The position numbers were made by a program, and so were the translations under genes. 64,000 nt of DNA from Mucilaginibacter cryoferens (GTDB lineage Bacteria; Bacteroidota; Bacteroidia; Sphingobacteriales; Sphingobacteriaceae): contig NZ_JACHCR010000014.1 of NCBI RefSeq assembly GCF_014205845.1, forward strand, positions 62,001 through 126,000, read 5' to 3'. The notes beneath the pieces are model-generated. The model was not told the DNA's origin. It did not search any database and saw only the letters and a program-made list of their open reading frames with translations. How positions within the stretch are numbered: the first letter of the stretch is position 1; each line of letters begins with the position of its first letter. Shown piece by piece: positions 1 to 64,000 of this stretch.

Positions 1-637
1 CGGCATCAGTTTAGATAACTTAAAAGGCAGCGAAACCTTTACCACCAGCGGCGGCGGCTTACGGGTTGATAAACTTTACGGAACCATTAAAGGGACTACC
101 AGTGGTGGTGGTATTGAGGTTACCAACTCTGGCGATAACATTAACCTTACAACCAGTGGCGGTGGCATTATTGCCAAAAACTGTACCGGTAAAATTAAGT
201 TAGCAACCAGTGGCGGCGGTTTACGCCTCGAAACCCTGAAAGGAACCATTAACGCGCAAACCAGTGGTGGCGGTGTTGAGGGCAGCAATATAGAGGGCGA
301 GCTGGTTACCAGTACCTCTGGCGGCGGCATCGATCTTAAACAGATGAATTGTAGTTTAAGCGCATCAACAAGTGCAGGCAGCTTGCGCGCCCAAATGATA
401 AAAGTGGGCAAATACTTAAAATTGGACGTAAGCTCTGGTAATATAGATTTGGAATTGCCTTTAAAACAAGGGCTTACTTTAGATTTAAAGGGCGATGGTA
501 TTAACCAGCATCCATCAAAAATAAGCGGGTTTAGTGGTGAGTGGGATAATAATCATATAAAAGGTAGTGTAAATGGCGGCGGTGCACCGGTTACGGCTGA
601 TGCATCAAGCGGAAACATTAGTTTAAGATTTAATTAA
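1..637 (+). CDS. Adhesin-like (DUF4097-type) repeat protein, C-terminal part
   Basis: The gene runs in from before the window; codons begin at base 2 and the stop is at 635-637. The visible 211 residues are built from short strands that each carry a TSGGG or TSGGGI core, repeated about every 19-22 residues (seven copies before residue 120). They end in a degenerate tail with a final SSGNISLRF strand. This regular glycine-turn pattern is typical of the DUF4097/putative auto-transporter adhesin beta-helix fold, common in Bacteroidota as exported or periplasmic proteins of unknown role. The N-terminus, including any signal peptide or anti-sigma/zinc-finger partner, lies outside the window, so localisation cannot be read. 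A hairpin terminator follows the stop codon. Confidence 0.75.
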   Translation, partial: GISLDNLKGSETFTTSGGGLRVDKLYGTIKGTTSGGGIEVTNSGDNINLTTSGGGIIAKNCTGKIKLATSGGGLRLETLKGTINAQTSGGGVEGSNIEGELVTSTSGGGIDLKQMNCSLSASTSAGSLRAQMIKVGKYLKLDVSSGNIDLELPLKQGLTLDLKGDGINQHPSKISGFSGEWDNNHIKGSVNGGGAPVTADASSGNISLRFN

Positions 638-660
638 GCAAGCCAATTAACAATAACCGA

Positions 661-691
661 AGCCTCAGATCGAACGATCCGGGGCTTTTTT
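661..691 (+). terminator. Rho-independent-type terminator after the adhesin-like gene
   Basis: Stem AGCCTC (661-666) pairs with GGGGCT (681-686) with one G-U pair. An inner GATC/GATC helix closes a GAAC loop, and a run of T follows (686-691). It lies 24 bases after the stop codon of the upstream gene. Confidence 0.7.
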
Positions 692-814
692 GGTTTAGTG
701 TAACAAGGTAATAAAGCGTGAATAATATGCTTAAATAGTTGAATCCATTTAGCCCGATAGTTACGATTTTTACCTGCTGGGTGTGTACCGCCCGGTTTAC
801 TTTAGTTGTTATAA

Positions 815-3607
815 ATGAAAAAACTGATAACCATCCCCCCAACCTTTAAACAATTTGGCGACGATCATTTTGGCGGAGAGGATTATTACTTCAATTCAGA
901 TCCTAAAGAAGGTAAAGTAGGCTCGGGCGGTGGAACCGTTAATTTATTATATGAGGCAAGTAAACACGAAAGCGCGACCGGCTCGATAAGCAACTGGCTG
1001 GCGAAAGAAAAACGGCTGATCATTCACGCGGGCGGCCAAAGCAGGCGTTTGCCGGCCTACGCCGCTGTTGGTAAGGTGTTTACCCCAATGCCTATCTTCC
1101 GATGGAAGCGGGGCCAGCGGGTTAACCAAACGCTGATCGATCAGCAGATACCCCTATACGAAGAGATCTTAAACAAAGCTCCGCAAAATCTTAATCATTT
1201 GGTAGCCAGCGGCGATGTGCTCATTCGCACCGAAGGCGCGTTACCCGAGATCCCGGACGCGGATATTGTTTGTTTTGGTTTATGGGAGCAGCCAGAAAAG
1301 GCATCTAACTTTGGTGTTTTCTTTTCGGCCAAAAACTCGCCAAAAGAGATGGCCTTCGCGCTGCAAAAACCATCGGCACAAAAACTGCAGGAGTTGCAAC
1401 CCAATTACTTATTTTTTATAGATATTGGTATCTGGCTGTTTAGTACTAAGGCTATGGAGCTGATGTTTGAACGCAGCGGCTGGGATAAAGAAAGCAATTC
1501 GTTTATCAACGGTGTACCATCGTTTTATGATATGTATACCGAATTTGGGCAGGCCCTCGGGAAAAACCCAACCTTGAAGGATGATGCCATTAATAAGCTA
1601 ACAGTTGCCATTGTGCCACTTTCTAAAGGCGAGTTTTACCACTTTGGTACCAGTGCCGAATTAATAGAATCGACCAATAAACTGCAAAACCTGGTGAAAA
1701 ACCAGGAGGAGATTTGGCATAACAAAATAAAGCCCAGCGCCGATCTGTTCACCCAGAATGCAATAACCAAATATGATTTTACCAGCCGGAACAGCGCCAT
1801 TTGGGTAGAGAATAGCCACATTGCCGCTACCTGGAAACTGCGTAGTAAACACATAATAACCGGTGCCCCGGTCAATAACTGGCAGCTCGACCTGCCCGAA
1901 GAAACCTGTCTCGATTTTATACCCGTTGGCAATGGCGATGAGTGGGCGGTAAGGGTTTATGGTTTTTATGATCCGCAATTACCTAAACGAGGTATCGATG
2001 CCGGTAGGCCATATGCCGCTGCCGACTGGTTTCACGAACCGGTTTACCCGGTTTTTAACCAGGCAGATTTAACCGGTGAAATTATACAAAACCTGATTGA
2101 TAATCCATACAGTTATACCACCCAGGGCAAACGGTTAATTGCAGCGGCTGATGTTGCCGATGAGGTGAATCTTTATCGCCAATACGCGCAGCGCGAAAGC
2201 TTTTTAGAAAGTAACCTGCAAAGCATGGCCACCAACTGGAAACAATCAGTTTTTTATCAGTTAGATTTAAAAAACGCGGCGCAGATATACCAGAAAGCGG
2301 GGTTAAACCTACCCCCGGCCTTACCCCAGGATGCCCCTTTATTAACCCGCCTTCACGATCAGATGTTTAGGAGCGAGGTATTGGGTTCAAAGAACCCCGA
2401 GGCGGCCGGATATGAGGCCCGGGCTTTTAGCCTGCTGGCAGAAACTATTGTTGAAACTGCCAAAACCGACCTGGCAGAGCCAAGGCTGGATGTAATGTCT
2501 GATCAGATTGTTTGGGGGCGCAGCCCTATCCGGCTCGATCTGGCCGGCGGCTGGACAGACACCCCGCCCAATTGCCTTATCAATGGTGGTAAAGTTTTAA
2601 ACCTGGCTATTGAGCTTAACGGGCAGCCACCTTTACAGGTGTTTATAAAACCATCTGCCGAATATAGCATCACCCTGCGCTCTATCGATCTGGGCGTTAA
2701 GGAAGATATAACTACCTATAAACAATTGAACGATTATAATAACTCGGTTGGTTCGGCATTTTGTATCCCTAAGGCGGCGCTTTGCCTTGCAGGGTTTAGC
2801 CCGGAGTTTTCGGCGGTACAATATGGATCGTTGCAAGAGCAGTTAAAGGAGTTCGGGATGGGTATAGAGATAACGTTGTTGGCGGCAATCCCCAAAGGCT
2901 CGGGCCTGGGAACAAGCTCTATATTGGCAAGTACGGTATTGGGTACCCTAAGCGATTTCTGCGACCTGAAATGGGATAAGTATACCATTTGCTCGCGTAC
3001 CCTGGTGTTGGAGCAAATGCTCACCACAGGCGGCGGCTGGCAAGATCAGTACGGCGGGGTTTTTGGCGGTATTAAGTTACTGGAAAGCAACCCGGGTATT
3101 TTTCAGAAACCTACCGTACGTTGGGCACCCGAGTTTATTTTTACCGATGCATCGGCGGCATCTGTACTGTTATACTATACCGGAATTACCCGGGTAGCCA
3201 AAAATATACTGGCCGAAATTGTGAAAGGCATGTTTTTAAATGGCAGTAACTATTTAAGCATCCTGGAAGAAATGAACCACCATGCCCTTAAAACGTACGA
3301 GGCATTTCAATACGGAGATCTGCAACAGGTAGCACAGGCCACCGGCATTAGCTGGGAGCTTAACCAGCGCTTAGACGGAGGTACCAATACCCCCGAAACA
3401 CAGGCTATCATCAACCGCATCAGCGATTATATTATCAGTTGCAAATTGCTGGGCGCAGGTGGTGGCGGTTATATGCTGATATTTGCAAAAGATGTAGCTG
3501 CGGCATCCCTGGTACGAAATGCCCTTAATACCAATCCGCTCAACAACCGCGCAAGGTTTGTAAACTGGAGTATTTCAAGAGATGGCTTTAAGGTTTCGCG
3601 GAGCTAA
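815..3607 (+). CDS. fkp: Bifunctional L-fucokinase / L-fucose-1-phosphate guanylyltransferase
   Basis: This 930-residue protein has the length and two-part build of Bacteroides Fkp, which turns free L-fucose into fucose-1-phosphate (ATP) and then GDP-fucose (GTP) in the cytoplasm for fucosylated surface glycans. The N-terminal half holds the pyrophosphorylase domain, with AGGQSRRLP at residues 72-80 and AVGKVFTPMP just after. The C-terminal half is a GHMP kinase: substrate motif DLAGGWTDTPP near 574, ATP-binding loop PKGSGLGTSS near 692, and closing motif LLGAGGGGYM near 878. All key motifs are intact, so both activities are expected. It stands alone, with no fucose permease or isomerase beside it. 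The start ATG is preceded by a weak TACTTTAG -7 match. Confidence 0.95.
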   Translation: MKKLITIPPTFKQFGDDHFGGEDYYFNSDPKEGKVGSGGGTVNLLYEASKHESATGSISNWLAKEKRLIIHAGGQSRRLPAYAAVGKVFTPMPIFRWKRGQRVNQTLIDQQIPLYEEILNKAPQNLNHLVASGDVLIRTEGALPEIPDADIVCFGLWEQPEKASNFGVFFSAKNSPKEMAFALQKPSAQKLQELQPNYLFFIDIGIWLFSTKAMELMFERSGWDKESNSFINGVPSFYDMYTEFGQALGKNPTLKDDAINKLTVAIVPLSKGEFYHFGTSAELIESTNKLQNLVKNQEEIWHNKIKPSADLFTQNAITKYDFTSRNSAIWVENSHIAATWKLRSKHIITGAPVNNWQLDLPEETCLDFIPVGNGDEWAVRVYGFYDPQLPKRGIDAGRPYAAADWFHEPVYPVFNQADLTGEIIQNLIDNPYSYTTQGKRLIAAADVADEVNLYRQYAQRESFLESNLQSMATNWKQSVFYQLDLKNAAQIYQKAGLNLPPALPQDAPLLTRLHDQMFRSEVLGSKNPEAAGYEARAFSLLAETIVETAKTDLAEPRLDVMSDQIVWGRSPIRLDLAGGWTDTPPNCLINGGKVLNLAIELNGQPPLQVFIKPSAEYSITLRSIDLGVKEDITTYKQLNDYNNSVGSAFCIPKAALCLAGFSPEFSAVQYGSLQEQLKEFGMGIEITLLAAIPKGSGLGTSSILASTVLGTLSDFCDLKWDKYTICSRTLVLEQMLTTGGGWQDQYGGVFGGIKLLESNPGIFQKPTVRWAPEFIFTDASAASVLLYYTGITRVAKNILAEIVKGMFLNGSNYLSILEEMNHHALKTYEAFQYGDLQQVAQATGISWELNQRLDGGTNTPETQAIINRISDYIISCKLLGAGGGGYMLIFAKDVAAASLVRNALNTNPLNNRARFVNWSISRDGFKVSRS

Positions 3608-3693
3608 TATTAAAGTGCTTAATAGACTATTGTAGCAGCGTAATGCGCGGTGCTGCAATAGCAAAATGCTATCTTGCAGTATTTATTAATCTT

Positions 3694-4506
3694 ATGCAGC
3701 TGCAACCGTCGCCCATACTGTCAACCGTTGTTAAGCACTATTTAGTGATAGAGTGCCAGGCGGATGTGTATGCAAACTATCGCATTTTTTCTGACGGTAA
3801 TCCCGGAATGGTTTTTCATTTTAAAAGACCATTGTTGCAATATAACACCGGTGATATAACGCCGAAACTACAACCCGAATGCTTTGTTTACGGGCAAATA
3901 ACCAATTATAATAACCTTTGTTCGGCAGAAGAAATAGGGATGTTGGTGGTGGTTTTGCAACCTTATGCACTTTTCTCCCTGTTTAAAATGGCGGCCCACG
4001 AAGTATTAAACGCAACTATAAATCTGGTCGATCTTTTAGGCAGTGAAGCCAGGGAGTTAGAAGAGAAGGTTATGGAAGCACTTAGTATGACGGATGCCAT
4101 TGCCATAGTTGAACGTTTTTTAATAAGGCGAGTAACCAGGTGGGATGATGGGGATAGTAATGTGTTTTTGGCGCTGAACCACATTTACACTCAAAAAGGG
4201 ATGGTTAATATCTCAAACTTGTTGAAGGTAGTTCCTGTAACTGAGCGGCAGCTGGAGCGAAAGTTTAAGGAATGGATAGGTATATCGCCTAAAAAAATGG
4301 CCGATGTAGTGAGGCTTCAAAACTTTTTAAAGAGCCTGCAAAAACATCCTTTTTATGATAACATTGCCTTGTTAAGCTACAGTTACGGGTATTATGACCA
4401 GGCTCATTTCAATAACTATTTTAAAAAACATACTGGTATAACCCCATTGCAGTATAAAGCAAATAACCGTTTGCTAACTTTAAACCTAATGGCAGTGAAC
4501 AAATAA
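3694..4506 (+). CDS. AraC-family transcriptional regulator
   Basis: Using the ATG at 3694 the product is 270 residues; an earlier in-frame ATG at 3643 would add 17 residues that do not look conserved. The C-terminal ~100 residues carry the two helix-turn-helix units of the AraC/XylS fold (TERQLERKFKEWIGISPKK, then SYSYGYYDQAHFNNYFKKH and TGITPLQY). The N-terminal ~150 residues resemble the DUF6597-type sensor domain found in many Bacteroidota AraC proteins; the ligand is unknown. It sits between fkp and a nitrilase-family gene on the same strand, separated by 86 and 74 bases, so it may regulate the amidase gene, but nothing in the sequence proves that. Confidence 0.85.
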   Translation: MQLQPSPILSTVVKHYLVIECQADVYANYRIFSDGNPGMVFHFKRPLLQYNTGDITPKLQPECFVYGQITNYNNLCSAEEIGMLVVVLQPYALFSLFKMAAHEVLNATINLVDLLGSEARELEEKVMEALSMTDAIAIVERFLIRRVTRWDDGDSNVFLALNHIYTQKGMVNISNLLKVVPVTERQLERKFKEWIGISPKKMADVVRLQNFLKSLQKHPFYDNIALLSYSYGYYDQAHFNNYFKKHTGITPLQYKANNRLLTLNLMAVNK

Positions 4507-4580
4507 TATATTGTCGGTTTTTTACAATTTTCCCGGTTTTTATGATGGTAGTTTTGGGCTGATGAAAATTGGTACAAACA

Positions 4581-5522
4581 ATGGAAAACATAAAAATAGC
4601 CACGGCACAGTTTGAAAATAAAAGCGGCGACAAGGCCTATAATCTATCTGTAATAAAACAATTAACAGCCCAGGCAGCCAAAGCCGGGGCAAATGCTATC
4701 GCGTTTCATGAATGTTCTGTAACGGGCTATACCTTTGCCCGGGGCCTCTCAAAAATACAGATGCTGGAATTAGCCGAGCTTATACCCAATGGGCCAAGTA
4801 TAGCAAGGTTAACCGAATATGCCGCCCAATACAATATAGCCATATTAGCAGGCCTCTTTGAAAAGGATGAGGATGATAATTTGTATAAAGCTTATGTATG
4901 TGTTGACAAAACAGGCCTGGTTGCCAAACACCGGAAGCTACATCCCTTCATTAATCCACACCTAAAGGCAGGGAATGCTTATACTGTTTTTGACCTGTAT
5001 GGTTGGAAATGTGGGATACTTATTTGTTACGATAACAATATAATTGAAAATGTACGGGCAACTACGCTGCTTGGCGCCCAGGTTATTTTTATGCCGCATG
5101 TAACCATGTGTACACCATCAACCCGGCCAGGTGCCGGTTTTGTTGACCCGCAATTATGGAAAGATAAAGAAGCAAACCAAGCCCTTTTGCGTAAAGAATT
5201 TGATGGGCTAAAGGGAAGAGCCTGGCTGATGAAATGGCTGCCCGCCCGGGCTTATGATAATGCCGTTTACGTGGTGTTTGCCAATCCGATAGGAATGGAT
5301 GACGATCAGCTAAAAAATGGATGTTCGATGATAATAGACCCTTATGGTGATATTATGGACGAATGCAGATTGTTGGAAAATTCGATAGTAACCGCCCAAC
5401 TTACGCCCGATAAACTGATTAAAGCGGGGGGCTACAGATACATTAAAGCTCGCAAGCCGGGTTTGTACAAGGATATTATAGGCGGCGATCACGAAAGTGA
5501 GCAAAAAGTGGTTTGGCTTTAA
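4581..5522 (+). CDS. Nitrilase-superfamily carbon-nitrogen hydrolase
   Basis: The ATG at 4581 gives 313 residues; an in-frame TTG at 4569 is a less likely start. The nitrilase-fold Glu-Lys-Cys triad is visible: E44 in FHECSVTGY, K119 in KHRKLHPF, and C149 in GILICYDNN. The family hydrolyses C-N bonds in amides, carbamoyl compounds or nitriles. Overall it looks most like the N-carbamoylputrescine amidase/aliphatic amidase branches, but the substrate cannot be set from sequence alone. There is no signal peptide, so it should be cytoplasmic. It ends 89 bases before the convergent antiporter gene. Family assignment is firm; substrate is open. Confidence 0.85.
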   Translation: MENIKIATAQFENKSGDKAYNLSVIKQLTAQAAKAGANAIAFHECSVTGYTFARGLSKIQMLELAELIPNGPSIARLTEYAAQYNIAILAGLFEKDEDDNLYKAYVCVDKTGLVAKHRKLHPFINPHLKAGNAYTVFDLYGWKCGILICYDNNIIENVRATTLLGAQVIFMPHVTMCTPSTRPGAGFVDPQLWKDKEANQALLRKEFDGLKGRAWLMKWLPARAYDNAVYVVFANPIGMDDDQLKNGCSMIIDPYGDIMDECRLLENSIVTAQLTPDKLIKAGGYRYIKARKPGLYKDIIGGDHESEQKVVWL

Positions 5523-5611
5523 AATACTAAGTTGATGTTTGTGTTTCTGTATAAAGTATTGGTAATTAGATTGTAAAGGGGGCTTTTTTCGAAAGCGCGG
5601 GAATGTTCCCT

Positions 5612-6856
5612 TTATTCTGATTTTAACCGCCTCACCAGCCAAGGCAGGCTTAAGCCCTGGCCAATAAGTGTAAATAGCACCACTACCACAGAGATAAAAA
5701 TAATGGCGTTTCGCTCTGGGAAAGGTTGCCCATTGGCCAGTGTTACCGGCAATCCAATAGCGATGGCCAGCGATACAATACCCCGCATACCCGCCCAGCT
5801 AATGATTAAACTGTTCTTGAAATCCAACAATGCATCTTCGGTTATTTTATGCTTGCCCTTTTTAAATGCCTGCTGCAAATTTATTTTTTGCAAAAACACC
5901 CGCGCTATACGCAATACCAGGGCAATAAGGGTGATTATAAATGCATAGCCCGTGTATAGCAGAACTTTATCGGGATTGATGCTTTTAATAACATACGGAA
6001 ACTGAAGCCCTATCAAAATAAAGATGAGTCCGTTTAATAAAAATATAATGATATCCCAGATAGACTTCGACTGTTGTTTTAAACTATCCGGAAACACCTT
6101 ATTGCTGTATCGGGCAATACTTAAGCCCAGTAACACCACGGCAATTACTCCCGATACATGCAGGTCTTCGGCAACCAGGTAGGTAACAAAAGGCATCAGT
6201 AGCATAAAGCTGATGATAGCTAAACGGTTTGGCGCTATCCGCTTAATGATGAAAGCCAGTATTTTGCCCATTATTATGCCTACAACTACACCGCCCGCCA
6301 TCAGGATAAGAAACTGTAACGATGCTTTCCATAATACAAATGCCGTACCGGTTACGGCTGCAACGGCAAAACGGTAAGCCACCAATGCCGATGCATCATT
6401 CACCAGGCTTTCGCCTTCTAATATAGTGTTGGTGCTGTGCGAGAGGCCGAGCCCTTTTGTGATGCTCATGGCAGCCACGGCATCTGTTGCCGATAGTATG
6501 GCGCCTAATACAAAGGAGAGCGGCCAGGTCATCCCATCAATAAGGTAATGTGCCGCCACCGCTATACCCGATGCGGTTATAAAAACCAGTGTAATAGCCA
6601 GTGTGCCAATGGTGTTAATGTTGGTTTTAAATGTTTTAAACGAAATATTGAAAGCTGCATCATACAAAAGTGGCGGCAGAAAAATAAGGAATACAATGTC
6701 GGGGTTTAACTCAATATTAGGTAAAGCAGGAATAAAACCTACCGCTATACCTGCTACGATAAGCAGCACGGGGTAAGGCAGTTTTATTTTATCGGCAATG
6801 GCCGATAGCCCTATCATAATGGCCAGTATAAGTATTACAATGCTGTAGTTTTCCAT
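5612..6856 (-). CDS. CPA1-type Na+(K+)/H+ antiporter
   Basis: A 414-residue integral inner-membrane protein with about 11-12 hydrophobic segments. CPA1/NhaP-family signatures are present: ILSATDAVAAMSI near residue 120 and ESLVNDASALVAYR near 150, the latter carrying the Asn-Asp pair that binds the exchanged cation and proton. It stops shortly after the last membrane segment (LPWLVRRLKSE), so it lacks the long cytoplasmic C-terminal regulatory domain of many YjcE/NhaP relatives. Expected role is pH and monovalent-cation homeostasis. It is transcribed alone, convergent with the amidase gene and divergent from the gene at 7043. Confidence 0.88.
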   Translation of the reverse strand: MENYSIVILILAIMIGLSAIADKIKLPYPVLLIVAGIAVGFIPALPNIELNPDIVFLIFLPPLLYDAAFNISFKTFKTNINTIGTLAITLVFITASGIAVAAHYLIDGMTWPLSFVLGAILSATDAVAAMSITKGLGLSHSTNTILEGESLVNDASALVAYRFAVAAVTGTAFVLWKASLQFLILMAGGVVVGIIMGKILAFIIKRIAPNRLAIISFMLLMPFVTYLVAEDLHVSGVIAVVLLGLSIARYSNKVFPDSLKQQSKSIWDIIIFLLNGLIFILIGLQFPYVIKSINPDKVLLYTGYAFIITLIALVLRIARVFLQKINLQQAFKKGKHKITEDALLDFKNSLIISWAGMRGIVSLAIAIGLPVTLANGQPFPERNAIIFISVVVVLFTLIGQGLSLPWLVRRLKSE

Positions 6857-7042
6857 GTTGGTATTGCCTGTGGGTTTGCCGCTGAAGAATATCTATGGCT
6901 CCGAAAAGTAATCATAAATAGATTTGTGCAAGCCGTTTATCCGGCAAGTAAATATATTATTTGTATTTCAATCAGAGGAGGGTGTTAAAAAAAAGGCTTT
7001 ATTCGGTACAAGAGTGTATATTTAAGTTGTAGACAATTATTT

Positions 7043-7777
7043 ATGAGCAAGATCCCCTTCCTGTTACTCTTATTGTTCTCGAGCACACCCATAGCGAAGC
7101 ATAAAACCATAGTGCCGTTACCGAGCACTGAAGCATTAAACAAAAAGAACGATACCGTATTTCTTTTGAGAGAAAAGGATTCTGTGCATTATCACGCTGT
7201 TTTTGTCGAAAAAGACCGACAGTCTCAAGTATATAAAAATGTGCTGAATTTTAAGATGGATAATTATGATGCCGAAGCATATTTGCGAAATTACCACGCA
7301 GTGAAGAGGCGCTCAGCAAAGCCATTTCGAAAATATAATTTAGCAGGTTTACCTACGGAGTGGCTGCCTCTTTATAGCTATAGGGGTAGCTTTTATATCT
7401 ATCAGCCCAGTGAGCCGGGCAATACGGCGCGCATAACCATTACCGATAGTACAATGGTGCATTGGTATATGGATGGCCCTACTCCCCAGCTATTACAAGA
7501 AGTAATTAAGCTTAATAACCATACCTGGCAATTAAAATTCCGGGGATATCTACAGCGCGCCCCCGATGTAAAAATCATTATCCATATAATAGATCCTATA
7601 AATAAGATAGCAGTTTGGGAGGATGTAAACGCCCCGATCAGGTATCGATATAGTTTATACGTGCCAAGAGAAAACGCGGCGAAATTCGATCTCGTTGTTA
7701 ATTATTGCCTGGAAAATAAAGTAGCTGAGTTTAATTTTGACAGCATAGATTACGTGGCGCTGCTAAAGGGTCACTAA
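7043..7777 (+). CDS. Conserved-type exported protein of unknown function
   Basis: The 244-residue product begins with a short hydrophobic stretch (FLLLLLFSS, residues 6-14) that can act as a signal peptide, suggesting export to the periplasm. The rest is rich in beta-strand-like alternating sequence (for example FYIYQPSEPGNTARITITD and WQLKFRGYLQ) and has no motif I recognise. A TATATTTA sequence about 25 bases upstream is a weak -7 promoter candidate. It is convergent with the CLC gene and shares no obvious operon. Confidence 0.6.
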   Translation: MSKIPFLLLLLFSSTPIAKHKTIVPLPSTEALNKKNDTVFLLREKDSVHYHAVFVEKDRQSQVYKNVLNFKMDNYDAEAYLRNYHAVKRRSAKPFRKYNLAGLPTEWLPLYSYRGSFYIYQPSEPGNTARITITDSTMVHWYMDGPTPQLLQEVIKLNNHTWQLKFRGYLQRAPDVKIIIHIIDPINKIAVWEDVNAPIRYRYSLYVPRENAAKFDLVVNYCLENKVAEFNFDSIDYVALLKGH

Positions 7778-7846
7778 GTCGGTCTGTTAATTAAATAAAC
7801 GTTCATCTGTTAAACTTTAACAAAGCAGTTTAATACCAGCCCATCC

Positions 7847-9709
7847 TTAGCTATTGTTATTGATCAGCTTACGGCCTTTAACCATTATTTTTAACCGTTG
7901 CCTTTTTAGTGATATGGATAGTGCTGTTTTGTCGGCTTCATTATTGTGCAAGCCGTATGCTGCTATAATTTCTTTGTAAGACAGGCTGCCAATAATTTTG
8001 TTGTCTGCCGAGGTAACTGGTACCAGTTCGGCATCGTGACTGGCCATTAATTCGGCAGCTATGCGTAATGATGTGGTGCTGTTTATTGTTAATGCCGATG
8101 GGTGTACTATATCTGCAAGAGTTAGCTTGTTGGCCAGGTTGTTATTATAAAGGTCGGTTAGTTTAACTGTACCTATATAGTCGCCTTTTTTATCTATCAC
8201 AACAAAATCATGGGCATCTGAGGTGCTGGTCTGTAATAAAGCTTTTACTTCATCAACAGCGGTTTCGGCATTTAATATAATGCTATTTTTATTCACAACA
8301 TCAAGCACAGATAGTTTGCCCAGTACATCTGGTTCAAATGATACTGGAGTAGCTACCCCTCTGCGGGCAATTTTTTCGGTCATGATGGTGTTTTCCATCA
8401 AAAAGAACGATACAAGGTACGATGCTGTGCAGGCACCAAGCAATGGCAATAAAGCGTTTGATTGCATGGTAGATTCGAGCGCAAAGGTAATACTGGTTAA
8501 ATAAGCCCTTGAAGCCCCGGCAAACATAGACGACATGCCCAACAGAGCCGCCATGGGGATGGTTATACCCGCGTTTGGAAAAAACATTAAGATAACCGAG
8601 CCGGTGATTGCGCCCGCCGCGCCGCCAATGGTTAACAAAGGGGCTAGTGTACCGCCTGATGTACCGCTGCCCAATGCAATAGCCCACGATAGGAACTTAA
8701 AAAAGCATAAGCGCAGAATAAGCAGCAAGGGTATAGTGCCCGATAAAATGCTGATGATATTATCATAGCCCACGCCTAAGGTATGCGGTGCAAAATAGCC
8801 AATTAAGCCTACCGCAAGGCCGCCCAGGGCTGGCCACCACATCCAGTGGATAGGGAGTTCGTCAAACCAGTCTTCAATTACGTAAACAATTTTGGTTATT
8901 CCTAATGATAGAAAACCAATAAACAGACCTATGCCGCTATAAATAGCCAAAGCTCCGTTGGTAGGTGCCGCTAAATTAGGCATAGGGAAAACCGGGCCCG
9001 ATTCAAACAGCAGATGATGACCCGCCGCGCCCGTAATACAGGCCAACGCAACCGGCAAAATAGATTTTGGCGAAAACTCAAATAAAAGTAACTCTACGGC
9101 CAATAACACTGCTGCTATGGGCGTACCAAATATAGCCGCCATACCCGCTGTGGCACCTGCAGCCAGGATTATCTTGCGCTCGTTGGCGGTAATTTTTAAT
9201 AGTTGCCCCAGTGTTGAGCCCAGCGCTCCACCAGTTGCAATTATTGGTCCCTCGGCGCCAAATGGGCCACCTGTGCCAATGGCAATTGCCGATGATATTG
9301 GCTTTAAAAAAGTAATAGATGGCTTTATTTTACTTTGATTGGTTAGTATCTGCTCCATGGCTTCGGGGATGCCATGGCCCCTGATTGCTTTTGAACCATA
9401 CACCGCCATTAGGCCAACAATTACCCCGCCAATGGCGGGTACAACAATAACCCATAAGCCTAAGTGATTGGCCGCAGGGCTATGGAAATGCATATCCAGT
9501 ATGCCATAAAACGATATGTTGGTTACAATATTAATTAAAAATATAAGGCCTTTAGCTATAATGCTAATGGCTATTGCCACCGTAACAGATAGTACTGAAA
9601 CATATAATAGCCTGTTTTTTACAGCACGGCTTAAGGTTACATTATCCTGTTGGTTATTAATTGCGTTTAAGGAAGGCGAGATGGGGATGCCTGTTTTTTT
9701 TTGTTTCAT
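7847..9709 (-). CDS. CLC-family chloride channel/antiporter with C-terminal CBS pair
   Basis: Taking the ATG at 9709, the product is 620 residues. An upstream in-frame ATG at 9754 is close to or before the predicted transcription start and is less likely. The membrane part has the CLC signatures: GHGIPEAME, GPFGAEGPI (with the gating Glu) and GSGTSGGTLAP. It is therefore a canonical chloride-type CLC, unlike the fluoride-type protein at 33666. About 120 C-terminal residues form two CBS repeats (around 470-590), which usually bind adenine nucleotides and regulate transport. A -7 element (9762-9769) and a palindrome (9810-9823) lie upstream, facing the Crp/Fnr gene. Confidence 0.9.
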   Translation of the reverse strand: MKQKKTGIPISPSLNAINNQQDNVTLSRAVKNRLLYVSVLSVTVAIAISIIAKGLIFLINIVTNISFYGILDMHFHSPAANHLGLWVIVVPAIGGVIVGLMAVYGSKAIRGHGIPEAMEQILTNQSKIKPSITFLKPISSAIAIGTGGPFGAEGPIIATGGALGSTLGQLLKITANERKIILAAGATAGMAAIFGTPIAAVLLAVELLLFEFSPKSILPVALACITGAAGHHLLFESGPVFPMPNLAAPTNGALAIYSGIGLFIGFLSLGITKIVYVIEDWFDELPIHWMWWPALGGLAVGLIGYFAPHTLGVGYDNIISILSGTIPLLLILRLCFFKFLSWAIALGSGTSGGTLAPLLTIGGAAGAITGSVILMFFPNAGITIPMAALLGMSSMFAGASRAYLTSITFALESTMQSNALLPLLGACTASYLVSFFLMENTIMTEKIARRGVATPVSFEPDVLGKLSVLDVVNKNSIILNAETAVDEVKALLQTSTSDAHDFVVIDKKGDYIGTVKLTDLYNNNLANKLTLADIVHPSALTINSTTSLRIAAELMASHDAELVPVTSADNKIIGSLSYKEIIAAYGLHNNEADKTALSISLKRQRLKIMVKGRKLINNNS

Positions 9710-9761
9710 GATGAATATCTGAAAATAACGGCCTGTTTTAACAATGTACGCCATTTTGTTG

Positions 9762-9769
9762 CAAAGGTA
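9762..9769 (-). promoter_or_regulatory. TAnnTTTG -7 promoter element for the CLC gene
   Basis: On the minus strand this reads TACCTTTG, matching the Bacteroidota -7 consensus TAnnTTTG. Transcription would start near 9755-9758, which favours the ATG at 9709 as the translation start. No well-spaced -33 TTG is evident. Confidence 0.5.
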
Positions 9770-9809
9770 ATATAAAATTCAATTTTTTATAAATTAAAAT
9801 GTAATTTAT

Positions 9810-9823
9810 ATTGCATATGCAAT
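9810..9823. promoter_or_regulatory. Palindrome ATTGCATATGCAAT, candidate Crp/Fnr operator
   Basis: A perfect 14-bp palindrome with the TTGC-N4-GCAA layout seen in operators of Crp/Fnr-family regulators. It lies in the divergent gap between the CLC gene and a Crp/Fnr gene, centred about 60 bases upstream of the predicted CLC transcription start, a position where such regulators often activate. Binding is inference. Confidence 0.45.
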
Positions 9824-10004
9824 GTTTTATCGTGATTTTTGCAATGCCGCTCATTAGAAACATTACCCCCGGCTGTATTTGGAGGATTGATAATTACCGT
9901 ATCGCGGGTTATTTTTAATAGGGCAATCCGGTAATGGTCAAAAAAGGCCGGTACTTTTAATAATTTAGCAAAGGCAATTGTTGCCGCAAAACGCGCATCT
10001 ATAC

Positions 10005-10700
10005 ATGGCAAAAAGTAAAAATACCTGTGATTTAAAAAGCTGCTTTTTGTGCACGCATTGTTTAAAAGATTGGATACCTGTTATTGAGGCACACCGACGA
10101 AATTACGTTGTAAAAAAAGGCGAGGCTATATTTAAGGAGGGCGACCCGGTTACCGGTATTTACTTTGTTTACGAGGGTAAAATAAAGGTGCACAAAAAGT
10201 GGGATGCCGAAAAGGAACTGATATTGCGTTTTGCCAGAAAAGGCGACATTGTTGGTCATCTCGGGCTTGGCGATACAGGTTACTACCCGGTATCGGCAAC
10301 AGCTATTGAAGCGGGAGTGATTTGTTACATCGGGATGGATTTCCTGGAATCGACCTTGAGTGTTAATAATAATTTTGTGATAAAGCTCATGCGCTTTTTT
10401 GCTAATGAGTTACAGGAATCTGAAAAGCGGATGCGCAATCTGGCACACATGCCGGTTAAAGGGCGGGTTGCGCAGGCACTCATTTCTCTAAAGAGTAAGT
10501 TTGGGGTAAATGCCGGCGGGTTTATCGATATCGACCTGAGCCGTCAGGATCTGGCTGCGTTTACAGGCGCGGCATACGAATCGCTGTTTCGTACTATTAA
10601 CGACCTGGTTGAAGAAAAGATCATAGAAATAGCCGGGAAAAGTATCCTTATAAAAAACGAGAGCTTATTGCTTAAACTAACAGAAGAGGCCGGTGGATAA
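10005..10700 (+). CDS. Crp/Fnr-family regulator with N-terminal four-Cys motif
   Basis: With the ATG at 10005 the product is 231 residues; a TTG at 9978 is the only earlier start. Residues 8-19 carry C-x4-C-x2-C-x2-C, a spacing able to hold an Fe-S cluster as in FNR-type oxygen or NO sensors. A cyclic-nucleotide-binding-like beta-roll follows (about 30-150, with GDIVGHLGLG). The C-terminal winged helix (about 155-231) has the recognition segment LSRQDLAAFTGAAYESLFRTI. It is 9 bases from the stop of the convergent HPP gene and divergent from the CLC gene. Redox or NO sensing is inferred from the Cys spacing only. Confidence 0.88.
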   Translation: MAKSKNTCDLKSCFLCTHCLKDWIPVIEAHRRNYVVKKGEAIFKEGDPVTGIYFVYEGKIKVHKKWDAEKELILRFARKGDIVGHLGLGDTGYYPVSATAIEAGVICYIGMDFLESTLSVNNNFVIKLMRFFANELQESEKRMRNLAHMPVKGRVAQALISLKSKFGVNAGGFIDIDLSRQDLAAFTGAAYESLFRTINDLVEEKIIEIAGKSILIKNESLLLKLTEEAGG

Positions 10701-10708
10701 CCGGCTGT

Positions 10709-11290
10709 TTAGCGCTGGTACCGGCGCCATACCATATACCACTTTTTATTGTTGGGATACCTGCGGTGGCTGCTAATGTTGTTAACAAATACGGCTACCA
10801 GTAGCAGTACCGTTGCGCCGGATAATACCGGACTTAATACATACAGATAGCCCAAAGCCTGTATTTTGGCCGAGCCTATATTGGCAATCAGGGCGGTAGC
10901 CCCGCCCGGCGGATGCAATGTTTTGGTAATCTGCATCAGTACGATAGAAATTGACACAGCCAGGGCCGATGAAAGCCAAACCTCATGCGGGATTAGCTTA
11001 TGCATAGTTACGCCAACAATGGCACATATCACATGCCCGCCAATTAAATTTCGCGGTTGTGCCAGCGGGCTGTTCACAATACCGTAAATTAATACCGATG
11101 ACGCGCCGAAGGAACCAATAAGGAATAAATTATCTGAAGGGCTAAAATAACGGCTGCTAAAAAAACCAATAACACCTATCCCCAGAAACGAGCCAATAAA
11201 CGTCCACAAATGTTCTTTATAATCAACCAGTGTTTCTTTATAAACAATATAACGGGCGGTGCGTACGTGGCGATGTATCCTTCTGATCAT
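10709..11290 (-). CDS. HPP-family integral membrane protein
   Basis: 193 residues with four to five hydrophobic segments and the family-defining motif LHPPGGATALIANIG near residues 125-140. HPP proteins are small inner-membrane proteins; plant and cyanobacterial members have been linked to nitrite transport, but bacterial roles are poorly defined. A TACTTTTG -7 element (minus strand, 11307-11314) sits 17 bases before the ATG. The gene converges on the Crp/Fnr gene with an 8-base gap. Confidence 0.88.
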   Translation of the reverse strand: MIRRIHRHVRTARYIVYKETLVDYKEHLWTFIGSFLGIGVIGFFSSRYFSPSDNLFLIGSFGASSVLIYGIVNSPLAQPRNLIGGHVICAIVGVTMHKLIPHEVWLSSALAVSISIVLMQITKTLHPPGGATALIANIGSAKIQALGYLYVLSPVLSGATVLLLVAVFVNNISSHRRYPNNKKWYMVWRRYQR

Positions 11291-11306
11291 AATTTATAAA
11301 CGTGTG

Positions 11307-11314
11307 CAAAAGTA
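11307..11314 (-). promoter_or_regulatory. TAnnTTTG -7 element for the HPP gene
   Basis: On the minus strand this reads TACTTTTG, a full match to the TAnnTTTG consensus, 17 bases before the ATG. No clear -33 TTG at the usual spacing. Confidence 0.45.
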
Positions 11315-11617
11315 GGCACTTTAATTATAATCGGTGGCCGATGATTTAAAATCAATTCAGGAGGGATACTGCCGGGAAAAAACAGCAGCTTTACCTCAAA
11401 TAGCGTAATTTTTTTCTCTTCATAAACGGGGGTATTGTTTTTGTCTATGGTTTGTGGATTTTAATATAGATTTTATAGATATCGATTTCGGCCAGGCTCA
11501 ACTGTTTGTAAATTTGGTTCAGCTTTACTTTTCGGCAATAACAATCCCGAATTTATTGTGATAAAGTGCTTGCCCATTAGCCCCCCAATGTAAACTATAA
11601 AAACAGCGAAACTATAT
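11315..11617. other. Intergenic region without a supported gene
   Basis: About 300 bases between the HPP and GH97 genes. On the minus strand a short open stretch reads QIYKQLSLAEIDIYKIYIKI and then stops, which looks protein-like. It has no start codon and only about 35 codons, so at most it is a remnant. Nothing else recognisable. Confidence 0.4.
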
Positions 11618-13606
11618 TTAATTCACTTTTTCAAACCGTGCCGCCCAGCCTCCGCCGGATGCCAGTTTTACAGGTAGTTTATCTTTGGCGCTAACATTTA
11701 TTACTGTTCGTTTATAATCGGTTGCATCGCTGTTTGCATTTATGCCATCTTCAAATACAATGGCCTTGTAATTGCCATCGCCTAAAAAAGAAAGATCGAT
11801 GCTCAATGCTCTTGCATCCCAATTACTCATGGCACCGGCATACCAGGTAGTGCCTTTGCGGCGGGCTATGGCCACAAACTCGCCAACTTTGCCATCAAGC
11901 GCTACGGTTTCGTTAAAGGTGGTGGGTACGGCGGCTATAAAATCGGTACTCTCCTGTTCTTTGGTATAAATGGTTGGGTTATCGGCCATCATTTGCAGCG
12001 GGGCTTCAAATATGGTGTACATAGCCAATTGATGGCAGCGGGTGCCCTGGCTCATGGGGTTACCGTTTATTGGCCGGTAATTGGCCTTGTTGGCATTACG
12101 CATAGCCCCCGGAGTGTAATCCATAGGGCCAGATAGCATGCGGATAAAAGGTATGCTTACATCATAACCGGGATGGTTTGCTACGCCCCATTTTACATTT
12201 TCCAACCCTTTTACACCTTCAAAATTCACAATGTTAGGAAAAGTGCGCTGGATACCGCTGGGTTTATACATGCCATGGTAATCAACAATGAGGTGATGAT
12301 CTGCAGCTTTTTGGGCTATATCGTAAAGGGATGAAACCATCTTCTGGTCGTCCCGGTCTATAAAATCTATCTTGAAACCTTTTACACCCATTTCCGAAAA
12401 TTTAGCAAAGGCTGCATCCGTTTGGCGGGTAAGGGCATACCAGCTGGTCCACAAAATAAGGCCTACGTTTTTCTGTTTGGCATAGTCAACAAGCTCGGGC
12501 AAATTAATATCCGGCGAGATCTGGTTCAGATCAATAATGCTCGACCAGCCCTCATCCAGCACCACATACTCTACTTTGTTAGCCGCTGCAAAATCGATAT
12601 AGTATTTATAGGTTGGGTTGTTGATCCCCGCCTTAAAATCAACATGGCTGATGTTCCAGTCGTTCCACCAATCCCAGGCTACTTTGCCCGGTTTAATCCA
12701 CGATAGATCGGCCACCCGGGATGGCTCGGCTAATTTTTGTACCATATCGCTATTGGCCAGTTGCTTATCTTCGGTGCTAATGATCACCACCCGCCACGGA
12801 AAACTGCGGGTACCCTGTGTTTTGGCAATGTAATCGGCACGGCCGTTCACTATATAATTCATGTTTTCATAGCCGCCGGTATGTTCAACGGTTGGGTATT
12901 TGGCAAACGCGCCTTTAAGGTTTTTGCTGTTTTTGCCATCGCTGGTTAAATACATGCCGGGGTAGTTATTCAGGTCGGCCTCTAAAATGGCTGCTTTGTT
13001 GGGGTCGCCCACATCAACCAAAACAGGTAAAAATGCAAGCGTATCTTTTTTTACTGCAGATATGTTTATATTATCGTATAAAGCCTCAAAAGAGGTGGTC
13101 CATTTATCTTTGTTCCTAAAATCGTTTACAAAGGGCAGGTAGGCTTTATCATCATCTTTAAAATTAAAGTTAGCCTCCTCATCTACCACGGTGATATCTC
13201 CCTTTATTTGGGTAATAAAGCGGTAGGCAACACCATCGTTATAAGCCCGAAACACTACGCTGTAGTCGCCCTTAAAACCAATAGTTACCTGGTTGTATTG
13301 GTCATGTACCTTGTCTTTTTTATAAATGGGCGTGTTAAAATATTGATCGGCAGATGATGTTTTTGCCGATTTTACAACCGCGTTTTTACCCAATACCTCG
13401 CCATTTGCCAGCGTCATGGATATGGCCGATGGCGTAATAATTTCCGTATCCTGGTGCTTTACCTGCCAGCTGATGGCTGAGCCTGTGGTTACACCCAGGT
13501 CGATTTTACCATCGGGCGATTTTACGTGGTAACTTTTGCTCGATTGGGCAAGCGATATAATTACTGGAAAACACAGGGAAAGTGCGAGCAATAGTTTAAT
13601 CTTCAT
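11618..13606 (-). CDS. Glycoside hydrolase family 97 (alpha-glucosidase/alpha-galactosidase type)
   Basis: 662 residues with a cleavable signal peptide (hydrophobic core LLLALSLCFPVIISLA, then QSS), so periplasmic or outer-membrane facing. It has the three-part GH97 layout: an N-terminal beta-sandwich, a (beta/alpha)8 barrel from about 300 with KVAWDWWNDW and YVVLDEGWSS, and a short C-terminal beta domain. GH97 includes SusB-type inverting alpha-glucosidases and retaining alpha-galactosidases. GFKIDFIDRDD near residue 410 marks the barrel strand that carries the catalytic acid in the family. It is the last gene of a co-directional glycanase run (GH30, GH16, outer-membrane protein, GH97). Confidence 0.92.
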   Translation of the reverse strand: MKIKLLLALSLCFPVIISLAQSSKSYHVKSPDGKIDLGVTTGSAISWQVKHQDTEIITPSAISMTLANGEVLGKNAVVKSAKTSSADQYFNTPIYKKDKVHDQYNQVTIGFKGDYSVVFRAYNDGVAYRFITQIKGDITVVDEEANFNFKDDDKAYLPFVNDFRNKDKWTTSFEALYDNINISAVKKDTLAFLPVLVDVGDPNKAAILEADLNNYPGMYLTSDGKNSKNLKGAFAKYPTVEHTGGYENMNYIVNGRADYIAKTQGTRSFPWRVVIISTEDKQLANSDMVQKLAEPSRVADLSWIKPGKVAWDWWNDWNISHVDFKAGINNPTYKYYIDFAAANKVEYVVLDEGWSSIIDLNQISPDINLPELVDYAKQKNVGLILWTSWYALTRQTDAAFAKFSEMGVKGFKIDFIDRDDQKMVSSLYDIAQKAADHHLIVDYHGMYKPSGIQRTFPNIVNFEGVKGLENVKWGVANHPGYDVSIPFIRMLSGPMDYTPGAMRNANKANYRPINGNPMSQGTRCHQLAMYTIFEAPLQMMADNPTIYTKEQESTDFIAAVPTTFNETVALDGKVGEFVAIARRKGTTWYAGAMSNWDARALSIDLSFLGDGNYKAIVFEDGINANSDATDYKRTVINVSAKDKLPVKLASGGGWAARFEKVN

Positions 13607-13730
13607 AGGTAAAGGGGATTACGGTTTAAAACGGGTGGTTTATCCAATCCGAAACTAAGCATAAATCCAAGTATGGAATAATGCATTCCTAACAAATTAT
13701 AATGAGAAAAAAACAGGGATAGAACGGTGG

Positions 13731-14621
13731 TTACCAACCTAAACTCAATCCACCGGATACTTCAAAGCCGTTCCTTACCACCTCGTTCAGTTGGGTTTTA
13801 TCAACCTGGCCACTGTTAAGGTAAAGCTGATCGGTACCGTTGCCTGTTTGCCAGGTAAAATACCCGCCGCCAATTTGTATGGCTATATGGTTAGCAATAG
13901 CGTAGCTTAGTTTCCCTCCTGCTGCAATGCCATAACCATTGGCGTTATGGTGGTAGCTGATGGGATGCTGAAAGCTGGTGATCAGATTCCAGTTGCCATT
14001 ACTGTTATAGCTTACCTGGTGATAAGTTACATCGGCATTAAATTTTAGTTTTTTAATGAGCTGTAGTGATGATGTTAGTTTTGCAAAACCACCCTTCCAC
14101 TGTGGGGCGTATGAACTGTTCAGGTTGGGAAACATGCCATCGCGATTGAGCAGGCGAAGTGTTTCTTTGCTTTCGCCATAGCCAATATAAGGCGTTAAGC
14201 TGAAGTGATGGTTGTTAAAGATGATGAATCCGGCCCCCAGGTTCCATAAGCTGGTGCTGCCTTTGTTGGCATTAAAGGTTTGGTTATAGGTGTTGTTGCC
14301 CCTATTATCGGCACCATAGTCGCTATCGTTTACGGTGCCTGTGGTTATAAACTGCCTGCTGTAATCGCCATAAATAACAAAGCGTTTGTAAAAATTGTAG
14401 CTAACCGATGCGGCTACATTTTGGCCGCCTGCCTTCATCCATTTTAACTCCGATAATACGTTGGGGTTTTGCCCGCCAATATTGCCGGCTATAGACCAAT
14501 GGAAGTTTTCCTGCTGATAACCTGTACTTACATCAGCCTGCAACTTTTTTTCAATTAGCTGGGCATGCAGCAGCATAATGCCAGGCGCAAATACAAAGCA
14601 AAATGCAATAAATTTCTTCAT
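13731..14621 (-). CDS. Outer-membrane beta-barrel protein of unknown function
   Basis: 296 residues with a signal peptide (FIAFCFVFAPGIMLLHAQ) and a body of alternating polar/aromatic strands rich in Tyr, Asn and Gly (KRFVIYGDYSRQF, HHFSLTPYIGYGES, KLSYAIANHIAIQIGGGYF) ending in GGLSLGW. This is the usual look of a 10-12-strand outer-membrane barrel in Bacteroidota. No plug or TonB box is present. It lies between the GH16 and GH97 genes with gaps of 56 and 124 bases, so a role in oligosaccharide passage or surface binding is possible but unproven. Confidence 0.65.
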   Translation of the reverse strand: MKKFIAFCFVFAPGIMLLHAQLIEKKLQADVSTGYQQENFHWSIAGNIGGQNPNVLSELKWMKAGGQNVAASVSYNFYKRFVIYGDYSRQFITTGTVNDSDYGADNRGNNTYNQTFNANKGSTSLWNLGAGFIIFNNHHFSLTPYIGYGESKETLRLLNRDGMFPNLNSSYAPQWKGGFAKLTSSLQLIKKLKFNADVTYHQVSYNSNGNWNLITSFQHPISYHHNANGYGIAAGGKLSYAIANHIAIQIGGGYFTWQTGNGTDQLYLNSGQVDKTQLNEVVRNGFEVSGGLSLGW

Positions 14622-14677
14622 CAGGTAAAAATTTAGCCTGCCCTTATGGCTAAAGGCAGGCTAAATATAACAGATAA

Positions 14678-15901
14678 CTATTGATTTATGCCAAACGCTT
14701 CCCAGCCCGATGCTGTGGCGCGGGTACAGGTCATGGGTTGTGTGCCGTTTTCGCTGGAGATAAATTTGCCATTGTTGCCGCGTAGGGTTACTTTGCCATC
14801 GCTGGTGGGCACCCAGTCGAATTTTTCCCAGTCGCTAACGGTAGTGCGGTTACAGGTAATGGCCTGGGTACCGTTTTCGCTGCTTACATATTTACCCATG
14901 CTTTGCAGCGCTACTTTGCCTGCGCCGGCATCAACAACAGTAAAAGTTTCCCATGCCGAGGCGGTAGGGCGGTTACAGTTCATGGCTTGCGTGCCGTTTT
15001 CGCCACTTACATATTGGTTGTTAATACCTTTAAGGGTGATGTTGGTGCCAATAGGCGGCGATGTGGTACTACCCGAAAGATCATATACCCGCACATAATC
15101 AACCTGCATATTGCAGGGTAAAGCGCCATCGTTAATGGTATTGCCCGGTAAATCGCCACCAATAGCCAGGTTAAGGATAATGAAGAATGGGTTGTGGAAC
15201 GCCCCGGTATTGTTAATATTGCCGGCAATATTACCGGTTACATATAAGGTATTATCAACATACCACCTAATAGAATTGGTATCCCACTCCACAGCGTAGG
15301 TATGGAAGCCTGTTGGCGTAGTGGTAGTGCTGCCGCCATATTGCGTATGGCCGTTTACATACCAGTGCATGGTGCCCAATATGGTATTGGATGTATTTAC
15401 CTGTTCCATAATATCAATTTCGCCGCATTGTGGCCAGCCTACTGTGCCAATATTGGCCCCCAGCATCCAGAACGCCGGCCAGGTACCTTGCACGGCAGGT
15501 AGCTTAATGCTGGCTTCTATACGGCCATAAGTGGGCTGAAATTTGCCGGCAGTAGTGAGTTTGGCCGATGTATACGGCTGCCCGCCCACAGTTTCCTTAC
15601 GGGCTGTGATGGTTAAATAGCCACCAGATACAGTTGCATTGGCAGATTGATAGTACTCCTTCTCGTTATTAACACCAGGGTTGCCGTTATCAATGTTCCA
15701 GTTGGCGGTGTTTACACTGGTGCCGTTAAACTCATCGCTCCAGATAAGGGTTGCTGCCCGTGGCGTGGTGGTTTGGTTTGTTGCTGCGGCAACCGCAGTT
15801 GCCGGTGTTTGTCTGTTAGCATCTTTTTTGCAGGAAACGGCCATTACGGCCAGCGCCATTAGGGCCAGCGCGCCTTTTTTTAAGTTTAGAATTGTTTTCA
15901 T
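14678..15901 (-). CDS. GH16 endo-beta-glucanase lipoprotein with C-terminal three-repeat module
   Basis: 407 residues. The N-terminus is a lipoprotein signal ([12 protein letters not shown]), so the enzyme is membrane anchored, probably at the surface. Residues ~50-275 form a GH16 jelly roll with the catalytic motif GEIDIMEQ (nucleophile and acid/base Glu flanking the Asp). The closest look is to laminarinases/lichenases acting on beta-1,3- or mixed-linked glucans. Residues ~283-407 hold three ~40-residue repeats around [13 protein letters not shown], resembling a fascin/ricin-like beta-trefoil likely to bind sugar. The same module, almost identical, ends the GH30 gene just upstream. Confidence 0.92.
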
Positions 15902-15991
15902 AATGTTTGGTATTAGGTATTACAATTAGTTGATTGTGCTTTATCTGCTTTTATGTAGGGAGGCTAAATGTTGCGTTTTCGCATTTTTCTT

Positions 15992-17869
15992 TTACTTATT
16001 CACTCCAAAAGCTTCCCAGCCCGATATGCTGGTTCGGTTACAGGTCATGGCCTGGGTGCCGTTTTCTGATGATACATATTTGCCGTTGTTGCCGCGCAGG
16101 GATATGGTACCATCGGCGTTAATCAGCCAGTCAAATTTTTCCCAATCGCCGTAGGTGGTGCGGTTACAGGTGATGGCCTGGGTGCCATTTTCTGACGATA
16201 CATATTTACCCATGCCTTGTAGCGCCACTTTACCTGCCCCTGCATCAACCACGGTAAACTGCTCCCATGCCGATGCGGTTGGGCGGTTACAATTCATGGC
16301 TTGAGTTCCGTTTTCGCTGCTTACATATTGGCTATTGATGCCCTTGAGCGTAATAACCGAGCCAATTGGCGCGCCTGAGGATGATCCGCTTGATTGTGTG
16401 CCACTCCATTTAAAGGTTGCCACCGCGCCGGCGGCCAAGGAATAGGTGAAAGATTCGGCGCCCCATTTTACTTTAAAGCTTACAGCCGCGCTGCCGGTAT
16501 TAAGTGCTACCAGCACCTTGCTGCCATCGGCGTTTTTGAACGCCACGTTCTGGATATCGCCCGAGAGGTTAGAGGAGATGCGCACCGCCCCAGGCCTTAC
16601 AAAACGGGCTGCATGGCCAATAATGTAATACCCAACATTGCGGGTTATAGATGTACCGCTTACTGTGATAGCGCCTAAACAGGTACTGCAGCCACCTGCC
16701 GTATGCGGGTTGTAATTAACATCGGCTGCCAGGTTCCATTCTAAAACGTTGCGGCTCCAGTTACGGGTTGCACCAATAACCAGGTTGTTTACGTGCCATG
16801 ACAGGTCGCCGCCAAAATTGCTTGGCGCGCCAACCCACTGCTCGGTGAAGTATACATTTTTAGCCGGATAGGCATTATGCACATCGCTTAATGAAGCGAT
16901 GGCTCCCGCGTATAAGTGAAAAGCCGAACCATCTACATAGGGGTTTGCACCGGCATCGGCCAATACGGCTTCGGGATAGTCAATCCTATCGGTGTTATGG
17001 TCATAAGCGATAATCTTGGTAGCAAAGCCAGCCGCCCTTATTTGCGGGCCCAGGTTATTTTTGATGAAGTTGGCTTCTTCGCTGGCCTGCATCACCATAC
17101 TTGGATTGTTGTAGGGGTTAAGCGGTTCGTTTTGGGGCGTAATTGCATCAATGGTAATGCCCTGCGCCTGCATGGCTTGCAGATATTTTACAAAATAGAG
17201 GGCGTAAGCGCCATAATATGCCGTATTTAAACTACCGCCGGTATAGCCGTTATTGCCCGTAGTGTTTAGCTTCATCCAGGTTGGGGCCGTCCACGGTGTT
17301 GCTATAATTTTAATGGAGGGATTAATGGCGATGATCTTTTTCAATATCGGCAACAGATCCAGGTTCTCCTGGCTGATGCTGAAATTGTTCATGTTTACAT
17401 CGCCCGCTACCTGGTTATAAGTAAAATCGCTGGAGCTTAGGTCTGATGCACCTATGCTGATGCGCAGGTAGCTGATGCCTATTTGCCCGTTGGTTGTGCC
17501 AAAAAGTTCGTTTAAAACGGCGGCCTGGTTGCCGCCTAATCCGTTTAATAAACTGGCGCTGCCGCCGGTTAGGGTAAAGCCAAAACCATCAATGCCCTGG
17601 TATGTGGTGTTTTCGTCAACAGTTACGGTTGTGGCATTGGTGCCGGCATCTGCAGCAAAATTAAAACTGGTTTGGGCAGCCAAAAGGTTGGATTGGTCTG
17701 ATGTGGTAAGCCAGGTGTTTACCACATCATTAGCGGCGCGCGCCACCGTTCCGCTGGTTTCCTGTGCTTTTGCCGCCCCGGTATTGGCGTCCTTTTTACA
17801 GGAAAACAATAAGGCCGCGGGTAGCAGGGTGAGGACTGCTAATCGCTTTAAATTGTAGTTGATGTTCAT
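15992..17869 (-). CDS. GH30 glucanase lipoprotein with C-terminal three-repeat module
   Basis: Starting at the ATG at 17869 gives 625 residues with a clean lipoprotein signal ([13 protein letters not shown]); an in-frame ATG at 17911 would only add a non-signal stretch. The catalytic barrel shows GH30 acid/base motif [10 protein letters not shown] and nucleophile motif VYFTEQW, plus the beta-side domain near [19 protein letters not shown]30 subfamily 3-type enzymes cut beta-1,6-glucan; a glucosylceramidase-like activity is the alternative. A Ser/Gly linker joins the same fascin/ricin-like triple repeat found in the GH16 protein (about residues 505-625). It is 90 bases upstream of GH16 on the same strand, so the two may be co-transcribed. 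Confidence 0.92.
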
Positions 17870-18335
17870 AAAATTATTATTTGGTTTAATTGATTGCACA
17901 CTAAATTCCATGGCAAAAGGCTGGCTACGGCATTGCTAAATCGCTTTAACAGATTTAACCAATGCTTAAAACACAATAGTTTAACCGATGGTGAAAGCAC
18001 ATCGCTCAAAACAATTTTTCGGGAAGACAGGCTTATGTATGGTTTATAATTGTAAAACAAATTTATGCTATTTTAAATGTAATAAACAAGTAAAATATTC
18101 ATAAATAACTGATTAATAGTTAATTATATGTGTTTTGATACGCTTTAAACGCATGCGTAAAATATTAAAAACGAGGGTTTGAACGCTTATTCGGCGGTTT
18201 TTTATAGCTTGATAATTAATTATGATACGCTTCTATCACAATTAATTTTAACGAAAGTTAATACTGGAATATAATGGACAAAGATGTGACGTTTAAGGAA
18301 TTACTTTACCAAAAACATTACCTTTGATGTAATAT
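17870..18335. promoter_or_regulatory. Divergent upstream region of GH30 and gtrA-like genes
   Basis: A 466-base A+T-rich region without a gene. It holds two copies of TGATACGCTT (18137-18146, extended to TGATACGCTTTAA at 18149, and 18223-18232), a palindrome ACGCATGCGT (18150-18159) directly beside the first copy, and a TACCTTTG -7 element (18319-18326) for the plus-strand gtrA-like gene. The TGATACGCTTTAA sequence recurs upstream of the second GH30 gene. Confidence 0.5.
18319..18326 (+). promoter_or_regulatory. TAnnTTTG -7 element for the gtrA-like gene
   Basis: TACCTTTG, matching the consensus, 9 bases before the ATG at 18336. The short leader is common in this group. Confidence 0.45.
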
Positions 18336-18839
18336 ATGAGAAAGGTACACGATTTTATAAGGCGGACAATTTTTTACATCATCGACCTGTTTTATAAACC
18401 GTTTAAAAAATGGATGCCTCTGCATACTTTTCGTTACGCGGCCTGCGGCGGTGGTAATGTGGTATTTGATATTACGCTGTTTTCTATATGCTATAACTTC
18501 ATCTTTAAAAAGCAGGACCTCCATATCGGGGTGTACACGCTAAGTCCGCATATTGCATCATTGATTCTTTCGTTCAGTGTATCATTTTGTACCGGGTTTT
18601 ACTTAAACCGGTATATCATCTTTAAAGAGTCGGGCCTAAGTAAAAGGGGGCAGCTTTCGCGGTTTATTATGGTGAATGCAATCTGTATCCTTCTTAACGT
18701 CGTCTTCCTTAAAATACTGGTAGATTATATGGGGCTTTATCCAACGCCATCAAAAATTATCGCTACGGTATTTATCGCTTGTTTTAGCTATTTCAGCCAA
18801 ACGCATTTTTTCTTTAAGGCGAAGAAAGAAACTGTTTAG
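18336..18839 (+). CDS. GtrA-family membrane protein
   Basis: 167 residues with four hydrophobic segments in the GtrA pattern: an opening FRYAACGGGNVVFDITLF, a second helix with FSVSFCTGFYLNRYIIF, and a closing ATVFIACFSYFSQTHFFF. GtrA-like proteins are small inner-membrane proteins thought to help move lipid-linked sugars for cell-surface polysaccharide modification. No glycosyltransferase partner is adjacent. It is convergent with the sensor gene at 18899, separated by 59 bases. Confidence 0.85.
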   Translation: MRKVHDFIRRTIFYIIDLFYKPFKKWMPLHTFRYAACGGGNVVFDITLFSICYNFIFKKQDLHIGVYTLSPHIASLILSFSVSFCTGFYLNRYIIFKESGLSKRGQLSRFIMVNAICILLNVVFLKILVDYMGLYPTPSKIIATVFIACFSYFSQTHFFFKAKKETV

Positions 18840-18898
18840 TTAGTCTTTTTATTTTTGACTTAGAACTTAAGACTTTGTACTAAAGCCTACCCTATAAA

Positions 18899-20809
18899 TC
18901 AATCTGCCGAATTATCTATCACCAGCTTACTCCAGCCTTTAGATCCCGCGTTTTTGATCTCTTTTTTTTGAGCGTCCATGGCTTTTTTAATACGGGAACT
19001 GTAAGCCCAGCAGGTACTTTGGCGGATGGACAGTATCTCGGATAGTTTATGTGACGATATTTTGCCTTTGGTGGAGTACATTAAAAATATCATGTAAAAG
19101 GCTTTGTTAATAGGGATGCGCGTGTTTTGCAAAATGGTATAGGCAATTACCGATTCTTCGTATCCGCATTTGGAGCAGCGGCGACTGTAAGGCAAATGCC
19201 CCCCACCATAATGCGTGCCACCACATTTACGGCAGGCGTAACCGGTTTCCCACTTCAGATCGCTTAAAAATTTAAAGGAGGTTTCCCTGTCGGGATAGAT
19301 CTTGCTAAACTCTTCAAAATCAACCTCGGCCGACATTACCCTGTCGTGTGTTACCTTCTCAATATCATTATGTAAAATAATATTGTCTTTTTCCAGTAGC
19401 ACATTCATTCGCGAAATTTCCTCTGCCTGTTGTTGTAGCAACTCGTTCACCGAGCGGAGTTCTTCGTTCTGATCGGCAATCATTGATGATTTTTCAACCA
19501 GTTCTTTGGTGCGTTCCTGTACCTGCTCTTCCAACCGCTTATTGAGGTTGTCTTTTAATTCCTCGTTTTGCTTCATCTGTTTGATGATTGCCTGCTGGGC
19601 TTCGTCTTTCTCGTTTTTTAGTATCCGCACCTTATCGCCAATAGCGAAGGAAATAAACAGCATTTCGGTAATAAAACAAACACTCAGGCTGTAGTAATCC
19701 AACTCGGTAACGGGCAGCCACCACATATTTAGGGCGATGCAGCTTTTAATAACAAAGCCGATGAGCAAAAATGAGTAGCCGATAACAAAAAAGCGGGCCG
19801 GTTTATAACCCTTTGCCCAGGTGTAACAGCCCGAGTAAAATGCCAGCAGTAAGGGTATAAACTCGATGATCTTATAATTAAACCAGCTGTTATTTATGGC
19901 GATGCAGGCAATAAAAAATAACGTGCGTAAAGCGATAACCAACCGGGTAACCTTATATAAGCCAGGAGCATTTGCTTTTAAATTGAGCAGACTTTGAGTA
20001 AACAGCACCGCGAAAATGCTGGCAGCAAACAGCGCTATGCCGTAGGCGTACTGATTCCAGCCGGGATTGTTGGGCCATATATATTGATAGGCTATACCAT
20101 CGGCACACATTTCGTACAGGCCGATGCTGATATTGTAGGCAATGTAATACAGGTATTGTACCTTACGCATGGCCACAAACATCATGAGGTTATACAGGCC
20201 GAAAACCAATATCATACCATAAAAAACGCCGAAAAAGAAATACTCATCCAGCGCGTAACTAATAAACCAGCTTACCGTGCGCAACACCATAATAACGTTT
20301 ACAGAGTGGTGCGACCGGATGCGGATGTAATAAACAGCTTCGCCAGTATTGGGGTTGTTTAAGTTAAGACTAAAATTTTTATGATGATAAAACCTGGCCG
20401 AAAACAGGCGGCTGCTGCCCAGTAATATGGGCGTGTATTTATTTTGTGCATTGGGCGAATAAACAGTGATGCTATCAATTGTTTGGTCGAAAAACTCCAA
20501 TAGCCAATTGTTTTTGGTGTTGGTATTGCGGCCAATTTTTATGCGGTACCAATAAGCCGAGTTTACATTTTTGGTAACCGGTGTAGGCTCCTTATTCTCT
20601 GTGAAACGGTTATCGAAGCTGGTAGTATTTGCAGGATTAAATTTTACCTGCCCGGTGGTATCCTCAAAACAATAAACCTGTTTGTATTCAAAAATATGTT
20701 GCTTAACGTTGTCATTTAAAGGCACAACCGTTTGCGCGGAAAGTTGGTTGACAAAGCAGAATATTAACAGTAAAACCGGGAAAAAGCATCTCGATAAAAG
20801 TTTATACAT
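18899..20809 (-). CDS. 7TMR-DISM membrane sensor fused to an IS1595-transposase-like Zn-ribbon/HTH
   Basis: With the ATG at 20809 the protein has 636 residues; a TTG two codons earlier is the alternative. Order: signal peptide (1-25), extracellular 7TMR-DISMED2-like beta domain (~40-175), seven-helix 7TMR-DISM membrane block (~185-395), long coiled coil rich in Glu, Lys and Gln (~395-480), and a C-terminal domain. That last part has four Cys (526, 529, 545, 548) as CxxCGG...RRCSKCGYEES, then TRIPINKAFYMIFLM and the HTH-like SSHKLSEILSIRQSTCWAY. This matches the N-terminal Zn-ribbon/HTH of IS1595-group transposases, with no DDE catalytic domain. DISM proteins bind ligands, often carbohydrates. 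A membrane-tethered DNA-binding role in controlling nearby glucanase genes is inference. Confidence 0.8.
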   Translation of the reverse strand: MYKLLSRCFFPVLLLIFCFVNQLSAQTVVPLNDNVKQHIFEYKQVYCFEDTTGQVKFNPANTTSFDNRFTENKEPTPVTKNVNSAYWYRIKIGRNTNTKNNWLLEFFDQTIDSITVYSPNAQNKYTPILLGSSRLFSARFYHHKNFSLNLNNPNTGEAVYYIRIRSHHSVNVIMVLRTVSWFISYALDEYFFFGVFYGMILVFGLYNLMMFVAMRKVQYLYYIAYNISIGLYEMCADGIAYQYIWPNNPGWNQYAYGIALFAASIFAVLFTQSLLNLKANAPGLYKVTRLVIALRTLFFIACIAINNSWFNYKIIEFIPLLLAFYSGCYTWAKGYKPARFFVIGYSFLLIGFVIKSCIALNMWWLPVTELDYYSLSVCFITEMLFISFAIGDKVRILKNEKDEAQQAIIKQMKQNEELKDNLNKRLEEQVQERTKELVEKSSMIADQNEELRSVNELLQQQAEEISRMNVLLEKDNIILHNDIEKVTHDRVMSAEVDFEEFSKIYPDRETSFKFLSDLKWETGYACRKCGGTHYGGGHLPYSRRCSKCGYEESVIAYTILQNTRIPINKAFYMIFLMYSTKGKISSHKLSEILSIRQSTCWAYSSRIKKAMDAQKKEIKNAGSKGWSKLVIDNSAD

Positions 20810-20831
20810 ACGCAAATATCGGGGGAATTTG

Positions 20832-20866
20832 TTTCGTACCCGCAGCTTGGTTCTGCAGGTACGAAA
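20832..20866. promoter_or_regulatory. Inverted repeat just upstream of the sensor gene
   Basis: Arms TTTCGTACCCGCAG (20832-20845) and CTGCAGGTACGAAA (20853-20866) pair over 14 bases with one mismatch around a 7-base loop. It lies 23 bases before the sensor ATG. No T run follows on the minus strand, so an operator or leader hairpin is more likely than a terminator. Confidence 0.5.
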
Positions 20867-21027
20867 GCTGGGTTAGTTTGGTTAGCGTCAGGCCGGATAC
20901 AATGATAGGATATTTCTTTTTATAATCCTATTAAAGGTATATTATACAGTTATTTAATGTCGCTTTTAATTCATTTGTAAGTGCTTTTTATGTCAACTTT
21001 TAAATATCTTTTATAAAGTTAATAAAC

Positions 21028-22512
21028 TTACCAAATATATGTTGCAACGGCACCCGCATCAAGCGTACTTGTTGCTGTTTTGCCATCAATTTTAAAGCTG
21101 AAACTTTGTTGCGAAGTGCCGGAGTTTAAAACGATAAGCACCTTTGAGCCATCGGTATTTTTAAAGGCAACATTGGGTAGGTTAGATAGGTAGTCTGAGG
21201 CTATCCTAACCGCGCCGGGCCTTACAAATTTTGATGCATGGGCAATAATATAATACGATACATTGCGGGTAACGGTTGACGATGAAATGGTTAAAGCTCC
21301 CTTACATCCGCTACATCCGCCATCGGTATGGGGGCCATAATTGGGGTCGGTTGCCAGGTTCCATTCCAGCACATTGCGGCACCAGTTGCGTGTGGCACCA
21401 ACAATTAAATTGGTAACATGCCAGTTAAGGTCGCCGCCAAAGCCGCCGGTTGCCGGGGTGTATTGCTCAGTAAAATAAATATTTTTAGCAGGGTACATAT
21501 CGTGCAGGGGCGATAACGCGTTGATGCTGCCCGCATATAAATGGAAAGCCGAGCCATCAATATAGGCGCTGGCCGCTGTATCCTGAAAAATAGTTGTTGG
21601 GTAATCAACATGGTCGGCATTATGGTCGTAGGCAATAATTTTGGTAGTTATGCCGGCGGCTTTAAATTGTGGGCCAAGGTTGTTTTTTATAAAGGTGGCC
21701 TGCTCATTTGCCTGCATGGTCATTGCCGGGTTGTTGTTGGCATTCAGCGGTTCGTTTTGCGGGGTAATGGCATCAATGGTAATGCCCTGTGCTTTCATGG
21801 CTTGTATGTATTTTACAAAGTAATTGGCATAGGCGCTGTAATACGCTGTATTTAGGCTGCCGCCCATAAAGCCATTGGCGCCAATGGGCGAACTCTTCAT
21901 CCAGGTTGGGGCCGTCCATGGGCTGGCCAGTATTTTGATGTTGGGGTTTATGGCCAGTATTTTTTTGAGGATGGGGATCAGGTCGGTTTTTTCCTGGTCT
22001 ATAGAGAAGTTTTTCAAGTCTGGGTCGGTTTGGCCGGGGGTAACTTCGTCATAAGTATAGTCAAAGCCGCTCATGTCTGATGCGCCGATACTGATCCTGA
22101 GGTAACTAACCCCGATGTGGGTGCCATCGGTGGCAAACAAGTCGGTTAGCAGGGCGTTCTTCTCGGTGTCGTTCATCAGGTTTATAACCTGTGCGCTGCC
22201 GCCGGTAAGGCAATAACCAAAGCCATCAATAGTTTGGTAGGTGGTTGCTGCATTAATATTTATAACCGGGCCAGAAACCGCCCCGCTGCCAAAGTTAATG
22301 GCCACGTTTTGTTTAGTGAACGCTTGCGATTGATCTGCGGTGGTAAGCCACATAGCAACATCGCTGGTTAAAGGGGTGGTTGGTGTTGTTGGCGTAGTTG
22401 GCTTGTCCGGCGTTGCCGGTGTGGCCGTTGATTTTTTGCCGCAAGCCGGCATAGAGCATACGCTTAATGTAATAAAAGATGCAAGAAGAACGTTGGTAAA
22501 ACTCTTTTTCAT
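21028..22512 (-). CDS. GH30 glucanase lipoprotein, single-domain paralogue
   Basis: 494 residues with a lipoprotein signal (ITLSVCSMPAC), then a Thr/Pro-rich linker (residues ~27-46) and the GH30 catalytic domain. The acid/base motif [11 protein letters not shown] and nucleophile motif IYFTEQYTP are intact. It aligns end to end with the catalytic part of the GH30 protein at 15992 but stops at TSTLDAGAVATYIW, lacking the triple-repeat module. This suggests two paralogues for the same backbone (beta-1,6-glucan is the best guess), one with a binding module and one without. Its upstream region shares the 13-bp TGATACGCTTTAA with the other GH30 gene. The sensor gene lies 218 bases downstream on the same strand. 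Confidence 0.92.
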   Translation of the reverse strand: MKKSFTNVLLASFITLSVCSMPACGKKSTATPATPDKPTTPTTPTTPLTSDVAMWLTTADQSQAFTKQNVAINFGSGAVSGPVININAATTYQTIDGFGYCLTGGSAQVINLMNDTEKNALLTDLFATDGTHIGVSYLRISIGASDMSGFDYTYDEVTPGQTDPDLKNFSIDQEKTDLIPILKKILAINPNIKILASPWTAPTWMKSSPIGANGFMGGSLNTAYYSAYANYFVKYIQAMKAQGITIDAITPQNEPLNANNNPAMTMQANEQATFIKNNLGPQFKAAGITTKIIAYDHNADHVDYPTTIFQDTAASAYIDGSAFHLYAGSINALSPLHDMYPAKNIYFTEQYTPATGGFGGDLNWHVTNLIVGATRNWCRNVLEWNLATDPNYGPHTDGGCSGCKGALTISSSTVTRNVSYYIIAHASKFVRPGAVRIASDYLSNLPNVAFKNTDGSKVLIVLNSGTSQQSFSFKIDGKTATSTLDAGAVATYIW

Positions 22513-22596
22513 AAGTTAGGGGATGATTTTACAGAAGCCTGTAAAATGCTGTTAAAATGAGATGATCTGGTTAAAATTGGTTGCTTAACTTTACTA

Positions 22597-22632
22597 ATAT
22601 ATACATCAATTAACGGGTTAACAAGTATATAT
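22597..22632. promoter_or_regulatory. Two-layer inverted repeat between GH30 and modA
   Basis: Outer arms ATATATAC (22597-22604) and GTATATAT (22625-22632) enclose inner arms TTAAC and GTTAA around GG. A plus-strand TATATTTG -7 match (22628-22635) overlaps the right arm. It could be an operator for either divergent gene; the A+T-rich arms keep confidence low. Confidence 0.35.
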
Positions 22633-22672
22633 TTGTGGGGTTATGGTATAAAAACAGATGTTTTTAAATTTC

Positions 22673-22685
22673 TGATACGCTTTAA
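22673..22685. promoter_or_regulatory. Shared motif TGATACGCTTTAA upstream of GH30
   Basis: Identical over 13 bases to 18137-18149, which lies upstream of the other GH30 gene. Here it is 161 bases before the GH30 ATG (22512), and there 268 bases. It is also 46 bases upstream of modA on the other side. Confidence 0.5.
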
Positions 22686-22730
22686 TACCAACAGAAACCC
22701 ATAGCTGCCAAATAAATAAAACAAAACACA

Positions 22731-23501
22731 ATGCCATATCAACAATACAATAGCAAGCCATTAAAAAGCATATTTTTTTTAATTGTTTTTTGCGTTACCG
22801 CGCATTTGCCGGTGTTTGCCCAAAATGTGAGGGTTGCGGCGGCGGCCAACCTGCAATCGGTAATAGAGGTGCTGCAAAAAGATTTTAAGCAAAAAACAGG
22901 TATTACTATCGATCCGGTTATCGGCTCATCGGGTAAGCTGGTAGCGCAGATCAGTAACGGGGCGCCGTTTGATGTGTTCTTATCTGCCGATATGAGTTTT
23001 CCCGATGCTTTGTATAAAGGCGGTTTTGCTACTAAAGAGCCGGTGGTGTATGCTAAAGGCAGCCTTATTATTTGCAGCAGCCAGGATATTGGCTTTAATA
23101 ACTGGGAGCGGCTTTTATTAACCGCCCGGATAAGCAAAGTTGCTATTGCCAATCCGGCTATTGCCCCCTATGGCAAGGCGGCCGAAGAGGTTTTAAAGCG
23201 CAAAGGCATAGCCGATGAAGTAAAATCGAAAGCTGTTTATGGCGAAAGCATATCGCAGGTAAATACCTACATTATCACCGGGGTGGCCGATGTGGGCTTT
23301 ACCACACAATCGTTAATTAAGGAAAATAAAGCCCGGCTATACTACAAAATTATAGATACTAAGGATTATACCCCCATTTTACAGGGCATGGTGCTGTTAA
23401 AGCATGGCGCTGCCAATCCCGGTGCCGAAAAATTTTATCAGTATATTTTAAGTCCGGCGGCTAAAAGTATTTTGGCTGGCTATGGTTACCGTGTACAATA
23501 A
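22731..23501 (+). CDS. modA: Molybdate ABC transporter substrate-binding protein
   Basis: 256 residues with a signal peptide (IFFLIVFCVTAHLPVFAQ) and then the ModA start VRVAAAANLQSVIEVLQ. Conserved ModA segments follow: GSSGKLVAQISNGAPFDVFLSAD (oxyanion-binding Ser region), ANPAIAPYGKAAEEVL, YGESISQVNTYIITGVADVGF, and the C-terminal YQYILSPAAKSIL. It captures molybdate or tungstate in the periplasm and passes it to ModBC. It is followed after 15 bases by modB, so the three genes form an operon. No molybdopterin biosynthesis gene or Mo-enzyme is visible in the window. Confidence 0.94.
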   Translation: MPYQQYNSKPLKSIFFLIVFCVTAHLPVFAQNVRVAAAANLQSVIEVLQKDFKQKTGITIDPVIGSSGKLVAQISNGAPFDVFLSADMSFPDALYKGGFATKEPVVYAKGSLIICSSQDIGFNNWERLLLTARISKVAIANPAIAPYGKAAEEVLKRKGIADEVKSKAVYGESISQVNTYIITGVADVGFTTQSLIKENKARLYYKIIDTKDYTPILQGMVLLKHGAANPGAEKFYQYILSPAAKSILAGYGYRVQ

Positions 23502-23516
23502 CCCCTATTTTTGTTG

Positions 23517-24188
23517 ATGGACCTTTCACCAATATGGCTCACTTTAAAGCTGGCAGGTATTACTACAGGTATGCTGTTTGTGGTTGGTGTGCCTTTTGCC
23601 TGGTGGCTATCAACGGGGCGATCCTTCTTTAAGATCATTATAGAGGCTATTATAACCATGCCCCTGGTGTTGCCGCCATCGGTATTGGGTTTTTATTTAC
23701 TGTTGGCTTTTAGTCCGCAGCATGGCGTGGGTAAATGGTTGCATAATACATTTGATGTTCAGTTTGTATTCTCTTTTCAGGGCCTGGTACTGGCCTCGGT
23801 AATTTACAGCATGCCTTTTATGGTGGGCCCGGTAAAATCGGCATTGCAGCAGCTCCCTGCATCGCTGGCCGAAGCATCTTATACCTTAGGCAAATCGCCA
23901 TGGCAAACGTTTAAAAGTGTTTTGCTGCCCAATATTAAGCCATCGTTGTTAACCGCAGTTGTGCTCACCTTTGCCCATACGCTGGGCGAGTTTGGGGTAG
24001 TGCTGATGATAGGCGGCAATATTCCCGGCGTTACCCGGGTGGCATCCATCGCCGTTTATGACGCTGTAGAGAAAATGGATTATGCATCGGCCAATAACTA
24101 TTCGCTCATTTTGTTCTCCATAACGTTTGTATTGGTGATAGCTGTTTTTGTGTTTAATAAGTACCAAGCCAAAAGCCCTTTAGGATGA
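23517..24188 (+). CDS. modB: Molybdate ABC transporter permease
   Basis: The ATG at 23517 (two in-frame TTG codons precede it) gives 223 residues with five to six membrane segments. The ABC permease EAA-type loop appears as ASLAEASYTLGKSPWQTFK, and LPPSVLGFYLL and GEFGVVLMIGGNIPG are typical of ModB. It forms the inner-membrane channel of the molybdate importer. It ends in an ATGA overlap with modC, indicating translational coupling. Confidence 0.94.
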   Translation: MDLSPIWLTLKLAGITTGMLFVVGVPFAWWLSTGRSFFKIIIEAIITMPLVLPPSVLGFYLLLAFSPQHGVGKWLHNTFDVQFVFSFQGLVLASVIYSMPFMVGPVKSALQQLPASLAEASYTLGKSPWQTFKSVLLPNIKPSLLTAVVLTFAHTLGEFGVVLMIGGNIPGVTRVASIAVYDAVEKMDYASANNYSLILFSITFVLVIAVFVFNKYQAKSPLG

Positions 24189-24802
24189 TTACTATCAATA
24201 TCGAAAAAAAGCTAAAGGCCTACCATGGGCAGCAGGTATTGCGGGTTAACAGGCAATTTGCCCCCGGCAGTATTACCAAAGTATATGGCCCCTCTGGATC
24301 TGGCAAAACCACGTTTTTAAAAGTGATATCCGGATTAACTAACCCCGAGAGGGGAACGATTAAGGCCGATGGTGTCACTTGGTTTGATAGTACGGCGAAG
24401 ATTAACCTATCAACCCAAAAAAGAAATATTGGCTTTGTGTTTCAGCAATACGCGCTGTTTCCTAACATGACCGTAAGGCAACACCTGGAATATGCTACTG
24501 CTGATGTGGCATGGATAAAGCGGCTGCTTTTATTAGGCAGCTTAGATACCCTTGAAACCCATAAACCCGAATATCTATCCGGCGGGCAGCAACAACGATT
24601 AGCCATACTGAGGGCATTGGCAACCAGGCCGAAGCTGCTGTTAATGGATGAGCCCTTTTCTGCCCTCGACCCCAAAACGAAAACGGGGTTAATAAGCGAA
24701 TTAAAAACAATACTGAAAGAACTTGGCATCACAACCATTATTGTAAGCCACAACCCGCAGGAGCTGAGTGGCTGGGTCGATGATGAATTGGTGTTTGAAT
24801 AA
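24185..24802 (+). CDS. modC: Molybdate ABC transporter ATP-binding protein, short form
   Basis: 205 residues with Walker A GPSGSGKTT (35-43), Q-loop FVFQQYALFP, signature LSGGQQQRLA (from 131) and Walker B LLLMDEPFSALD near 150. It is an ABC ATPase powering ModAB. It ends right after the ATPase core and lacks the C-terminal mop/TOBE domain (about 140 residues) of E. coli ModC, so allosteric molybdate feedback by that domain is absent. The ATG overlaps the modB stop. Palindromic repeats start 8 bases after its stop. Confidence 0.92.
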   Translation: MITINIEKKLKAYHGQQVLRVNRQFAPGSITKVYGPSGSGKTTFLKVISGLTNPERGTIKADGVTWFDSTAKINLSTQKRNIGFVFQQYALFPNMTVRQHLEYATADVAWIKRLLLLGSLDTLETHKPEYLSGGQQQRLAILRALATRPKLLLMDEPFSALDPKTKTGLISELKTILKELGITTIIVSHNPQELSGWVDDELVFE

Positions 24803-24810
24803 AGTACCGG

Positions 24811-25050
24811 GGAAATCGCTTTTAAAAATTTGTTGTAGAAAGACAGGTAGCCCCTACGGGGCAAAAGAAACATTTAAACTTTTGTTCTACAAATTGGTAG
24901 CCTCTACGAGGCATAATGCCATACTAATAAAGATGCTTGCCTCGTAGAGGCTACCAAATTGTAGAAATATTTATCTAAGACTCCTTTTTGCCCCGTAGGG
25001 GTTACCTGTCTCAGCATTAAAAACTGTAAAAAAGTTTAAAAGCGATTTCC
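24811..25050. repeat. Nested long-hairpin repeat element, copy 1
   Basis: Outer arms GGAAATCGCTTTTAAA (24811-24826) and its exact complement (25035-25050). Inside, 25 bases at 24842-24866 (core TAGCCCCTACGGGGC) pair with 24986-25010 with one mismatch. Further in, a GGTAGCCTCTACGAGGC unit pairs with GCCTCGTAGAGGCTACC. Each inner unit is itself a hairpin with a TAC centre. The whole 240 bases can fold back on itself. There is no coding potential. Confidence 0.8.
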
Positions 25051-25064
25051 TTGGTAAAGTACCA

Positions 25065-25267
25065 GGGAAATCGCTTTTAAAAAGAAGGCACCTACGGAGC
25101 CAAAAAACGATGTGTTTTTTCACTATAAACACGTAACTCCGCTGGAGTTGAAAATTGTTGGTGTAACATTTACCCCGTAGGAGTGTCGTGTTTATAGCAA
25201 TAAGCAAACCCAAAATCCAGGCTCCGTAGGTGCCTCCTGTCCTTTTTAATTTTAAAAGCGATTTCCC
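25065..25267. repeat. Nested long-hairpin repeat element, copy 2
   Basis: Outer arms GGGAAATCGCTTTTAAAA (25065-25082) and its exact complement (25250-25267), the same outer sequence as copy 1. Inner arms differ: AGGCACCTACGGAGCC (25086-25101) with 25220-25235, and CTATAAACACG (25123-25133) with 25187-25197, all perfect. The centre holds the smaller hairpin AACTCCGCTGGAGTT. The gap between modC and the oxidoreductase is almost wholly these two elements. Confidence 0.8.
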
Positions 25268-25307
25268 TTAATTCTTTGCGCTTTCGGGATATAGTTAAGC
25301 CGGAAGA

Positions 25308-26249
25308 TTAAAAGTTTAATACAACTTTCCCAACCGTTCTGCCGGTTTCCAATAACAAATGCGCGTTGCCCATTTGTTCAAAAGGGAATACTTTGGATAC
25401 ATGCGATCTAACAATTCCTTTTTCTAAAAGCCCGGCTATGGTTTTCATATCATCGCCACTGGTGTAAACCATAATGTTGTGGGCATTAACGCCCAGCTCT
25501 TGAGCCTTTTGGAGTAAAGCATCGTTAAACGCGTGTACAATGCAAATCACGGTGCCGCCCTTTTTAGCAATATGGAGCGATTGCGTGGTAGTATCGCCAC
25601 CAAGGGGATCTAATATAAAATCGACATTGCTTACCACATCTTTAACCTGCTGGGTTTTGTAATCGATGTGTTCATCGGCCCCTAGGCCCAGTACAAAATC
25701 TCTATTTGCTGCAGATGATGTGCCGATAACATAGGCACCCAAATGTTTGGCTATTTGTACGGCGTAATGCCCCACCCCGCCCGATGCAGCATGAATAAGC
25801 ACTTTGTCGCCTTTTTTTATGTTTCCCTTAGTGGTTAATGCTTGCCAAGCGGTAAGCGCGGCAAGGGTAGCTGCAGCTGCCTCATCATGAGTAATGTTGG
25901 CTGGTTTTATGGCCAGTTCATTTGGTTGGGCAACAACATACTCGGCGTAAGCATTGGCCAGTTTGGGGAAGCCTATCATAGAAAACACCTCGTCGCCGGG
26001 TTTAAAATCATGTACATCTGTACCAACCTGGGTTATTACGCCGCTAATATCCCAACCCAGTATGGCCGGAAGCTGGTCTTTAATCCTGCTGCCTATGCCC
26101 TTGCCTTCACGGGTTTTAAAATCAACCGGGTTTATGCTGATGGAGCTTAGCTTTACTAAAACTTCGCCGGCACCAATTGCCGGTACAGGTATTTCTATGG
26201 GTTGTAGCTGATCGATGCCTCCAAACGCTTTTAAAATTATTGCTTTCAT
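25308..26249 (-). CDS. NADP-dependent medium-chain oxidoreductase (quinone reductase-like)
   Basis: 313 residues in the MDR (zinc-type alcohol dehydrogenase-like) fold: an N-terminal GroES-like domain with GAGEVLVKLSSISINPVDFK and a Rossmann domain with the nucleotide-binding loop HAASGGVGHYAVQIAKHLGA. The zinc-ligand Cys/His set of true alcohol dehydrogenases is missing, so it belongs with quinone oxidoreductase or enoyl-reductase types using NADPH. The physiological substrate is unknown. It is divergent from an AraC regulator, and a perfect TTTGAC-TG-GTCAAA inverted repeat lies 14 bases before its ATG. Confidence 0.88.
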   Translation of the reverse strand: MKAIILKAFGGIDQLQPIEIPVPAIGAGEVLVKLSSISINPVDFKTREGKGIGSRIKDQLPAILGWDISGVITQVGTDVHDFKPGDEVFSMIGFPKLANAYAEYVVAQPNELAIKPANITHDEAAAATLAALTAWQALTTKGNIKKGDKVLIHAASGGVGHYAVQIAKHLGAYVIGTSSAANRDFVLGLGADEHIDYKTQQVKDVVSNVDFILDPLGGDTTTQSLHIAKKGGTVICIVHAFNDALLQKAQELGVNAHNIMVYTSGDDMKTIAGLLEKGIVRSHVSKVFPFEQMGNAHLLLETGRTVGKVVLNF

Positions 26250-26262
26250 TTTTTTCTTTTAA

Positions 26263-26276
26263 TTTGACTGGTCAAA
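26263..26276. promoter_or_regulatory. Operator-like inverted repeat TTTGAC-TG-GTCAAA
   Basis: A perfect 6+6 inverted repeat with a 2-base spacer in the divergent gap of the oxidoreductase and AraC genes, beside the oxidoreductase start. This TTGAC-N2-GTCAA form is usual for TetR-family operators rather than AraC sites, so the regulator may be encoded elsewhere. Confidence 0.5.
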
Positions 26277-26300
26277 ATTATACCGTAAAATTTTAATAAA

Positions 26301-26333
26301 TTGGTATATATTTTCTATAATTTGGTACATTTG
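26301..26333 (+). promoter_or_regulatory. Promoter of the AraC gene (TTG-N22-TACATTTG)
   Basis: -33-like TTG at 26301-26303 and -7 element TACATTTG at 26326-26333, 22 bases apart, close to the Bacteroidota consensus. The ATG follows 7 bases after the -7 element, so the leader would be very short. Confidence 0.5.
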
Positions 26334-26340
26334 CATTATC

Positions 26341-27189
26341 ATGATCAAAGAAAATCTGTACCAGCCCTTTTCTGTTGTTTACTTAACGTTAGATAAATGC
26401 CCCAAGTTTGAGCATCAGCACAGCTTTTTTGAGCTCATCTATATTATCTCGGGCACGGGCATGCAGTGTATCAACAAAAACAATTTTAAGTATCACGCCG
26501 GGCACATGTTTTTGATAACGCCAGAAGATTGCCATTCTTTTGATATTGAAACCACTACTGAGTTTTTCTTTTTAAAATTTAATGATATCTACCTTAAAAA
26601 CAACGAGATATTAACCGAAAATATTCGGCGGCTGGAATATATTTTACACAATGCCAACCATAAACCTGGCTGCATTCTCAGAAACCTGCCCGATAAGAAA
26701 CTGGCCGGCCCAATAGTAGATGCCATTATCCGCGAGTACGAGAATAAGAATATCTACAACAAAGAACTGGTGCAACAGCTGGTAAATACCCTCATTATAG
26801 TAGTGGCCCGCAACATTGCCCGTTACCTGCCCGAACAGGTAGATATGGGTGCCGAAGAAAAGGCGTTGGATATTTTGCAATATGTACAAAGCAATATTTA
26901 CTATCCCGGGAAGTTGAAGGCCGAAGTGATAAGCGATAATTTTAGTATCTCTGAAGCCTATATGGGGCGCTACTTTAAAAAGCATGCGGGCGAAACATTG
27001 CAGCAGTATATTACTAATTACAAAACTAAACTGATAGAGCATCGCCTGCAGTTTAGCGACAAGCGCCTTAACGAAATTGCCGGCGAGTTTGGCTTTACAG
27101 ACGAAAGTCACTTCAATAAGTTTTTCAGGAAGCAAAAGGGAAGCAGCCCCCGGGAATACCGTAAACTGGTAAGGCCGGTTCTTGTGTAG
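26341..27189 (+). CDS. AraC-family regulator with cupin-like sensor domain
   Basis: 282 residues. The N-terminal ~130 form a cupin-type effector domain (HQHSFFELIYIISGTGMQCI, then HAGHMFLITPEDCHSF). The C-terminal ~100 carry the AraC double HTH (SISEAYMGRYFKKHAGETL; EIAGEFGFTDESHFNKFFRKQKGSSPREYR). It is divergent from an oxidoreductase gene with a 91-base gap, an arrangement that often means direct control of the neighbour. The effector is unknown. Confidence 0.9.
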   Translation: MIKENLYQPFSVVYLTLDKCPKFEHQHSFFELIYIISGTGMQCINKNNFKYHAGHMFLITPEDCHSFDIETTTEFFFLKFNDIYLKNNEILTENIRRLEYILHNANHKPGCILRNLPDKKLAGPIVDAIIREYENKNIYNKELVQQLVNTLIIVVARNIARYLPEQVDMGAEEKALDILQYVQSNIYYPGKLKAEVISDNFSISEAYMGRYFKKHAGETLQQYITNYKTKLIEHRLQFSDKRLNEIAGEFGFTDESHFNKFFRKQKGSSPREYRKLVRPVLV

Positions 27190-27391
27190 TCTTAATAACT
27201 CTTATTGAAGTAAATTAAAGAAATGCAAATTGAAGAAAAGCGGTATCATCTCATTAAATAAAATATTATTTTTGTAACATAGCACCGTGTCATTGCATCT
27301 AAATAATACAAAAGCAAATACAAGCAAGCCGGTCGGCATAAACTATAATCAATAAAAGCTGCAATAGCCGGCAAATCATCAAGAAAACATC

Positions 27392-28135
27392 ATGAAAAAA
27401 ATACTTATAGCGCTTACAGGTTTAGCATTGTTGGTTTCGGCGTGCAATCAAAACCCGCCGCAACAAAATAATGTAACCATTGAAAACAATACCACGGCTG
27501 GTTTTGATGTAAATAAACTCGCCCAATTTGTTAAAAACAGTACCGATCCGCAAACGCTGGAGAAGGCCATCAACAATCCGGCTAACCAGATCAATAACCT
27601 CGATCTCAATAAAGATGGAAACATCGATTATCTGAAAGTGCAGGAAGGTGATAATAACAAACTGAAGGTAGTTGACGATGTGAGTAATTCGGAGTCGGTT
27701 ACGGTGGCAACTATCAACGTTTCGCCTACAGGCAATAATAATGCTGCCGACTTGAATATACAGGGCAATCCAGACTACGCGGGGTATAACAACTATTACC
27801 ACTCGTCGTTCTCGTTAACCGATATGCTGATTATGAGTTACTTTTTGCGTCCGCATAGCTATTATGTGCCTATGTATCATTACGGGTACTATCCAAGCTA
27901 TTACACCCGCACGCGTACTTATACCACGTTCAGGCCAACTACGTCGTCGGCCATGTCGTCAAGAACCAGCAGCCGCAGCAGTTTAAGCCAGCCGGTTAGG
28001 TCGCAAAGATCTTTTGGCTCACGCAGTAACTCTGGTACGGTCAGAAGCGGAGGCTTTGGCAGAAGTTCTGGTAGCAGCTCTGGCAGCAGATCGGGCTTTG
28101 GTCATAGTCGTGGTGGCTTTGGTCGCAGGCGATAA
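27392..28135 (+). CDS. Lipoprotein with EF-hand-like loop and Ser/Gly/Arg-rich tail
   Basis: 247 residues with a lipoprotein signal (IALTGLALLVSAC). Residues ~70-80 read DLNKDGNIDYLKV, a calcium-loop pattern (DxNxDGxID) as in dockerin/EF-hand loops, inside a hydrophilic domain. A Tyr-rich middle (YYHSSFSLTDMLIMSYFLRPHSYYVPMY) leads to a ~70-residue tail of Ser, Gly and Arg ending GGFGRRR. The tail is likely disordered and basic. Function is not recognised; an envelope protein is inferred from the lipobox. The next gene, 95 bases on, is also unknown and may share the transcript. Confidence 0.6.
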   Translation: MKKILIALTGLALLVSACNQNPPQQNNVTIENNTTAGFDVNKLAQFVKNSTDPQTLEKAINNPANQINNLDLNKDGNIDYLKVQEGDNNKLKVVDDVSNSESVTVATINVSPTGNNNAADLNIQGNPDYAGYNNYYHSSFSLTDMLIMSYFLRPHSYYVPMYHYGYYPSYYTRTRTYTTFRPTTSSAMSSRTSSRSSLSQPVRSQRSFGSRSNSGTVRSGGFGRSSGSSSGSRSGFGHSRGGFGRRR

Positions 28136-28230
28136 TTAAACACCTGCAAATTAAATTAACAGGTTAATATCAAGATTTCAACAATTTTTAAAGTCGGGAA
28201 TTTTTTCAGCATCCGTTCCAAATAATAGTT

Positions 28231-29016
28231 ATGGCTATCCAATTAAGAAAAAACACTGTTTTATCAAACGATAATAAAAAAACGTTTAAAGCTATAGTTG
28301 TTTTAAACGAAATGATAAACAGCAGTCACCAGTTTAGCAGCAATGCTTATGGCGACGACAGCGTGCTGCAGCCCCTGTTTGCAGACCTGGTTGCAAACGG
28401 CTATATCATTACATCGGGCTCAACCTACAAGGTAAGCGCTAAGGGCCGGGGTGTATTTGATACCTTTATGAAACGCTATACCGAATACCTGAAGGTTTAC
28501 GATGTTTTTTCGTTTGTTGACCTGGAGAAAGGTGAGTTTGCCTTCGATCGTTATTTTGATTTTGATACAGATGATGCCTGGTTTGATTATACCAACGACG
28601 AGCGCTTTGATGATTTACGCATAGCCGTGGCCCTGTTTAAAAAAACAGACCCGGCCGAGATCGTATTTATGTCGTTTGTAAACGAAAACCGGTTTGATAC
28701 TACCGTAGCCGGCTGGCAAAATAGCCTGATGGGTGAAGATGCCTGGGCCGAAATAGAAGAAATTTGCAATACCGCCATAAAGCCCGATGAGGTTGGCGAA
28801 GATGCCATGGTAGATATGATAAACCAGGGATCGGAGCTGATGATAAGGCTGATGGAGGATGAGCAAAAGCAAAACAATAATAACAACAATTACGGCGGTG
28901 GCGGTACAACAACCACTACTACCATTGTTGAAGAAGAAACGATAGAATACTATCAGCCCTATTACGATCCGTATTACATATCGCCGATATGGCTGGTGCC
29001 ATTGTTTATTTGGTAG
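28231..29016 (+). CDS. Unknown protein with possible winged-helix N-terminus and low-complexity C-terminus
   Basis: 261 residues, no signal peptide. Residues ~17-90 (KTFKAIVVLNEMI...LFADLVANGYI...YKVSAKGRGVFDTFMKRY) have the helix/strand rhythm of a winged-helix domain, though no family is recognised. The middle is acidic (FDFDTDDAWFDYTNDERFDD). It ends in poly-Asn, poly-Gly and poly-Thr runs followed by a Tyr/Pro-rich hydrophobic end (YYDPYYISPIWLVPLFIW). The low-complexity linker suggests a flexible tether to that aromatic tail. It lies 95 bases downstream of the lipoprotein gene on the same strand. Confidence 0.6.
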   Translation: MAIQLRKNTVLSNDNKKTFKAIVVLNEMINSSHQFSSNAYGDDSVLQPLFADLVANGYIITSGSTYKVSAKGRGVFDTFMKRYTEYLKVYDVFSFVDLEKGEFAFDRYFDFDTDDAWFDYTNDERFDDLRIAVALFKKTDPAEIVFMSFVNENRFDTTVAGWQNSLMGEDAWAEIEEICNTAIKPDEVGEDAMVDMINQGSELMIRLMEDEQKQNNNNNNYGGGGTTTTTTIVEEETIEYYQPYYDPYYISPIWLVPLFIW

Positions 29017-29104
29017 ATGCCAAATTAATTTATAGCGCACAAGCCCGGCAGTAATGCTGGGCTTTCTGTTTTTATATGGTGAATAAGCTGCAAAATAAAT
29101 CTTG

Positions 29105-29467
29105 CTATCTTTTGCTAAAGTTTTCTACCAATGGATTAGGGTAGTTGTCGCTTTGGTCCTCCGCTACGTTATCCAGGCATTTAAAATCTTTTTCAATAAG
29201 CAGTTGTAGTTGGCTGTTGTTGTTCTGGTATCCAACACGGTCGGTGCTTGTCCATTCAATGGCCATGGCGGCGGGCATGTACATGGTAATGGTATTATCT
29301 GTAAAATCGGCGGTTAAAATTTCGCTCATGGTGCGTTGCAGGGCGTATTTAAACTGCTGCGTGCCAAAGGTGCTTGTTTCTTCCAGGTAGCCATCGCGGT
29401 CAAAATGTTCTACATCGGTTTTGGTGAGGCGGTAGCGCAGCGAGTTTCCTTTTATTCTTATCTTCAT
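29105..29467 (-). CDS. Small conserved protein (DUF7009-like) next to SUMT
   Basis: The ATG at 29467 gives 120 residues beginning MKIRIKGNSLRYRLTKTDV; an in-frame ATG at 29506 would run back into the SUMT gene. It follows the SUMT stop by 10 bases, so the two are probably one transcript. I recognise this KIRIKGNSLRYRLT-type start from small Bacteroidota proteins found near siroheme/nitrite genes (DUF7009), but the role is unknown. It is a single soluble alpha/beta domain without Cys clusters or membrane segments. Confidence 0.7.
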   Translation of the reverse strand: MKIRIKGNSLRYRLTKTDVEHFDRDGYLEETSTFGTQQFKYALQRTMSEILTADFTDNTITMYMPAAMAIEWTSTDRVGYQNNNSQLQLLIEKDFKCLDNVAEDQSDNYPNPLVENFSKR

Positions 29468-29477
29468 AACAAAAAGC

Positions 29478-30206
29478 TTAATTATTAACGTTAACAACAT
29501 CGCCAATAATAATAATGGCCGGGTAGGTAAGCTGGTTATCGGCAGCCATAGATACCAGGTCTTTAACCTTCCCCTTTGCCGATTTTTGATTAGGCAGCGA
29601 TGCGTGCTGTATAATAGCTGCCGGGGTATCGCCCCTGCCGGCTGTAATATAGGTTAGTGCAATTTCTGCCAGTTTTTTCATACCCATGTATATAACTACC
29701 GTGGCGTTGCTTTGCATGGCGCAGGCCAGATCTGCCGATAGGCGGCCATCTTTTTTGGTGCCGGTAACCATCCAAACACTTTCGCTTACCAGGCGGTGGG
29801 TTAAAGGGATATCATTAAGGCCCGATGCCTGCATGCTGGTAACGCCGGGTATATAATGCGTGGTAATGCCATGCTGGCGGGCGTAAATGATCTCTTCAAA
29901 ACCACGGCCAAATATAAAAGGGTCGCCGCCTTTTAAGCGTACTACTTTGCCTTTGGTAAAGGCATGGTGTTTTATTAGCTCATGAATGGTTTCCTGTGGG
30001 GTATAATCGCCATAGGGTTGTTTGCCTACATATACTTTTTCGCAATCATCGCGGCATATATCTAAAAGCTCTTTATTAGCAAGGTTGTCATATAATACCA
30101 CATTTGCCTGTTGTAATACCTTGTATCCTCTCATTGTTATCAATTCTGGGTCTCCGGGACCAGCGCCGAGTACAAAAAGTTCAGGATTTTGTATTTGTTT
30201 TTGCAT
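29478..30206 (-). CDS. cobA: Uroporphyrinogen-III C-methyltransferase
   Basis: 242 residues with SUMT signatures: VLGAGPGDPELITMRG (13-28), VRLKGGDPFIFGRGFEE near 95, VTSMQASGLNDIPLTHR and VVIYMGMKK. It uses SAM to methylate uroporphyrinogen III at C-2 and C-7, giving precorrin-2, the branch point to siroheme. It is the single-domain form, without the CysG dehydrogenase/ferrochelatase half. It is divergent from nirB, whose product needs siroheme, so the pairing makes functional sense. The 288-base gap between them is very A+T-rich. Confidence 0.93.
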   Translation of the reverse strand: MQKQIQNPELFVLGAGPGDPELITMRGYKVLQQANVVLYDNLANKELLDICRDDCEKVYVGKQPYGDYTPQETIHELIKHHAFTKGKVVRLKGGDPFIFGRGFEEIIYARQHGITTHYIPGVTSMQASGLNDIPLTHRLVSESVWMVTGTKKDGRLSADLACAMQSNATVVIYMGMKKLAEIALTYITAGRGDTPAAIIQHASLPNQKSAKGKVKDLVSMAADNQLTYPAIIIIGDVVNVNN

Positions 30207-30494
30207 ATTTTTAAATTTTGCATCAAAAAATCTATTATTAGTCTGTTTTATTTATGTGATTTTGCTAAAATGTTAAAACTTTAAATTAAAATTACACTAA
30301 ATAATGATATAAATTATATTAATAACTCTAAATTATGAATTTAAACGTCAATAAACATGATTTATTTAATAAAAAACTAAAATTAAATTTTTATTTGATG
30401 TTTTTTTGAGTTATAATTGTGATATAAATGAATCCAGGGTCGCATTTGGTTCATTTAGGGTTTAAAATTGCTTTAACATTTAAAAAATTTCGAT

Positions 30495-32990
30495 ATGTCA
30501 AAACCAACCATCATTGTTGTTGGTAACGGTATGGTAGGCTATAAGTTTTGCGAAAAACTTTTAGCCAGATCTGCACAGTTCCAAATAATTGTTTTTGGCG
30601 AAGAGCCCCGTCATGCTTATGACAGGGTGCATCTAAGCGAGTATTTTAATGGCAAAACTGCCGACGACTTATCGCTCTCCACGCTATCGTGGTATACAGA
30701 TAATGGTATCGCGCTACATCTGGACGATCCTATCCAGGAAATTAACCGTACCCAAAAAACTATCCATTCCTTAAAAGGGGTTGTGCTAAAATACGATTAC
30801 CTGGTTTTGGCAACCGGCTCATCGGCCTTTGTGCCCGATATTCCGGGTATCGAAAAGGAGGGAGTGTTTGTTTACCGTACCATCGAAGACCTGGAGCTGA
30901 TAAAGGCCTGTGCCGCCAATGCAAAATCGGGCGCGGTAATGGGCGGCGGCTTGCTGGGGCTTGAAGCAGCCAAGGCTTTGATAGATTTGGGCATTACCGA
31001 AACCCATGTTATAGAATTTGCGCCAAGGCTGATGCCCAGACAAATAGATTCGGCAGGGAGCAGTATGCTGCAAATGAAGCTGAGCCAGCTGGGGTTGCAT
31101 ATCCACTTAAATAAAAGCACCGCTGCCATTGTTGGCGATAAAAAGATTCACGCGTTAAAGTTTAATGATGATAGTCAGCTTGCGGTAGATATGCTGGTGA
31201 TATCGGCCGGTATCCGCCCGCGCGATGAGTTGGCAAAACTGGCCGGGCTGCATGTGGGTACCCGGGGCGGCATTGTAGTGAACGAAAAAATGCAAACCAG
31301 CGATGAACACATTTATGCCATTGGCGAGTGTGCTGTATACGAGGGAATGATATATGGTTTGATAGCGCCCGGTTATGAGATGGCCGATATTGTGGCCGCT
31401 CATTTAACCGCGGCCGATAAATCTTTTTACGGGTACGATATGAGCACCAAGCTAAAATTAATTGGTGTTGACGTTGCCAGCTTTGGCGACGCCTTTATTA
31501 CCGAACCCGATTGCCGCACCATTTTGTTTGAGGATACGCATAAAGGTATTTACAAGCGCATTAACATTACCAACGATGGTAAAAACCTGTTGGGCGGTAT
31601 TTTAATAGGCGATGCAGAGGCTTACAACATGCTGCTGCAAACGGTAAACAATAAAATTGTACTGCCGCCAGATCCCGAAGATTTGATACTGGGTGCCAGA
31701 GGAGGCGCGGCAAGTGATGGTGCGGGTATTATGAGCTTACCTGATGATGCACTCATCTGCAGTTGCGAGGCGGTAACCAAGGCAGCCATCTGCTCGGCTG
31801 TAAATGATGGCGGCGTTACCAGTATAGATGGGATGAAAAAATGCACCAAGGCAGGTACAGGCTGCGGTGGCTGTGTGCCACTGGTGAAAGACCTTATTGC
31901 CGGCACCATGAAAGCGAACGGGCAATACATTAAAAATGTGATCTGCGAGCATTTCGACTATTCGCGACAAGAGCTTTTCGACCTGGTGAAAATAAATCAG
32001 CTTAAAAATTACGACCTGGTGCTTGATCATTATGGCAAAGGCGATGGCTGCGAAGTTTGTAAGCCTGTTGTAGCCAGTATCCTATCGAGCTTGTGGAATG
32101 ATGTGATTGTAAAGCAGGAAGTAATACAGGATAGTAACGACCGCTTTTTGGCCAATATTCAAAAAGGAGGCACGTATTCTGTGGTACCCCGTATTCCGGG
32201 TGGCGAGATAACCCCTGATAAATTGATTGTAATTGGGCAGGTAGCCAAGCGGTATGGCCTTTACACTAAAATAACCGGTGGCCAGCGTATTGATATGTTT
32301 GGTGCTCACCTTAGCGATTTGCCATTGATTTGGGAAGAGCTGATAGATGCCGGTTTCGAGAGCGGGCATGCCTATGGTAAAGCGCTGCGTACGGTAAAAA
32401 GTTGCGTAGGCAGCACCTGGTGCCGGTTTGGCCTGCACGATAGCGTTACGTTTGCCATTGAGATAGAAGATCGGTACAAAGGCATTCGCGCCCCGCATAA
32501 AATAAAAGGTGGTGTAAGCGGCTGCGTGCGTGAATGTGCCGAAGCGCAGTCAAAAGATTTTGGGATAATAGCTACCGAAAAGGGCTGGAATTTATATGTA
32601 TGCGGCAACGGCGGCTCTAAACCGCAGCATGCACAGCTGCTGGCTACCGATATTGATAACCAAACCTGCATTAAGTACCTCGATAGGTTTCTGATGTTTT
32701 ACATTAAAACGGCCGATCAGCTAACCCGTACCGCAACCTGGCTTAACAAACTGGATGGTGGGATGAGTTACCTCAAAAACGTAATAGTTAATGATAGCCT
32801 GGGCCTTGGCGCACAACTGGAAGAAGAAATGCAGCTGTTGGTAAATACCTACCACTGCGAGTGGAAGGAGGTGATTGAAAGCCCGGCAATGCGCAAACGC
32901 TTTGCCCACTTTATAAACGCACCCGAAGAAAAAGACCCCACAGCGCAGTTTGAGCCTATGCGCGAACAGGTGAAGGCTAAGGGGTGGTAG
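30495..32990 (+). CDS. nirB: NADH-dependent assimilatory nitrite reductase, large subunit
   Basis: 831 residues in the NirB order. N-terminal FAD/NADH oxidoreductase (IIVVGNGMVGYKFCE; AVMGGGLLGLEAAKAL; YAIGECAVYEG). A BFD-type [2Fe-2S] domain with ICSCEAVTK and CTKAGTGCGGC. Two nitrite/sulfite-reductase halves. The siroheme/4Fe-4S Cys set is present as SCVGSTWCRFG and GGVSGCVRECAEAQ. It reduces nitrite to ammonium with NADH in the cytoplasm. nirD follows 88 bases downstream and cobA is divergent. No nitrate reductase or nitrate/nitrite porter of the NarK type is in the window. Confidence 0.95.
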   Translation: MSKPTIIVVGNGMVGYKFCEKLLARSAQFQIIVFGEEPRHAYDRVHLSEYFNGKTADDLSLSTLSWYTDNGIALHLDDPIQEINRTQKTIHSLKGVVLKYDYLVLATGSSAFVPDIPGIEKEGVFVYRTIEDLELIKACAANAKSGAVMGGGLLGLEAAKALIDLGITETHVIEFAPRLMPRQIDSAGSSMLQMKLSQLGLHIHLNKSTAAIVGDKKIHALKFNDDSQLAVDMLVISAGIRPRDELAKLAGLHVGTRGGIVVNEKMQTSDEHIYAIGECAVYEGMIYGLIAPGYEMADIVAAHLTAADKSFYGYDMSTKLKLIGVDVASFGDAFITEPDCRTILFEDTHKGIYKRINITNDGKNLLGGILIGDAEAYNMLLQTVNNKIVLPPDPEDLILGARGGAASDGAGIMSLPDDALICSCEAVTKAAICSAVNDGGVTSIDGMKKCTKAGTGCGGCVPLVKDLIAGTMKANGQYIKNVICEHFDYSRQELFDLVKINQLKNYDLVLDHYGKGDGCEVCKPVVASILSSLWNDVIVKQEVIQDSNDRFLANIQKGGTYSVVPRIPGGEITPDKLIVIGQVAKRYGLYTKITGGQRIDMFGAHLSDLPLIWEELIDAGFESGHAYGKALRTVKSCVGSTWCRFGLHDSVTFAIEIEDRYKGIRAPHKIKGGVSGCVRECAEAQSKDFGIIATEKGWNLYVCGNGGSKPQHAQLLATDIDNQTCIKYLDRFLMFYIKTADQLTRTATWLNKLDGGMSYLKNVIVNDSLGLGAQLEEEMQLLVNTYHCEWKEVIESPAMRKRFAHFINAPEEKDPTAQFEPMREQVKAKGW

Positions 32991-33078
32991 GGATTTTTTA
33001 AGTCAAAAGTTAAAATTCAAAAATGGATGGTGGGCATGTAGTATAGCTGCATGCGGGCCGGATAAAAAAAAATATGGT

Positions 33079-33429
33079 ATGGAAACAGTAGTTACAACCC
33101 AATGGATAATGGCTTGCTATGTTGATGATGTACCCGAAAACGGTGGATCGTGCATTAAGCATGGCGATGAGCAGATAGCGATATTTAACTTTACACGCCG
33201 CAATGAATGGTATGCTACCCAAAATCTTTGTCCGCATAAACAGCAAATGGCTATTTCGCGCGGAATGATCGGTAGCGCCGGTGAAAGCTGTGAGCCTAAA
33301 GTGGCCTGCCCGTTTCACAAAAAAGCATTCTCCCTGCTTACCGGCGAATGCATTGGCGAAGAAGAACTGGTTATAAAAACCTACCCGGTAAAAATAACCG
33401 ATGGGAAGGTTTTTGTGGGGATAGCGTAA
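33079..33429 (+). CDS. nirD: Nitrite reductase small subunit, Rieske-like
   Basis: 116 residues with a Rieske-type fold. The first ligand loop NLCPHKQQMAI and second loop CPFHKKAFSLLTGECI contain Cys/His in the CxH and CxxH pattern, so a [2Fe-2S] cluster is likely. NirD subunits often lack or keep these ligands; here they are kept. It partners NirB in NADH-dependent nitrite reduction. The ATG at 33079 was chosen over an out-of-frame ATG at 33074. Palindromic repeats fill the space between its stop and the CLC-F gene. Confidence 0.9.
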   Translation: METVVTTQWIMACYVDDVPENGGSCIKHGDEQIAIFNFTRRNEWYATQNLCPHKQQMAISRGMIGSAGESCEPKVACPFHKKAFSLLTGECIGEEELVIKTYPVKITDGKVFVGIA

Positions 33430-33520
33430 GAAAGCAACGCGGCGAAGGCTCATCCCGGCGAGGTTGCGCCCGACAGCCATCCCAAACATCGTTGGAAAAG
33501 GGGCTTGAATATTTCCGCCC

Positions 33521-33642
33521 GCGATCTGTGTCCTCACAGATCGCTAGTCCGAATGTTGCTCGGGGTAAACCGACGTTATGTTAGGGAAGATGTCTGTGAG
33601 GACACAGGCATCGGGTAAAAGTTACCCGCTTCGTTTACCCCG
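33521..33642. repeat. Palindromic repeat cluster between nirD and the CLC-F gene
   Basis: Hairpin GCGATCTGTG-TCCT-CACAGATCGC (33521-33544, perfect) and hairpin GATGTCTGTG-AGGA-CACAGGCATC (33589-33612, one mismatch) are inverted copies of each other at their cores (TGTGTCCTCACAGA versus TCTGTGAGGACACA). A further pair, CGGGGTAAAC (33561-33570) and GTTTACCCCG (33633-33642), encloses the second hairpin. Both flanking genes converge here, so the structures may also help end transcription. Confidence 0.7.
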
Positions 33643-33665
33643 CTCTATCCATCAACCTGCCCAAT

Positions 33666-35042
33666 CTACTTCTTAATCCTATACTTTTCCAGCTTCTTTC
33701 GCACATAACCCTGCCTCCTGCTACCTGCTTCGCCCAATGTTGCCGCATCAGAAAAACGACTGCCTATTTTGGGTACCCCAATGCGTTGCGCGTTGTAAAT
33801 ACCCGAGTGGCCGCTAAAAAAGTAAGCTGTAAAACAAGCCACCGCAAAAAACAAGGCGTATTGACCGCCAAAAAGTTCAATCCCCATAAATGTACAGGCC
33901 AGTGGCGTATTGGTAGCCCCTGCAAATACGGCAATAAACCCCAATGCGGCGAAAAGGCTAACCGGCGCATCCATTAAGGTAGATAAGGTGTTGCCTAAGG
34001 TAGCGCCGATATAAAACAGCGGTGTAACCTCGCCTCCTTTAAAGCCGGTGGCCAGGGTAACGGTGGTATAAATGGTTTTCCAAAGCCAGCTCCAGGTATC
34101 GGCCCCGCCGGTGTTAAAAGCCGATGGGATGGTTATGGCGCCTGCATGTTCGGGGTCTATACCCAGGCTCAGGTAATCGGGCTTGCCCAAAAGCGTAGTT
34201 AGGCCAATGATTATGAGGCCGCCAAATACGGGGATAAGCCATGGTTTTGGGATGTGCTTTACAAAAAACAATTTGATACCATGCACCATATAAGCAAACA
34301 GGTAACTGGCCAGGCCAAAGGCTGCCGATGCGATGATGATTTTAGCCAACAGTAAAAAATCGAAAGAAGTATAAGTGGCGTACCAACGTGGCACCGTGGC
34401 GAAAACATCAATATGATAAGCTGTATGGTGAATGCCCCAGGCGGCTACGGTAACATCGCCAATAATACTGGCCATTAAGCAGGGCAGCAGGGCATTGTAC
34501 TGGATGCGTCCTATGGTTAAAACCTCCATGGCAAATATGGCCCCGGTAATAGGTGTGCCAAACACAGCGCCAAAGCCAGCCGCTATGCCGGCAATAAGTA
34601 CTATGCGGGTATCGGCAGGGTTTAGTTTAAACCAATTGCCAAAGGCTTGCGCTATACTGCCGCCAATTTGTACCGCGGTGCCCTCGCGCCCGGCCGAACC
34701 GCCAAAAAGATGGGTAACAATGGTGGTAAGTAACACAATTGGCGCCATGCGTTTGGGAACGCCGCCGCCAGGTTGATGGATCTCGTCGATAATAAGGTTA
34801 TTTCCTTTCTCGGCCGAACCGCCTGCAAGCTTGTATATAAAGTGGATGGCCACCCCTGCCAGTGGCAACAGGTATAGCAGCCACGGGTTTTTAAAACGGA
34901 AATGAATGGCAGCGCTAAGCAGCCATAAAAACAAGGCTACCATGCTGCCAATGGCGATGGCAACGGGAATGATGATGAGTGTCCACCGCAGCAGGTTTTT
35001 CACTATCGAAAAATGTTCGGATGTAGAAGTTTTATCGTTCAT
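33666..35042 (-). CDS. Fluoride-specific CLC transporter (CLC-F, F-/H+ antiporter)
   Basis: 458 residues, no CBS domains. It carries the sequence marks that set CLC-F proteins apart from chloride CLCs: KGNNLIIDEIHQP in place of the GSGIP loop, and GGSAGREGTAVQIGG (GREGT, not GREGP). CLC-F proteins expel fluoride by exchange with protons and protect enolase and pyrophosphatase. The minus-strand leader holds a fluoride-riboswitch-like aptamer (35268-35320) with a terminator-like hairpin after it, which independently supports the substrate. The leader is long (about 225 bases from aptamer to ATG). It is convergent with nirD. Confidence 0.92.
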   Translation of the reverse strand: MNDKTSTSEHFSIVKNLLRWTLIIIPVAIAIGSMVALFLWLLSAAIHFRFKNPWLLYLLPLAGVAIHFIYKLAGGSAEKGNNLIIDEIHQPGGGVPKRMAPIVLLTTIVTHLFGGSAGREGTAVQIGGSIAQAFGNWFKLNPADTRIVLIAGIAAGFGAVFGTPITGAIFAMEVLTIGRIQYNALLPCLMASIIGDVTVAAWGIHHTAYHIDVFATVPRWYATYTSFDFLLLAKIIIASAAFGLASYLFAYMVHGIKLFFVKHIPKPWLIPVFGGLIIIGLTTLLGKPDYLSLGIDPEHAGAITIPSAFNTGGADTWSWLWKTIYTTVTLATGFKGGEVTPLFYIGATLGNTLSTLMDAPVSLFAALGFIAVFAGATNTPLACTFMGIELFGGQYALFFAVACFTAYFFSGHSGIYNAQRIGVPKIGSRFSDAATLGEAGSRRQGYVRKKLEKYRIKK

Positions 35043-35226
35043 TTTATGGCGATGCTAATTTAACTTTAAAATTGATGGATTGTGATTACAACAGATAACC
35101 TCCAACATAAAAATAGAACTGTTGGTAACAATCTGGCTGGTAAACGTAATGAGATTAGAGAAAGCGCGGTGTGCTACACGGCGGGATGTATTTGAATGGG
35201 TTTTGATCTGAAATTTTTTCACCTAC
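35043..35226. other. Leader between fluoride riboswitch and CLC-F start
   Basis: About 180 bases of minus-strand leader with no supported gene or clear motif. Its length leaves room for a second promoter or an unseen structure. Confidence 0.4.
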
Positions 35227-35256
35227 AAAAAATTAGCGTGGCATATTATTCCACGG
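35227..35256 (-). terminator. Terminator-like hairpin downstream of the fluoride aptamer
   Basis: Minus-strand stem CGTGG (35252-35256) / CCACG (35238-35242) around a 9-base loop, then CTAA and a run of six T (35233 to 35228). It follows the aptamer by 11 bases, as expected for an expression platform. The 5-bp stem is short. Confidence 0.5.
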
Positions 35257-35267
35257 GTTAATTAATG

Positions 35268-35320
35268 TAGGCGCCATCAGCTTTTTAGGGCGGTTAAGTA
35301 GGAAGACACCATTTCCTTGG
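35268..35320 (-). promoter_or_regulatory. Fluoride riboswitch (crcB motif)
   Basis: Read on the minus strand: hairpin GGAA-ATGGTGTC-TTCC (35317 to 35302), then CTTAACCGCC, a short A-rich spacer, and GCTGATGGCGCCTAC ending at 35268. These match the conserved blocks of the fluoride/crcB riboswitch (ATGG loop, ACCGCC, GCTGATG-CGCCTAC end). The loop GGTGTC can pair with GGCGCC as the expected pseudoknot, with two G-U pairs. It precedes the CLC-F gene on the same strand. Confidence 0.82.
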
Positions 35321-35469
35321 AAACAAATATAGTTAAAGGAAGATAAATTTCCAAAAAGGAGGTTTTCCGAAAATCTAAACACTGCTTACCCATGGGTTTA
35401 AAGGCAGCACCTGCGGCGCATATGATATTTTACGCTCATGTTCTAAATAACCTTAAATTCACCCCTGTT

Positions 35470-35964
35470 ATGAAAACCGAACCACAACTGCGCAAAAAAG
35501 TAAGAAACTGGGTTATTGTATTTATTATCGGTTTGGTATTAAGCGGAGTAACCGCTTTTCCGCTCGAAACCGAGCTGGCCTTTATGGCGGCCCACGCCAA
35601 TATCTTCCCATCGTTTATGCACAATTGGATCACAAACGTTTACCTGGCCATAAAAACAACCAACCAAAATTATCCCTATTTAAGTTATGGTACAGATTGG
35701 CTTGCCTTTGGCCACCTGGTTATAGCCACTGTTTTTATCGGCCCTCTGCGTAATCCGGTTAAAAATATCTGGGTAATTCAGTTTGGGATGATTGCCTGTG
35801 CAATGGTTTTTCCGCTGGCTTTTATTGCCGGGCCCATCCGCGGTATTCCAATTTACTGGCGCTGTATCGATTGTTGTTTTGGCATCTTTGGGTTTATCCC
35901 GCTGTATATCTGCTACCGCGATATTAAAAAGATTGAAGCGTTTGGTACTTTAGGTAAACAATAG
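35470..35964 (+). CDS. Integral membrane protein of unknown function
   Basis: The ATG at 35470 gives 164 residues; an in-frame ATG at 35392 adds 26 residues without a clear role. There are four hydrophobic segments: VIVFIIGLVLSGVTAF, WLAFGHLVIATVFIGP, IWVIQFGMIACAMVFPLAFIAG and DCCFGIFGFIPLYICY. A short loop IAGPIRGIPIYWRCIDC carries two Cys. I do not recognise a characterised family, though such four-helix proteins are common in Bacteroidota. It stands alone, divergent from the fluoride locus. Confidence 0.65.
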   Translation: MKTEPQLRKKVRNWVIVFIIGLVLSGVTAFPLETELAFMAAHANIFPSFMHNWITNVYLAIKTTNQNYPYLSYGTDWLAFGHLVIATVFIGPLRNPVKNIWVIQFGMIACAMVFPLAFIAGPIRGIPIYWRCIDCCFGIFGFIPLYICYRDIKKIEAFGTLGKQ

Positions 35965-36095
35965 CAACTATTACCGGCACAGCTTAATTAAAATAGCTTC
36001 ATTTTTTAATCAAATATTAAAAAGCAGTAGTTTATAATAAAACAAAATGGTAAATTACATTGTTTCCGTTAAAACCCCCTTAATGTAACCTAAAC

Positions 36096-36329
36096 ATGGA
36101 AAAATTTGACATACACTACGCGGTTAGCGATAGGCAGATAGATCTAAACATTCGCGCCAAAAATGATGCGATATTAAAATGCGTTTATTACTCGCTTTAC
36201 AAACAAGGTATCTGGCTGGCCAATATTTATAAAACAGGGCAACAGAAGTACAAAGCTCTCTCCTATACCGGTGGATTTCACCAAAACGAACTGGATGTGA
36301 TTGGCCAGCAGATTGATCTGCTGAATTAA
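36096..36329 (+). CDS. Small unknown protein
   Basis: 77 residues starting at the ATG 36096: MEKFDIHYAVSDRQIDLNIR, then a compact alpha/beta pattern ending FHQNELDVIGQQIDLLN. No signal or membrane segment. The sequence is balanced and codon use looks normal, so it is probably a real gene, but the family is not recognised. It stands alone, 131 bases after the membrane-protein gene and convergent with trmD. Confidence 0.6.
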   Translation: MEKFDIHYAVSDRQIDLNIRAKNDAILKCVYYSLYKQGIWLANIYKTGQQKYKALSYTGGFHQNELDVIGQQIDLLN

Positions 36330-36488
36330 GCGCATAAATCTCCCTACTGTTGCAGTTTTTAGTTTACGACAGGTAATAATGTATTGATTGTTAGATATTG
36401 TTTTTGACCGTTTCGCTGTTGCGCAACAGTTTTGAATCAATATTGAAATCTAAAAGATACTTACTTACGTGCGATAGCCTTCTGTGTG

Positions 36489-37163
36489 TTATTCCAGTAG
36501 ATCTGGTCTTCGCTGCTTGGTGCGTTCTAAGGCCTGCTCAAAGCGCCATTTTTCAATTTCGGGGGTGTTGCCGCTTAACAGGATATCGGGCACCTTGTGG
36601 CCGTTCCAGTCGGCAGGGCGGGTATATACAGGTGCATCCAGCATGTCGTCCTGGAACGAGTCGCTAAGTGCCGAGGTTTCGTCGCTAAGCACACCAGGTA
36701 TCAGCCGCACAATGGCATCAACCAAAACAGCTGCCGGGAGCTCACCGCCAGAAAGCACATAATCGCCAATACTAATCTCGCGGGTAACATAAATATCGCG
36801 GATGCGCTGGTCGATCCCTTTATAATGGCCGCACAAAATAATGATATTGCCCTTAATAGATAACTGGTTGGCAATAGCCTGGTTAAGCCGCTCGCCATCG
36901 GGCGACATAAATATTATTTCATCATATTCCCGCTCGGCTTTTAACTTTTCAATACAGGCGGCAAACGGAGGGATGGTCATTACCATGCCGCTGCCTCCAC
37001 CGTAAGGATAATCGTCAACACTTTTTTGCTTGCTGGTAGAGTAATTGCGCAGGTTATGCACATGAATTTCGGCAATGCCCTTTTTTTGGGCACGCTGTAA
37101 AATAGAATGTGCAAAAGGGCTTTCCAATAAGCCGGGCAAAACAGATATGATGTCAAAACGCAT
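36489..37163 (-). CDS. trmD: tRNA (guanine-37-N1)-methyltransferase
   Basis: 224 residues with the trefoil-knot SPOUT signatures of Trm[18 protein letters not shown] at the start, [13 protein letters not shown] near 50, [12 protein letters not shown] near 110, and [21 protein letters not shown] near 130. It uses SAM to methylate G37 of tRNAs reading C-starting codons and prevents +1 frameshifts. In many bacteria trmD sits directly after rpsP and rimM. Here they lie about 1.8 kb upstream on the same strand with repeats and three other genes between, and rplS is absent. Confidence 0.95.
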
Positions 37164-37269
37164 AATGCAAATATGCGGATTTTAGATTGATGTGCAGATT
37201 TCAGATTTCAAATGTGCAGATGGAGGGGCAGGGAATACTTAATCCTTGTTTCTTCATCCAGAAAATGTC

Positions 37270-37540
37270 CTATCTCCTTAACTATGGTTCCTAAGAGCCA
37301 TCGGCTCGCCCCATATTGTAGCAACGGGTTTCAACCCGTTTTTTATAAATATAGAACAACAAGTGCCATCGGCACGCTCCATATATTTTTTATAAGGGTA
37401 TGTGCTCATTTAATGGCATGTCGTTACACCTGGCTATCGGATTATATGAACCGAACCTATGGTTCTTTTTTCTATTTTTGTGCCTTTTTCAACGGGTTAA
37501 AACCCGTTGCTTCAATATGTGCCGGGGCTACGCCCCTGGA
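37270..37540. repeat. Cluster of short GC-rich palindromes between trmD and the VOC gene
   Basis: Several 13-19-base hairpins with three-base centres: GAGCCATCGGCTC (37295-37307), AACGGGTTTCAACCCGTT (37323-37340), GTGCCATCGGCAC (37363-37375), GAACCTATGGTTC (37453-37465), AACGGGTTAAAACCCGTT (37491-37508) and GGGGCTACGCCCC (37524-37536). The two AACGGGTT units are versions of one element. This region has no supported gene; an open stretch across it is just repeat translation. Confidence 0.75.
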
Positions 37541-37634
37541 AAAATATGATAGAATGATCAAGAAAGTTACCAATGGCTGTACTACCAAAAAACTTGTTTC
37601 TTTATCCCTTCATCCTTATTCTATTATCTTTCCC

Positions 37635-38021
37635 TCAAATAGCTTTCTGTATCTGCCATCTGTGCCCAAAGGGGTCGTCAATCTCGCCCTGGCGGTAGCC
37701 ATAATCATAATCCTGAACTGGCGATTTAACAACCGCGCCGGCGGCAACGGCCTGCGCTATCACCGCGTGTACATCATCAACAAACAGGCCAATGGTTACT
37801 GATGGTTTGCTTTTTTTGGGGCTTAACATACCCGAATGTGCCGTTTCTTCGTGCAGGTGAAACATGGTGCCGTTGATAGATAGCTCGGATACGTGAATGC
37901 TGCCATCGTCGTTGCCAAAGCGGCGGAGCTCTACGGCATCAAAAGCGTTGAAATAAAAACTAATGTCCGTTACTCCATTCGGGATGGTTAGCATGGGGGC
38001 AAAAGTTGGTTTGTCGTTCAT
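37635..38021 (-). CDS. VOC-family (glyoxalase/bleomycin-resistance-like) protein
   Basis: 128 residues with the paired beta-alpha-beta-beta-beta modules of the vicinal-oxygen-chelate fold, PhnB/YdeI-like: AFDAVELRRFGNDDGSIHVSELSING, a VTIGLFVDDVHAVIAQAVAAG segment, and the closing RQGEIDDPFGHRWQIQ. The final DPFGHRW is typical of this group. Members act as metal-dependent lyases, dioxygenases or drug-binding proteins; substrate unknown. It lies 15 bases downstream of an HTH gene on the same strand, forming a three-gene unit with the membrane-protein gene before it. Confidence 0.82.
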   Translation of the reverse strand: MNDKPTFAPMLTIPNGVTDISFYFNAFDAVELRRFGNDDGSIHVSELSINGTMFHLHEETAHSGMLSPKKSKPSVTIGLFVDDVHAVIAQAVAAGAVVKSPVQDYDYGYRQGEIDDPFGHRWQIQKAI

Positions 38022-38036
38022 AATTATATGGTTTAA

Positions 38037-38237
38037 TTAATCTTCGTCGTCCAATGTAAAAATCTCTTCAACCGGTTTGCCAAATACGCGGGCAATTTTT
38101 AGGGCCAGCACGGTGGATGGCACATACCGGTTACTTTCGATGGTATTGATAGTTTGGCGCGATACACCGATAGCCAAAGCCAAATCGGCCTGGGTTATGT
38201 TTTTGATGGCGCGCTCTACCCTTATGTTGTTTTTCAT
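38037..38237 (-). CDS. Small XRE/Cro-type HTH regulator
   Basis: 66 residues, almost entirely a single helix-turn-helix: RAIKNITQADLALAIGVSRQTINTIESNRYVPSTVLALKIARVFG, with the short acidic end IFTLDDED. This is the YozG-like family of free-standing HTH proteins, often encoded beside a small membrane protein. Here that partner gene ends 8 bases upstream, so they are translationally close. Likely an autoregulator; candidate operators lie at 38665-38722. Confidence 0.88.
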   Translation of the reverse strand: MKNNIRVERAIKNITQADLALAIGVSRQTINTIESNRYVPSTVLALKIARVFGKPVEEIFTLDDED

Positions 38238-38245
38238 ATTTCTGC

Positions 38246-38659
38246 TTATTCCTTTATTAAACGGTTATTCTGGAAAATTTTCCACCTGAAGCGGATAATA
38301 AAGAATACAAGGGGCACCAGTAAATTTAAAAATAAAATATGCTCAGTATCGGTAGAAAAAATAAGACTTACTATTAGAAAGAAGTAATTGACATACACGG
38401 CCCACTGCAAGGAATCGAGCCGGAGCTGCACTATTTGCTCATCTTCAATTTTCTCTTTAGAGAAGGCCGCGATAAATAATCCAATGGCCACCAATAAGGT
38501 TGTGGACATAAAAAACAGGTGTTGGCCGTTAAAAACACCTTCATCTACTGCATGAAGACCGATCAACTGTTTTTTGTAAAGCACAATTGGAATATGCACA
38601 AGCACCAGGAAGTAACCTAAATACCGGCCCCAATACGGAAATAAGAATAGTGGTTTCAT
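38246..38659 (-). CDS. Small membrane protein paired with the XRE regulator
   Basis: The ATG at 38659 gives 137 residues; the longer in-frame start at 38710 lies inside the inverted-repeat promoter region and is unlikely. There are four hydrophobic segments: YLGYFLVLVHIPIVLY, QHLFFMSTTLLVAIGLFIAAF, WAVYVNYFFLIVSLIFS and ILFLNLLVPLVFFIIRF, then a basic tail FRWKIFQNNRLIKE. The family is not recognised. The pairing of a four-helix membrane protein and a YozG-type HTH gene is a recurring one whose biology is largely unknown. Confidence 0.7.
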   Translation of the reverse strand: MKPLFLFPYWGRYLGYFLVLVHIPIVLYKKQLIGLHAVDEGVFNGQHLFFMSTTLLVAIGLFIAAFSKEKIEDEQIVQLRLDSLQWAVYVNYFFLIVSLIFSTDTEHILFLNLLVPLVFFIIRFRWKIFQNNRLIKE

Positions 38660-38664
38660 GGCTT

Positions 38665-38722
38665 GTAAAGTTTGATTTACTAAATGTAAAATAAACTTTA
38701 CACATGTCAAAATATATTGACA
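38665..38722. promoter_or_regulatory. Inverted-repeat array upstream of the membrane-protein/XRE operon
   Basis: GTAAAGTTT (38665-38673) pairs with AAACTTTAC (38693-38701), with inner TTTAC/GTAAA (38676-38680, 38686-38690). A second repeat TGTCAA-AATATA-TTGACA (38705-38722) follows. All lie directly before the operon start and look like operator sites for a small HTH dimer. Confidence 0.55.
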
Positions 38723-38802
38723 TTTTTTGAATAAGGATTTGTGGCTATTGGACTAGCGGGCAAAAGATTTTCAGACAAGTAAATTAAATATCTATAAATG
38801 CA

Positions 38803-38833
38803 AAAGAGCAAGAATTTGTAATTCTTGCTCTTT
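38803..38833 (-). terminator. Terminator of the rpsP-rimM operon
   Basis: Stem AAAGAGCAAGAATT (38803-38816), loop TGT, stem AATTCTTGCTCTTT (38820-38833), perfect over 14 bases. On the minus strand it is followed by a short T-rich stretch (TTGCATTTATAG). It lies about 90 bases after the rimM stop. Confidence 0.7.
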
Positions 38834-38870
38834 CTTCGGCTTCTAAAATAGCCTCAAACCTTAAACGAAG

Positions 38871-38914
38871 CTATCCTTTGTCCGATAGTCCTTTGTCCGA
38901 AAATCCTTGCTCCG
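38871..38914 (-). repeat. Dispersed 43-bp repeat, copy A
   Basis: On the minus strand this begins GGAGCAAGGATTTTCGGACA and continues with AAGGACTATCGGACAAAGG. The segment at 62680-62722 (plus strand) matches about 38 of 43 bases. Both copies lie just downstream of a gene (rimM here, rlmD there). Confidence 0.6.
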
Positions 38915-38920
38915 TAAAAC

Positions 38921-39448
38921 TTATCCTTCCAAATAAACATCCAGCAAGCCTTCCGGTAATGCAATGTAAATTTCGCTGGCCTCAATGTCAATTCCTTTAA
39001 TGATCTCGATATTAAGCGGGAAAAGCACTTCCTTGCCTTTAAATATCACTGTTGCTATCAGTTGCTGTGGATACTCCTGTACCTGGGTTATTTCGCCCAG
39101 CTCGCCATGGGTTTCGTCTATGGCGACGAAGCCTTCCACATCGTTAAGCGTAAACTCGGCCTTTTTCTTCTTTGGTTTTAGCTTGTTGGGTAGGTAAATA
39201 TCCCGCTTTACCATTAGCGATGCTTTCTCTATGGTGTCTACATCTTCCAAAAATAAATAGGCATTGCTTTTTTGCAGGTATTTGATGGATTGCACAAAAT
39301 AAGGGATCATTTTGCCGGCCATATCAATAAACATGGCGTCGAATTTAATAGCATCCAGGCCATCATAATCCACATATATCTGCATTTCGCCCTTAAGGCC
39401 TTTGGTTTTCAGTATACTGCCAACCCTGAAACAATCTTCAGTCTTCAT
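38921..39448 (-). CDS. rimM: 16S rRNA processing protein (ribosome maturation factor)
   Basis: The ATG at 39448 gives 175 residues beginning MKTEDCFRVGSILKTKGLKG, the usual RimM opening; a longer in-frame start at 39484 is unlikely because it overlaps the rpsP-rimM hairpin. RimM N-terminal barrel and C-terminal PRC-like domain are both present (YLFLEDVDTIEKASLMVKRD; VEGFVAIDETHGELGEI; LFPLNIEIIKGID). It helps mature the 30S head region together with S19. Co-transcribed with rpsP. Confidence 0.92.
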   Translation of the reverse strand: MKTEDCFRVGSILKTKGLKGEMQIYVDYDGLDAIKFDAMFIDMAGKMIPYFVQSIKYLQKSNAYLFLEDVDTIEKASLMVKRDIYLPNKLKPKKKKAEFTLNDVEGFVAIDETHGELGEITQVQEYPQQLIATVIFKGKEVLFPLNIEIIKGIDIEASEIYIALPEGLLDVYLEG

Positions 39449-39466
39449 AAAAATCGGTATTAAACA

Positions 39467-39506
39467 ATAATGGCGAAGAACCATTGTAAGGTTGCTTCGC
39501 CATTAT
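39467..39506 (-). promoter_or_regulatory. Long hairpin between rpsP and rimM
   Basis: ATAATGGCGAAG (39467-39478) pairs perfectly with CTTCGCCATTAT (39495-39506). An inner AACC/GGTT helix closes the loop, so nearly 40 bases fold into one hairpin. On the minus strand TTGTTTAA follows. It may act as an attenuator or processing site that lowers rimM relative to rpsP. Confidence 0.6.
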
Positions 39507-39525
39507 GTAAATCTTAATCAAAAAA

Positions 39526-40047
39526 TTATTCTGCGTCTTCAGCAGCCGGAGCTTCTTCTTCAGCAGGGGCTTCAACTTCTTCGGCAACAGGAGCATTTTT
39601 AGCAGCAATTGCAGCAGCTTTTTCTTCCTTCTTTTTAGCCTCAGCAGCCAAAGCTAATTTACGAGCTTCGTCTTTTGCAGATGTTAAGCTGGTTTTTTTG
39701 CCAGTGATTTTGCCGTCTTTTAAGTCAGTCCATGCAGCAAATTTCTCCGCAGCTTGTTCTTCGGTTAAAGCACCTTTTTTAACACCACCTTCTAAGTGTT
39801 TTTTGTAAAGCACACCTTTGTAAGAAAGGATAGCACGACAAGTATCTGTAGGCTGGGCACCTGTGTTAACCCACTCTAAAGTTTTGTCGAAATTAATGTC
39901 GATAGTTGCAGGATTGGTGTTTGGGTTGTATGAACCTAAACGCTCAATAAAACGACCGTCGCGTGGAGCGCGGGCATCTGCTACTACGATGTAGTAAAAA
40001 GGTTTTCCTTTTTTACCGTGTCTTTGCAGTCTGATCTTAGTTGCCAT
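39526..40047 (-). CDS. rpsP: 30S ribosomal protein bS16 with long Ala/Glu-rich tail
   Basis: 173 residues. Residues 1-~80 are classic S16 ([57 protein letters not shown]). The C-terminal ~90 residues form a Lys/Ala-rich then acidic extension ending [15 protein letters not shown], usual in Bacteroidota S16 and absent from the ~82-residue E. coli protein. A TACCTTTG -7 element lies 53 bases before the ATG. First gene of the rpsP-rimM unit. Confidence 0.95.
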
Positions 40048-40099
40048 TTCTTGTATTTTATGTATTCAACATGTCCCCGGAGTACTTTCTGCGGGGATG

Positions 40100-40107
40100 C
40101 AAAGGTA
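40100..40107 (-). promoter_or_regulatory. TAnnTTTG -7 element for rpsP
   Basis: On the minus strand TACCTTTG, a full consensus match, giving a ~45-base leader before the rpsP ATG. A TTG 14 bases upstream is closer than the usual -33 spacing. Confidence 0.5.
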
Positions 40108-40306
40108 TAAATTATTCTTTACAATTTAAAAGCCTTGTAATTAATTATTTATTGAGTGCCCCGCGCTGAATAGAGATTGGTTTATGGGGTGAGCGGTTTA
40201 AAAAATGAAGCTAATAGCAACCTGGTATTTTATTGATAGCCAGTGCATTTGCTGCTATTGCGATATTCTGCTTTTAATTGACTCAAAAAAATTGCAATTT
40301 ACCATC

Positions 40307-40849
40307 ATGAGCATCAACAGAAAACCGCGCATTGCTATTGATATGGACGAGGTATTGGCCGATACCATTGATAAGTTTATCGAACTGTATAAAGAGCGCC
40401 ATCAGCACGAGGTATTATTGGCCGATATGCCGGGGCTGGAAATTGGGCAAACGCTGCCACCGCACCTCAGCAGTACGGTAAGGCAGTATGTTAACGAGCG
40501 GGGCTTTTTTCGCGATATTAAAGTAATGCCCGGTAGCCAGGAGGTAGTAAAAGCTCTGATGAAAGATTACGATGTATATATTGCATCGGCAGCTATGGAG
40601 TTTAAATACTCGCTGGAGGATAAGCAGGCCTGGTTAGAGGAGCATTTCCCGTTTATCTCCTGGACTAACATCATCTTTTGTGGCCACAAGATATTAGATG
40701 TTGATATAATGATAGACGATCGGATAAAAAACTTTGCAACTTTTAATGGGCGTAAGCTACTGTTTTCGTCGCCGCATAATTTATTGGTAGATGGCTTTGA
40801 ACGCGTAAATAACTGGCAGGATGTGGCCGATAAATTATTAAATTTGTAG
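40307..40849 (+). CDS. 5'(3')-deoxyribonucleotidase (HAD family)
   Basis: The ATG at 40307 gives 180 residues opening MSINRKPRIAIDMDEVLADT, which carries the HAD nucleophile motif DMDEV (two Asp). The later HAD motifs follow: IASAAMEF (motif II Ser) and DIMIDDRIKNFATF (motif IV acidic pair). This matches the NT5C-type 5'(3')-nucleotidases that dephosphorylate dNMPs and buffer the dNTP pool. An earlier in-frame ATG at 40205 would add a Cys-rich 34-residue stretch with no match to the family. Stands alone on the plus strand. Confidence 0.88.
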   Translation: MSINRKPRIAIDMDEVLADTIDKFIELYKERHQHEVLLADMPGLEIGQTLPPHLSSTVRQYVNERGFFRDIKVMPGSQEVVKALMKDYDVYIASAAMEFKYSLEDKQAWLEEHFPFISWTNIIFCGHKILDVDIMIDDRIKNFATFNGRKLLFSSPHNLLVDGFERVNNWQDVADKLLNL

Positions 40850-40906
40850 TATAATTGCTTTAATATAAACGCTTTAACTTTATACGCTAAGCCTGGATTT
40901 TAAAGT

Positions 40907-42991
40907 ATGCCCAACCTTACATACGCCACCACCAACGAATGTATAACTATACTGGATACCCACGAGCAGAAATTTTTGTTCATAAGCCCTGCTATTGCTG
41001 ATATTTTAGGGATAACCGCCAACCAACTGAGCGAGAATAACTGGCTTTGGCTGGAGCTTATTGACGAAAACGTACGCGAAACCGTTGATGAACAGGTTAA
41101 AAGCCTGCTGGTAAATGAGTCTGTTGAGTTAAGCTATACTATAAGTATCTCTGGCAACAAGGTTAAGTATATTAAGGATAAAAAAAGCCTGGTGATAGAT
41201 GGGTTTTCGGGGCATAAAATTTTAACAAGTATTATTAAGGAATGTACCCCATTGGAGGCATTGACCACTGCGGAAGACAGTGTTTTTAAAGATCTGTTTT
41301 ATAAAAACGCTAACCCGGCCTGGATAGTAGATATGGAAACTTTGCGAATTGTAAAGGTAAACAATACTGCCGTAGCCAATTATGGCTATACCGAAGAAGA
41401 GTTTCTATTGATGACCATAAACGATTTTAGACTACCCGAAGAAGCCGGGAAGGTAAAGGTGTACTTTCGGGAAAATGAAAAATTTCAACCTGGCAACACT
41501 GCTGTTAATAGCACCGGTATATGGAAACATAAAAGTAAAAGCGGCGAGATCATTTATGCCGATATAAATTGGTTTGATGTAACATACAATAACCGTGCTT
41601 GTGCTATAGCTGTTGCTGCCGACGTAACCCAAAAGCTACAATACCAGGAGGATGCCAAGCGGCGTGAGCAGTTTTTAAGTTCGCTGATTGATTCGCAAAC
41701 CAGTTTTTTGATCCGGATAGATATTAAAGGCTGTTATAGCTTTGTTAACAAACAGTTTTTAAAAACCTTTGGCTACAACCATGACCAACTAATTGGGCAG
41801 TATTTTTCGATAACTGCCATTCCACAAGAATTGCACTTATGCCAGGAAGCCTTTGCTAAATGTATTGCTAACCCCGGTAAAATTATAAAACTGGTTCACA
41901 AAAAGCCCGATGTAAACGGGAAGCTGTACGATACCGATTGGGAGTTTATATCTGTAACTGATGATACCGGCCAGGTTTGTGAAATACAGGGTATTGGGTA
42001 CGATATTACCAACAAACTAAAAATTGAAGCTGAGATAAAAAACGCTGCCGAAAAACTGGATGCCTTTATTGAAAGTATAACCGACTCATTTTTTATTATT
42101 GATAACGACTGGAAGTTTGTAAAAGTAAATTCGGCATTTGAAAAAATAACCGGTACGCCAAGGGGCGAGATGCTGGGTAAGGTGATCTGGGATGTTTTTC
42201 CGAAAATTACAGAGTCGGGCTTCGGCAAGGCTTATTATGGGATGATAGAGAAGCGCGAGAGCGTTAAGTTTACAGAATATTTTGAGCCGATACACAAATG
42301 GTTCAGCACCTCTGTTTATCCATCGGCCGAAGGGCTTACCGTTTATGTGAAGGATATAACCCATGAGCGGCGTGCCCGGGAGGAAGCTGTATGGGCAAAA
42401 AACAGCCTCGAAGCCTTAATTAACAATACTCATGATCACATTTGGTCTGTTGATACAGAAACCCGGTATGTATACATGAACGAAGCTTATATAAGGCAGA
42501 TATTTTATATAACCGGTGTTGAACCCGCAAAAGGAGATTACTCTTATAAGCATACCGGCTATAACCAGCAAATACTTAACGACTGGAAAATATATTACGC
42601 CCGCGCTTTAAACGGTGAAATGTATACCATTATAAGCGAAAGTGTTGATCAGCTTACCAATGTGCCCTTGTTTTACGAAGTAAGCTTTAACCCTATTTAT
42701 GCGCAGGAAGGTAATATTATTGGTGTAGGCTGTTTTGCCCGCGATATTACCTTAAGGCTTAGGATTGAAAAGGAACTGCTTGACCAGAATGAGCGGCTGC
42801 GTAATATAGCCTCGCTAAGTTCGCATGAGATAAGGCGGCCCGTTGCCAGTATGATGGGCCTGATAAGTATTATGGATCGTGATAATTTTTTTAACCCCGA
42901 TAATGAACAGATCATAGGGCATCTGCTCACCGTAAGTTCGGAAATTGACGATGTGATACGGCTAATTGTAGATAATACTTTTACAGGATAG
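40907..42991 (+). CDS. Multi-PAS sensor protein with HisKA-like helix but no ATPase domain
   Basis: 694 residues, no membrane segment, so cytoplasmic. About five PAS/PAC-type units can be followed (roughly 1-115, 125-245, 250-370, 375-480, 485-615), with PAC ends such as VAADVTQKLQ, IGYDITNKLK and YVKDITHERR. The last ~75 residues form a histidine-kinase dimerisation helix with the phospho-acceptor H640 in SSHEIRRPVASMMGL. The protein ends ~55 residues later; no N, G1 or G2 box exists before or after the stop, in any frame. It therefore cannot phosphorylate itself. Similar SHEIRxP-ending PAS proteins occur in related genera, so this is likely a real form. It may need a separate kinase or act as a scaffold. 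Confidence 0.85.
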   Translation: MPNLTYATTNECITILDTHEQKFLFISPAIADILGITANQLSENNWLWLELIDENVRETVDEQVKSLLVNESVELSYTISISGNKVKYIKDKKSLVIDGFSGHKILTSIIKECTPLEALTTAEDSVFKDLFYKNANPAWIVDMETLRIVKVNNTAVANYGYTEEEFLLMTINDFRLPEEAGKVKVYFRENEKFQPGNTAVNSTGIWKHKSKSGEIIYADINWFDVTYNNRACAIAVAADVTQKLQYQEDAKRREQFLSSLIDSQTSFLIRIDIKGCYSFVNKQFLKTFGYNHDQLIGQYFSITAIPQELHLCQEAFAKCIANPGKIIKLVHKKPDVNGKLYDTDWEFISVTDDTGQVCEIQGIGYDITNKLKIEAEIKNAAEKLDAFIESITDSFFIIDNDWKFVKVNSAFEKITGTPRGEMLGKVIWDVFPKITESGFGKAYYGMIEKRESVKFTEYFEPIHKWFSTSVYPSAEGLTVYVKDITHERRAREEAVWAKNSLEALINNTHDHIWSVDTETRYVYMNEAYIRQIFYITGVEPAKGDYSYKHTGYNQQILNDWKIYYARALNGEMYTIISESVDQLTNVPLFYEVSFNPIYAQEGNIIGVGCFARDITLRLRIEKELLDQNERLRNIASLSSHEIRRPVASMMGLISIMDRDNFFNPDNEQIIGHLLTVSSEIDDVIRLIVDNTFTG

Positions 42992-43043
42992 GTGTAGATT
43001 TTGGAGCAAGGACCTTTGGATTAAAGATTATTGCAACCAAAAA

Positions 43044-43092
43044 AATGATGCCATTGCTCTCGTGTTAGATTGGTTGGAGCAATGACATCATT
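43044..43092 (-). terminator. Terminator of the GH144 gene
   Basis: AATGATGCCATTGCTC (43044-43059) pairs with GAGCAATGACATCATT (43077-43092) with one mismatch. On the minus strand a run of seven T follows (before 43044). It lies just after the GH144 stop, between convergent genes. Confidence 0.75.
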
Positions 43093-43100
43093 CGTCGATT

Positions 43101-44456
43101 TTATTTCTTCACTAACGCCGGGCTTTCAAAGCCAAGTTTGTTTAACCCTCCCTGCACCTGGGGGCTACTCATAAATAACTTCCACAACAGGCCGGTACGA
43201 TAGTTTTCTATCATTACCACAATTGGGCCCTGGTCAATAGCCAGGTACGATTTTGCGTACCAGTTATGCTGTTCGCTAAAGGCATCGGTAAAGCCGTATT
43301 CGCCCCAGATCTTGTCACCAAGATCATAGTAAAAATGGCGCAGCGCTTTCATCGATTGCTCGGGCGTGTAAGGGAATGCCGATAATGCTGCTGTTGGCGT
43401 TATCACCCCCAAATCATTAGTTGGCGAGTGCGCGTTGTAGCCTTCAAAATTATCGCTGGCGGTTAGTCCCCAACAATCGGTACCGTAGCCTTTAAATTTC
43501 TTCGGATTATCTACGCAGTAAGCATAATTGATAAGGGTATGATTTTTATTTTGCTCCCAATAGTCGGCGTACTGATCTTTTAAGCCTTTAGGGTTTAAGC
43601 CCAAAAAGGAGTATTGTGAAAAGAAAAGCGGGCCACCATAATCAAAGCCCAGGGGCAGTTTGTAACCGTAAAAAGTTTTGCCGTTTTTAAAAAAGTCGCT
43701 TTGCGCCCAGCCTCTGTTGTACACACTTGCGCTTACGGGGTATCTTTCTGCCGATGCGGCCAGTACGTAGGTTATAAGGCATTCATTAAAGCCGTGGATA
43801 GGGAAGTTCATGGCCCAGCCGTTGTTGGGGCTCCAGTGCCAGTAAAGGGCATCGCGGCCATCGCGGGTGTACCAGTCCCATTCCATTTCGTCCCACATCC
43901 AGCTTATAACATCGCGAATGCGCTGCTCTTTTGGGGTATTGGCGGTAAAGTATTGTTTAGCGCATATTAATCCCTGGAACAGGAAAGCCGATTCTACAAT
44001 ATCGCCCCCATCATCCTTGCGGCCAAAAGGGATGATCTTGCCGGTTTCTCCGTTCATCCAATGTGGGAAAGCGCCGTGGTAGGAGTTGGCTTTAAATAAA
44101 AAGTTCACCATTTTTACCATCCGGTCAACCGCCTGCTCGTGGGTTATCCACTTGCGGCTATCGGCCACAATTAAAGCCATTACACCAAAGCCCGAGCCGC
44201 CGGTGGTAACAACCTCGTTGCCATAATCAAAAGAGGTATTGCTGCGCTCACGGGCCAGCCCGCTTACCGGGTGCCCAAAATCCCAGAAGTAGCGGAACGT
44301 TTGGCGCTGCACCACATCAAGTAAGGCACTGTCGCTAAGGTTTTTTATAATGCCTACCGGTTTAATGCCTTCGCCCGTGTTAGCTTTTTCTTTTTTTTGC
44401 GCAAAGCCACTTAACGCCAGCATCAGTAAAAAAGGAGTTATTATGTATTTTTTCAT
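43101..44456 (-). CDS. GH144-type endo-beta-1,2-glucanase (glucoamylase-like, PF10091)
   Basis: 451 residues with a signal peptide (ITPFLLMLALSGFAQ). The body is the (alpha/alpha)6 barrel of the PF10091 'glycoamylase' family: QRQTFRYFWDFGHPVSGLARERS near 50, GGSGFGVMALIVADSRKW near 87, FPHWMNGETGKIIPFGRKDDGGDIVESAF near 135, and WGLTASDNFEGY. Secreted single-domain members of this size in Bacteroidota belong to GH144, whose Chitinophaga member is an endo-beta-1,2-glucanase. Beta-1,2-glucan specificity here is inference. It is the last gene of the SusCD locus, behind an internal terminator-like hairpin. Confidence 0.85.
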   Translation of the reverse strand: MKKYIITPFLLMLALSGFAQKKEKANTGEGIKPVGIIKNLSDSALLDVVQRQTFRYFWDFGHPVSGLARERSNTSFDYGNEVVTTGGSGFGVMALIVADSRKWITHEQAVDRMVKMVNFLFKANSYHGAFPHWMNGETGKIIPFGRKDDGGDIVESAFLFQGLICAKQYFTANTPKEQRIRDVISWMWDEMEWDWYTRDGRDALYWHWSPNNGWAMNFPIHGFNECLITYVLAASAERYPVSASVYNRGWAQSDFFKNGKTFYGYKLPLGFDYGGPLFFSQYSFLGLNPKGLKDQYADYWEQNKNHTLINYAYCVDNPKKFKGYGTDCWGLTASDNFEGYNAHSPTNDLGVITPTAALSAFPYTPEQSMKALRHFYYDLGDKIWGEYGFTDAFSEQHNWYAKSYLAIDQGPIVVMIENYRTGLLWKLFMSSPQVQGGLNKLGFESPALVKK

Positions 44457-44548
44457 TTAAGTATCTATTTCGGAATGAAATAACATTTTTAAACTGTTCA
44501 TGCGCTACAATTCTTTAATTGCTTTAAGGATGCGCATTTATTAAGCTG

Positions 44549-44585
44549 AAAAAAATGGGTTGTTGGGTTTACCCCAAACAACCCA
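44549..44585 (-). terminator. Terminator/attenuator between susD-like and GH144 genes
   Basis: Minus strand: GGGTTGTTTGGGG, loop TAAA, CCCAACAACCC, then A and seven T. Apart from one bulge the stem is perfect. It lies between the SusD stop and the GH144 start, so it likely lowers read-through from susCD into the enzyme gene. Confidence 0.75.
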
Positions 44586-44632
44586 AATCAATCAATCGTG
44601 TTTCTTTAGGCTTGCACGGTTAAGCCTATTTA

Positions 44633-46117
44633 TTAATAGCCCGGGTTTTGCGTTAAAGCACCACCGCTTAAATCAATTTCGTTTTGTGGAACAGGCCAAA
44701 TCTCATTTTTACCCGCTGTAAAGCCCCGTACTCCAAAAACTTCGGTGCCCCGGCCCTGGCGTATCACATCAAAATAACGTTCAAACTCCATGGCAAACTC
44801 TACCCTGCGTTCCTGATAAATGGCGGCGCGCAGCGCAACCTGGTTGGTAGTGGTAACTGCGGGTAGTATACTGTTGTTACCTGCTCTTGCACGTGCACGA
44901 ACCTGCTCTAACGGACCTAAAGCCGCGGCAGAGTTACCAAGTTCGTTGTTAGCCTCGGCGTTCATCAGCAACACATCGGCGTAGCGTAACACAATTTTAT
45001 CTTGCTGGCATCCCTCGTTAAAGCCAGATACAAAAAGGCTAAACGGAACGTATGATTTTTGGTTGTACATAGGGTTATCGCCGGTAGCGGGGATTTTATC
45101 GCCCTCTGGTGTAGTTTCGCCCCTGAAGATGATGGTTGCATCGCGGCGTGGATCGCCCGTTTCAAAAGCAGCAGCCAGGCTCGCGCTCGGAACATTAAAG
45201 CCCCAACCACCACCTGTAGAACCACGTACGCCCTGTACCTGTGAATACTGTGAGTTTGATGCATCCGGATTGTTAGGTATAAGCTCGCATTGGATCTCAA
45301 ATATCGACTCCTGGTTGTTTTTATGCGTTGTACGAAACATTTGCTCAAAATCAGGGAATAAAGAATAGCCGAAACCAATTACCTGGTTGGTGTAGGTTAA
45401 TACATCTGCCCATTTTTTTAAGTACATGGCAACTTTGGCATGTAAGGTTAATGCAGCGCCTTTACTGGCATGGCCAATATCGGTTGAACTGTAAGTTTGT
45501 GGCAACACAGCGGCGGCATCAGTTAAATCTGTTTCAATTGCTGCCCATACCAATGCTTTAGAGGTGCGGGGCAGGTTATATTCTGATGCATCTTTAGGTA
45601 ATGTTAACCGTAATGGTACATCACCAAAGGCTCTTACTAATCTGAAGTAAGAGTATGCCCGTATAAATTTGGCTTCGGCCAGGTATCTCGCCTTCAATAC
45701 CGCGTCCATAGTAATGTTGGGCACATTGGTTAATATCTGGTTAGCAAAGTTTATATTTTGATATTGCGATTTCCAGAAGCCACCTAACTGGGCATCACCA
45801 GCGGTAACAGTAAAATTATGGTAATCGTTAAAAAAGGTGGCATCACTTGCACTGCTGCCTTTTTCTACATCATCGGCTCCCATGCTTTCTACCGCTATAG
45901 GCGGGAAAGCAATATTGTTGTATTCTCTAAGATTAGCATACATAGCGCTAACAGCCTTAGTAGCATCATCCTGAGTTTTAAAGAATAAGGTTGCTGCCGT
46001 ATTTTGGGCAGGGTTAACATTTAAAAAGCTCTTTTTACAGCTTTGAAATGATATAATGGAGGCAATAAGACCTAAAATTAAGGCCTTTTGCATAAAAAGT
46101 TTTTTACTGTTCTTCAT
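44633..46117 (-). CDS. SusD/RagB-family surface glycan-binding lipoprotein
   Basis: 494 residues with a lipoprotein signal (ALILGLIASIISFQSC) and then the SusD start KKSFLNVNPAQNTAATLFFKTQDDA. SusD features: tetratricopeptide-like helices around 90-230 (ARYLAEAKFIRAYSYFRLVRAFGDVPL), and a C-terminal SusD_RagB segment (LRYADVLLMNAEANNELGN; YQERRVEFAMEFERYFDVIRQGR) ending in QNPGY. It forms a lid over the SusC barrel and captures oligosaccharides at the cell surface. It starts 11 bases after the SusC stop. The alternative ATG at 46093 would shorten the leader by 8 residues. Confidence 0.95.
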   Translation of the reverse strand: MKNSKKLFMQKALILGLIASIISFQSCKKSFLNVNPAQNTAATLFFKTQDDATKAVSAMYANLREYNNIAFPPIAVESMGADDVEKGSSASDATFFNDYHNFTVTAGDAQLGGFWKSQYQNINFANQILTNVPNITMDAVLKARYLAEAKFIRAYSYFRLVRAFGDVPLRLTLPKDASEYNLPRTSKALVWAAIETDLTDAAAVLPQTYSSTDIGHASKGAALTLHAKVAMYLKKWADVLTYTNQVIGFGYSLFPDFEQMFRTTHKNNQESIFEIQCELIPNNPDASNSQYSQVQGVRGSTGGGWGFNVPSASLAAAFETGDPRRDATIIFRGETTPEGDKIPATGDNPMYNQKSYVPFSLFVSGFNEGCQQDKIVLRYADVLLMNAEANNELGNSAAALGPLEQVRARARAGNNSILPAVTTTNQVALRAAIYQERRVEFAMEFERYFDVIRQGRGTEVFGVRGFTAGKNEIWPVPQNEIDLSGGALTQNPGY

Positions 46118-46128
46118 CTTTATATTGA

Positions 46129-49100
46129 TTAAAAAGTAACGTTAACACCAAAGTTATAGGTAGCATATAATGGATATACGCTTGCATCAATACCCCTGCT
46201 GCCTACAGCGCCGCCAATTTCGGGCGAGAAGCCTTTGTAGCCAAATATGTTAATGGCATTTTGTGCGTTGGCATAAAAACGCACTTTAGAGATTCCCAGT
46301 TTATTAGATAATACACCCGGAAGTGTGTAGCCAAATTGGGCGTTTCTCATTCTGAAATAAGCGCCGCTTTCAACATAAAACGAATTTGGAGCCGCGTTGG
46401 ATGTTTTACCAACGTTTACAGAAGGGTAGGTATTTGATGTACCTGCCCCGTGCCAGCGGTTTGCATAAAAATCCTGGGTGAAGTTCTCGTTACCAAAACG
46501 GTAAGCGATATTGGCATTATAAACACTTACATCTGCTACGCCCTGGAAATCTAAGGCCAGATCGAAGTTTTTATAGGTAAAGGAGGTGTTTATACCATAG
46601 TTGTATTTTGGCAGCGGGCTGCCTAAGGCTACACGATCCCTGCTATCCAATATGCCATCATTGTTGGTATCCTGGTAAATGAAATCGCCGGGACTTGCAC
46701 CTTTTTGTTTTGATGCAGCAACCTGTGCGGCAGTTTGAAAAATGCCTTCTACTTTATACCCGTAAAACTGACCAATAGGCTGGCCAACTACAGTGCGGGT
46801 TGCCAAAGCGCCATTGGCAATACCATCACCACCATCGTAAATAGGGTTGTCGCCGGTTATTACTTTAAGTACTTTGTTATTATTTACACCGATGTTTGCT
46901 CCTATGCTGTAAGAGAAGTCTTTAGATGTCCGGTCTTTCCAGCTTAATGAAAACTCAAAACCGCGGTTCTGGATACTGGCTTGGTTACCAATTAGCGAAC
47001 CATTGTTGGTGCCCAACGAGCCAGCCACAGGGATGGCAAAAATAGCATCCTGGGTTTCCCTGTTATAATAATCGGCCTCAAATGATAGCTTGTTTTCAAG
47101 GAATCCTCCCTCTAAACCCAGGTCAGACGAAACCGTTTTTTCCCAAACAATAGAAGGCGGTACAATCGAGTTGATACTTGCACCTGGATATAATGTTTGT
47201 GGATTTCCAAAAATACCCGTTAAATATGGGTCAGTAGCTATAACTTGTACCGTTGGGTTAATTGGTACGCCTGAGTTACCTACTTTACCCCAGCTTCCGC
47301 GAAGTTTCAGATTGCTGAATACTTTCTGATCTTTCATGAAATCTTCGTTGGTAATTACCCAGCCAGCACCCACCGAAGGGAAATAGCCATAGGTGTGATC
47401 GCCGTAAAACTGTGACGCGCCATCCTTACGAACAGAGGCATTCAACATGTATTTATCTTTAAATGAATAGTTAACGCGGCCAAATTGTGATAATGCACGG
47501 GTATGTATCTGGCTGCCTGGTGTAGCAAAGTAATTTACATTAGTTGTATCCGGGAAAGACTTACGAATGCTGCCATTGGCAACATAAGGTACGTAATCTG
47601 CCTTACCGTCTATTTGCCTGGTTGTATTGTCTTGCGCGCTGTAGCCTGCTAAAACAGTTAACCTGTGATCTTTTATTTTAACATCATAAGTTAATGTATT
47701 TTCCCATATCCAGTTGCGCACATCGGTATGGTTTACATCAAGGTTGGTTTTATTGCTAAACTGTTTTACTGTAGCTTCATAGATAGGAGTAAAAGCCCTT
47801 ACTTCGTTCTGGCTAATATCTCCACCATAGCTCGATCTGAATTTAAAGTTTTTCAGAAATGAAAGCTCGGCGTATGCATTATAGGTAAAACGTTTGTTTT
47901 TTGTTTTCTGATTAAAAAAATCAAGTGTTGCCTGTGGGTTATAGTTATTACCATCGCCAGTGCCGTAATTGTTAGGATCGCCATAACCGCCGTTAGCTGT
48001 ACGTACGGGTAAAGTGGGCGCCGCGCCAAATAACTGGTGGAAAAGATCGCCGTTAACATCTTTAGATTTATCAGACAATGCGCTTGCCGTATAACCAAAC
48101 TTTAAAGCTTTTGTAAGTTTAAAATCGTTAGAAAGGTGAATTGTATAACGTTGGTAGTTGTTTGTTTTAGCTAAGCCTCCCTGATCAAGATAACCGAACG
48201 AATAATTGTACGTGTACTTATCGGTACCGCCACTTATAGATGCTTCGTGATTGGTAACAAATGCTTTGTGTAATATTTGTTTGTACCAATCTGTTCCTGT
48301 ACCGTAACTGGCCGGGTTACTGAATATAGGGGAGCCGCCGTTTAATGCCGATAACTCGTTTACCGCGGTAGCATACTCGGTACCATTGGCCATTTTTACC
48401 TGGTTGGTAACTGCCTGAAAACCGGCATAGCCATTGTAATTAATAACGGGTTTGCCCTTAACACCTCTTTTGGTGCCAATTAATACTACACCGTTAGCTG
48501 CACGAATACCATAGATAGCCGTACTCGACGCATCTTTTAAAATACTGAAACTTTCAATATCCTGCGGGTTAAGAAAACTGATATCGCTATACCAAACGCC
48601 ATCTACAACAAAAAGCGGTTTGGTATTACCATAAATGGTACCTAAACCACGAATGGTGATATCTGGTGCTGCGCCTGGCGAGCCGGAGTTGGTTATTTGA
48701 ACACCGGCTACTTTACCCTGTAGGCCACCCAAGGCGGTTGTTGATGCCTGCTTGGCTACATCGCTGCCTTTAACTGTAGCAATAGAGCCGGTAACATCAA
48801 GCTTGCGCTGGGTACCATAACCTATAACTACCACCTGTTGCAGCTCATTAGCTTTTGCCTGCAGGCGTACATCTACCGTTGTTTGGTTGTTTACGGCAAC
48901 TTCTTGCGTAGCATAACCAATATAAGCGAAGGTTAAAGTTGCTGTACCTGGAACGCTAAGGGCATAACCGCCGTTAGCATCTGTTTGGGCGCCTGTACTT
49001 GTTCCTTTTACTAAAACAGATACACCTATAAGGGCTTCGCCCGAGGTGGCATCTATTACTTTACCTTTTACTGTAACGTTTTGTGCAAACGCAGCGTCTA

Positions 49101-49152
49101 CGGTAAGTAAGAACAATAACATCAACCCTGAAATAGTAAATATTCTTTTCAT
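46129..49152 (-). CDS. SusC/RagA-family TonB-dependent outer-membrane transporter
   Basis: 1007 residues: signal peptide (LMLLFLLTVDAAFAQ), carboxypeptidase-regulatory-like domain (~25-105, VTVKGKVIDATSGEALIGVS), plug domain (~115-235, QVVVIGYGTQRKLDVTGSI; PDITIRGLGTIYGNTKPLFV), and a 22-strand beta barrel ending YATYNFGVNVTF. It imports glycans across the outer membrane with TonB energy, together with the SusD-like partner. The regulator gene lies 258 bases upstream on the same strand, and the GH144 gene is last in the unit. Likely substrate class is glucan, from the GH144 neighbour. Confidence 0.95.
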   Translation of the reverse strand: MKRIFTISGLMLLFLLTVDAAFAQNVTVKGKVIDATSGEALIGVSVLVKGTSTGAQTDANGGYALSVPGTATLTFAYIGYATQEVAVNNQTTVDVRLQAKANELQQVVVIGYGTQRKLDVTGSIATVKGSDVAKQASTTALGGLQGKVAGVQITNSGSPGAAPDITIRGLGTIYGNTKPLFVVDGVWYSDISFLNPQDIESFSILKDASSTAIYGIRAANGVVLIGTKRGVKGKPVINYNGYAGFQAVTNQVKMANGTEYATAVNELSALNGGSPIFSNPASYGTGTDWYKQILHKAFVTNHEASISGGTDKYTYNYSFGYLDQGGLAKTNNYQRYTIHLSNDFKLTKALKFGYTASALSDKSKDVNGDLFHQLFGAAPTLPVRTANGGYGDPNNYGTGDGNNYNPQATLDFFNQKTKNKRFTYNAYAELSFLKNFKFRSSYGGDISQNEVRAFTPIYEATVKQFSNKTNLDVNHTDVRNWIWENTLTYDVKIKDHRLTVLAGYSAQDNTTRQIDGKADYVPYVANGSIRKSFPDTTNVNYFATPGSQIHTRALSQFGRVNYSFKDKYMLNASVRKDGASQFYGDHTYGYFPSVGAGWVITNEDFMKDQKVFSNLKLRGSWGKVGNSGVPINPTVQVIATDPYLTGIFGNPQTLYPGASINSIVPPSIVWEKTVSSDLGLEGGFLENKLSFEADYYNRETQDAIFAIPVAGSLGTNNGSLIGNQASIQNRGFEFSLSWKDRTSKDFSYSIGANIGVNNNKVLKVITGDNPIYDGGDGIANGALATRTVVGQPIGQFYGYKVEGIFQTAAQVAASKQKGASPGDFIYQDTNNDGILDSRDRVALGSPLPKYNYGINTSFTYKNFDLALDFQGVADVSVYNANIAYRFGNENFTQDFYANRWHGAGTSNTYPSVNVGKTSNAAPNSFYVESGAYFRMRNAQFGYTLPGVLSNKLGISKVRFYANAQNAINIFGYKGFSPEIGGAVGSRGIDASVYPLYATYNFGVNVTF

Positions 49153-49410
49153 AGTGGTTAATAAATAAAACGGATTAGAAATAATTGGTTTATTAATTTA
49201 CAAAGCTGTACAGATAATGCAGCTTAATCAAAAAAATTAACTCAACATTAATACATCAACCTTAACATACTTTCTCAGGTTTTGTGTGCTGTTGTTTTAT
49301 TTTATTGATAATCAGTGTTTTGATTGCGCTTCGAGTGCGGGTGATATACTACATCAGGCATACATGGTAAATCGGTTTTGTAAACAGCCATGAGAGGCAA
49401 TGATGTAGTG

Positions 49411-52305
49411 TTATAACTCGATGAGAAACTCGGTAAGGTTTTTATCGTGCTCCAAATTGAGCTTTTTACGTAGGCGATAACGCCGTATTTCGACACCACG
49501 CAGGGAGATATTGAGCAAAGAGGCCATTTCTTTACTGCTCATGTTCATGCGCAGGTAGGCGCATAATTTAAGGTCGTTTGGTACCAGGTCGGGGTGATCT
49601 GCTTTGAGTTTTTTGAAGAAATTTTCGTGTGCTTCATTAAAGCTTTTCTCAAAAATGTTCCAGTCGCGCTCGTCATTCATCCCCTCGTCTATTACTTTTT
49701 GAATGCGGCGTAGCTGCTCGTCTGATAGTTTTTTGCCGGTGCTGTCTTTTAAATGCGCAATCTCTTCGCTTATTTTTTGCAGTAATTCATTTTTGTAAAC
49801 CAAATTCATGGCAGAGTTGGCCAGCTCGCGGCTTTTACCTGCAAGGTCGGCTTGTAACTGTTCGTTTTTTATGTTGATGATATGCTGTTCGTTAGCAACG
49901 GCCTCCTGTTTTAAAAACTCTTCCTTTTCGTGCTGTAGCTTTTCTTGAATACGGTGTTGGTGGCGTTTTAATTTACGGCGATAATAATATCGGATAAGGT
50001 AATAGCATAGTATAAGTAATAGCGTGTAAAATAACATAGCGGGCTTGCCTGCATACCACGGCGGCAGTATAACAAAGCTTAACGTGGTAATTGCCGATAG
50101 ATTTTGATCGTTAATTTTGGCGCGTACTTTAAAATGATAGGTACCCTGATCCAGGTTTGTAAATTCTTTTTGGGTTTGTGGTGTCCAATCGCTCCACTGC
50201 GCCGAGTATCCTTCCAGGTAGTACTGAAATTTAATTTTAGCCTGTTTATAGTAAGGCAGCGAATAAGAGATGCGGATATTGTTTTGCGGGTAAGGGATCT
50301 CTATATCGTTAATCCCGTTGTTGCTTTCACTTACAGTATAAACTTTATCGGTAATGTTTTCAACCTCCCGGATAAGTACCTGCGGAATATTGATGCGATT
50401 AGGTGTAAGCGCGTCTTCATCGTTCAGAATTACAAAGCCATCATCAACGCTTATAAGGTAGGTGGCATTATTGATGCGGTTAATGGTTTCGTAATGTTGC
50501 ACCATCTGGCCGTTAAGAATGCTGAAGCGGTTGCTATCGATGTTGAGTTTGCCTGGTACCGAAAAATCGGCCAGGGCCACACGCCCCTGGTTAATGAACC
50601 AAAATTTTTTGCCTATTGCTTGTATAATTTTACCCGATGAGGCAAATGTGCCCAGCTTTTTGTTAAGCTGCGTGTATTTAAAAAAGCGGTCGGTAATATC
50701 ATCGTAAACATAAAAACCAGAGTCGGACGAGAAAACCACCCGGTTATCCAAATTAAACACGTTCACATTGTAACTTCCGGGCAGGCCGTATTTGCTATCG
50801 TAATAAACCTTTGATGTCACTTTTTTAAGATCGGCGCTGAGGGTAATTTTGTATATGCCTTTATAAGCGTGGCTTACCCATATCTGTCCCTTGTTATCCT
50901 GCTCTATATAGCGGGATGGCTCGCCAAAACCAGCCACTTTATGATCGAGCATCCAATTGCCGGCGGCATCTTTTTTGAGGATGGCCAGGCCGGTATAGGT
51001 TCCCTGGATCAGTTTATCCGCATTTAGTTTTTTGGTGGTCCACGCACCGGTTATGGTAGATATTTTGGTGATACTATTGCCGTTTACCTGGTAGGTGCCA
51101 TCGTTATGACCGCAAAGCAGGCGGCCATCTTGCAAGGTGAGGTCCCAAACCTGGCCCTGCGAGCCGGGTATTAATTTAAAATCGAACGACTGAACGAGTT
51201 TGTTGCTTGTTTCCGGTATCCAATCGCTGTAAAATAAGCCTTGATTAGTACCCAGGTAAATTTTATTGTCGGATATAATGCTTGAATAAACGGTGCCGAA
51301 TTTACCTGTTTTATCGAAGTAAAAATACAGGGGCGAATTGATCTCTATGCGATCTATCCCATTATCCAATCCGGCCCAAAGATTTTGCTCGTTATCGGTA
51401 TATAAACTTAAAACGGTATTGTTTTGTAACCCGCTTGATTTGTTGATGTGCTGTACCGCATTGCCGGCCGTATCAACCACTACAATACCATTTAAAATAG
51501 TGCCATAGGCAAAATATTTGCCGGATACCATTACGCCATTATTAAGCTGATAAGTTTTTAAAAAATCATTGGCCTGGTTTGCCCAGGGCAATACGGTTTT
51601 ACCATCGTAAACAAATAAGCCATTTTGGGCGGTGCCAATTATATACTTACTTTTTGGAAGCGAAATAATGGATAGCACACCGCTTGGGCCTAATATATTA
51701 CTGCCTGGTATGTATACCAATTTGTTACCCTTAAGTTCAAATAAGCCTACTGATACCTGTTCTATAAAAAAGCGCCCGCCTGCTTTAAATAAAAACAAAT
51801 AGGGACTGGTAGCTTTTATTACCTCAATTTTGCCGTTCGCATAAATATATACCGAGCCAAACGACTCAAAGATCACCCTATCGCCATCGATATAAATTTT
51901 CCAGATCTCTTCGTTAATAGGTTTGTATTTTGCCGGCACCAGGTTTACCAGCGAATTGTATTTTAAAAAGCCTTTCTTATCATTGGCCCAATAACCAAAT
52001 TCGCCATAGGCCCCCGCGTATATTTTGCCCCTGCCATCGGCCGATACCGAGCGCACTATTAAACCGTTGGGCATATGGTGCTGTTGCCAGTATTTGCCAT
52101 CAAAAGCCAGTAAGCCTTCGGCGTTACCAAAATACATAATACCATGCTCGTCGCGGGTTATGCTCCAGTTTTGGTTACCCCACTGGTACATGGCCTTGGT
52201 GTAATTTTGCACATAAGGTACCCCCACGCTTTTAATATCAACCACTTGTGCATCTACTGCACTAAAACAAAACAGGGATATAAAAAGGATGAGTGATTTA
52301 CGCAT
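49411..52305 (-). CDS. Membrane-spanning PUL regulator: beta-propeller, Y_Y_Y, coiled coil, LuxR-type HTH
   Basis: 964 residues. Order: signal peptide (ILFISLFCFSAVDAQ); ~600 residues of two-component-regulator-propeller repeats (WSITRDEHGIMYFGNAEGLLAF; NLWAGLDNGIDRIE); Y_Y_Y domain (~660-745, IRISYSLPYYKQAKIKFQYYLEGYSAQW); one membrane helix (MLFYTLLLILCYYLIRYYY, near 760); coiled coil (~775-870); C-terminal LuxR/GerE-type HTH (SSKEMASLLNISLRGVEIRRYRLRKK). It lacks the histidine kinase, receiver and AraC parts of hybrid two-component systems, so it would carry the sugar signal straight to DNA from the membrane. Position just upstream of susC suggests it controls this locus. Confidence 0.9.
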   Translation of the reverse strand: MRKSLILFISLFCFSAVDAQVVDIKSVGVPYVQNYTKAMYQWGNQNWSITRDEHGIMYFGNAEGLLAFDGKYWQQHHMPNGLIVRSVSADGRGKIYAGAYGEFGYWANDKKGFLKYNSLVNLVPAKYKPINEEIWKIYIDGDRVIFESFGSVYIYANGKIEVIKATSPYLFLFKAGGRFFIEQVSVGLFELKGNKLVYIPGSNILGPSGVLSIISLPKSKYIIGTAQNGLFVYDGKTVLPWANQANDFLKTYQLNNGVMVSGKYFAYGTILNGIVVVDTAGNAVQHINKSSGLQNNTVLSLYTDNEQNLWAGLDNGIDRIEINSPLYFYFDKTGKFGTVYSSIISDNKIYLGTNQGLFYSDWIPETSNKLVQSFDFKLIPGSQGQVWDLTLQDGRLLCGHNDGTYQVNGNSITKISTITGAWTTKKLNADKLIQGTYTGLAILKKDAAGNWMLDHKVAGFGEPSRYIEQDNKGQIWVSHAYKGIYKITLSADLKKVTSKVYYDSKYGLPGSYNVNVFNLDNRVVFSSDSGFYVYDDITDRFFKYTQLNKKLGTFASSGKIIQAIGKKFWFINQGRVALADFSVPGKLNIDSNRFSILNGQMVQHYETINRINNATYLISVDDGFVILNDEDALTPNRINIPQVLIREVENITDKVYTVSESNNGINDIEIPYPQNNIRISYSLPYYKQAKIKFQYYLEGYSAQWSDWTPQTQKEFTNLDQGTYHFKVRAKINDQNLSAITTLSFVILPPWYAGKPAMLFYTLLLILCYYLIRYYYRRKLKRHQHRIQEKLQHEKEEFLKQEAVANEQHIINIKNEQLQADLAGKSRELANSAMNLVYKNELLQKISEEIAHLKDSTGKKLSDEQLRRIQKVIDEGMNDERDWNIFEKSFNEAHENFFKKLKADHPDLVPNDLKLCAYLRMNMSSKEMASLLNISLRGVEIRRYRLRKKLNLEHDKNLTEFLIEL

Positions 52306-52499
52306 GAGTTATAAAATGGCATCAGCTTATTAAAACAAACCAATTTTGCGAAATTAAGATTTGAGTTTGGATAAATAAAATAAGCTAAAAGCAGCCATCC
52401 ATCCGGAACCACATCTCAATATGCAGGTAATAGTAAAGAGTTCTACTTTTATAGATATCATTTTATCTTTATTAACTTCCGGTTTTGAATCCCTGTTGA

Positions 52500-53450
52500 A
52501 TGAAACGTAACGACGATATACTTTGGAAAGCGGCATTGGAAGATCTCTTTGATGACTTTTTGCGTTTTTTTTATGCCGATGCGGATAAGTTGTTTGATTT
52601 TGAAAAGGGGTTTCAATACCTGGATAAAGAGCTGGATCAGCTATTTCCTCCCGACGCGGGTAATTATGCCCCCAGGTACGTTGATAAATTGATTAAAGTA
52701 TTTACAAAAGGCGGCGACGAAGAGTGGGTGCTTATTCATGTTGAAGTGCATGGATATACCGATCACGACTTTGCCAAACGGATGTTTCAATATTACTACC
52801 GGATATTGGATCAGTACGATAAGCCCATTACCGCATTTGCCATTTTTGCCGACACCGGCAAAAACTTCGGCCCGCAATTTTATGAAAGGGCGTTTTTAGG
52901 TACAAAAGTTTATTATAGCTATAACACCTTCAAAATTATAGACCAGGATGATGCCGAACTTGAAGCCAGCAATAATCCTTTTGCCATGGCGGTACTATCG
53001 GCTAAGCTTGCACTCTCCAGAAATTTAGTTAACGATCAACAGTTGTTTGATCTCGCTTATGATTTGGCTAAGCGCTTATTAAGCAAAAAGATGCCTAAAG
53101 ATAAAATACGCAAAGTGATGAGCTTTTTACGCTATTACCTTCGTTTTGAAAACCCCGAAATGTTTACTAAATTTGAGCAAGAGGTAGCTATTTTAACAGA
53201 AAGAAGTATCACCATGGGCATAGAGGAGTTTTTATTAGACAGGGCCGAAAAGCAAGGTATAGAAAAAGGCATCGAAAGAGGTATAGAAAAAGGCATAGAA
53301 AAAGGGCGTGAAGAAGGCCGCGAGGAGGAACTGATTAAAGTAGTAACAAACCTTATTGTTCAGTTAGGTTTAGCTAATGAACAAATTGCGGCTATTGCCG
53401 AGGTGCCTGTAAGTTTTGTTAAAACAATAAGAGACGGATTAAACAAATAG
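52500..53450 (+). CDS. Rpn-family recombination-promoting nuclease / PD-(D/E)xK transposase-like protein
   Basis: 316 residues. The N-terminal ~200 are the PD-(D/E)xK fold of the Rpn/YhgA family (ILWKAALEDLFDDFLRFFY; EEWVLIHVEVHGYTDHDFAKRMFQYYYR). The core Glu is in VLIHVEVHG, where many relatives have Gln for the last His. A ~30-residue run of GIEKGIE/GREEGRE repeats (about 245-275) follows, and then a C-terminal helical segment. E. coli Rpn proteins are DNA nucleases that raise RecA-independent recombination; in most genomes they are multi-copy. Nothing else mobile is adjacent, and no terminal inverted repeats were found. Confidence 0.85.
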   Translation: MKRNDDILWKAALEDLFDDFLRFFYADADKLFDFEKGFQYLDKELDQLFPPDAGNYAPRYVDKLIKVFTKGGDEEWVLIHVEVHGYTDHDFAKRMFQYYYRILDQYDKPITAFAIFADTGKNFGPQFYERAFLGTKVYYSYNTFKIIDQDDAELEASNNPFAMAVLSAKLALSRNLVNDQQLFDLAYDLAKRLLSKKMPKDKIRKVMSFLRYYLRFENPEMFTKFEQEVAILTERSITMGIEEFLLDRAEKQGIEKGIERGIEKGIEKGREEGREEELIKVVTNLIVQLGLANEQIAAIAEVPVSFVKTIRDGLNK

Positions 53451-53474
53451 TATAATACTGTAAACAGCAATAAC

Positions 53475-53506
53475 AAAAAAGCTTACCCGGATGGTAAGCT
53501 TTTTTT
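53475..53506. terminator. Bidirectional terminator between convergent genes
   Basis: AAAAAA-GCTTACC (53475-53487), loop CGGAT, GGTAAGC (53493-53499), then seven T. With the A run on one side and T run on the other it serves both the Rpn gene and the minus-strand TrhO gene. Confidence 0.85.
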
Positions 53507-53507
53507 G

Positions 53508-54470
53508 TTATTGGTCTGCCGGTTGCAGGTTATTCTTTTTAGCTGTATTTACCGGTTGAGGGATTTTTACATAATAGCCGGTGCCATCATAAACCCTTTT
53601 GCGCGGGTGGCTTTGGCAGGCATCGCTGCAGCAGCCTTCTAATTGGGTGCCGCATTCATCGCATTGGGTAAAATGCTCATTACACTCGGGATTGGCGCAG
53701 TTGATCATTTTGGGCGTGGTTTTACCGCAGTTGCGGCAGGTTGATATAACTACCGGATTCACGCTGTTTACATCAACAGAAAGGCGGTTGTCAAATACAT
53801 AGCATTTGCCTTCAAAATCCTCGCCGCCGGCTTCTTTGCCGTATTTTATAATACCGCCATGTAGCTGGTATACTTCGGGGAAGCCTTCGTGCAAGAGCAG
53901 CGCCGATGCTTTTTCGCATTTGATGCCGCCGGTACAATAAGTTAATATCTTTTTATCCTTGTATTTGGCCAGCTCATTGATCATGGCCGGAAAATCTCTA
54001 AAGTTTTCGATATCAAGTGTTATCGCGTTTTTAAATTTGCCTAAAGAGTGCTCGTAGTTCGAGCGTACATCCAGCACAACCACATCGTCGCGGTCCTTCA
54101 TCGCCATAAAATCTTTTGGCTCCAGGTGCTTACCGGTTTGTTGCTTTGGGTCTATCACGTTTGGATCGCGCAGGCCAGAGTATACAATCTCGGCCTTGTG
54201 GCGTACGTGCATTTTTACAAATGATGGCTCATCAACTTCATCAACCTTAAAATCAATACCCGCAAAACGCACATCGGCGTGCAAGGTATCCATATAGGTT
54301 TTACAAGCTTCGGAGGTACCAGATATGGTGCCGTTAAGTCCTTCTTCGGCCACAATAACGCGACCGGTTAAGCCTAAACTTTTACAAAATTTTAAATGAT
54401 CGGCAGCAAATTGCTCCGCATCGGCTATTGTTGAATAACAATAGTACAGTAGTGTATTATATATTGCCAT
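53508..54470 (-). CDS. trhO: tRNA uridine-34 hydroxylase (rhodanese-like)
   Basis: The ATG at 54470 gives 320 residues; another ATG two codons earlier (54476) is possible. Residues ~1-100 form the N-terminal acylphosphatase-like domain (YNTLLYYCYSTIADAEQF; VAEEGLNGTISG). A rhodanese domain follows with the active Cys in LTYCTGGIKCEKAS. The last ~80 residues hold a Cys-rich zinc-binding tail (CRNCGKTTPKMINCANPEC; CDECGTQLEGCCSDAC). The family (YceA/TrhO) makes 5-hydroxyuridine at tRNA position 34 using O2. The terminator at 53475-53506 follows its stop. Confidence 0.9.
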   Translation of the reverse strand: MAIYNTLLYYCYSTIADAEQFAADHLKFCKSLGLTGRVIVAEEGLNGTISGTSEACKTYMDTLHADVRFAGIDFKVDEVDEPSFVKMHVRHKAEIVYSGLRDPNVIDPKQQTGKHLEPKDFMAMKDRDDVVVLDVRSNYEHSLGKFKNAITLDIENFRDFPAMINELAKYKDKKILTYCTGGIKCEKASALLLHEGFPEVYQLHGGIIKYGKEAGGEDFEGKCYVFDNRLSVDVNSVNPVVISTCRNCGKTTPKMINCANPECNEHFTQCDECGTQLEGCCSDACQSHPRKRVYDGTGYYVKIPQPVNTAKKNNLQPADQ

Positions 54471-54540
54471 AAACATTGATACTGCTGCAAACAGTGTTAA
54501 ATGAGGTGCAAAGATAGGTTTTTTGGTGAATAGTTGAAAA

Positions 54541-54582
54541 GGTGAAAGGTGAAAGGTGAAAGGTGAAAGGTGAAAGGTGAAA
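54541..54582. repeat. Tandem heptamer (GGTGAAA) x6
   Basis: Six exact copies of GGTGAAA in a row, with a degenerate copy just before. The array runs straight into a perfect hairpin (54577-54609). Such short tandems can vary in copy number by slippage. Confidence 0.9.
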
Positions 54583-54609
54583 GGCTGGCGATATTCGCCA
54601 GCCTTTCAC
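54577..54609. terminator. Perfect 15-bp hairpin next to the heptamer array
   Basis: GTGAAAGGCTGGCGA (54577-54591), loop TAT, TCGCCAGCCTTTCAC (54595-54609). On the minus strand it follows the DUF5686 gene by about 50 bases and could end its transcript, though no long T run follows. Confidence 0.55.
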
Positions 54610-54660
54610 TGTAAAACTAAATGCGGCTACCTTTCGCCGTTACCCTTTCATTTCAAAAAA

Positions 54661-57141
54661 CTATCTTATCCCGTAAAAGATCCTGAATCCCTGTATGTAT
54701 TTTTGGTTGCCGGCGTAGGAGATACCATAATCAACCCTAAATATGAGGCGTTGTACACCTACGTAAAACTCACGGTAGTTTTTGTTGTTTTTGGTAGTAA
54801 GGTAGTTGGCCCCAATAACTTCTTCCAGTTTAGCTTTCCTTAATAATGGAATCTTATTAAATATAGACCCCGCAAAATTGTGCTGGTAGTGGGCCTCTAA
54901 AAACGCGCCGTTGGTACTATAGGTATAAAAAGGTAAAAAGTGAAAACTACCCACATAAGTAGGATCGAAGGTGGTACCCTGGTTACCTAAAAAGTGGTTA
55001 TAATCCATGTAATACAAGGTTTTGTTGTTGAAAAAGCCACCGGCGGTAAATTTAAAGGATGAAAACCCTGTAAGGCCTACCCTGATATTGTATTGAGAGA
55101 TATCAACCGATGCAAAATCATAATCAACGTCGGAGCCAAAAGCTCCTTTAATGCCCTTACGGTAATTTACGGTTAGCGTTGGATATTTTGACGGTAGGTT
55201 AAACTTACCCGTTGGCCGGGTAACATACTGCTGATCGAATGTAAATGATGCCGAAGAGGTAAAGGTTAATGCCTGGTTTTCCGGGAACAAAAACGAATGA
55301 TCATCGGCAGGTGCTCCCGGCGGGGCCAATGGGTTATTGGATGTATAATCCCTGTCTTTTACATTTTTGATGTGGGCAAAGGAGGTATTGTACAACTGGC
55401 TTCTATCGGCATAAGAAATGTTGCCACTAAGCATCACTCCGTTGGTTACCTCGCGCTGATAGCCAAATAAGCCATAGTGGGTACGGTAATATTTAACATA
55501 GTTGTTTTCGCTTAGCAAAGTACTCAGGGTATTAAAATATAACGAACGGGTGCCAACGTTATTTAAATCGAGCACATCGCTGCCAAAGCCCACAAAAAAT
55601 TTGGCATTATGGAAGGGATCGTTCTTGTATTCGGAATAAATATTAGCGCTAAGCTTTTTGTTGCCAAAACCATACCGCAAGGCCGGAGAGATATTGAAGG
55701 AATGAAAATCATCCAGCTTTTTGGTGTACCGCACTTTGGCGTTTATGCCAAAACCCTCTACAGTATTAAAGTAAAATGTTTGTATAAACGGATAGATGTA
55801 CAGCGAATCTGTTGCGGCCCGGTTACTGGCATTGTAACCAAATATGAGGTAGCCCGGGTAATTGATATGGTTTTTGGTATGCTGCAATGTATCCAGATAG
55901 GCATCTGTTTTTTTGTAGGCGGCTATGCTATCCTTTTTTTCATAATCGCGCGCCTCGCGTTTGGTTAGCGGCACAGGGCGTACTGATGACCAGTAATCTT
56001 CTTTTTTGGTATTTGCTGTGGTGTCAATTTTTAAAACTTCGCCGGTGAAGTAATGCTGCGGAAAGGTTGGGTTAATTTTATAATTGTTGTAAATGGCCTC
56101 ATAGTAGCCACCAAATTTAAAACCCAAAACAGCCCCTTTAAAGTTGTATTGTACGGCTGCCGGCATCCAAACGCTATCAGTTATTGCTACATATTGCTGG
56201 CTGATGTGCAGGGTATCAATAAGGTTAAGTGTATTTACGCCATTGGCCAGGTACAGATCGGCGCTGTATAAACGCCAGTCGCCCTCAACTATATAAATAT
56301 TACCCTGGAAATATTGCCCATGCGCCCTGCGCGGTATTACCTGTATTTTATCAATAACCCGACCATTTTCGTTTGATACGCCCAGTAATTTATACCTGTA
56401 AAACAGTAAAGCATCTGATGCCAGTGGCGATACATAACCACGGGTACTTAAGCCGTTGATAGAGAAAACGTTATTGTAAAAATTAACCTGCAGGTCTGAT
56501 GCTTTGTTGTAACTAAACGCGGTATTTATACCGGCCATTCTGTTGGCAATAGTTACCTCTTTTATCTTGTCGGGCTTCTGAAAGCTATAGTCAGACAGGG
56601 ATTCCTGCTGGTAAAGAATGCCCCTGCCCGCCGAATCAAGATCGAGCGTATGGATAACTTCTCTTGACAGTAAAGCCTTTGGTGCGCTCAGTAATTTTTG
56701 TACACCTTTTATATATACAGCGCAAGAGTAGGAGTTTGCTTCATCCAGGTAATATTTACGTTTTTTAATCACCTGCTTCATAATGGTATCGGCTGCATCG
56801 CGGTTCTTTTTGTAAATGGCGGCTACCCTTTCGGTAGCAAAAACTTCGTCATCCAACTGAACGTTAATGGCTTCGTCATGATCTGCAATGGTAACTTTTA
56901 CCACCTTTTCGGTATAGCCAACAAAACGGTAAGTTAAATTGTAAGTACCCGGCGACAGCTTAAACTGGTAAACACCATTTTCATTTGCAGTGGTACCGTA
57001 ACTGGAATTACGGATATAAACCGAGGTAAAAGGGACTGCATTGTTTTTTTGATCGGTTACTTTGCCCGATAAAAGATACTGCTGTGCCGATGCAGTAAAA
57101 GCACATAAAGCAGTAAAAATCAATAGTAAGTATCTTTTCAT
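54661..57141 (-). CDS. DUF5686 outer-membrane protein with carboxypeptidase-regulatory-like N-domain
   Basis: The ATG at 57141 gives 826 residues with a signal peptide (YLLLIFTALCAFTASAQ). Residues ~20-100 are a CarboxypepD_reg-like beta sandwich (YLLSGKVTDQKNNAVPFTSVYIRNSSYGTTANENG). Residues ~110 onward are the DUF5686 domain, ending in a beta-barrel-like part (GISYAGNQKYIQGFRIFYGIR). It is usually an outer-membrane protein in Bacteroidota, of unknown function, and not a SusC relative because it lacks a plug. The gene is alone, divergent from kbl. Confidence 0.88.
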   Translation of the reverse strand: MKRYLLLIFTALCAFTASAQQYLLSGKVTDQKNNAVPFTSVYIRNSSYGTTANENGVYQFKLSPGTYNLTYRFVGYTEKVVKVTIADHDEAINVQLDDEVFATERVAAIYKKNRDAADTIMKQVIKKRKYYLDEANSYSCAVYIKGVQKLLSAPKALLSREVIHTLDLDSAGRGILYQQESLSDYSFQKPDKIKEVTIANRMAGINTAFSYNKASDLQVNFYNNVFSINGLSTRGYVSPLASDALLFYRYKLLGVSNENGRVIDKIQVIPRRAHGQYFQGNIYIVEGDWRLYSADLYLANGVNTLNLIDTLHISQQYVAITDSVWMPAAVQYNFKGAVLGFKFGGYYEAIYNNYKINPTFPQHYFTGEVLKIDTTANTKKEDYWSSVRPVPLTKREARDYEKKDSIAAYKKTDAYLDTLQHTKNHINYPGYLIFGYNASNRAATDSLYIYPFIQTFYFNTVEGFGINAKVRYTKKLDDFHSFNISPALRYGFGNKKLSANIYSEYKNDPFHNAKFFVGFGSDVLDLNNVGTRSLYFNTLSTLLSENNYVKYYRTHYGLFGYQREVTNGVMLSGNISYADRSQLYNTSFAHIKNVKDRDYTSNNPLAPPGAPADDHSFLFPENQALTFTSSASFTFDQQYVTRPTGKFNLPSKYPTLTVNYRKGIKGAFGSDVDYDFASVDISQYNIRVGLTGFSSFKFTAGGFFNNKTLYYMDYNHFLGNQGTTFDPTYVGSFHFLPFYTYSTNGAFLEAHYQHNFAGSIFNKIPLLRKAKLEEVIGANYLTTKNNKNYREFYVGVQRLIFRVDYGISYAGNQKYIQGFRIFYGIR

Positions 57142-57261
57142 ATCCAAAATACACAATGCTTTTAACCATCAAAATGTTTTAACACGCTGTTGAATTAATA
57201 TTTAAGGCATCATAAAGTGTATCAAATGTTTAATTTTGCTGCCTTAAAACAGCACATAATT

Positions 57262-58452
57262 ATGTATAATACACTAAAGCCGGTTTTACAGCAAGAATTG
57301 GAAGCCATTGAAAATGCGGGATTATTTAAAAAGGAACGCATCATCACATCGCCGCAAGGGGCAGATATTACGGTACAGGGCGGTAAAGAAGTAATTAACT
57401 TTTGCGCCAATAACTACCTGGGCCTATCTGCCAATCCTAAAGTGATACAGGCAGCCAAAGATGCGATGGATACCCATGGCTATGGTTTATCATCTGTACG
57501 TTTTATTTGCGGTACACAGGATATACATAAACAACTGGAACAAAAGATAGCAGAGTTTTTAGGCACCGAAGATACCATTCTTTACGCCGCTGCCTTTGAT
57601 GCCAACGGTGGTGTTTTTGAGCCGCTGTTTAACGAGCAGGATGCCATTATATCTGATGAATTAAACCACGCCTCTATTATAGATGGTGTGCGCCTTTGTA
57701 AGGCGCAGCGCCAGCGTTATAAGCACGATGATATGGCCGATCTGGAAGCGAAGCTGATAGCAACCGAAAGTTGTCGCCACCGTATTATTGTAACAGATGG
57801 TGCGTTTAGTATGGATGGTACAATTGCTCAACTGGATAAAATTTGTGCTTTGGCCGAGCAATACAACGCTTTGGTAATGATTGACGAAAGCCATTGCAGT
57901 GGTTTTATGGGCAAAACCGGCCGTGGCACACACGAGCATCATAACGTAATGGGTAAAATTGATATTATTACCGGCACGTTGGGTAAAGCCTTAGGTGGTG
58001 CCTCAGGCGGTTTTACATCAGGCCGTAAAGAGATTATTGATATGTTGCGCCAGCGTTCGCGTCCATATTTGTTTTCAAACACGCTTGCTCCATCCATCAC
58101 TGGCGCATCTATTGCTGTTTTAGATATGCTGAGCGAAACCACCGAGCTGCGCGATAAACTGGAAACCAACACCCAATATTTCCGTGAGAAAATGACTGCG
58201 GCGGGTTTTGATATAAAACCAGGTGTACACCCAATAGTACCCGTAATGCTTTACGAAGCCAAGCTGGCCCAGGAGTTTGCCGCCAAAATGCTGGAAGAAG
58301 GTATTTATGTAATTGGCTTTTACTACCCCGTTGTTCCGCAAGGCAAGGCACGTATTCGCGTTCAGATCTCGGCCGCGCATGACATGCATCACTTAGATAA
58401 GGCTATCGCCGCGTTTACCAAGGTGGGTAAAGAACTGGGAGTGATTAAATAA
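57262..58452 (+). CDS. kbl: Glycine C-acetyltransferase (2-amino-3-ketobutyrate CoA ligase)
   Basis: The ATG at 57262 gives 396 residues, matching the ~398-residue E. coli Kbl; an in-frame ATG at 57217 adds an unlikely 15 residues. Alpha-oxoamine synthase motifs: [16 protein letters not shown] near 50, [27 protein letters not shown], and the PLP Lys in [15 protein letters not shown]. It converts 2-amino-3-oxobutanoate and CoA to glycine and acetyl-CoA, the second step of threonine breakdown. The partner threonine dehydrogenase is not in the window. A short palindrome (58472-58494) separates it from pheS. Confidence 0.93.
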
Positions 58453-58471
58453 TTTTATATTTGTATCTTTT

Positions 58472-58494
58472 GCAAGCGGGTTAAAACCGCTTGC
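58472..58494. repeat. Short palindrome between kbl and pheS
   Basis: GCAAGCGG-GTTAAAA-CCGCTTGC, perfect over 8 bases. Its GGGTTAAAACC core resembles the AACGGGTT(A)AAACCCGTT units at 37491-37508, so it may be a solo member of that repeat family. Confidence 0.5.
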
Positions 58495-58524
58495 TCTATT
58501 ATAATACATAGTCAATAGTAAATA

Positions 58525-59559
58525 ATGCAAGCTCAGATAGATCAATATACTACCGAGATCAATGCCTTTTTGCCGGCCAATGCCGATGAACTGGAAACGT
58601 TCCGGATAAAATTTTTAGGTACCAAGGGAATTATCAAAGACCTGTTTGAGCAATTTAAAAATGTTGGTCCCGAAGAGAAGCGCACCTTTGGTAAAGTACT
58701 TAATCAATTTAAACAACTTGCCGAAGCAAAATATAATGAGTTAAAAGAAAGTTTGGATGCAGGCCCGCAAGCCAAAGCTTTGGATATAGATCTTACCTTG
58801 CCTGGCGATGGCTTTACGGTTGGCTCGCGCCATCCGCTATCATTAGTACGTAACGAGATCATTGATATATTTAAACGCCTGGGCTTTGTGGTTGCCGAAG
58901 GACCGGAGATTGAAGACGACTGGCATAACTTTTCGGCACTTAACTTCCCCGAAGAACATCCGGCCCGAGATATGCAGGATACCTTTTTTATTAAAAAGAA
59001 CCATGGCAAGGATGATATTGCTTTGCGCACCCATACATCATCGGTACAGGTACGGATGATGGAGCATGGTAAACCACCGTTCAGGGCTATTATGCCGGGC
59101 CGGGTTTACCGTAACGAGGCTATTTCGGCCCGTGCGCATTGCTTTTTTCACCAGGTAGAAGGTTTGTATGTTGATGAGAACGTATCATTTGCCGATCTGA
59201 AACAAACGCTTTATCACTTTGTACAGGAGCTTTATGGCGAAGGTACAAAGGTAAGGTTCCGCCCATCGTATTTTCCGTTCACCGAGCCATCTGCCGAAAT
59301 GGATATCTCCTGTACCATTTGTAAAGGTGCCGGTTGTAACATGTGCAAATACAGCGGCTGGGTAGAGATATTGGGTTGCGGTATGGTTGATCCAAACGTA
59401 CTGGAAAATTGCGGTATAGATAGCAAGAAATTTACCGGTTTTGCGTTTGGAATGGGTATGGAACGTATAGCCAACCTAAAATATGTTATCCGCGATCTTC
59501 GTTTGTTCTCCGAAAACGATGTGCGCTTTTTAAAGCAGTTTACAACAGAAATGTTATGA
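58525..59559 (+). CDS. pheS: Phenylalanyl-tRNA synthetase alpha subunit
   Basis: 344 residues with the N-terminal coiled-coil (residues 1-~85, with FLGTKGIIKDLFEQFKNV) and the class II catalytic core. Motif 2 is at FRAIMPGRVYRNEAISARAH near 190, the phenylalanine-pocket region at HCFFHQVEGLYVDENVSF, and motif 3 at GFAFGMGMERIANLKY near 315. It pairs with PheT (not in the window) to charge tRNA-Phe. Its stop overlaps the ATG of the next gene by ATGA. Confidence 0.95.
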   Translation: MQAQIDQYTTEINAFLPANADELETFRIKFLGTKGIIKDLFEQFKNVGPEEKRTFGKVLNQFKQLAEAKYNELKESLDAGPQAKALDIDLTLPGDGFTVGSRHPLSLVRNEIIDIFKRLGFVVAEGPEIEDDWHNFSALNFPEEHPARDMQDTFFIKKNHGKDDIALRTHTSSVQVRMMEHGKPPFRAIMPGRVYRNEAISARAHCFFHQVEGLYVDENVSFADLKQTLYHFVQELYGEGTKVRFRPSYFPFTEPSAEMDISCTICKGAGCNMCKYSGWVEILGCGMVDPNVLENCGIDSKKFTGFAFGMGMERIANLKYVIRDLRLFSENDVRFLKQFTTEML

Positions 59560-59969
59560 GAAAGGTTATAGTTTTACTTGTAGTTTGTGTTAGTTTACTT
59601 TCCTGCGGTAAAGCAACAAGCCCAGTGCCAAGTGTACCCGTAAATTATACCGGCGAAATATTTTCGCCGCCATTAAATAAATTGAGCAACGGTGGCCCGC
59701 CAATTTTTATTAGCGGCTACGGTGTTGCCGGCCTGGTAATATATAAAACCTACCAGGGAAATTTTGTGGCCTATGACAGGTGCAGCAGCTATCAGCCCGA
59801 AAAAAAATGTGCTGTTACCCTGGATGATTCCGGTGTGGTACTTATTGACCCATGCAGCGGTTCTAAGTTTTCTTTGGAGGATGGCACCCCGGTTAAGGCA
59901 CCGGCAACAAAGGCACTTCGGAGCTACCAGGTGATAACAAGCCAATACACACTTCAAGTAGTTAATTAG
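59556..59969 (+). CDS. Lipoprotein with Rieske-like fold but no metal-binding His residues
   Basis: 137 residues with a lipoprotein signal (VLLVVCVSLLSC17). The rest follows the Rieske pattern of two ligand loops and a closing strand. However, the first loop reads DRCSSYQ and the second DPCSGSKFSLEDG, so both His ligands of the CxH...CxxH set are Ser (78 and 103), while Cys76, Cys85 and Cys100 remain. A [2Fe-2S] cluster is not expected. Closing ATKALRSYQVI also fits the fold. The ATG overlaps the pheS stop, and TetR follows 3 bases after, so the three genes form one transcript. Function is unknown. Confidence 0.75.
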   Translation: MRKVIVLLVVCVSLLSCGKATSPVPSVPVNYTGEIFSPPLNKLSNGGPPIFISGYGVAGLVIYKTYQGNFVAYDRCSSYQPEKKCAVTLDDSGVVLIDPCSGSKFSLEDGTPVKAPATKALRSYQVITSQYTLQVVN

Positions 59970-59972
59970 TAA

Positions 59973-60554
59973 ATGGAAGCCGATAAAATTAAAGATAGTA
60001 TAAAGCGGGCGGCGCAAGATTTATTCCGCAAATTCGGATACCATAAAACCAGCGTTAACGAGATTGCTAAAAAGGCTAAAATAGCCAAGGCCACTATCTA
60101 CAAATATTTTGATAGCAAGGAGGCCGTACTGCATATTTTGCTGATGGATTATATTAAGGCCAGTGTTGATGACCTGGTGCAAAGTAATACGCCTGATATT
60201 GATGAAGAGGCTTATCTCAATAATCTCATCATGAAAACCTGCCGCCTTTCATACACCGTTTGTAATGAGTTTATAGGTTGGGATTTTATTCGCGAATCTA
60301 CCAACTCTCAGGATTTTTTGAAAAACCTATCCAATGAGTTGGAAGAAATGCTGATGGCTTCGTTTATCCAGCTACCTGGCATCCGCAAGCACGAAACTTA
60401 CCACCAGCGACTGCGCTTTTTGATCAAATGCAGTAAAAGTATTGTGTTCAGCTTCGCGTTTACATCGGTAAGCGATTCGGATGTACGCAAAAATTTTGTT
60501 TCTTTTCAAAAAGAGATCCTGCCATATTTGGTTAAGGCGGCTATCGCGGTTTAG
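59973..60554 (+). CDS. TetR/AcrR-family transcriptional regulator
   Basis: 193 residues. The N-terminal ~50 hold a classic TetR HTH (AAQDLFRKFGYHKTSVNEIAKKAKIAKATIYKYFDSKEAVL). The remaining helical domain (about 60-193) would bind an effector; several Cys lie in NLIMKTCRLSYTVCNEF. It is 3 bases after the Rieske-like lipoprotein gene and therefore in the pheS transcript. The target is unknown; it is convergent with the gene at 60557. Confidence 0.9.
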   Translation: MEADKIKDSIKRAAQDLFRKFGYHKTSVNEIAKKAKIAKATIYKYFDSKEAVLHILLMDYIKASVDDLVQSNTPDIDEEAYLNNLIMKTCRLSYTVCNEFIGWDFIRESTNSQDFLKNLSNELEEMLMASFIQLPGIRKHETYHQRLRFLIKCSKSIVFSFAFTSVSDSDVRKNFVSFQKEILPYLVKAAIAV

Positions 60555-60556
60555 TT

Positions 60557-60943
60557 TTATCCTATTTTAATACTTATTGGGCCGCTTTCTTCCACATCCC
60601 AAATGGTTGATGCTGTAATATTGATTGAATTTAGGTTCAAAAAGGTATCTGCCTGCTCCAAATAGTCGCCTTCAATATCGCCAAGGCGCGGAAGGGCTAT
60701 TACGCGGTTATCAATATTAATTCTCCTTATCCTATCGGTAAGTAACGCTAATGTATGGGCAGAATAGGCGGTAACTATGTCTTTAGCTATCTCTCCGTTT
60801 TTATCAAACAGCAGGTAGTCGGTAATCAGTATCGAAAAAAACTGGTCGTCGCGCCTGTCGTAATAAAATATTTCCGAAAATTTTGTGGGCGATTGCTGTA
60901 GGCCGGCTATTAACCAATTGTTTATTTGCTCTTGCGTGGTCAT
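60557..60943 (-). CDS. Conserved-looking protein of unknown function
   Basis: The ATG at 60943 gives 128 residues opening MTTQEQINNWLIAGLQQSPT; a longer in-frame start (61105) runs through the inverted repeat at 61007-61047 and is unlikely. No signal or membrane segment. It shows an alpha/beta pattern, with FSEIFYYDRRDDQFFSILITDYLLFD and ALPRLGDIEGDYLEQADTFL. I do not recognise the family with confidence. It is divergent from a 35-codon gene across a striking inverted repeat. Confidence 0.6.
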   Translation of the reverse strand: MTTQEQINNWLIAGLQQSPTKFSEIFYYDRRDDQFFSILITDYLLFDKNGEIAKDIVTAYSAHTLALLTDRIRRINIDNRVIALPRLGDIEGDYLEQADTFLNLNSINITASTIWDVEESGPISIKIG

Positions 60944-61006
60944 TGTTAAAGATAGCAACTTTATGGGTAAACACCCTCCCGGGAAGTTTGGTAATAAATA
61001 ATTAAC

Positions 61007-61047
61007 AATTATATACCATATACCGTTTGGGTATATGGTATATAATT
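61007..61047. promoter_or_regulatory. 18-bp perfect inverted repeat enclosing a -33 element
   Basis: AATTATATACCATATACC (61007-61024), spacer GTTTG (61025-61029), and the exact complement GGTATATGGTATATAATT (61030-61047). The spacer contains the TTTG of the promoter at 61026-61058. Each arm contains TATACC twice, giving a nested site that could bind a multimeric repressor. Confidence 0.7.
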
Positions 61048-61058
61048 TATTATGTTTG
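61026..61058 (+). promoter_or_regulatory. Strong Bacteroidota-type promoter (TTTG-N21-TATGTTTG)
   Basis: -33 TTTG (61026-61029) and -7 TATGTTTG (61051-61058) separated by 21 bases, an excellent fit to the consensus. Transcription would start near 61062-61065, before the ATG at 61078. Confidence 0.65.
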
Positions 61059-61077
61059 CATAGTAAATTTAAATACA

Positions 61078-61185
61078 ATGAGCCGTGAACTAACAGATTT
61101 TTCAAAACAGGTAGACGAGCAGTTTGAGATTGAGTTTAACCCATTAACAGATATTGTAAGCTATTTGCTGAGTTTTTTTGTTTAA
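61078..61185 (+). CDS. Small 35-codon gene with hydrophobic C-terminus
   Basis: A 35-residue reading frame opening MSRELTDFSKQVDEQFEIEF and ending in a hydrophobic IVSYLLSFFV. It is the first ATG after a near-consensus promoter (61026-61058), which supports it being translated. The amphipathic acidic front and hydrophobic end suggest a membrane-associated micropeptide, but no family is known to me. Confidence is limited by its size. RlmD begins 72 bases later with its own -7 element. Confidence 0.5.
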   Translation: MSRELTDFSKQVDEQFEIEFNPLTDIVSYLLSFFV

Positions 61186-61242
61186 CGCGGGTATTTTAAA
61201 TCTTGATCATTGACTCTAATATCTTGATTATCCTTTTTTAGC

Positions 61243-61250
61243 TACCTTTG
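61243..61250 (+). promoter_or_regulatory. TAnnTTTG -7 element for rlmD
   Basis: TACCTTTG 7 bases before the rlmD ATG; the transcript would have almost no leader. A TTG 16 bases upstream is a little close for -33. Confidence 0.45.
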
Positions 61251-61257
61251 CAGCCTG

Positions 61258-62664
61258 ATGAATAAAGTTGCAAAACAGAAGTTTTTTGAAGACGTTCGGA
61301 TAATTGATATTGCCGAAGAAGGTAAAGGCGTGGGTAAAACCGACGACTTTGTACTTTTTGTTGACAAAGCCATTCCCGGCGATGTGGTAGACGTACAGGT
61401 TTACAAAAGCAAAAAGAATTTTGGCGAAGGCAAAATCAACAAGCTAAAACAGGCGTCGGAGTATCGTACCGACCCTTTCTGCGAACATTTTGGTACTTGT
61501 GGCGGTTGTAAATGGCAGCACATGACCTATGAGGCGCAATTAAAATTCAAACAAAAATCTGTTGCCGATGCCCTGGGCCGGATAGCCAAAGTTGATGTGG
61601 ATGGCATTATGGATATCGTTCCATCCCCTGCCGATCGCTACTATCGCAACAAACTGGAATATACCTTTAGCGATAAACGCTGGTTATACGATGGCGAAAG
61701 CAAGGAAGACGAAACGTTAAACATGAACGCGCTGGGCTTTCACATCCCCGGGCGTTTTGATAAAATATTAGATGTAAAGCACTGCTACCTGCAGGCCGAA
61801 CCATCAAACGATCTGCGGAACAGTATCCGCGATTTTGTGATTGAACAAGGTTACTCTTTTTATAACCTGCGTAACCACGAGGGGGCTTTGCGTAACCTTA
61901 TTGTACGTACATCGTCAACCGGTGAGGTTATGGTGATAGTTGTTTTTGCTTATGTGAGCGAAGAAGAAGTTGATAAGCTGATGAAGTTTATTAATGCCCG
62001 GTTCCCGCAGATCACCTCGTTGCTATACATCATCAATCAAAAAAAGAACGATACCATTTTTGACCAGGATGTGGTTGCCTTTAGAGGCCCCGAGTACATT
62101 CATGAAGAAATGAATGGCATCAAATTCCGCATCGGTCCCAAATCTTTTTACCAGACCAATAGTATCCAGGCGTTGCGGTTGTACGAGATAACCCGCGATT
62201 TTGCAGGTTTTACAGGTAATGAGTTGGTTTATGACTTGTACACGGGTGCCGGCACCATTGCCAATTTTATTGCCGGTAGTGTAAAAGAGGTGGTTGGGGT
62301 TGAGTATGTACCCACAGCTATTGAGGATGCTAAAGTAAACTCGGCCATTAACAATATTACCAACACCAAGTTTTACGCTGGTGATATGAAAGATGTACTG
62401 GTAGCCGATTTTGTGGCAGAGCACGGCAAGCCGGATGTGATCATTACCGATCCGCCGCGTGCAGGTATGCACCCCGATGTAGTTGCCCGCCTGATGGAAA
62501 TTGAAGCCCCCAAAATTGTTTATGTAAGCTGCAATGCCGCAACTCAGGCCCGCGATTTGCTGGTACTGAAAGACAAATACGATACCGTGAGAATACAACC
62601 GGTAGATATGTTTCCGCATACACAACATGTGGAGAATGTAGTATTATTGGTTTTAAGGGACTAA
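61258..62664 (+). CDS. rlmD: 23S rRNA (uracil-1939-C5)-methyltransferase
   Basis: 468 residues. An N-terminal TRAM domain (~8-65, IIDIAEEGKGVGKTDDFVLF) is followed by a 4Fe-4S Cys set (C75, C81, C84 in CEHFGTCGGC, plus the later Cys of VKHCYLQ). A Rossmann-type methyltransferase follows, with VYDLYTGAGTIANFIA, and the catalytic Cys in VYVSCNAATQARDL near 424. It matches the RumA/RlmD family (also called TrmA-like) and uses SAM to make m5U in 23S rRNA. Paralogues such as RlmC cannot be fully excluded. It stands alone. Confidence 0.9.
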   Translation: MNKVAKQKFFEDVRIIDIAEEGKGVGKTDDFVLFVDKAIPGDVVDVQVYKSKKNFGEGKINKLKQASEYRTDPFCEHFGTCGGCKWQHMTYEAQLKFKQKSVADALGRIAKVDVDGIMDIVPSPADRYYRNKLEYTFSDKRWLYDGESKEDETLNMNALGFHIPGRFDKILDVKHCYLQAEPSNDLRNSIRDFVIEQGYSFYNLRNHEGALRNLIVRTSSTGEVMVIVVFAYVSEEEVDKLMKFINARFPQITSLLYIINQKKNDTIFDQDVVAFRGPEYIHEEMNGIKFRIGPKSFYQTNSIQALRLYEITRDFAGFTGNELVYDLYTGAGTIANFIAGSVKEVVGVEYVPTAIEDAKVNSAINNITNTKFYAGDMKDVLVADFVAEHGKPDVIITDPPRAGMHPDVVARLMEIEAPKIVYVSCNAATQARDLLVLKDKYDTVRIQPVDMFPHTQHVENVVLLVLRD

Positions 62665-62679
62665 GGGTGGAAGGATAAA

Positions 62680-62722
62680 GGAACAAGGATTTTTGGACAA
62701 AGGACTTTCGGACAGCGGATAA
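62680..62722 (+). repeat. Dispersed 43-bp repeat, copy B
   Basis: Begins GGAACAAGGATTTTTGGACA and matches about 38 of 43 bases of the minus strand at 38871-38914. Directly after it, 62740-62815 is made of imperfect TTTTAGAATTT units. Confidence 0.6.
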
Positions 62723-62824
62723 AAGCTTTTTGTTTTAGAATTTTTCCTTTTAGAATTTAGAATTTTCTTTTTAGAGTTTCCCTTTTAGAATTTAGAGTTT
62801 AGTTTTTTAGAATTTTAACAATAT

Positions 62825-63223
62825 ATGCAACCCGAAGATCTGTTAAACGAAGGTAATAAAGAAAGCCAGGAAGCGGCCAAAAACAGCCCGCTGCTGAGTT
62901 TGGAGCGCGACCTTAAGTTTTTTAAAGACTCTATCCATGAAGTAGCTGTGGAGATTATGGTAGAGGGCTTATCATCATACCCCATTTTTATTGCCCATCA
63001 GCACGAATTGAAATTGGGCGAATTGATACTGGACAGGAACGATCTTAATTCGGACTGGAGCATACACGCCTCTACGCTTGAAGAGTTTACAGAACGCGGC
63101 ATAATTAAGCCCGAATTAAAAGATCGCTTTATTAACAGTTATAAAAATCCTAACGAGTACATGTGCGTGTTTGTAGTAGTACCCGAGGGAGCCAATTTTG
63201 TTTACGTGCCGTATAACAAGTAA
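62825..63223 (+). CDS. Conserved-looking cytoplasmic protein of unknown function
   Basis: 132 residues, no signal or membrane segment. It has a helix-rich start (SQEAAKNSPLLSLERDLKFFKDSIHEVAVEIMVEG) and a beta-rich end (YMCVFVVVPEGANFVYVPYNK). I know this type only as an uncharacterised Bacteroidota protein. It lies 66 bases before the phosphoribosyltransferase gene on the same strand. Confidence 0.7.
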   Translation: MQPEDLLNEGNKESQEAAKNSPLLSLERDLKFFKDSIHEVAVEIMVEGLSSYPIFIAHQHELKLGELILDRNDLNSDWSIHASTLEEFTERGIIKPELKDRFINSYKNPNEYMCVFVVVPEGANFVYVPYNK

Positions 63224-63289
63224 ATATTGGATGTTTGTTGGATAGTTAATTTTATATATTTACCCCAGTATTTCTAATATCCGTCCGCC

Positions 63290-63799
63290 ATGTCCGAAAA
63301 AAAACTCTTGATATTAAACCAGCAGCAGATACAACAAAAGCTCGACCGTATTGCCTACCAGATACTGGAAGATAATTTTGACGAGGAAGAAATATTAATA
63401 GCCGGTATTTTACCACGGGGCAACCATATTGCAGGTCGCCTCAAAGCTATTTTAGATAATATTGCTCCATTTAGCAGCAAACTACTCACCATTGAACTTA
63501 ATAAGCAAAGCAGTAGCCTGCAGGCCAAAATTAATTTTGATGTAAACGACTGTAGTAACAAAGTAGTGATATTGGTTGATGATGTATTAAACAGTGGCAA
63601 AACCCTGGCCTATGGGTTTGGGGTGTTTTTGGATGTGCCGCTAAAAAAGCTGCGTACCGCTGTACTGATAGATCGTAACCACAAGAGCTTTCCTATAACT
63701 ACCGATTTTGCAGGCGTGGCCTTATCTACCGTAATAAAAGAACACGTAGATGTGGTGCTTGATGAAAAAGGTGAAAACGATGCTGTTTATTTGAGGTAA
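63290..63799 (+). CDS. Phosphoribosyltransferase (PyrR/Hpt-like type I PRTase)
   Basis: 169 residues with a type I PRTase fold. The PRPP-binding motif is VVILVDDVLNSGKTLAYG (acidic pair then T/S-rich loop), preceded by the ILIAGILPRGNHIAGRL loop. Length and layout fit PyrR-like or hypoxanthine-type enzymes; the substrate base cannot be fixed from sequence. No pyrimidine operon is nearby. A lipoprotein gene starts 5 bases after its stop. Confidence 0.82.
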   Translation: MSEKKLLILNQQQIQQKLDRIAYQILEDNFDEEEILIAGILPRGNHIAGRLKAILDNIAPFSSKLLTIELNKQSSSLQAKINFDVNDCSNKVVILVDDVLNSGKTLAYGFGVFLDVPLKKLRTAVLIDRNHKSFPITTDFAGVALSTVIKEHVDVVLDEKGENDAVYLR

Positions 63800-63804
63800 G
63801 CACA

Positions 63805-64000
63805 ATGCGGGCAATTACTATTTGCTTTCTTTCTGGTATGCTGCTTTCATCCTGCCATGACGATGCCCGGGAAAAGATCACCGATGTTTTTAGGCCGGCA
63901 TTAACCAACACAAGGCCGGTTACTACCAAAAGCTATAGTTTTGGCCATGGTTTTTGTGGACAGGATATTTATATAAACAGCGATTATACCTTTACCTGGA
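63805..64000 (+). CDS. Lipoprotein, N-terminal part (runs off the window)
   Basis: Open from the ATG at 63805 to the window end (65 codons). It has a lipoprotein signal: ITICFLSGMLLSSC, Cys at residue 17, then a charged stretch HDDAREKITDVFRPAL and GHGFCGQDIYINSDY. The family cannot be named from this fragment. It follows the phosphoribosyltransferase gene by 5 bases, so probably the same transcript. Confidence 0.6.
   Translation, partial: MRAITICFLSGMLLSSCHDDAREKITDVFRPALTNTRPVTTKSYSFGHGFCGQDIYINSDYTFTW

Follow-up and report, generated by a model that had tools for sequence, protein, structure and literature searches.

The window, i.e. the whole 64,000-nucleotide stretch of DNA that was analysed, contained a gene encoding a putative membrane-bound regulator among glycoside hydrolase genes. 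The genes and the domains of the regulator were located as follows.

18899..20809, minus strand: regulator gene, 636 aa (ATG at 20809, stop at 18899–18901)
20282..20683, minus strand: 7TMR-DISMED2 periplasmic sensor, residues 43–176 (Pfam, E 2.5e-26)
19631..20245, minus strand: 7TMR-DISM_7TM seven-helix membrane domain, residues 189–393 (Pfam, E 1.1e-44; AlphaFold2 helices)
19334..19624, minus strand: long helix/coiled coil, residues ~396–492, presumed cytoplasmic (AlphaFold2 model)
19160..19285, minus strand: Zn-ribbon of the IS1595 type, residues 509–550 (PF12760)
18959..19126, minus strand: HTH of the IS1595 type, residues 562–617 (NF033547)
18336..18839, plus strand: GtrA-like membrane protein between the regulator and the repeat described below (PF04138)
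15992..17911, minus strand: GH30 enzyme, predicted target (PF02055, E 1.5e-39)
14678..15901, minus strand: GH16 enzyme downstream of this GH30, predicted to be in the same transcription unit (PF00722)
13731..14621, minus strand: outer-membrane protein (Pom family), possibly co-transcribed (PF17251)
11618..13606, minus strand: GH97 enzyme, possibly co-transcribed (PF10566)
21028..22512, minus strand: second GH30 enzyme, predicted target (PF02055)

The reading frame, strand and coordinates of the regulator gene agreed with the initial annotation. A GH30 gene, the regulator gene and a GH30-GH16-Pom-GH97 cluster followed one another on the same strand, with no susC alongside. The solved structure nearest to the GH30 enzyme at 21028–22512 was 5ngk/5ngl (352 bits; next best, 171), which is BT3312, the endo-1,6-β-glucanase of the Bacteroides thetaiotaomicron 1,6-β-glucan PUL, according to the available part of PMC5481569. 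The GtrA-like protein probably stands outside the regulator system. The GH30 enzyme at 15992–17911 and the GH16 enzyme had C-terminal repeats in common, with DUF7910 matches (that of the GH30 enzyme below the cut-off), and the GH16 enzyme also matched Fascin. On the other strand, adjoining the second GH30 gene, genes for the binding protein, the permease and the ATPase of a molybdate-type ABC transporter (read from the sequence) were located at 22731–24802.

The initial annotation had described the protein as a 7TMR-DISM sensor joined to a coiled coil and a Zn-ribbon/HTH, an arrangement that was confirmed by Pfam, NF033547 and the AlphaFold2 model. The fold of the sensor domain resembled the periplasmic domain of RetS, and the coiled coil was modelled with pLDDT <50 at residues 464–487. 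The 7TMR-DISM receptors RetS and LadS likewise combine DISMED2 with a seven-helix sensor; RetS and LadS have kinase outputs, whereas the output of the fusion is a DNA-binding-type domain. When the window protein was searched against Pfam and NCBIfam, nothing at E ≤ 1 corresponded to a histidine kinase, a receiver, AraC or the DDE catalytic part, in accord with the earlier remark that the DDE nuclease is absent. Two database names common among the relatives, 'chromosome partitioning protein ParA' and 'sensor histidine kinase LadS', were unsupported by the domains found.

The C-terminal part had also been likened to IS1595 transposases. On the window protein alone, the PF12760 match was weak (residues 509–550, E 0.0073, 16.7 bits against a cut-off of 25.4), and the first 57 of the 215 positions of the NF033547 model (IS1595 transposase) aligned with residues 562–617 at E 1.3e-7 (31.7 bits; the cut-off for a whole protein is 75). 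Two relatives (L113 and L111) scored above the Pfam Zn-ribbon cut-off (31.9 and 28.0 bits), and hhalign of 45 fusion modules against 12 distant IS1595-type sequences gave a probability of 99.9 and E 1.7e-32 over 124 columns, compared with a probability of at most 0.2 in three column shuffles. A search of 395 Bacteroidota genomes with the module only hit 43 (E ≤ 1e-6), and the matches comprised fusions in open frames of ~620–720 aa, transposase-type genes of ~300–340 aa and short frames. The closest transposase-type genes were about 38–42% identical to the module. One genome (G357) held at least 10 diverged IS1595-type genes, ten of them matching it at 38–41% identity (L121 and L162–L169 among these), and L121, the one transposase-type gene tested, had both the Zn-ribbon and DDE_Tnp_IS1595. 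Because relatives pass the Pfam cut-off, the profiles align and transposase-like genes match the module, its homology to IS1595 transposases can be regarded as secure at the level of sequence comparison.

IS1595-family (ISXO2-like) transposases and the fusion thus have in common a Zn-ribbon and HTH of ~110–125 residues, but the fusion has no DDE match, is joined to a membrane sensor and is separated from the transposases in a quick tree of the module (71 rows and 130 columns, to be read with its few columns, our own labels and midpoint root in mind). In this tree, 25 transposase-type rows were split off by a single branch with an SH-aLRT of 96, and 44 DISM fusions, one fusion with a Reg_prop sensor and a stand-alone protein lay on the other side. 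The Reg_prop fusion was placed among the DISM fusions, and a single clade of DISM and Reg_prop fusions was not rejected (p-AU 0.59). As far as alignments of this length can tell, the tree fits a single domestication, in which the DNA-binding module would descend from an IS1595 transposase stripped of its catalytic half. The stand-alone IS1595 Zn-ribbon/HTH protein (L119:1194-1607, 137 aa) scored 32.1 bits, above the Pfam cut-off, with no DDE match, and is perhaps another domesticated regulator.

Full-length relatives of the fusion were present in 62 of 201 Sphingobacteriaceae genomes, several of which had two or more; this count includes one match split into two pieces of one frame, and a genome with a match to residues 12–485 only (G001) was scored as lacking the fusion. 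The fusion was also found in other Bacteroidota outside Sphingobacteriaceae. Among others, the named hosts (80 loci retained out of 94) were Mucilaginibacter, Pedobacter, Arcticibacter, Desertivirga, Hufsiella, Olivibacter, Solitalea, Dyadobacter, Deminuibacter and a Cyclobacteriaceae MAG. Among the matches listed, the four-cysteine pattern was seen in 120 of 120 and RQSTCW, the presumed recognition helix of the HTH, in 119 of 120; RQSTCW was nearly constant, the exceptions being two clades (f8 and f9).

Across 64 sequences the cysteines C526, C529, C545 and C548 were invariant, and the mean identity to the window protein (63 rows) rose from 0.41 in the sensor through 0.59 in the 7TM domain and 0.69 in the Zn-ribbon to 0.75 in the HTH. 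A functionless remnant of a recent IS1595 insertion might look like half a transposase, as the module does, but its Zn-ribbon and HTH are the best-conserved parts of the protein, the cysteines do not vary, and the module is present across several families as well as on a second type of sensor. Because of this conservation, we consider such a remnant so unlikely as to be negligible.

The second sensor type was found in a Desertivirga relative (L037:9109-12345), in which the same module follows nine Reg_prop repeats and Y_Y_Y, the usual HTCS sensor. A search with the region from Y_Y_Y to the end of this protein returned 2353 proteins; among the 120 matches listed, 117 were DISM proteins and 3 were Reg_prop proteins (two Desertivirga species and Daejeonella), and the remainder of the 2353 may rest on Y_Y_Y alone.

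The initial annotation had placed the protein in the context of glucan genes and had suggested a survey of whether the architecture recurs near glycanase genes. Here we give the neighbours of the fusion in 65 stretches that were fetched, of which 64 were counted (L038 was excluded) and 60 held 64 fusion genes of >400 aa; the neighbour-gene clusters were named from one or two Pfam-tested representatives each. All 64 fusion genes had a PUL-type gene within six genes, so that both the recurrence and the glucan-gene link held. In 33 of the 64 fusions the adjacent gene was a same-strand susC, and within six genes were susC (44), susD (39), GH30 (36), GH5 (18), GH3 (16) and GH2 (10), followed by the rarer GH16 (9), an alginate-lyase family (7) and a second susD cluster (5). 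The genome of the window has 122 TonB plug matches, given which susC should be the adjacent gene by chance at a rate of about a few percent.

The intergenic regions between regulator and target contained a repeated motif. The 8-mer AAGCGTAT was the most frequent one in 46 such regions, occurring in 35 of them, and an extended consensus, GGTATTnAAGCGTATCA, was obtained from 43 exact AAGCGTATC sites, three of which came from the window. Upstream of target genes GGTATTnAAGCGTATCA formed a direct repeat with copies 77–79 or 86–94 bp apart. The sites in the window were as follows.

18221..18239, minus strand: distal repeat copy GTGATAGAAGCGTATCATA (20.6 bits, matrix trained without the window)
18134..18152, minus strand: proximal repeat copy GCGTTTAAAGCGTATCAAA, at a spacing of 87 bp to the distal one (21.6 bits)
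18058..18065, minus strand: −7-type box TAAATTTG (TAnnTTTG), 87 nt downstream of the proximal-copy start
22671..22689, minus strand: GGTATTAAAGCGTATCAGA, a single copy preceding the second GH30 gene (27.3 bits)
22594..22601, minus strand: −7-like box TATATTAG, 88 nt downstream of the single-copy start

Exactly three sites in the window exceeded 20 bits, each preceding a GH30 gene and lying on the strand of that gene; with a matrix given no window site, the weaker sites reached at most 12.6 bits. The regions 18137–18232 and 22673–22685, proposed in the initial annotation as binding regions, both contain the conserved motif, and a −7-type box follows it before both GH30 genes. The 7-Mb draft genome contained a single strict pair, located at 18137–18232 of the window.

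In a scan of 48 regions (two from the window), in which the scanned region was left out of the matrix and close relatives stayed in the training set, 31 same-strand spacings were found, 30 of them at 86–93 bp and one at 232 bp, with a shuffled background of 0.007 hits per region. A pair at 70–100 bp was present in 53 of the 80 named loci, and the reversed matrix gave one pair. The spacings in the named loci were 77–79 bp (13) and 86–94 bp (41), with none at 80–85 bp, and the two classes are about one helical turn apart. Pairs at 80–100 bp were also found in 34 of the 73 named loci without any 40-mer in common with the training regions. Among the context loci, a pair occurred in 33 of 60 with the fusion (four spacings at 77–79 bp and 32 at 86–93 bp) and in 0 of 4 without it. 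At the thresholds used, 27 of the 80 named loci and 27 of the 60 fusion-holding context loci had no pair, and nine of the pairless loci in each set had a single site of ≥14 bits. Such a site was present in 26 of 33 fusion-susC regions, a set that includes training regions of the matrix, and in 0 of the 30 TonB/SusC loci examined (of 122) in the genome of the window, where the best score was 13.4 bits.

Across the 201 genomes, the strict pair occurred 41 times in 36 genomes and the reversed pattern twice. Of the 62 fusion-holding genomes, 28 had the strict pair, versus 8 of the 139 without the fusion (Fisher p 1.3e-10). Among 30 pair loci, 23 preceded a PUL gene (recognised by similarity to the context set), all in fusion-holding genomes; the other seven were L133, L135, L136, L137, L140, L145 and L154. 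Pairs were also seen away from the regulator, e.g. before susC (L139), GH3 (L146) and GH30 (L147). The f8 clade (L113 and L115–L118), in which the fusion lies near susC/susD, had neither RQxTCW nor an intergenic AAGCGTAT; CGATTTCGG was common to three of its five regions, and no other motif was established. The f9 clade retained RQGTCW or RQATSW and had only a weak single variant of the motif.

These distributions bear on whose operator the repeat is. Kinase-type and response-regulator-type genes (clusters 6 and 9, read from the sequence) adjoin the fusion in a block of loci, and a clear pair was absent at some fusion loci, as would be expected if the repeat belonged to another regulator, e.g. 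a two-component system encoded nearby or some distant factor, with a different mode of action for the fusion. However, clusters 6 and 9 occurred in just 13 and 10 of the 64 loci, the pair was present at the Dyadobacter, Deminuibacter and Cyclobacteriaceae loci too and followed the presence of the fusion among genomes, and the clade with a different HTH (f8) was without it. We therefore judge ownership by another regulator to be improbable. Still less probable is that the module has kept a transposon-related role, e.g. silencing IS1595 ends by attaching to them. RQ-TCW helices do occur in transposase-like genes, but the neighbours of the fusion are PUL genes, with the motif in their promoter regions at a fixed distance. 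At the nine transposase-like genes examined no consistent terminal repeats were found and the best motif scores were ~4–11 bits, a weak test given that the copies are diverged. Binding of the motif by the fusion is the reading that we prefer, and the window protein would bind it as well.

The position of the repeat relative to the promoter points to the direction of control. TAnnTTTG is the consensus of the Bacteroidota −7 box; it occurred within 140 nt of the proximal-copy start in 44 of 84 non-identical pairs (8.6 of 84 in shuffled sequences), and in 35 of 84 pairs it lay 85–89 nt from that start. Repression of the promoter by the bound fusion, with release by the ligand, would be compatible with this position through looping between the two distant copies. 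However, some 85–89 nt separate the start of the proximal copy from the −7 box downstream, which leaves the core promoter free, as with activators, and SusR, which is of like design, is an activator according to the available part of PMC3878776. Repression is thus unlikely in our view, and the fusion would activate rather than repress. A conserved block, ATCAGTTATTTA, was located ~37–50 nt after the proximal-copy start, between the copy and the promoter, in both the window and the family consensus.

From the observed architecture, homology, recurrence, neighbourhood, motif and motif geometry, we conclude that the fusion protein is very probably a one-component, membrane-tethered transcription activator of glycan-utilization (PUL) genes. 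The periplasmic DISMED2 domain would sense an oligosaccharide, the ligand in the window being probably a β-1,6/1,3-glucan fragment, and the signal would be relayed via the seven helices and the coiled coil. The coiled-coil helix may dimerise, and the relayed signal would then position two cytoplasmic Zn-ribbon/HTH domains on the direct repeat of GGTATTnAAGCGTATCA, the copies of which lie ~7–9 helical turns apart. The bound regulator would activate a housekeeping-type promoter with its −7 box 87–88 nt past the proximal-copy start. In the window, it is predicted to act on the GH30-GH16-(Pom-GH97) cluster as well as on the second GH30 gene.

Among known systems, the closest parallel is the SusR type (B. 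thetaiotaomicron SusR and BT3309), also membrane one-component regulators that often adjoin susC/susD, as the fusion does at many loci outside the window's own cluster. SusR-type regulators are predicted to have operators made of long-spaced direct repeats, whose spacers of 67 and 77 bp form two classes one helical turn apart, as given in the available part of PMC3878776, and those predicted for the fusion are of the same design, at 77–79 and 86–94 bp. BT3309 heads the B. thetaiotaomicron 1,6-β-glucan PUL with SusCD, GH30_3 and GH3, as far as described in PMC5481569. A SusR-type candidate picked by its neighbours (L266; GH97-, susC-, susD- and SusE/F-type genes, read from the sequence) matched DUF6377 (PF19904, 303 bits), whereas the window protein had no Pfam match to DUF6377. 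No similarity was found between the window protein and this one candidate (best, 17.7 bits). The best reading of these comparisons is that the fusion resembles SusR in its way of working, with no relationship to the single SusR-type candidate compared. The fusion also resembles HTCS in its role as a PUL regulator (PMC3878776, available part) and in the Desertivirga relative with the same module on a Reg_prop/Y_Y_Y sensor; unlike HTCS, the window protein has no kinase, receiver or AraC match. Beyond what had been annotated, the fusion family is large, tied to susC/susD loci and closely parallel to SusR.

A search confined to one open-access library found no paper on this fusion regulator. The classes of Bacteroides glycan-use regulators named in the available part of PMC3878776 are SusR-like proteins, HTCS and ECF sigma/anti-sigma pairs. 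If our interpretation is true, the fusion represents a widespread regulator class beyond these three, with a predicted operator, and is a clear example from bacteria of how the DNA-binding domain of a transposase can become the output of a membrane sensor. The β-1,6-glucan loci would then suggest that different lineages use the same circuit design with unrelated regulators, and the fusion suggests a little-known type of switch for the use of complex carbohydrates.

The 5′ flank of the operator differed between clades, and paralogues with different sensors had the same recognition helix and operator core. A broader reading, which we offer tentatively and hold to be rather doubtful, is a phylum-level class of PUL regulators derived from one domestication of the IS1595 module, with swappable sensors and with specificity set by cis action, not by DNA sequence. 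Cis action could account for specificity, given that the recognition helix and a near-identical operator core persist in paralogues whose sensors are very different: the nascent membrane-anchored regulator, encoded directly upstream of the target promoter, would act mainly on its own neighbour. The Reg_prop fusion L037:9109-12345 had its own motif pair (79 bp) on the same strand ~200 nt upstream, a hint that it is auto- or cross-regulated.
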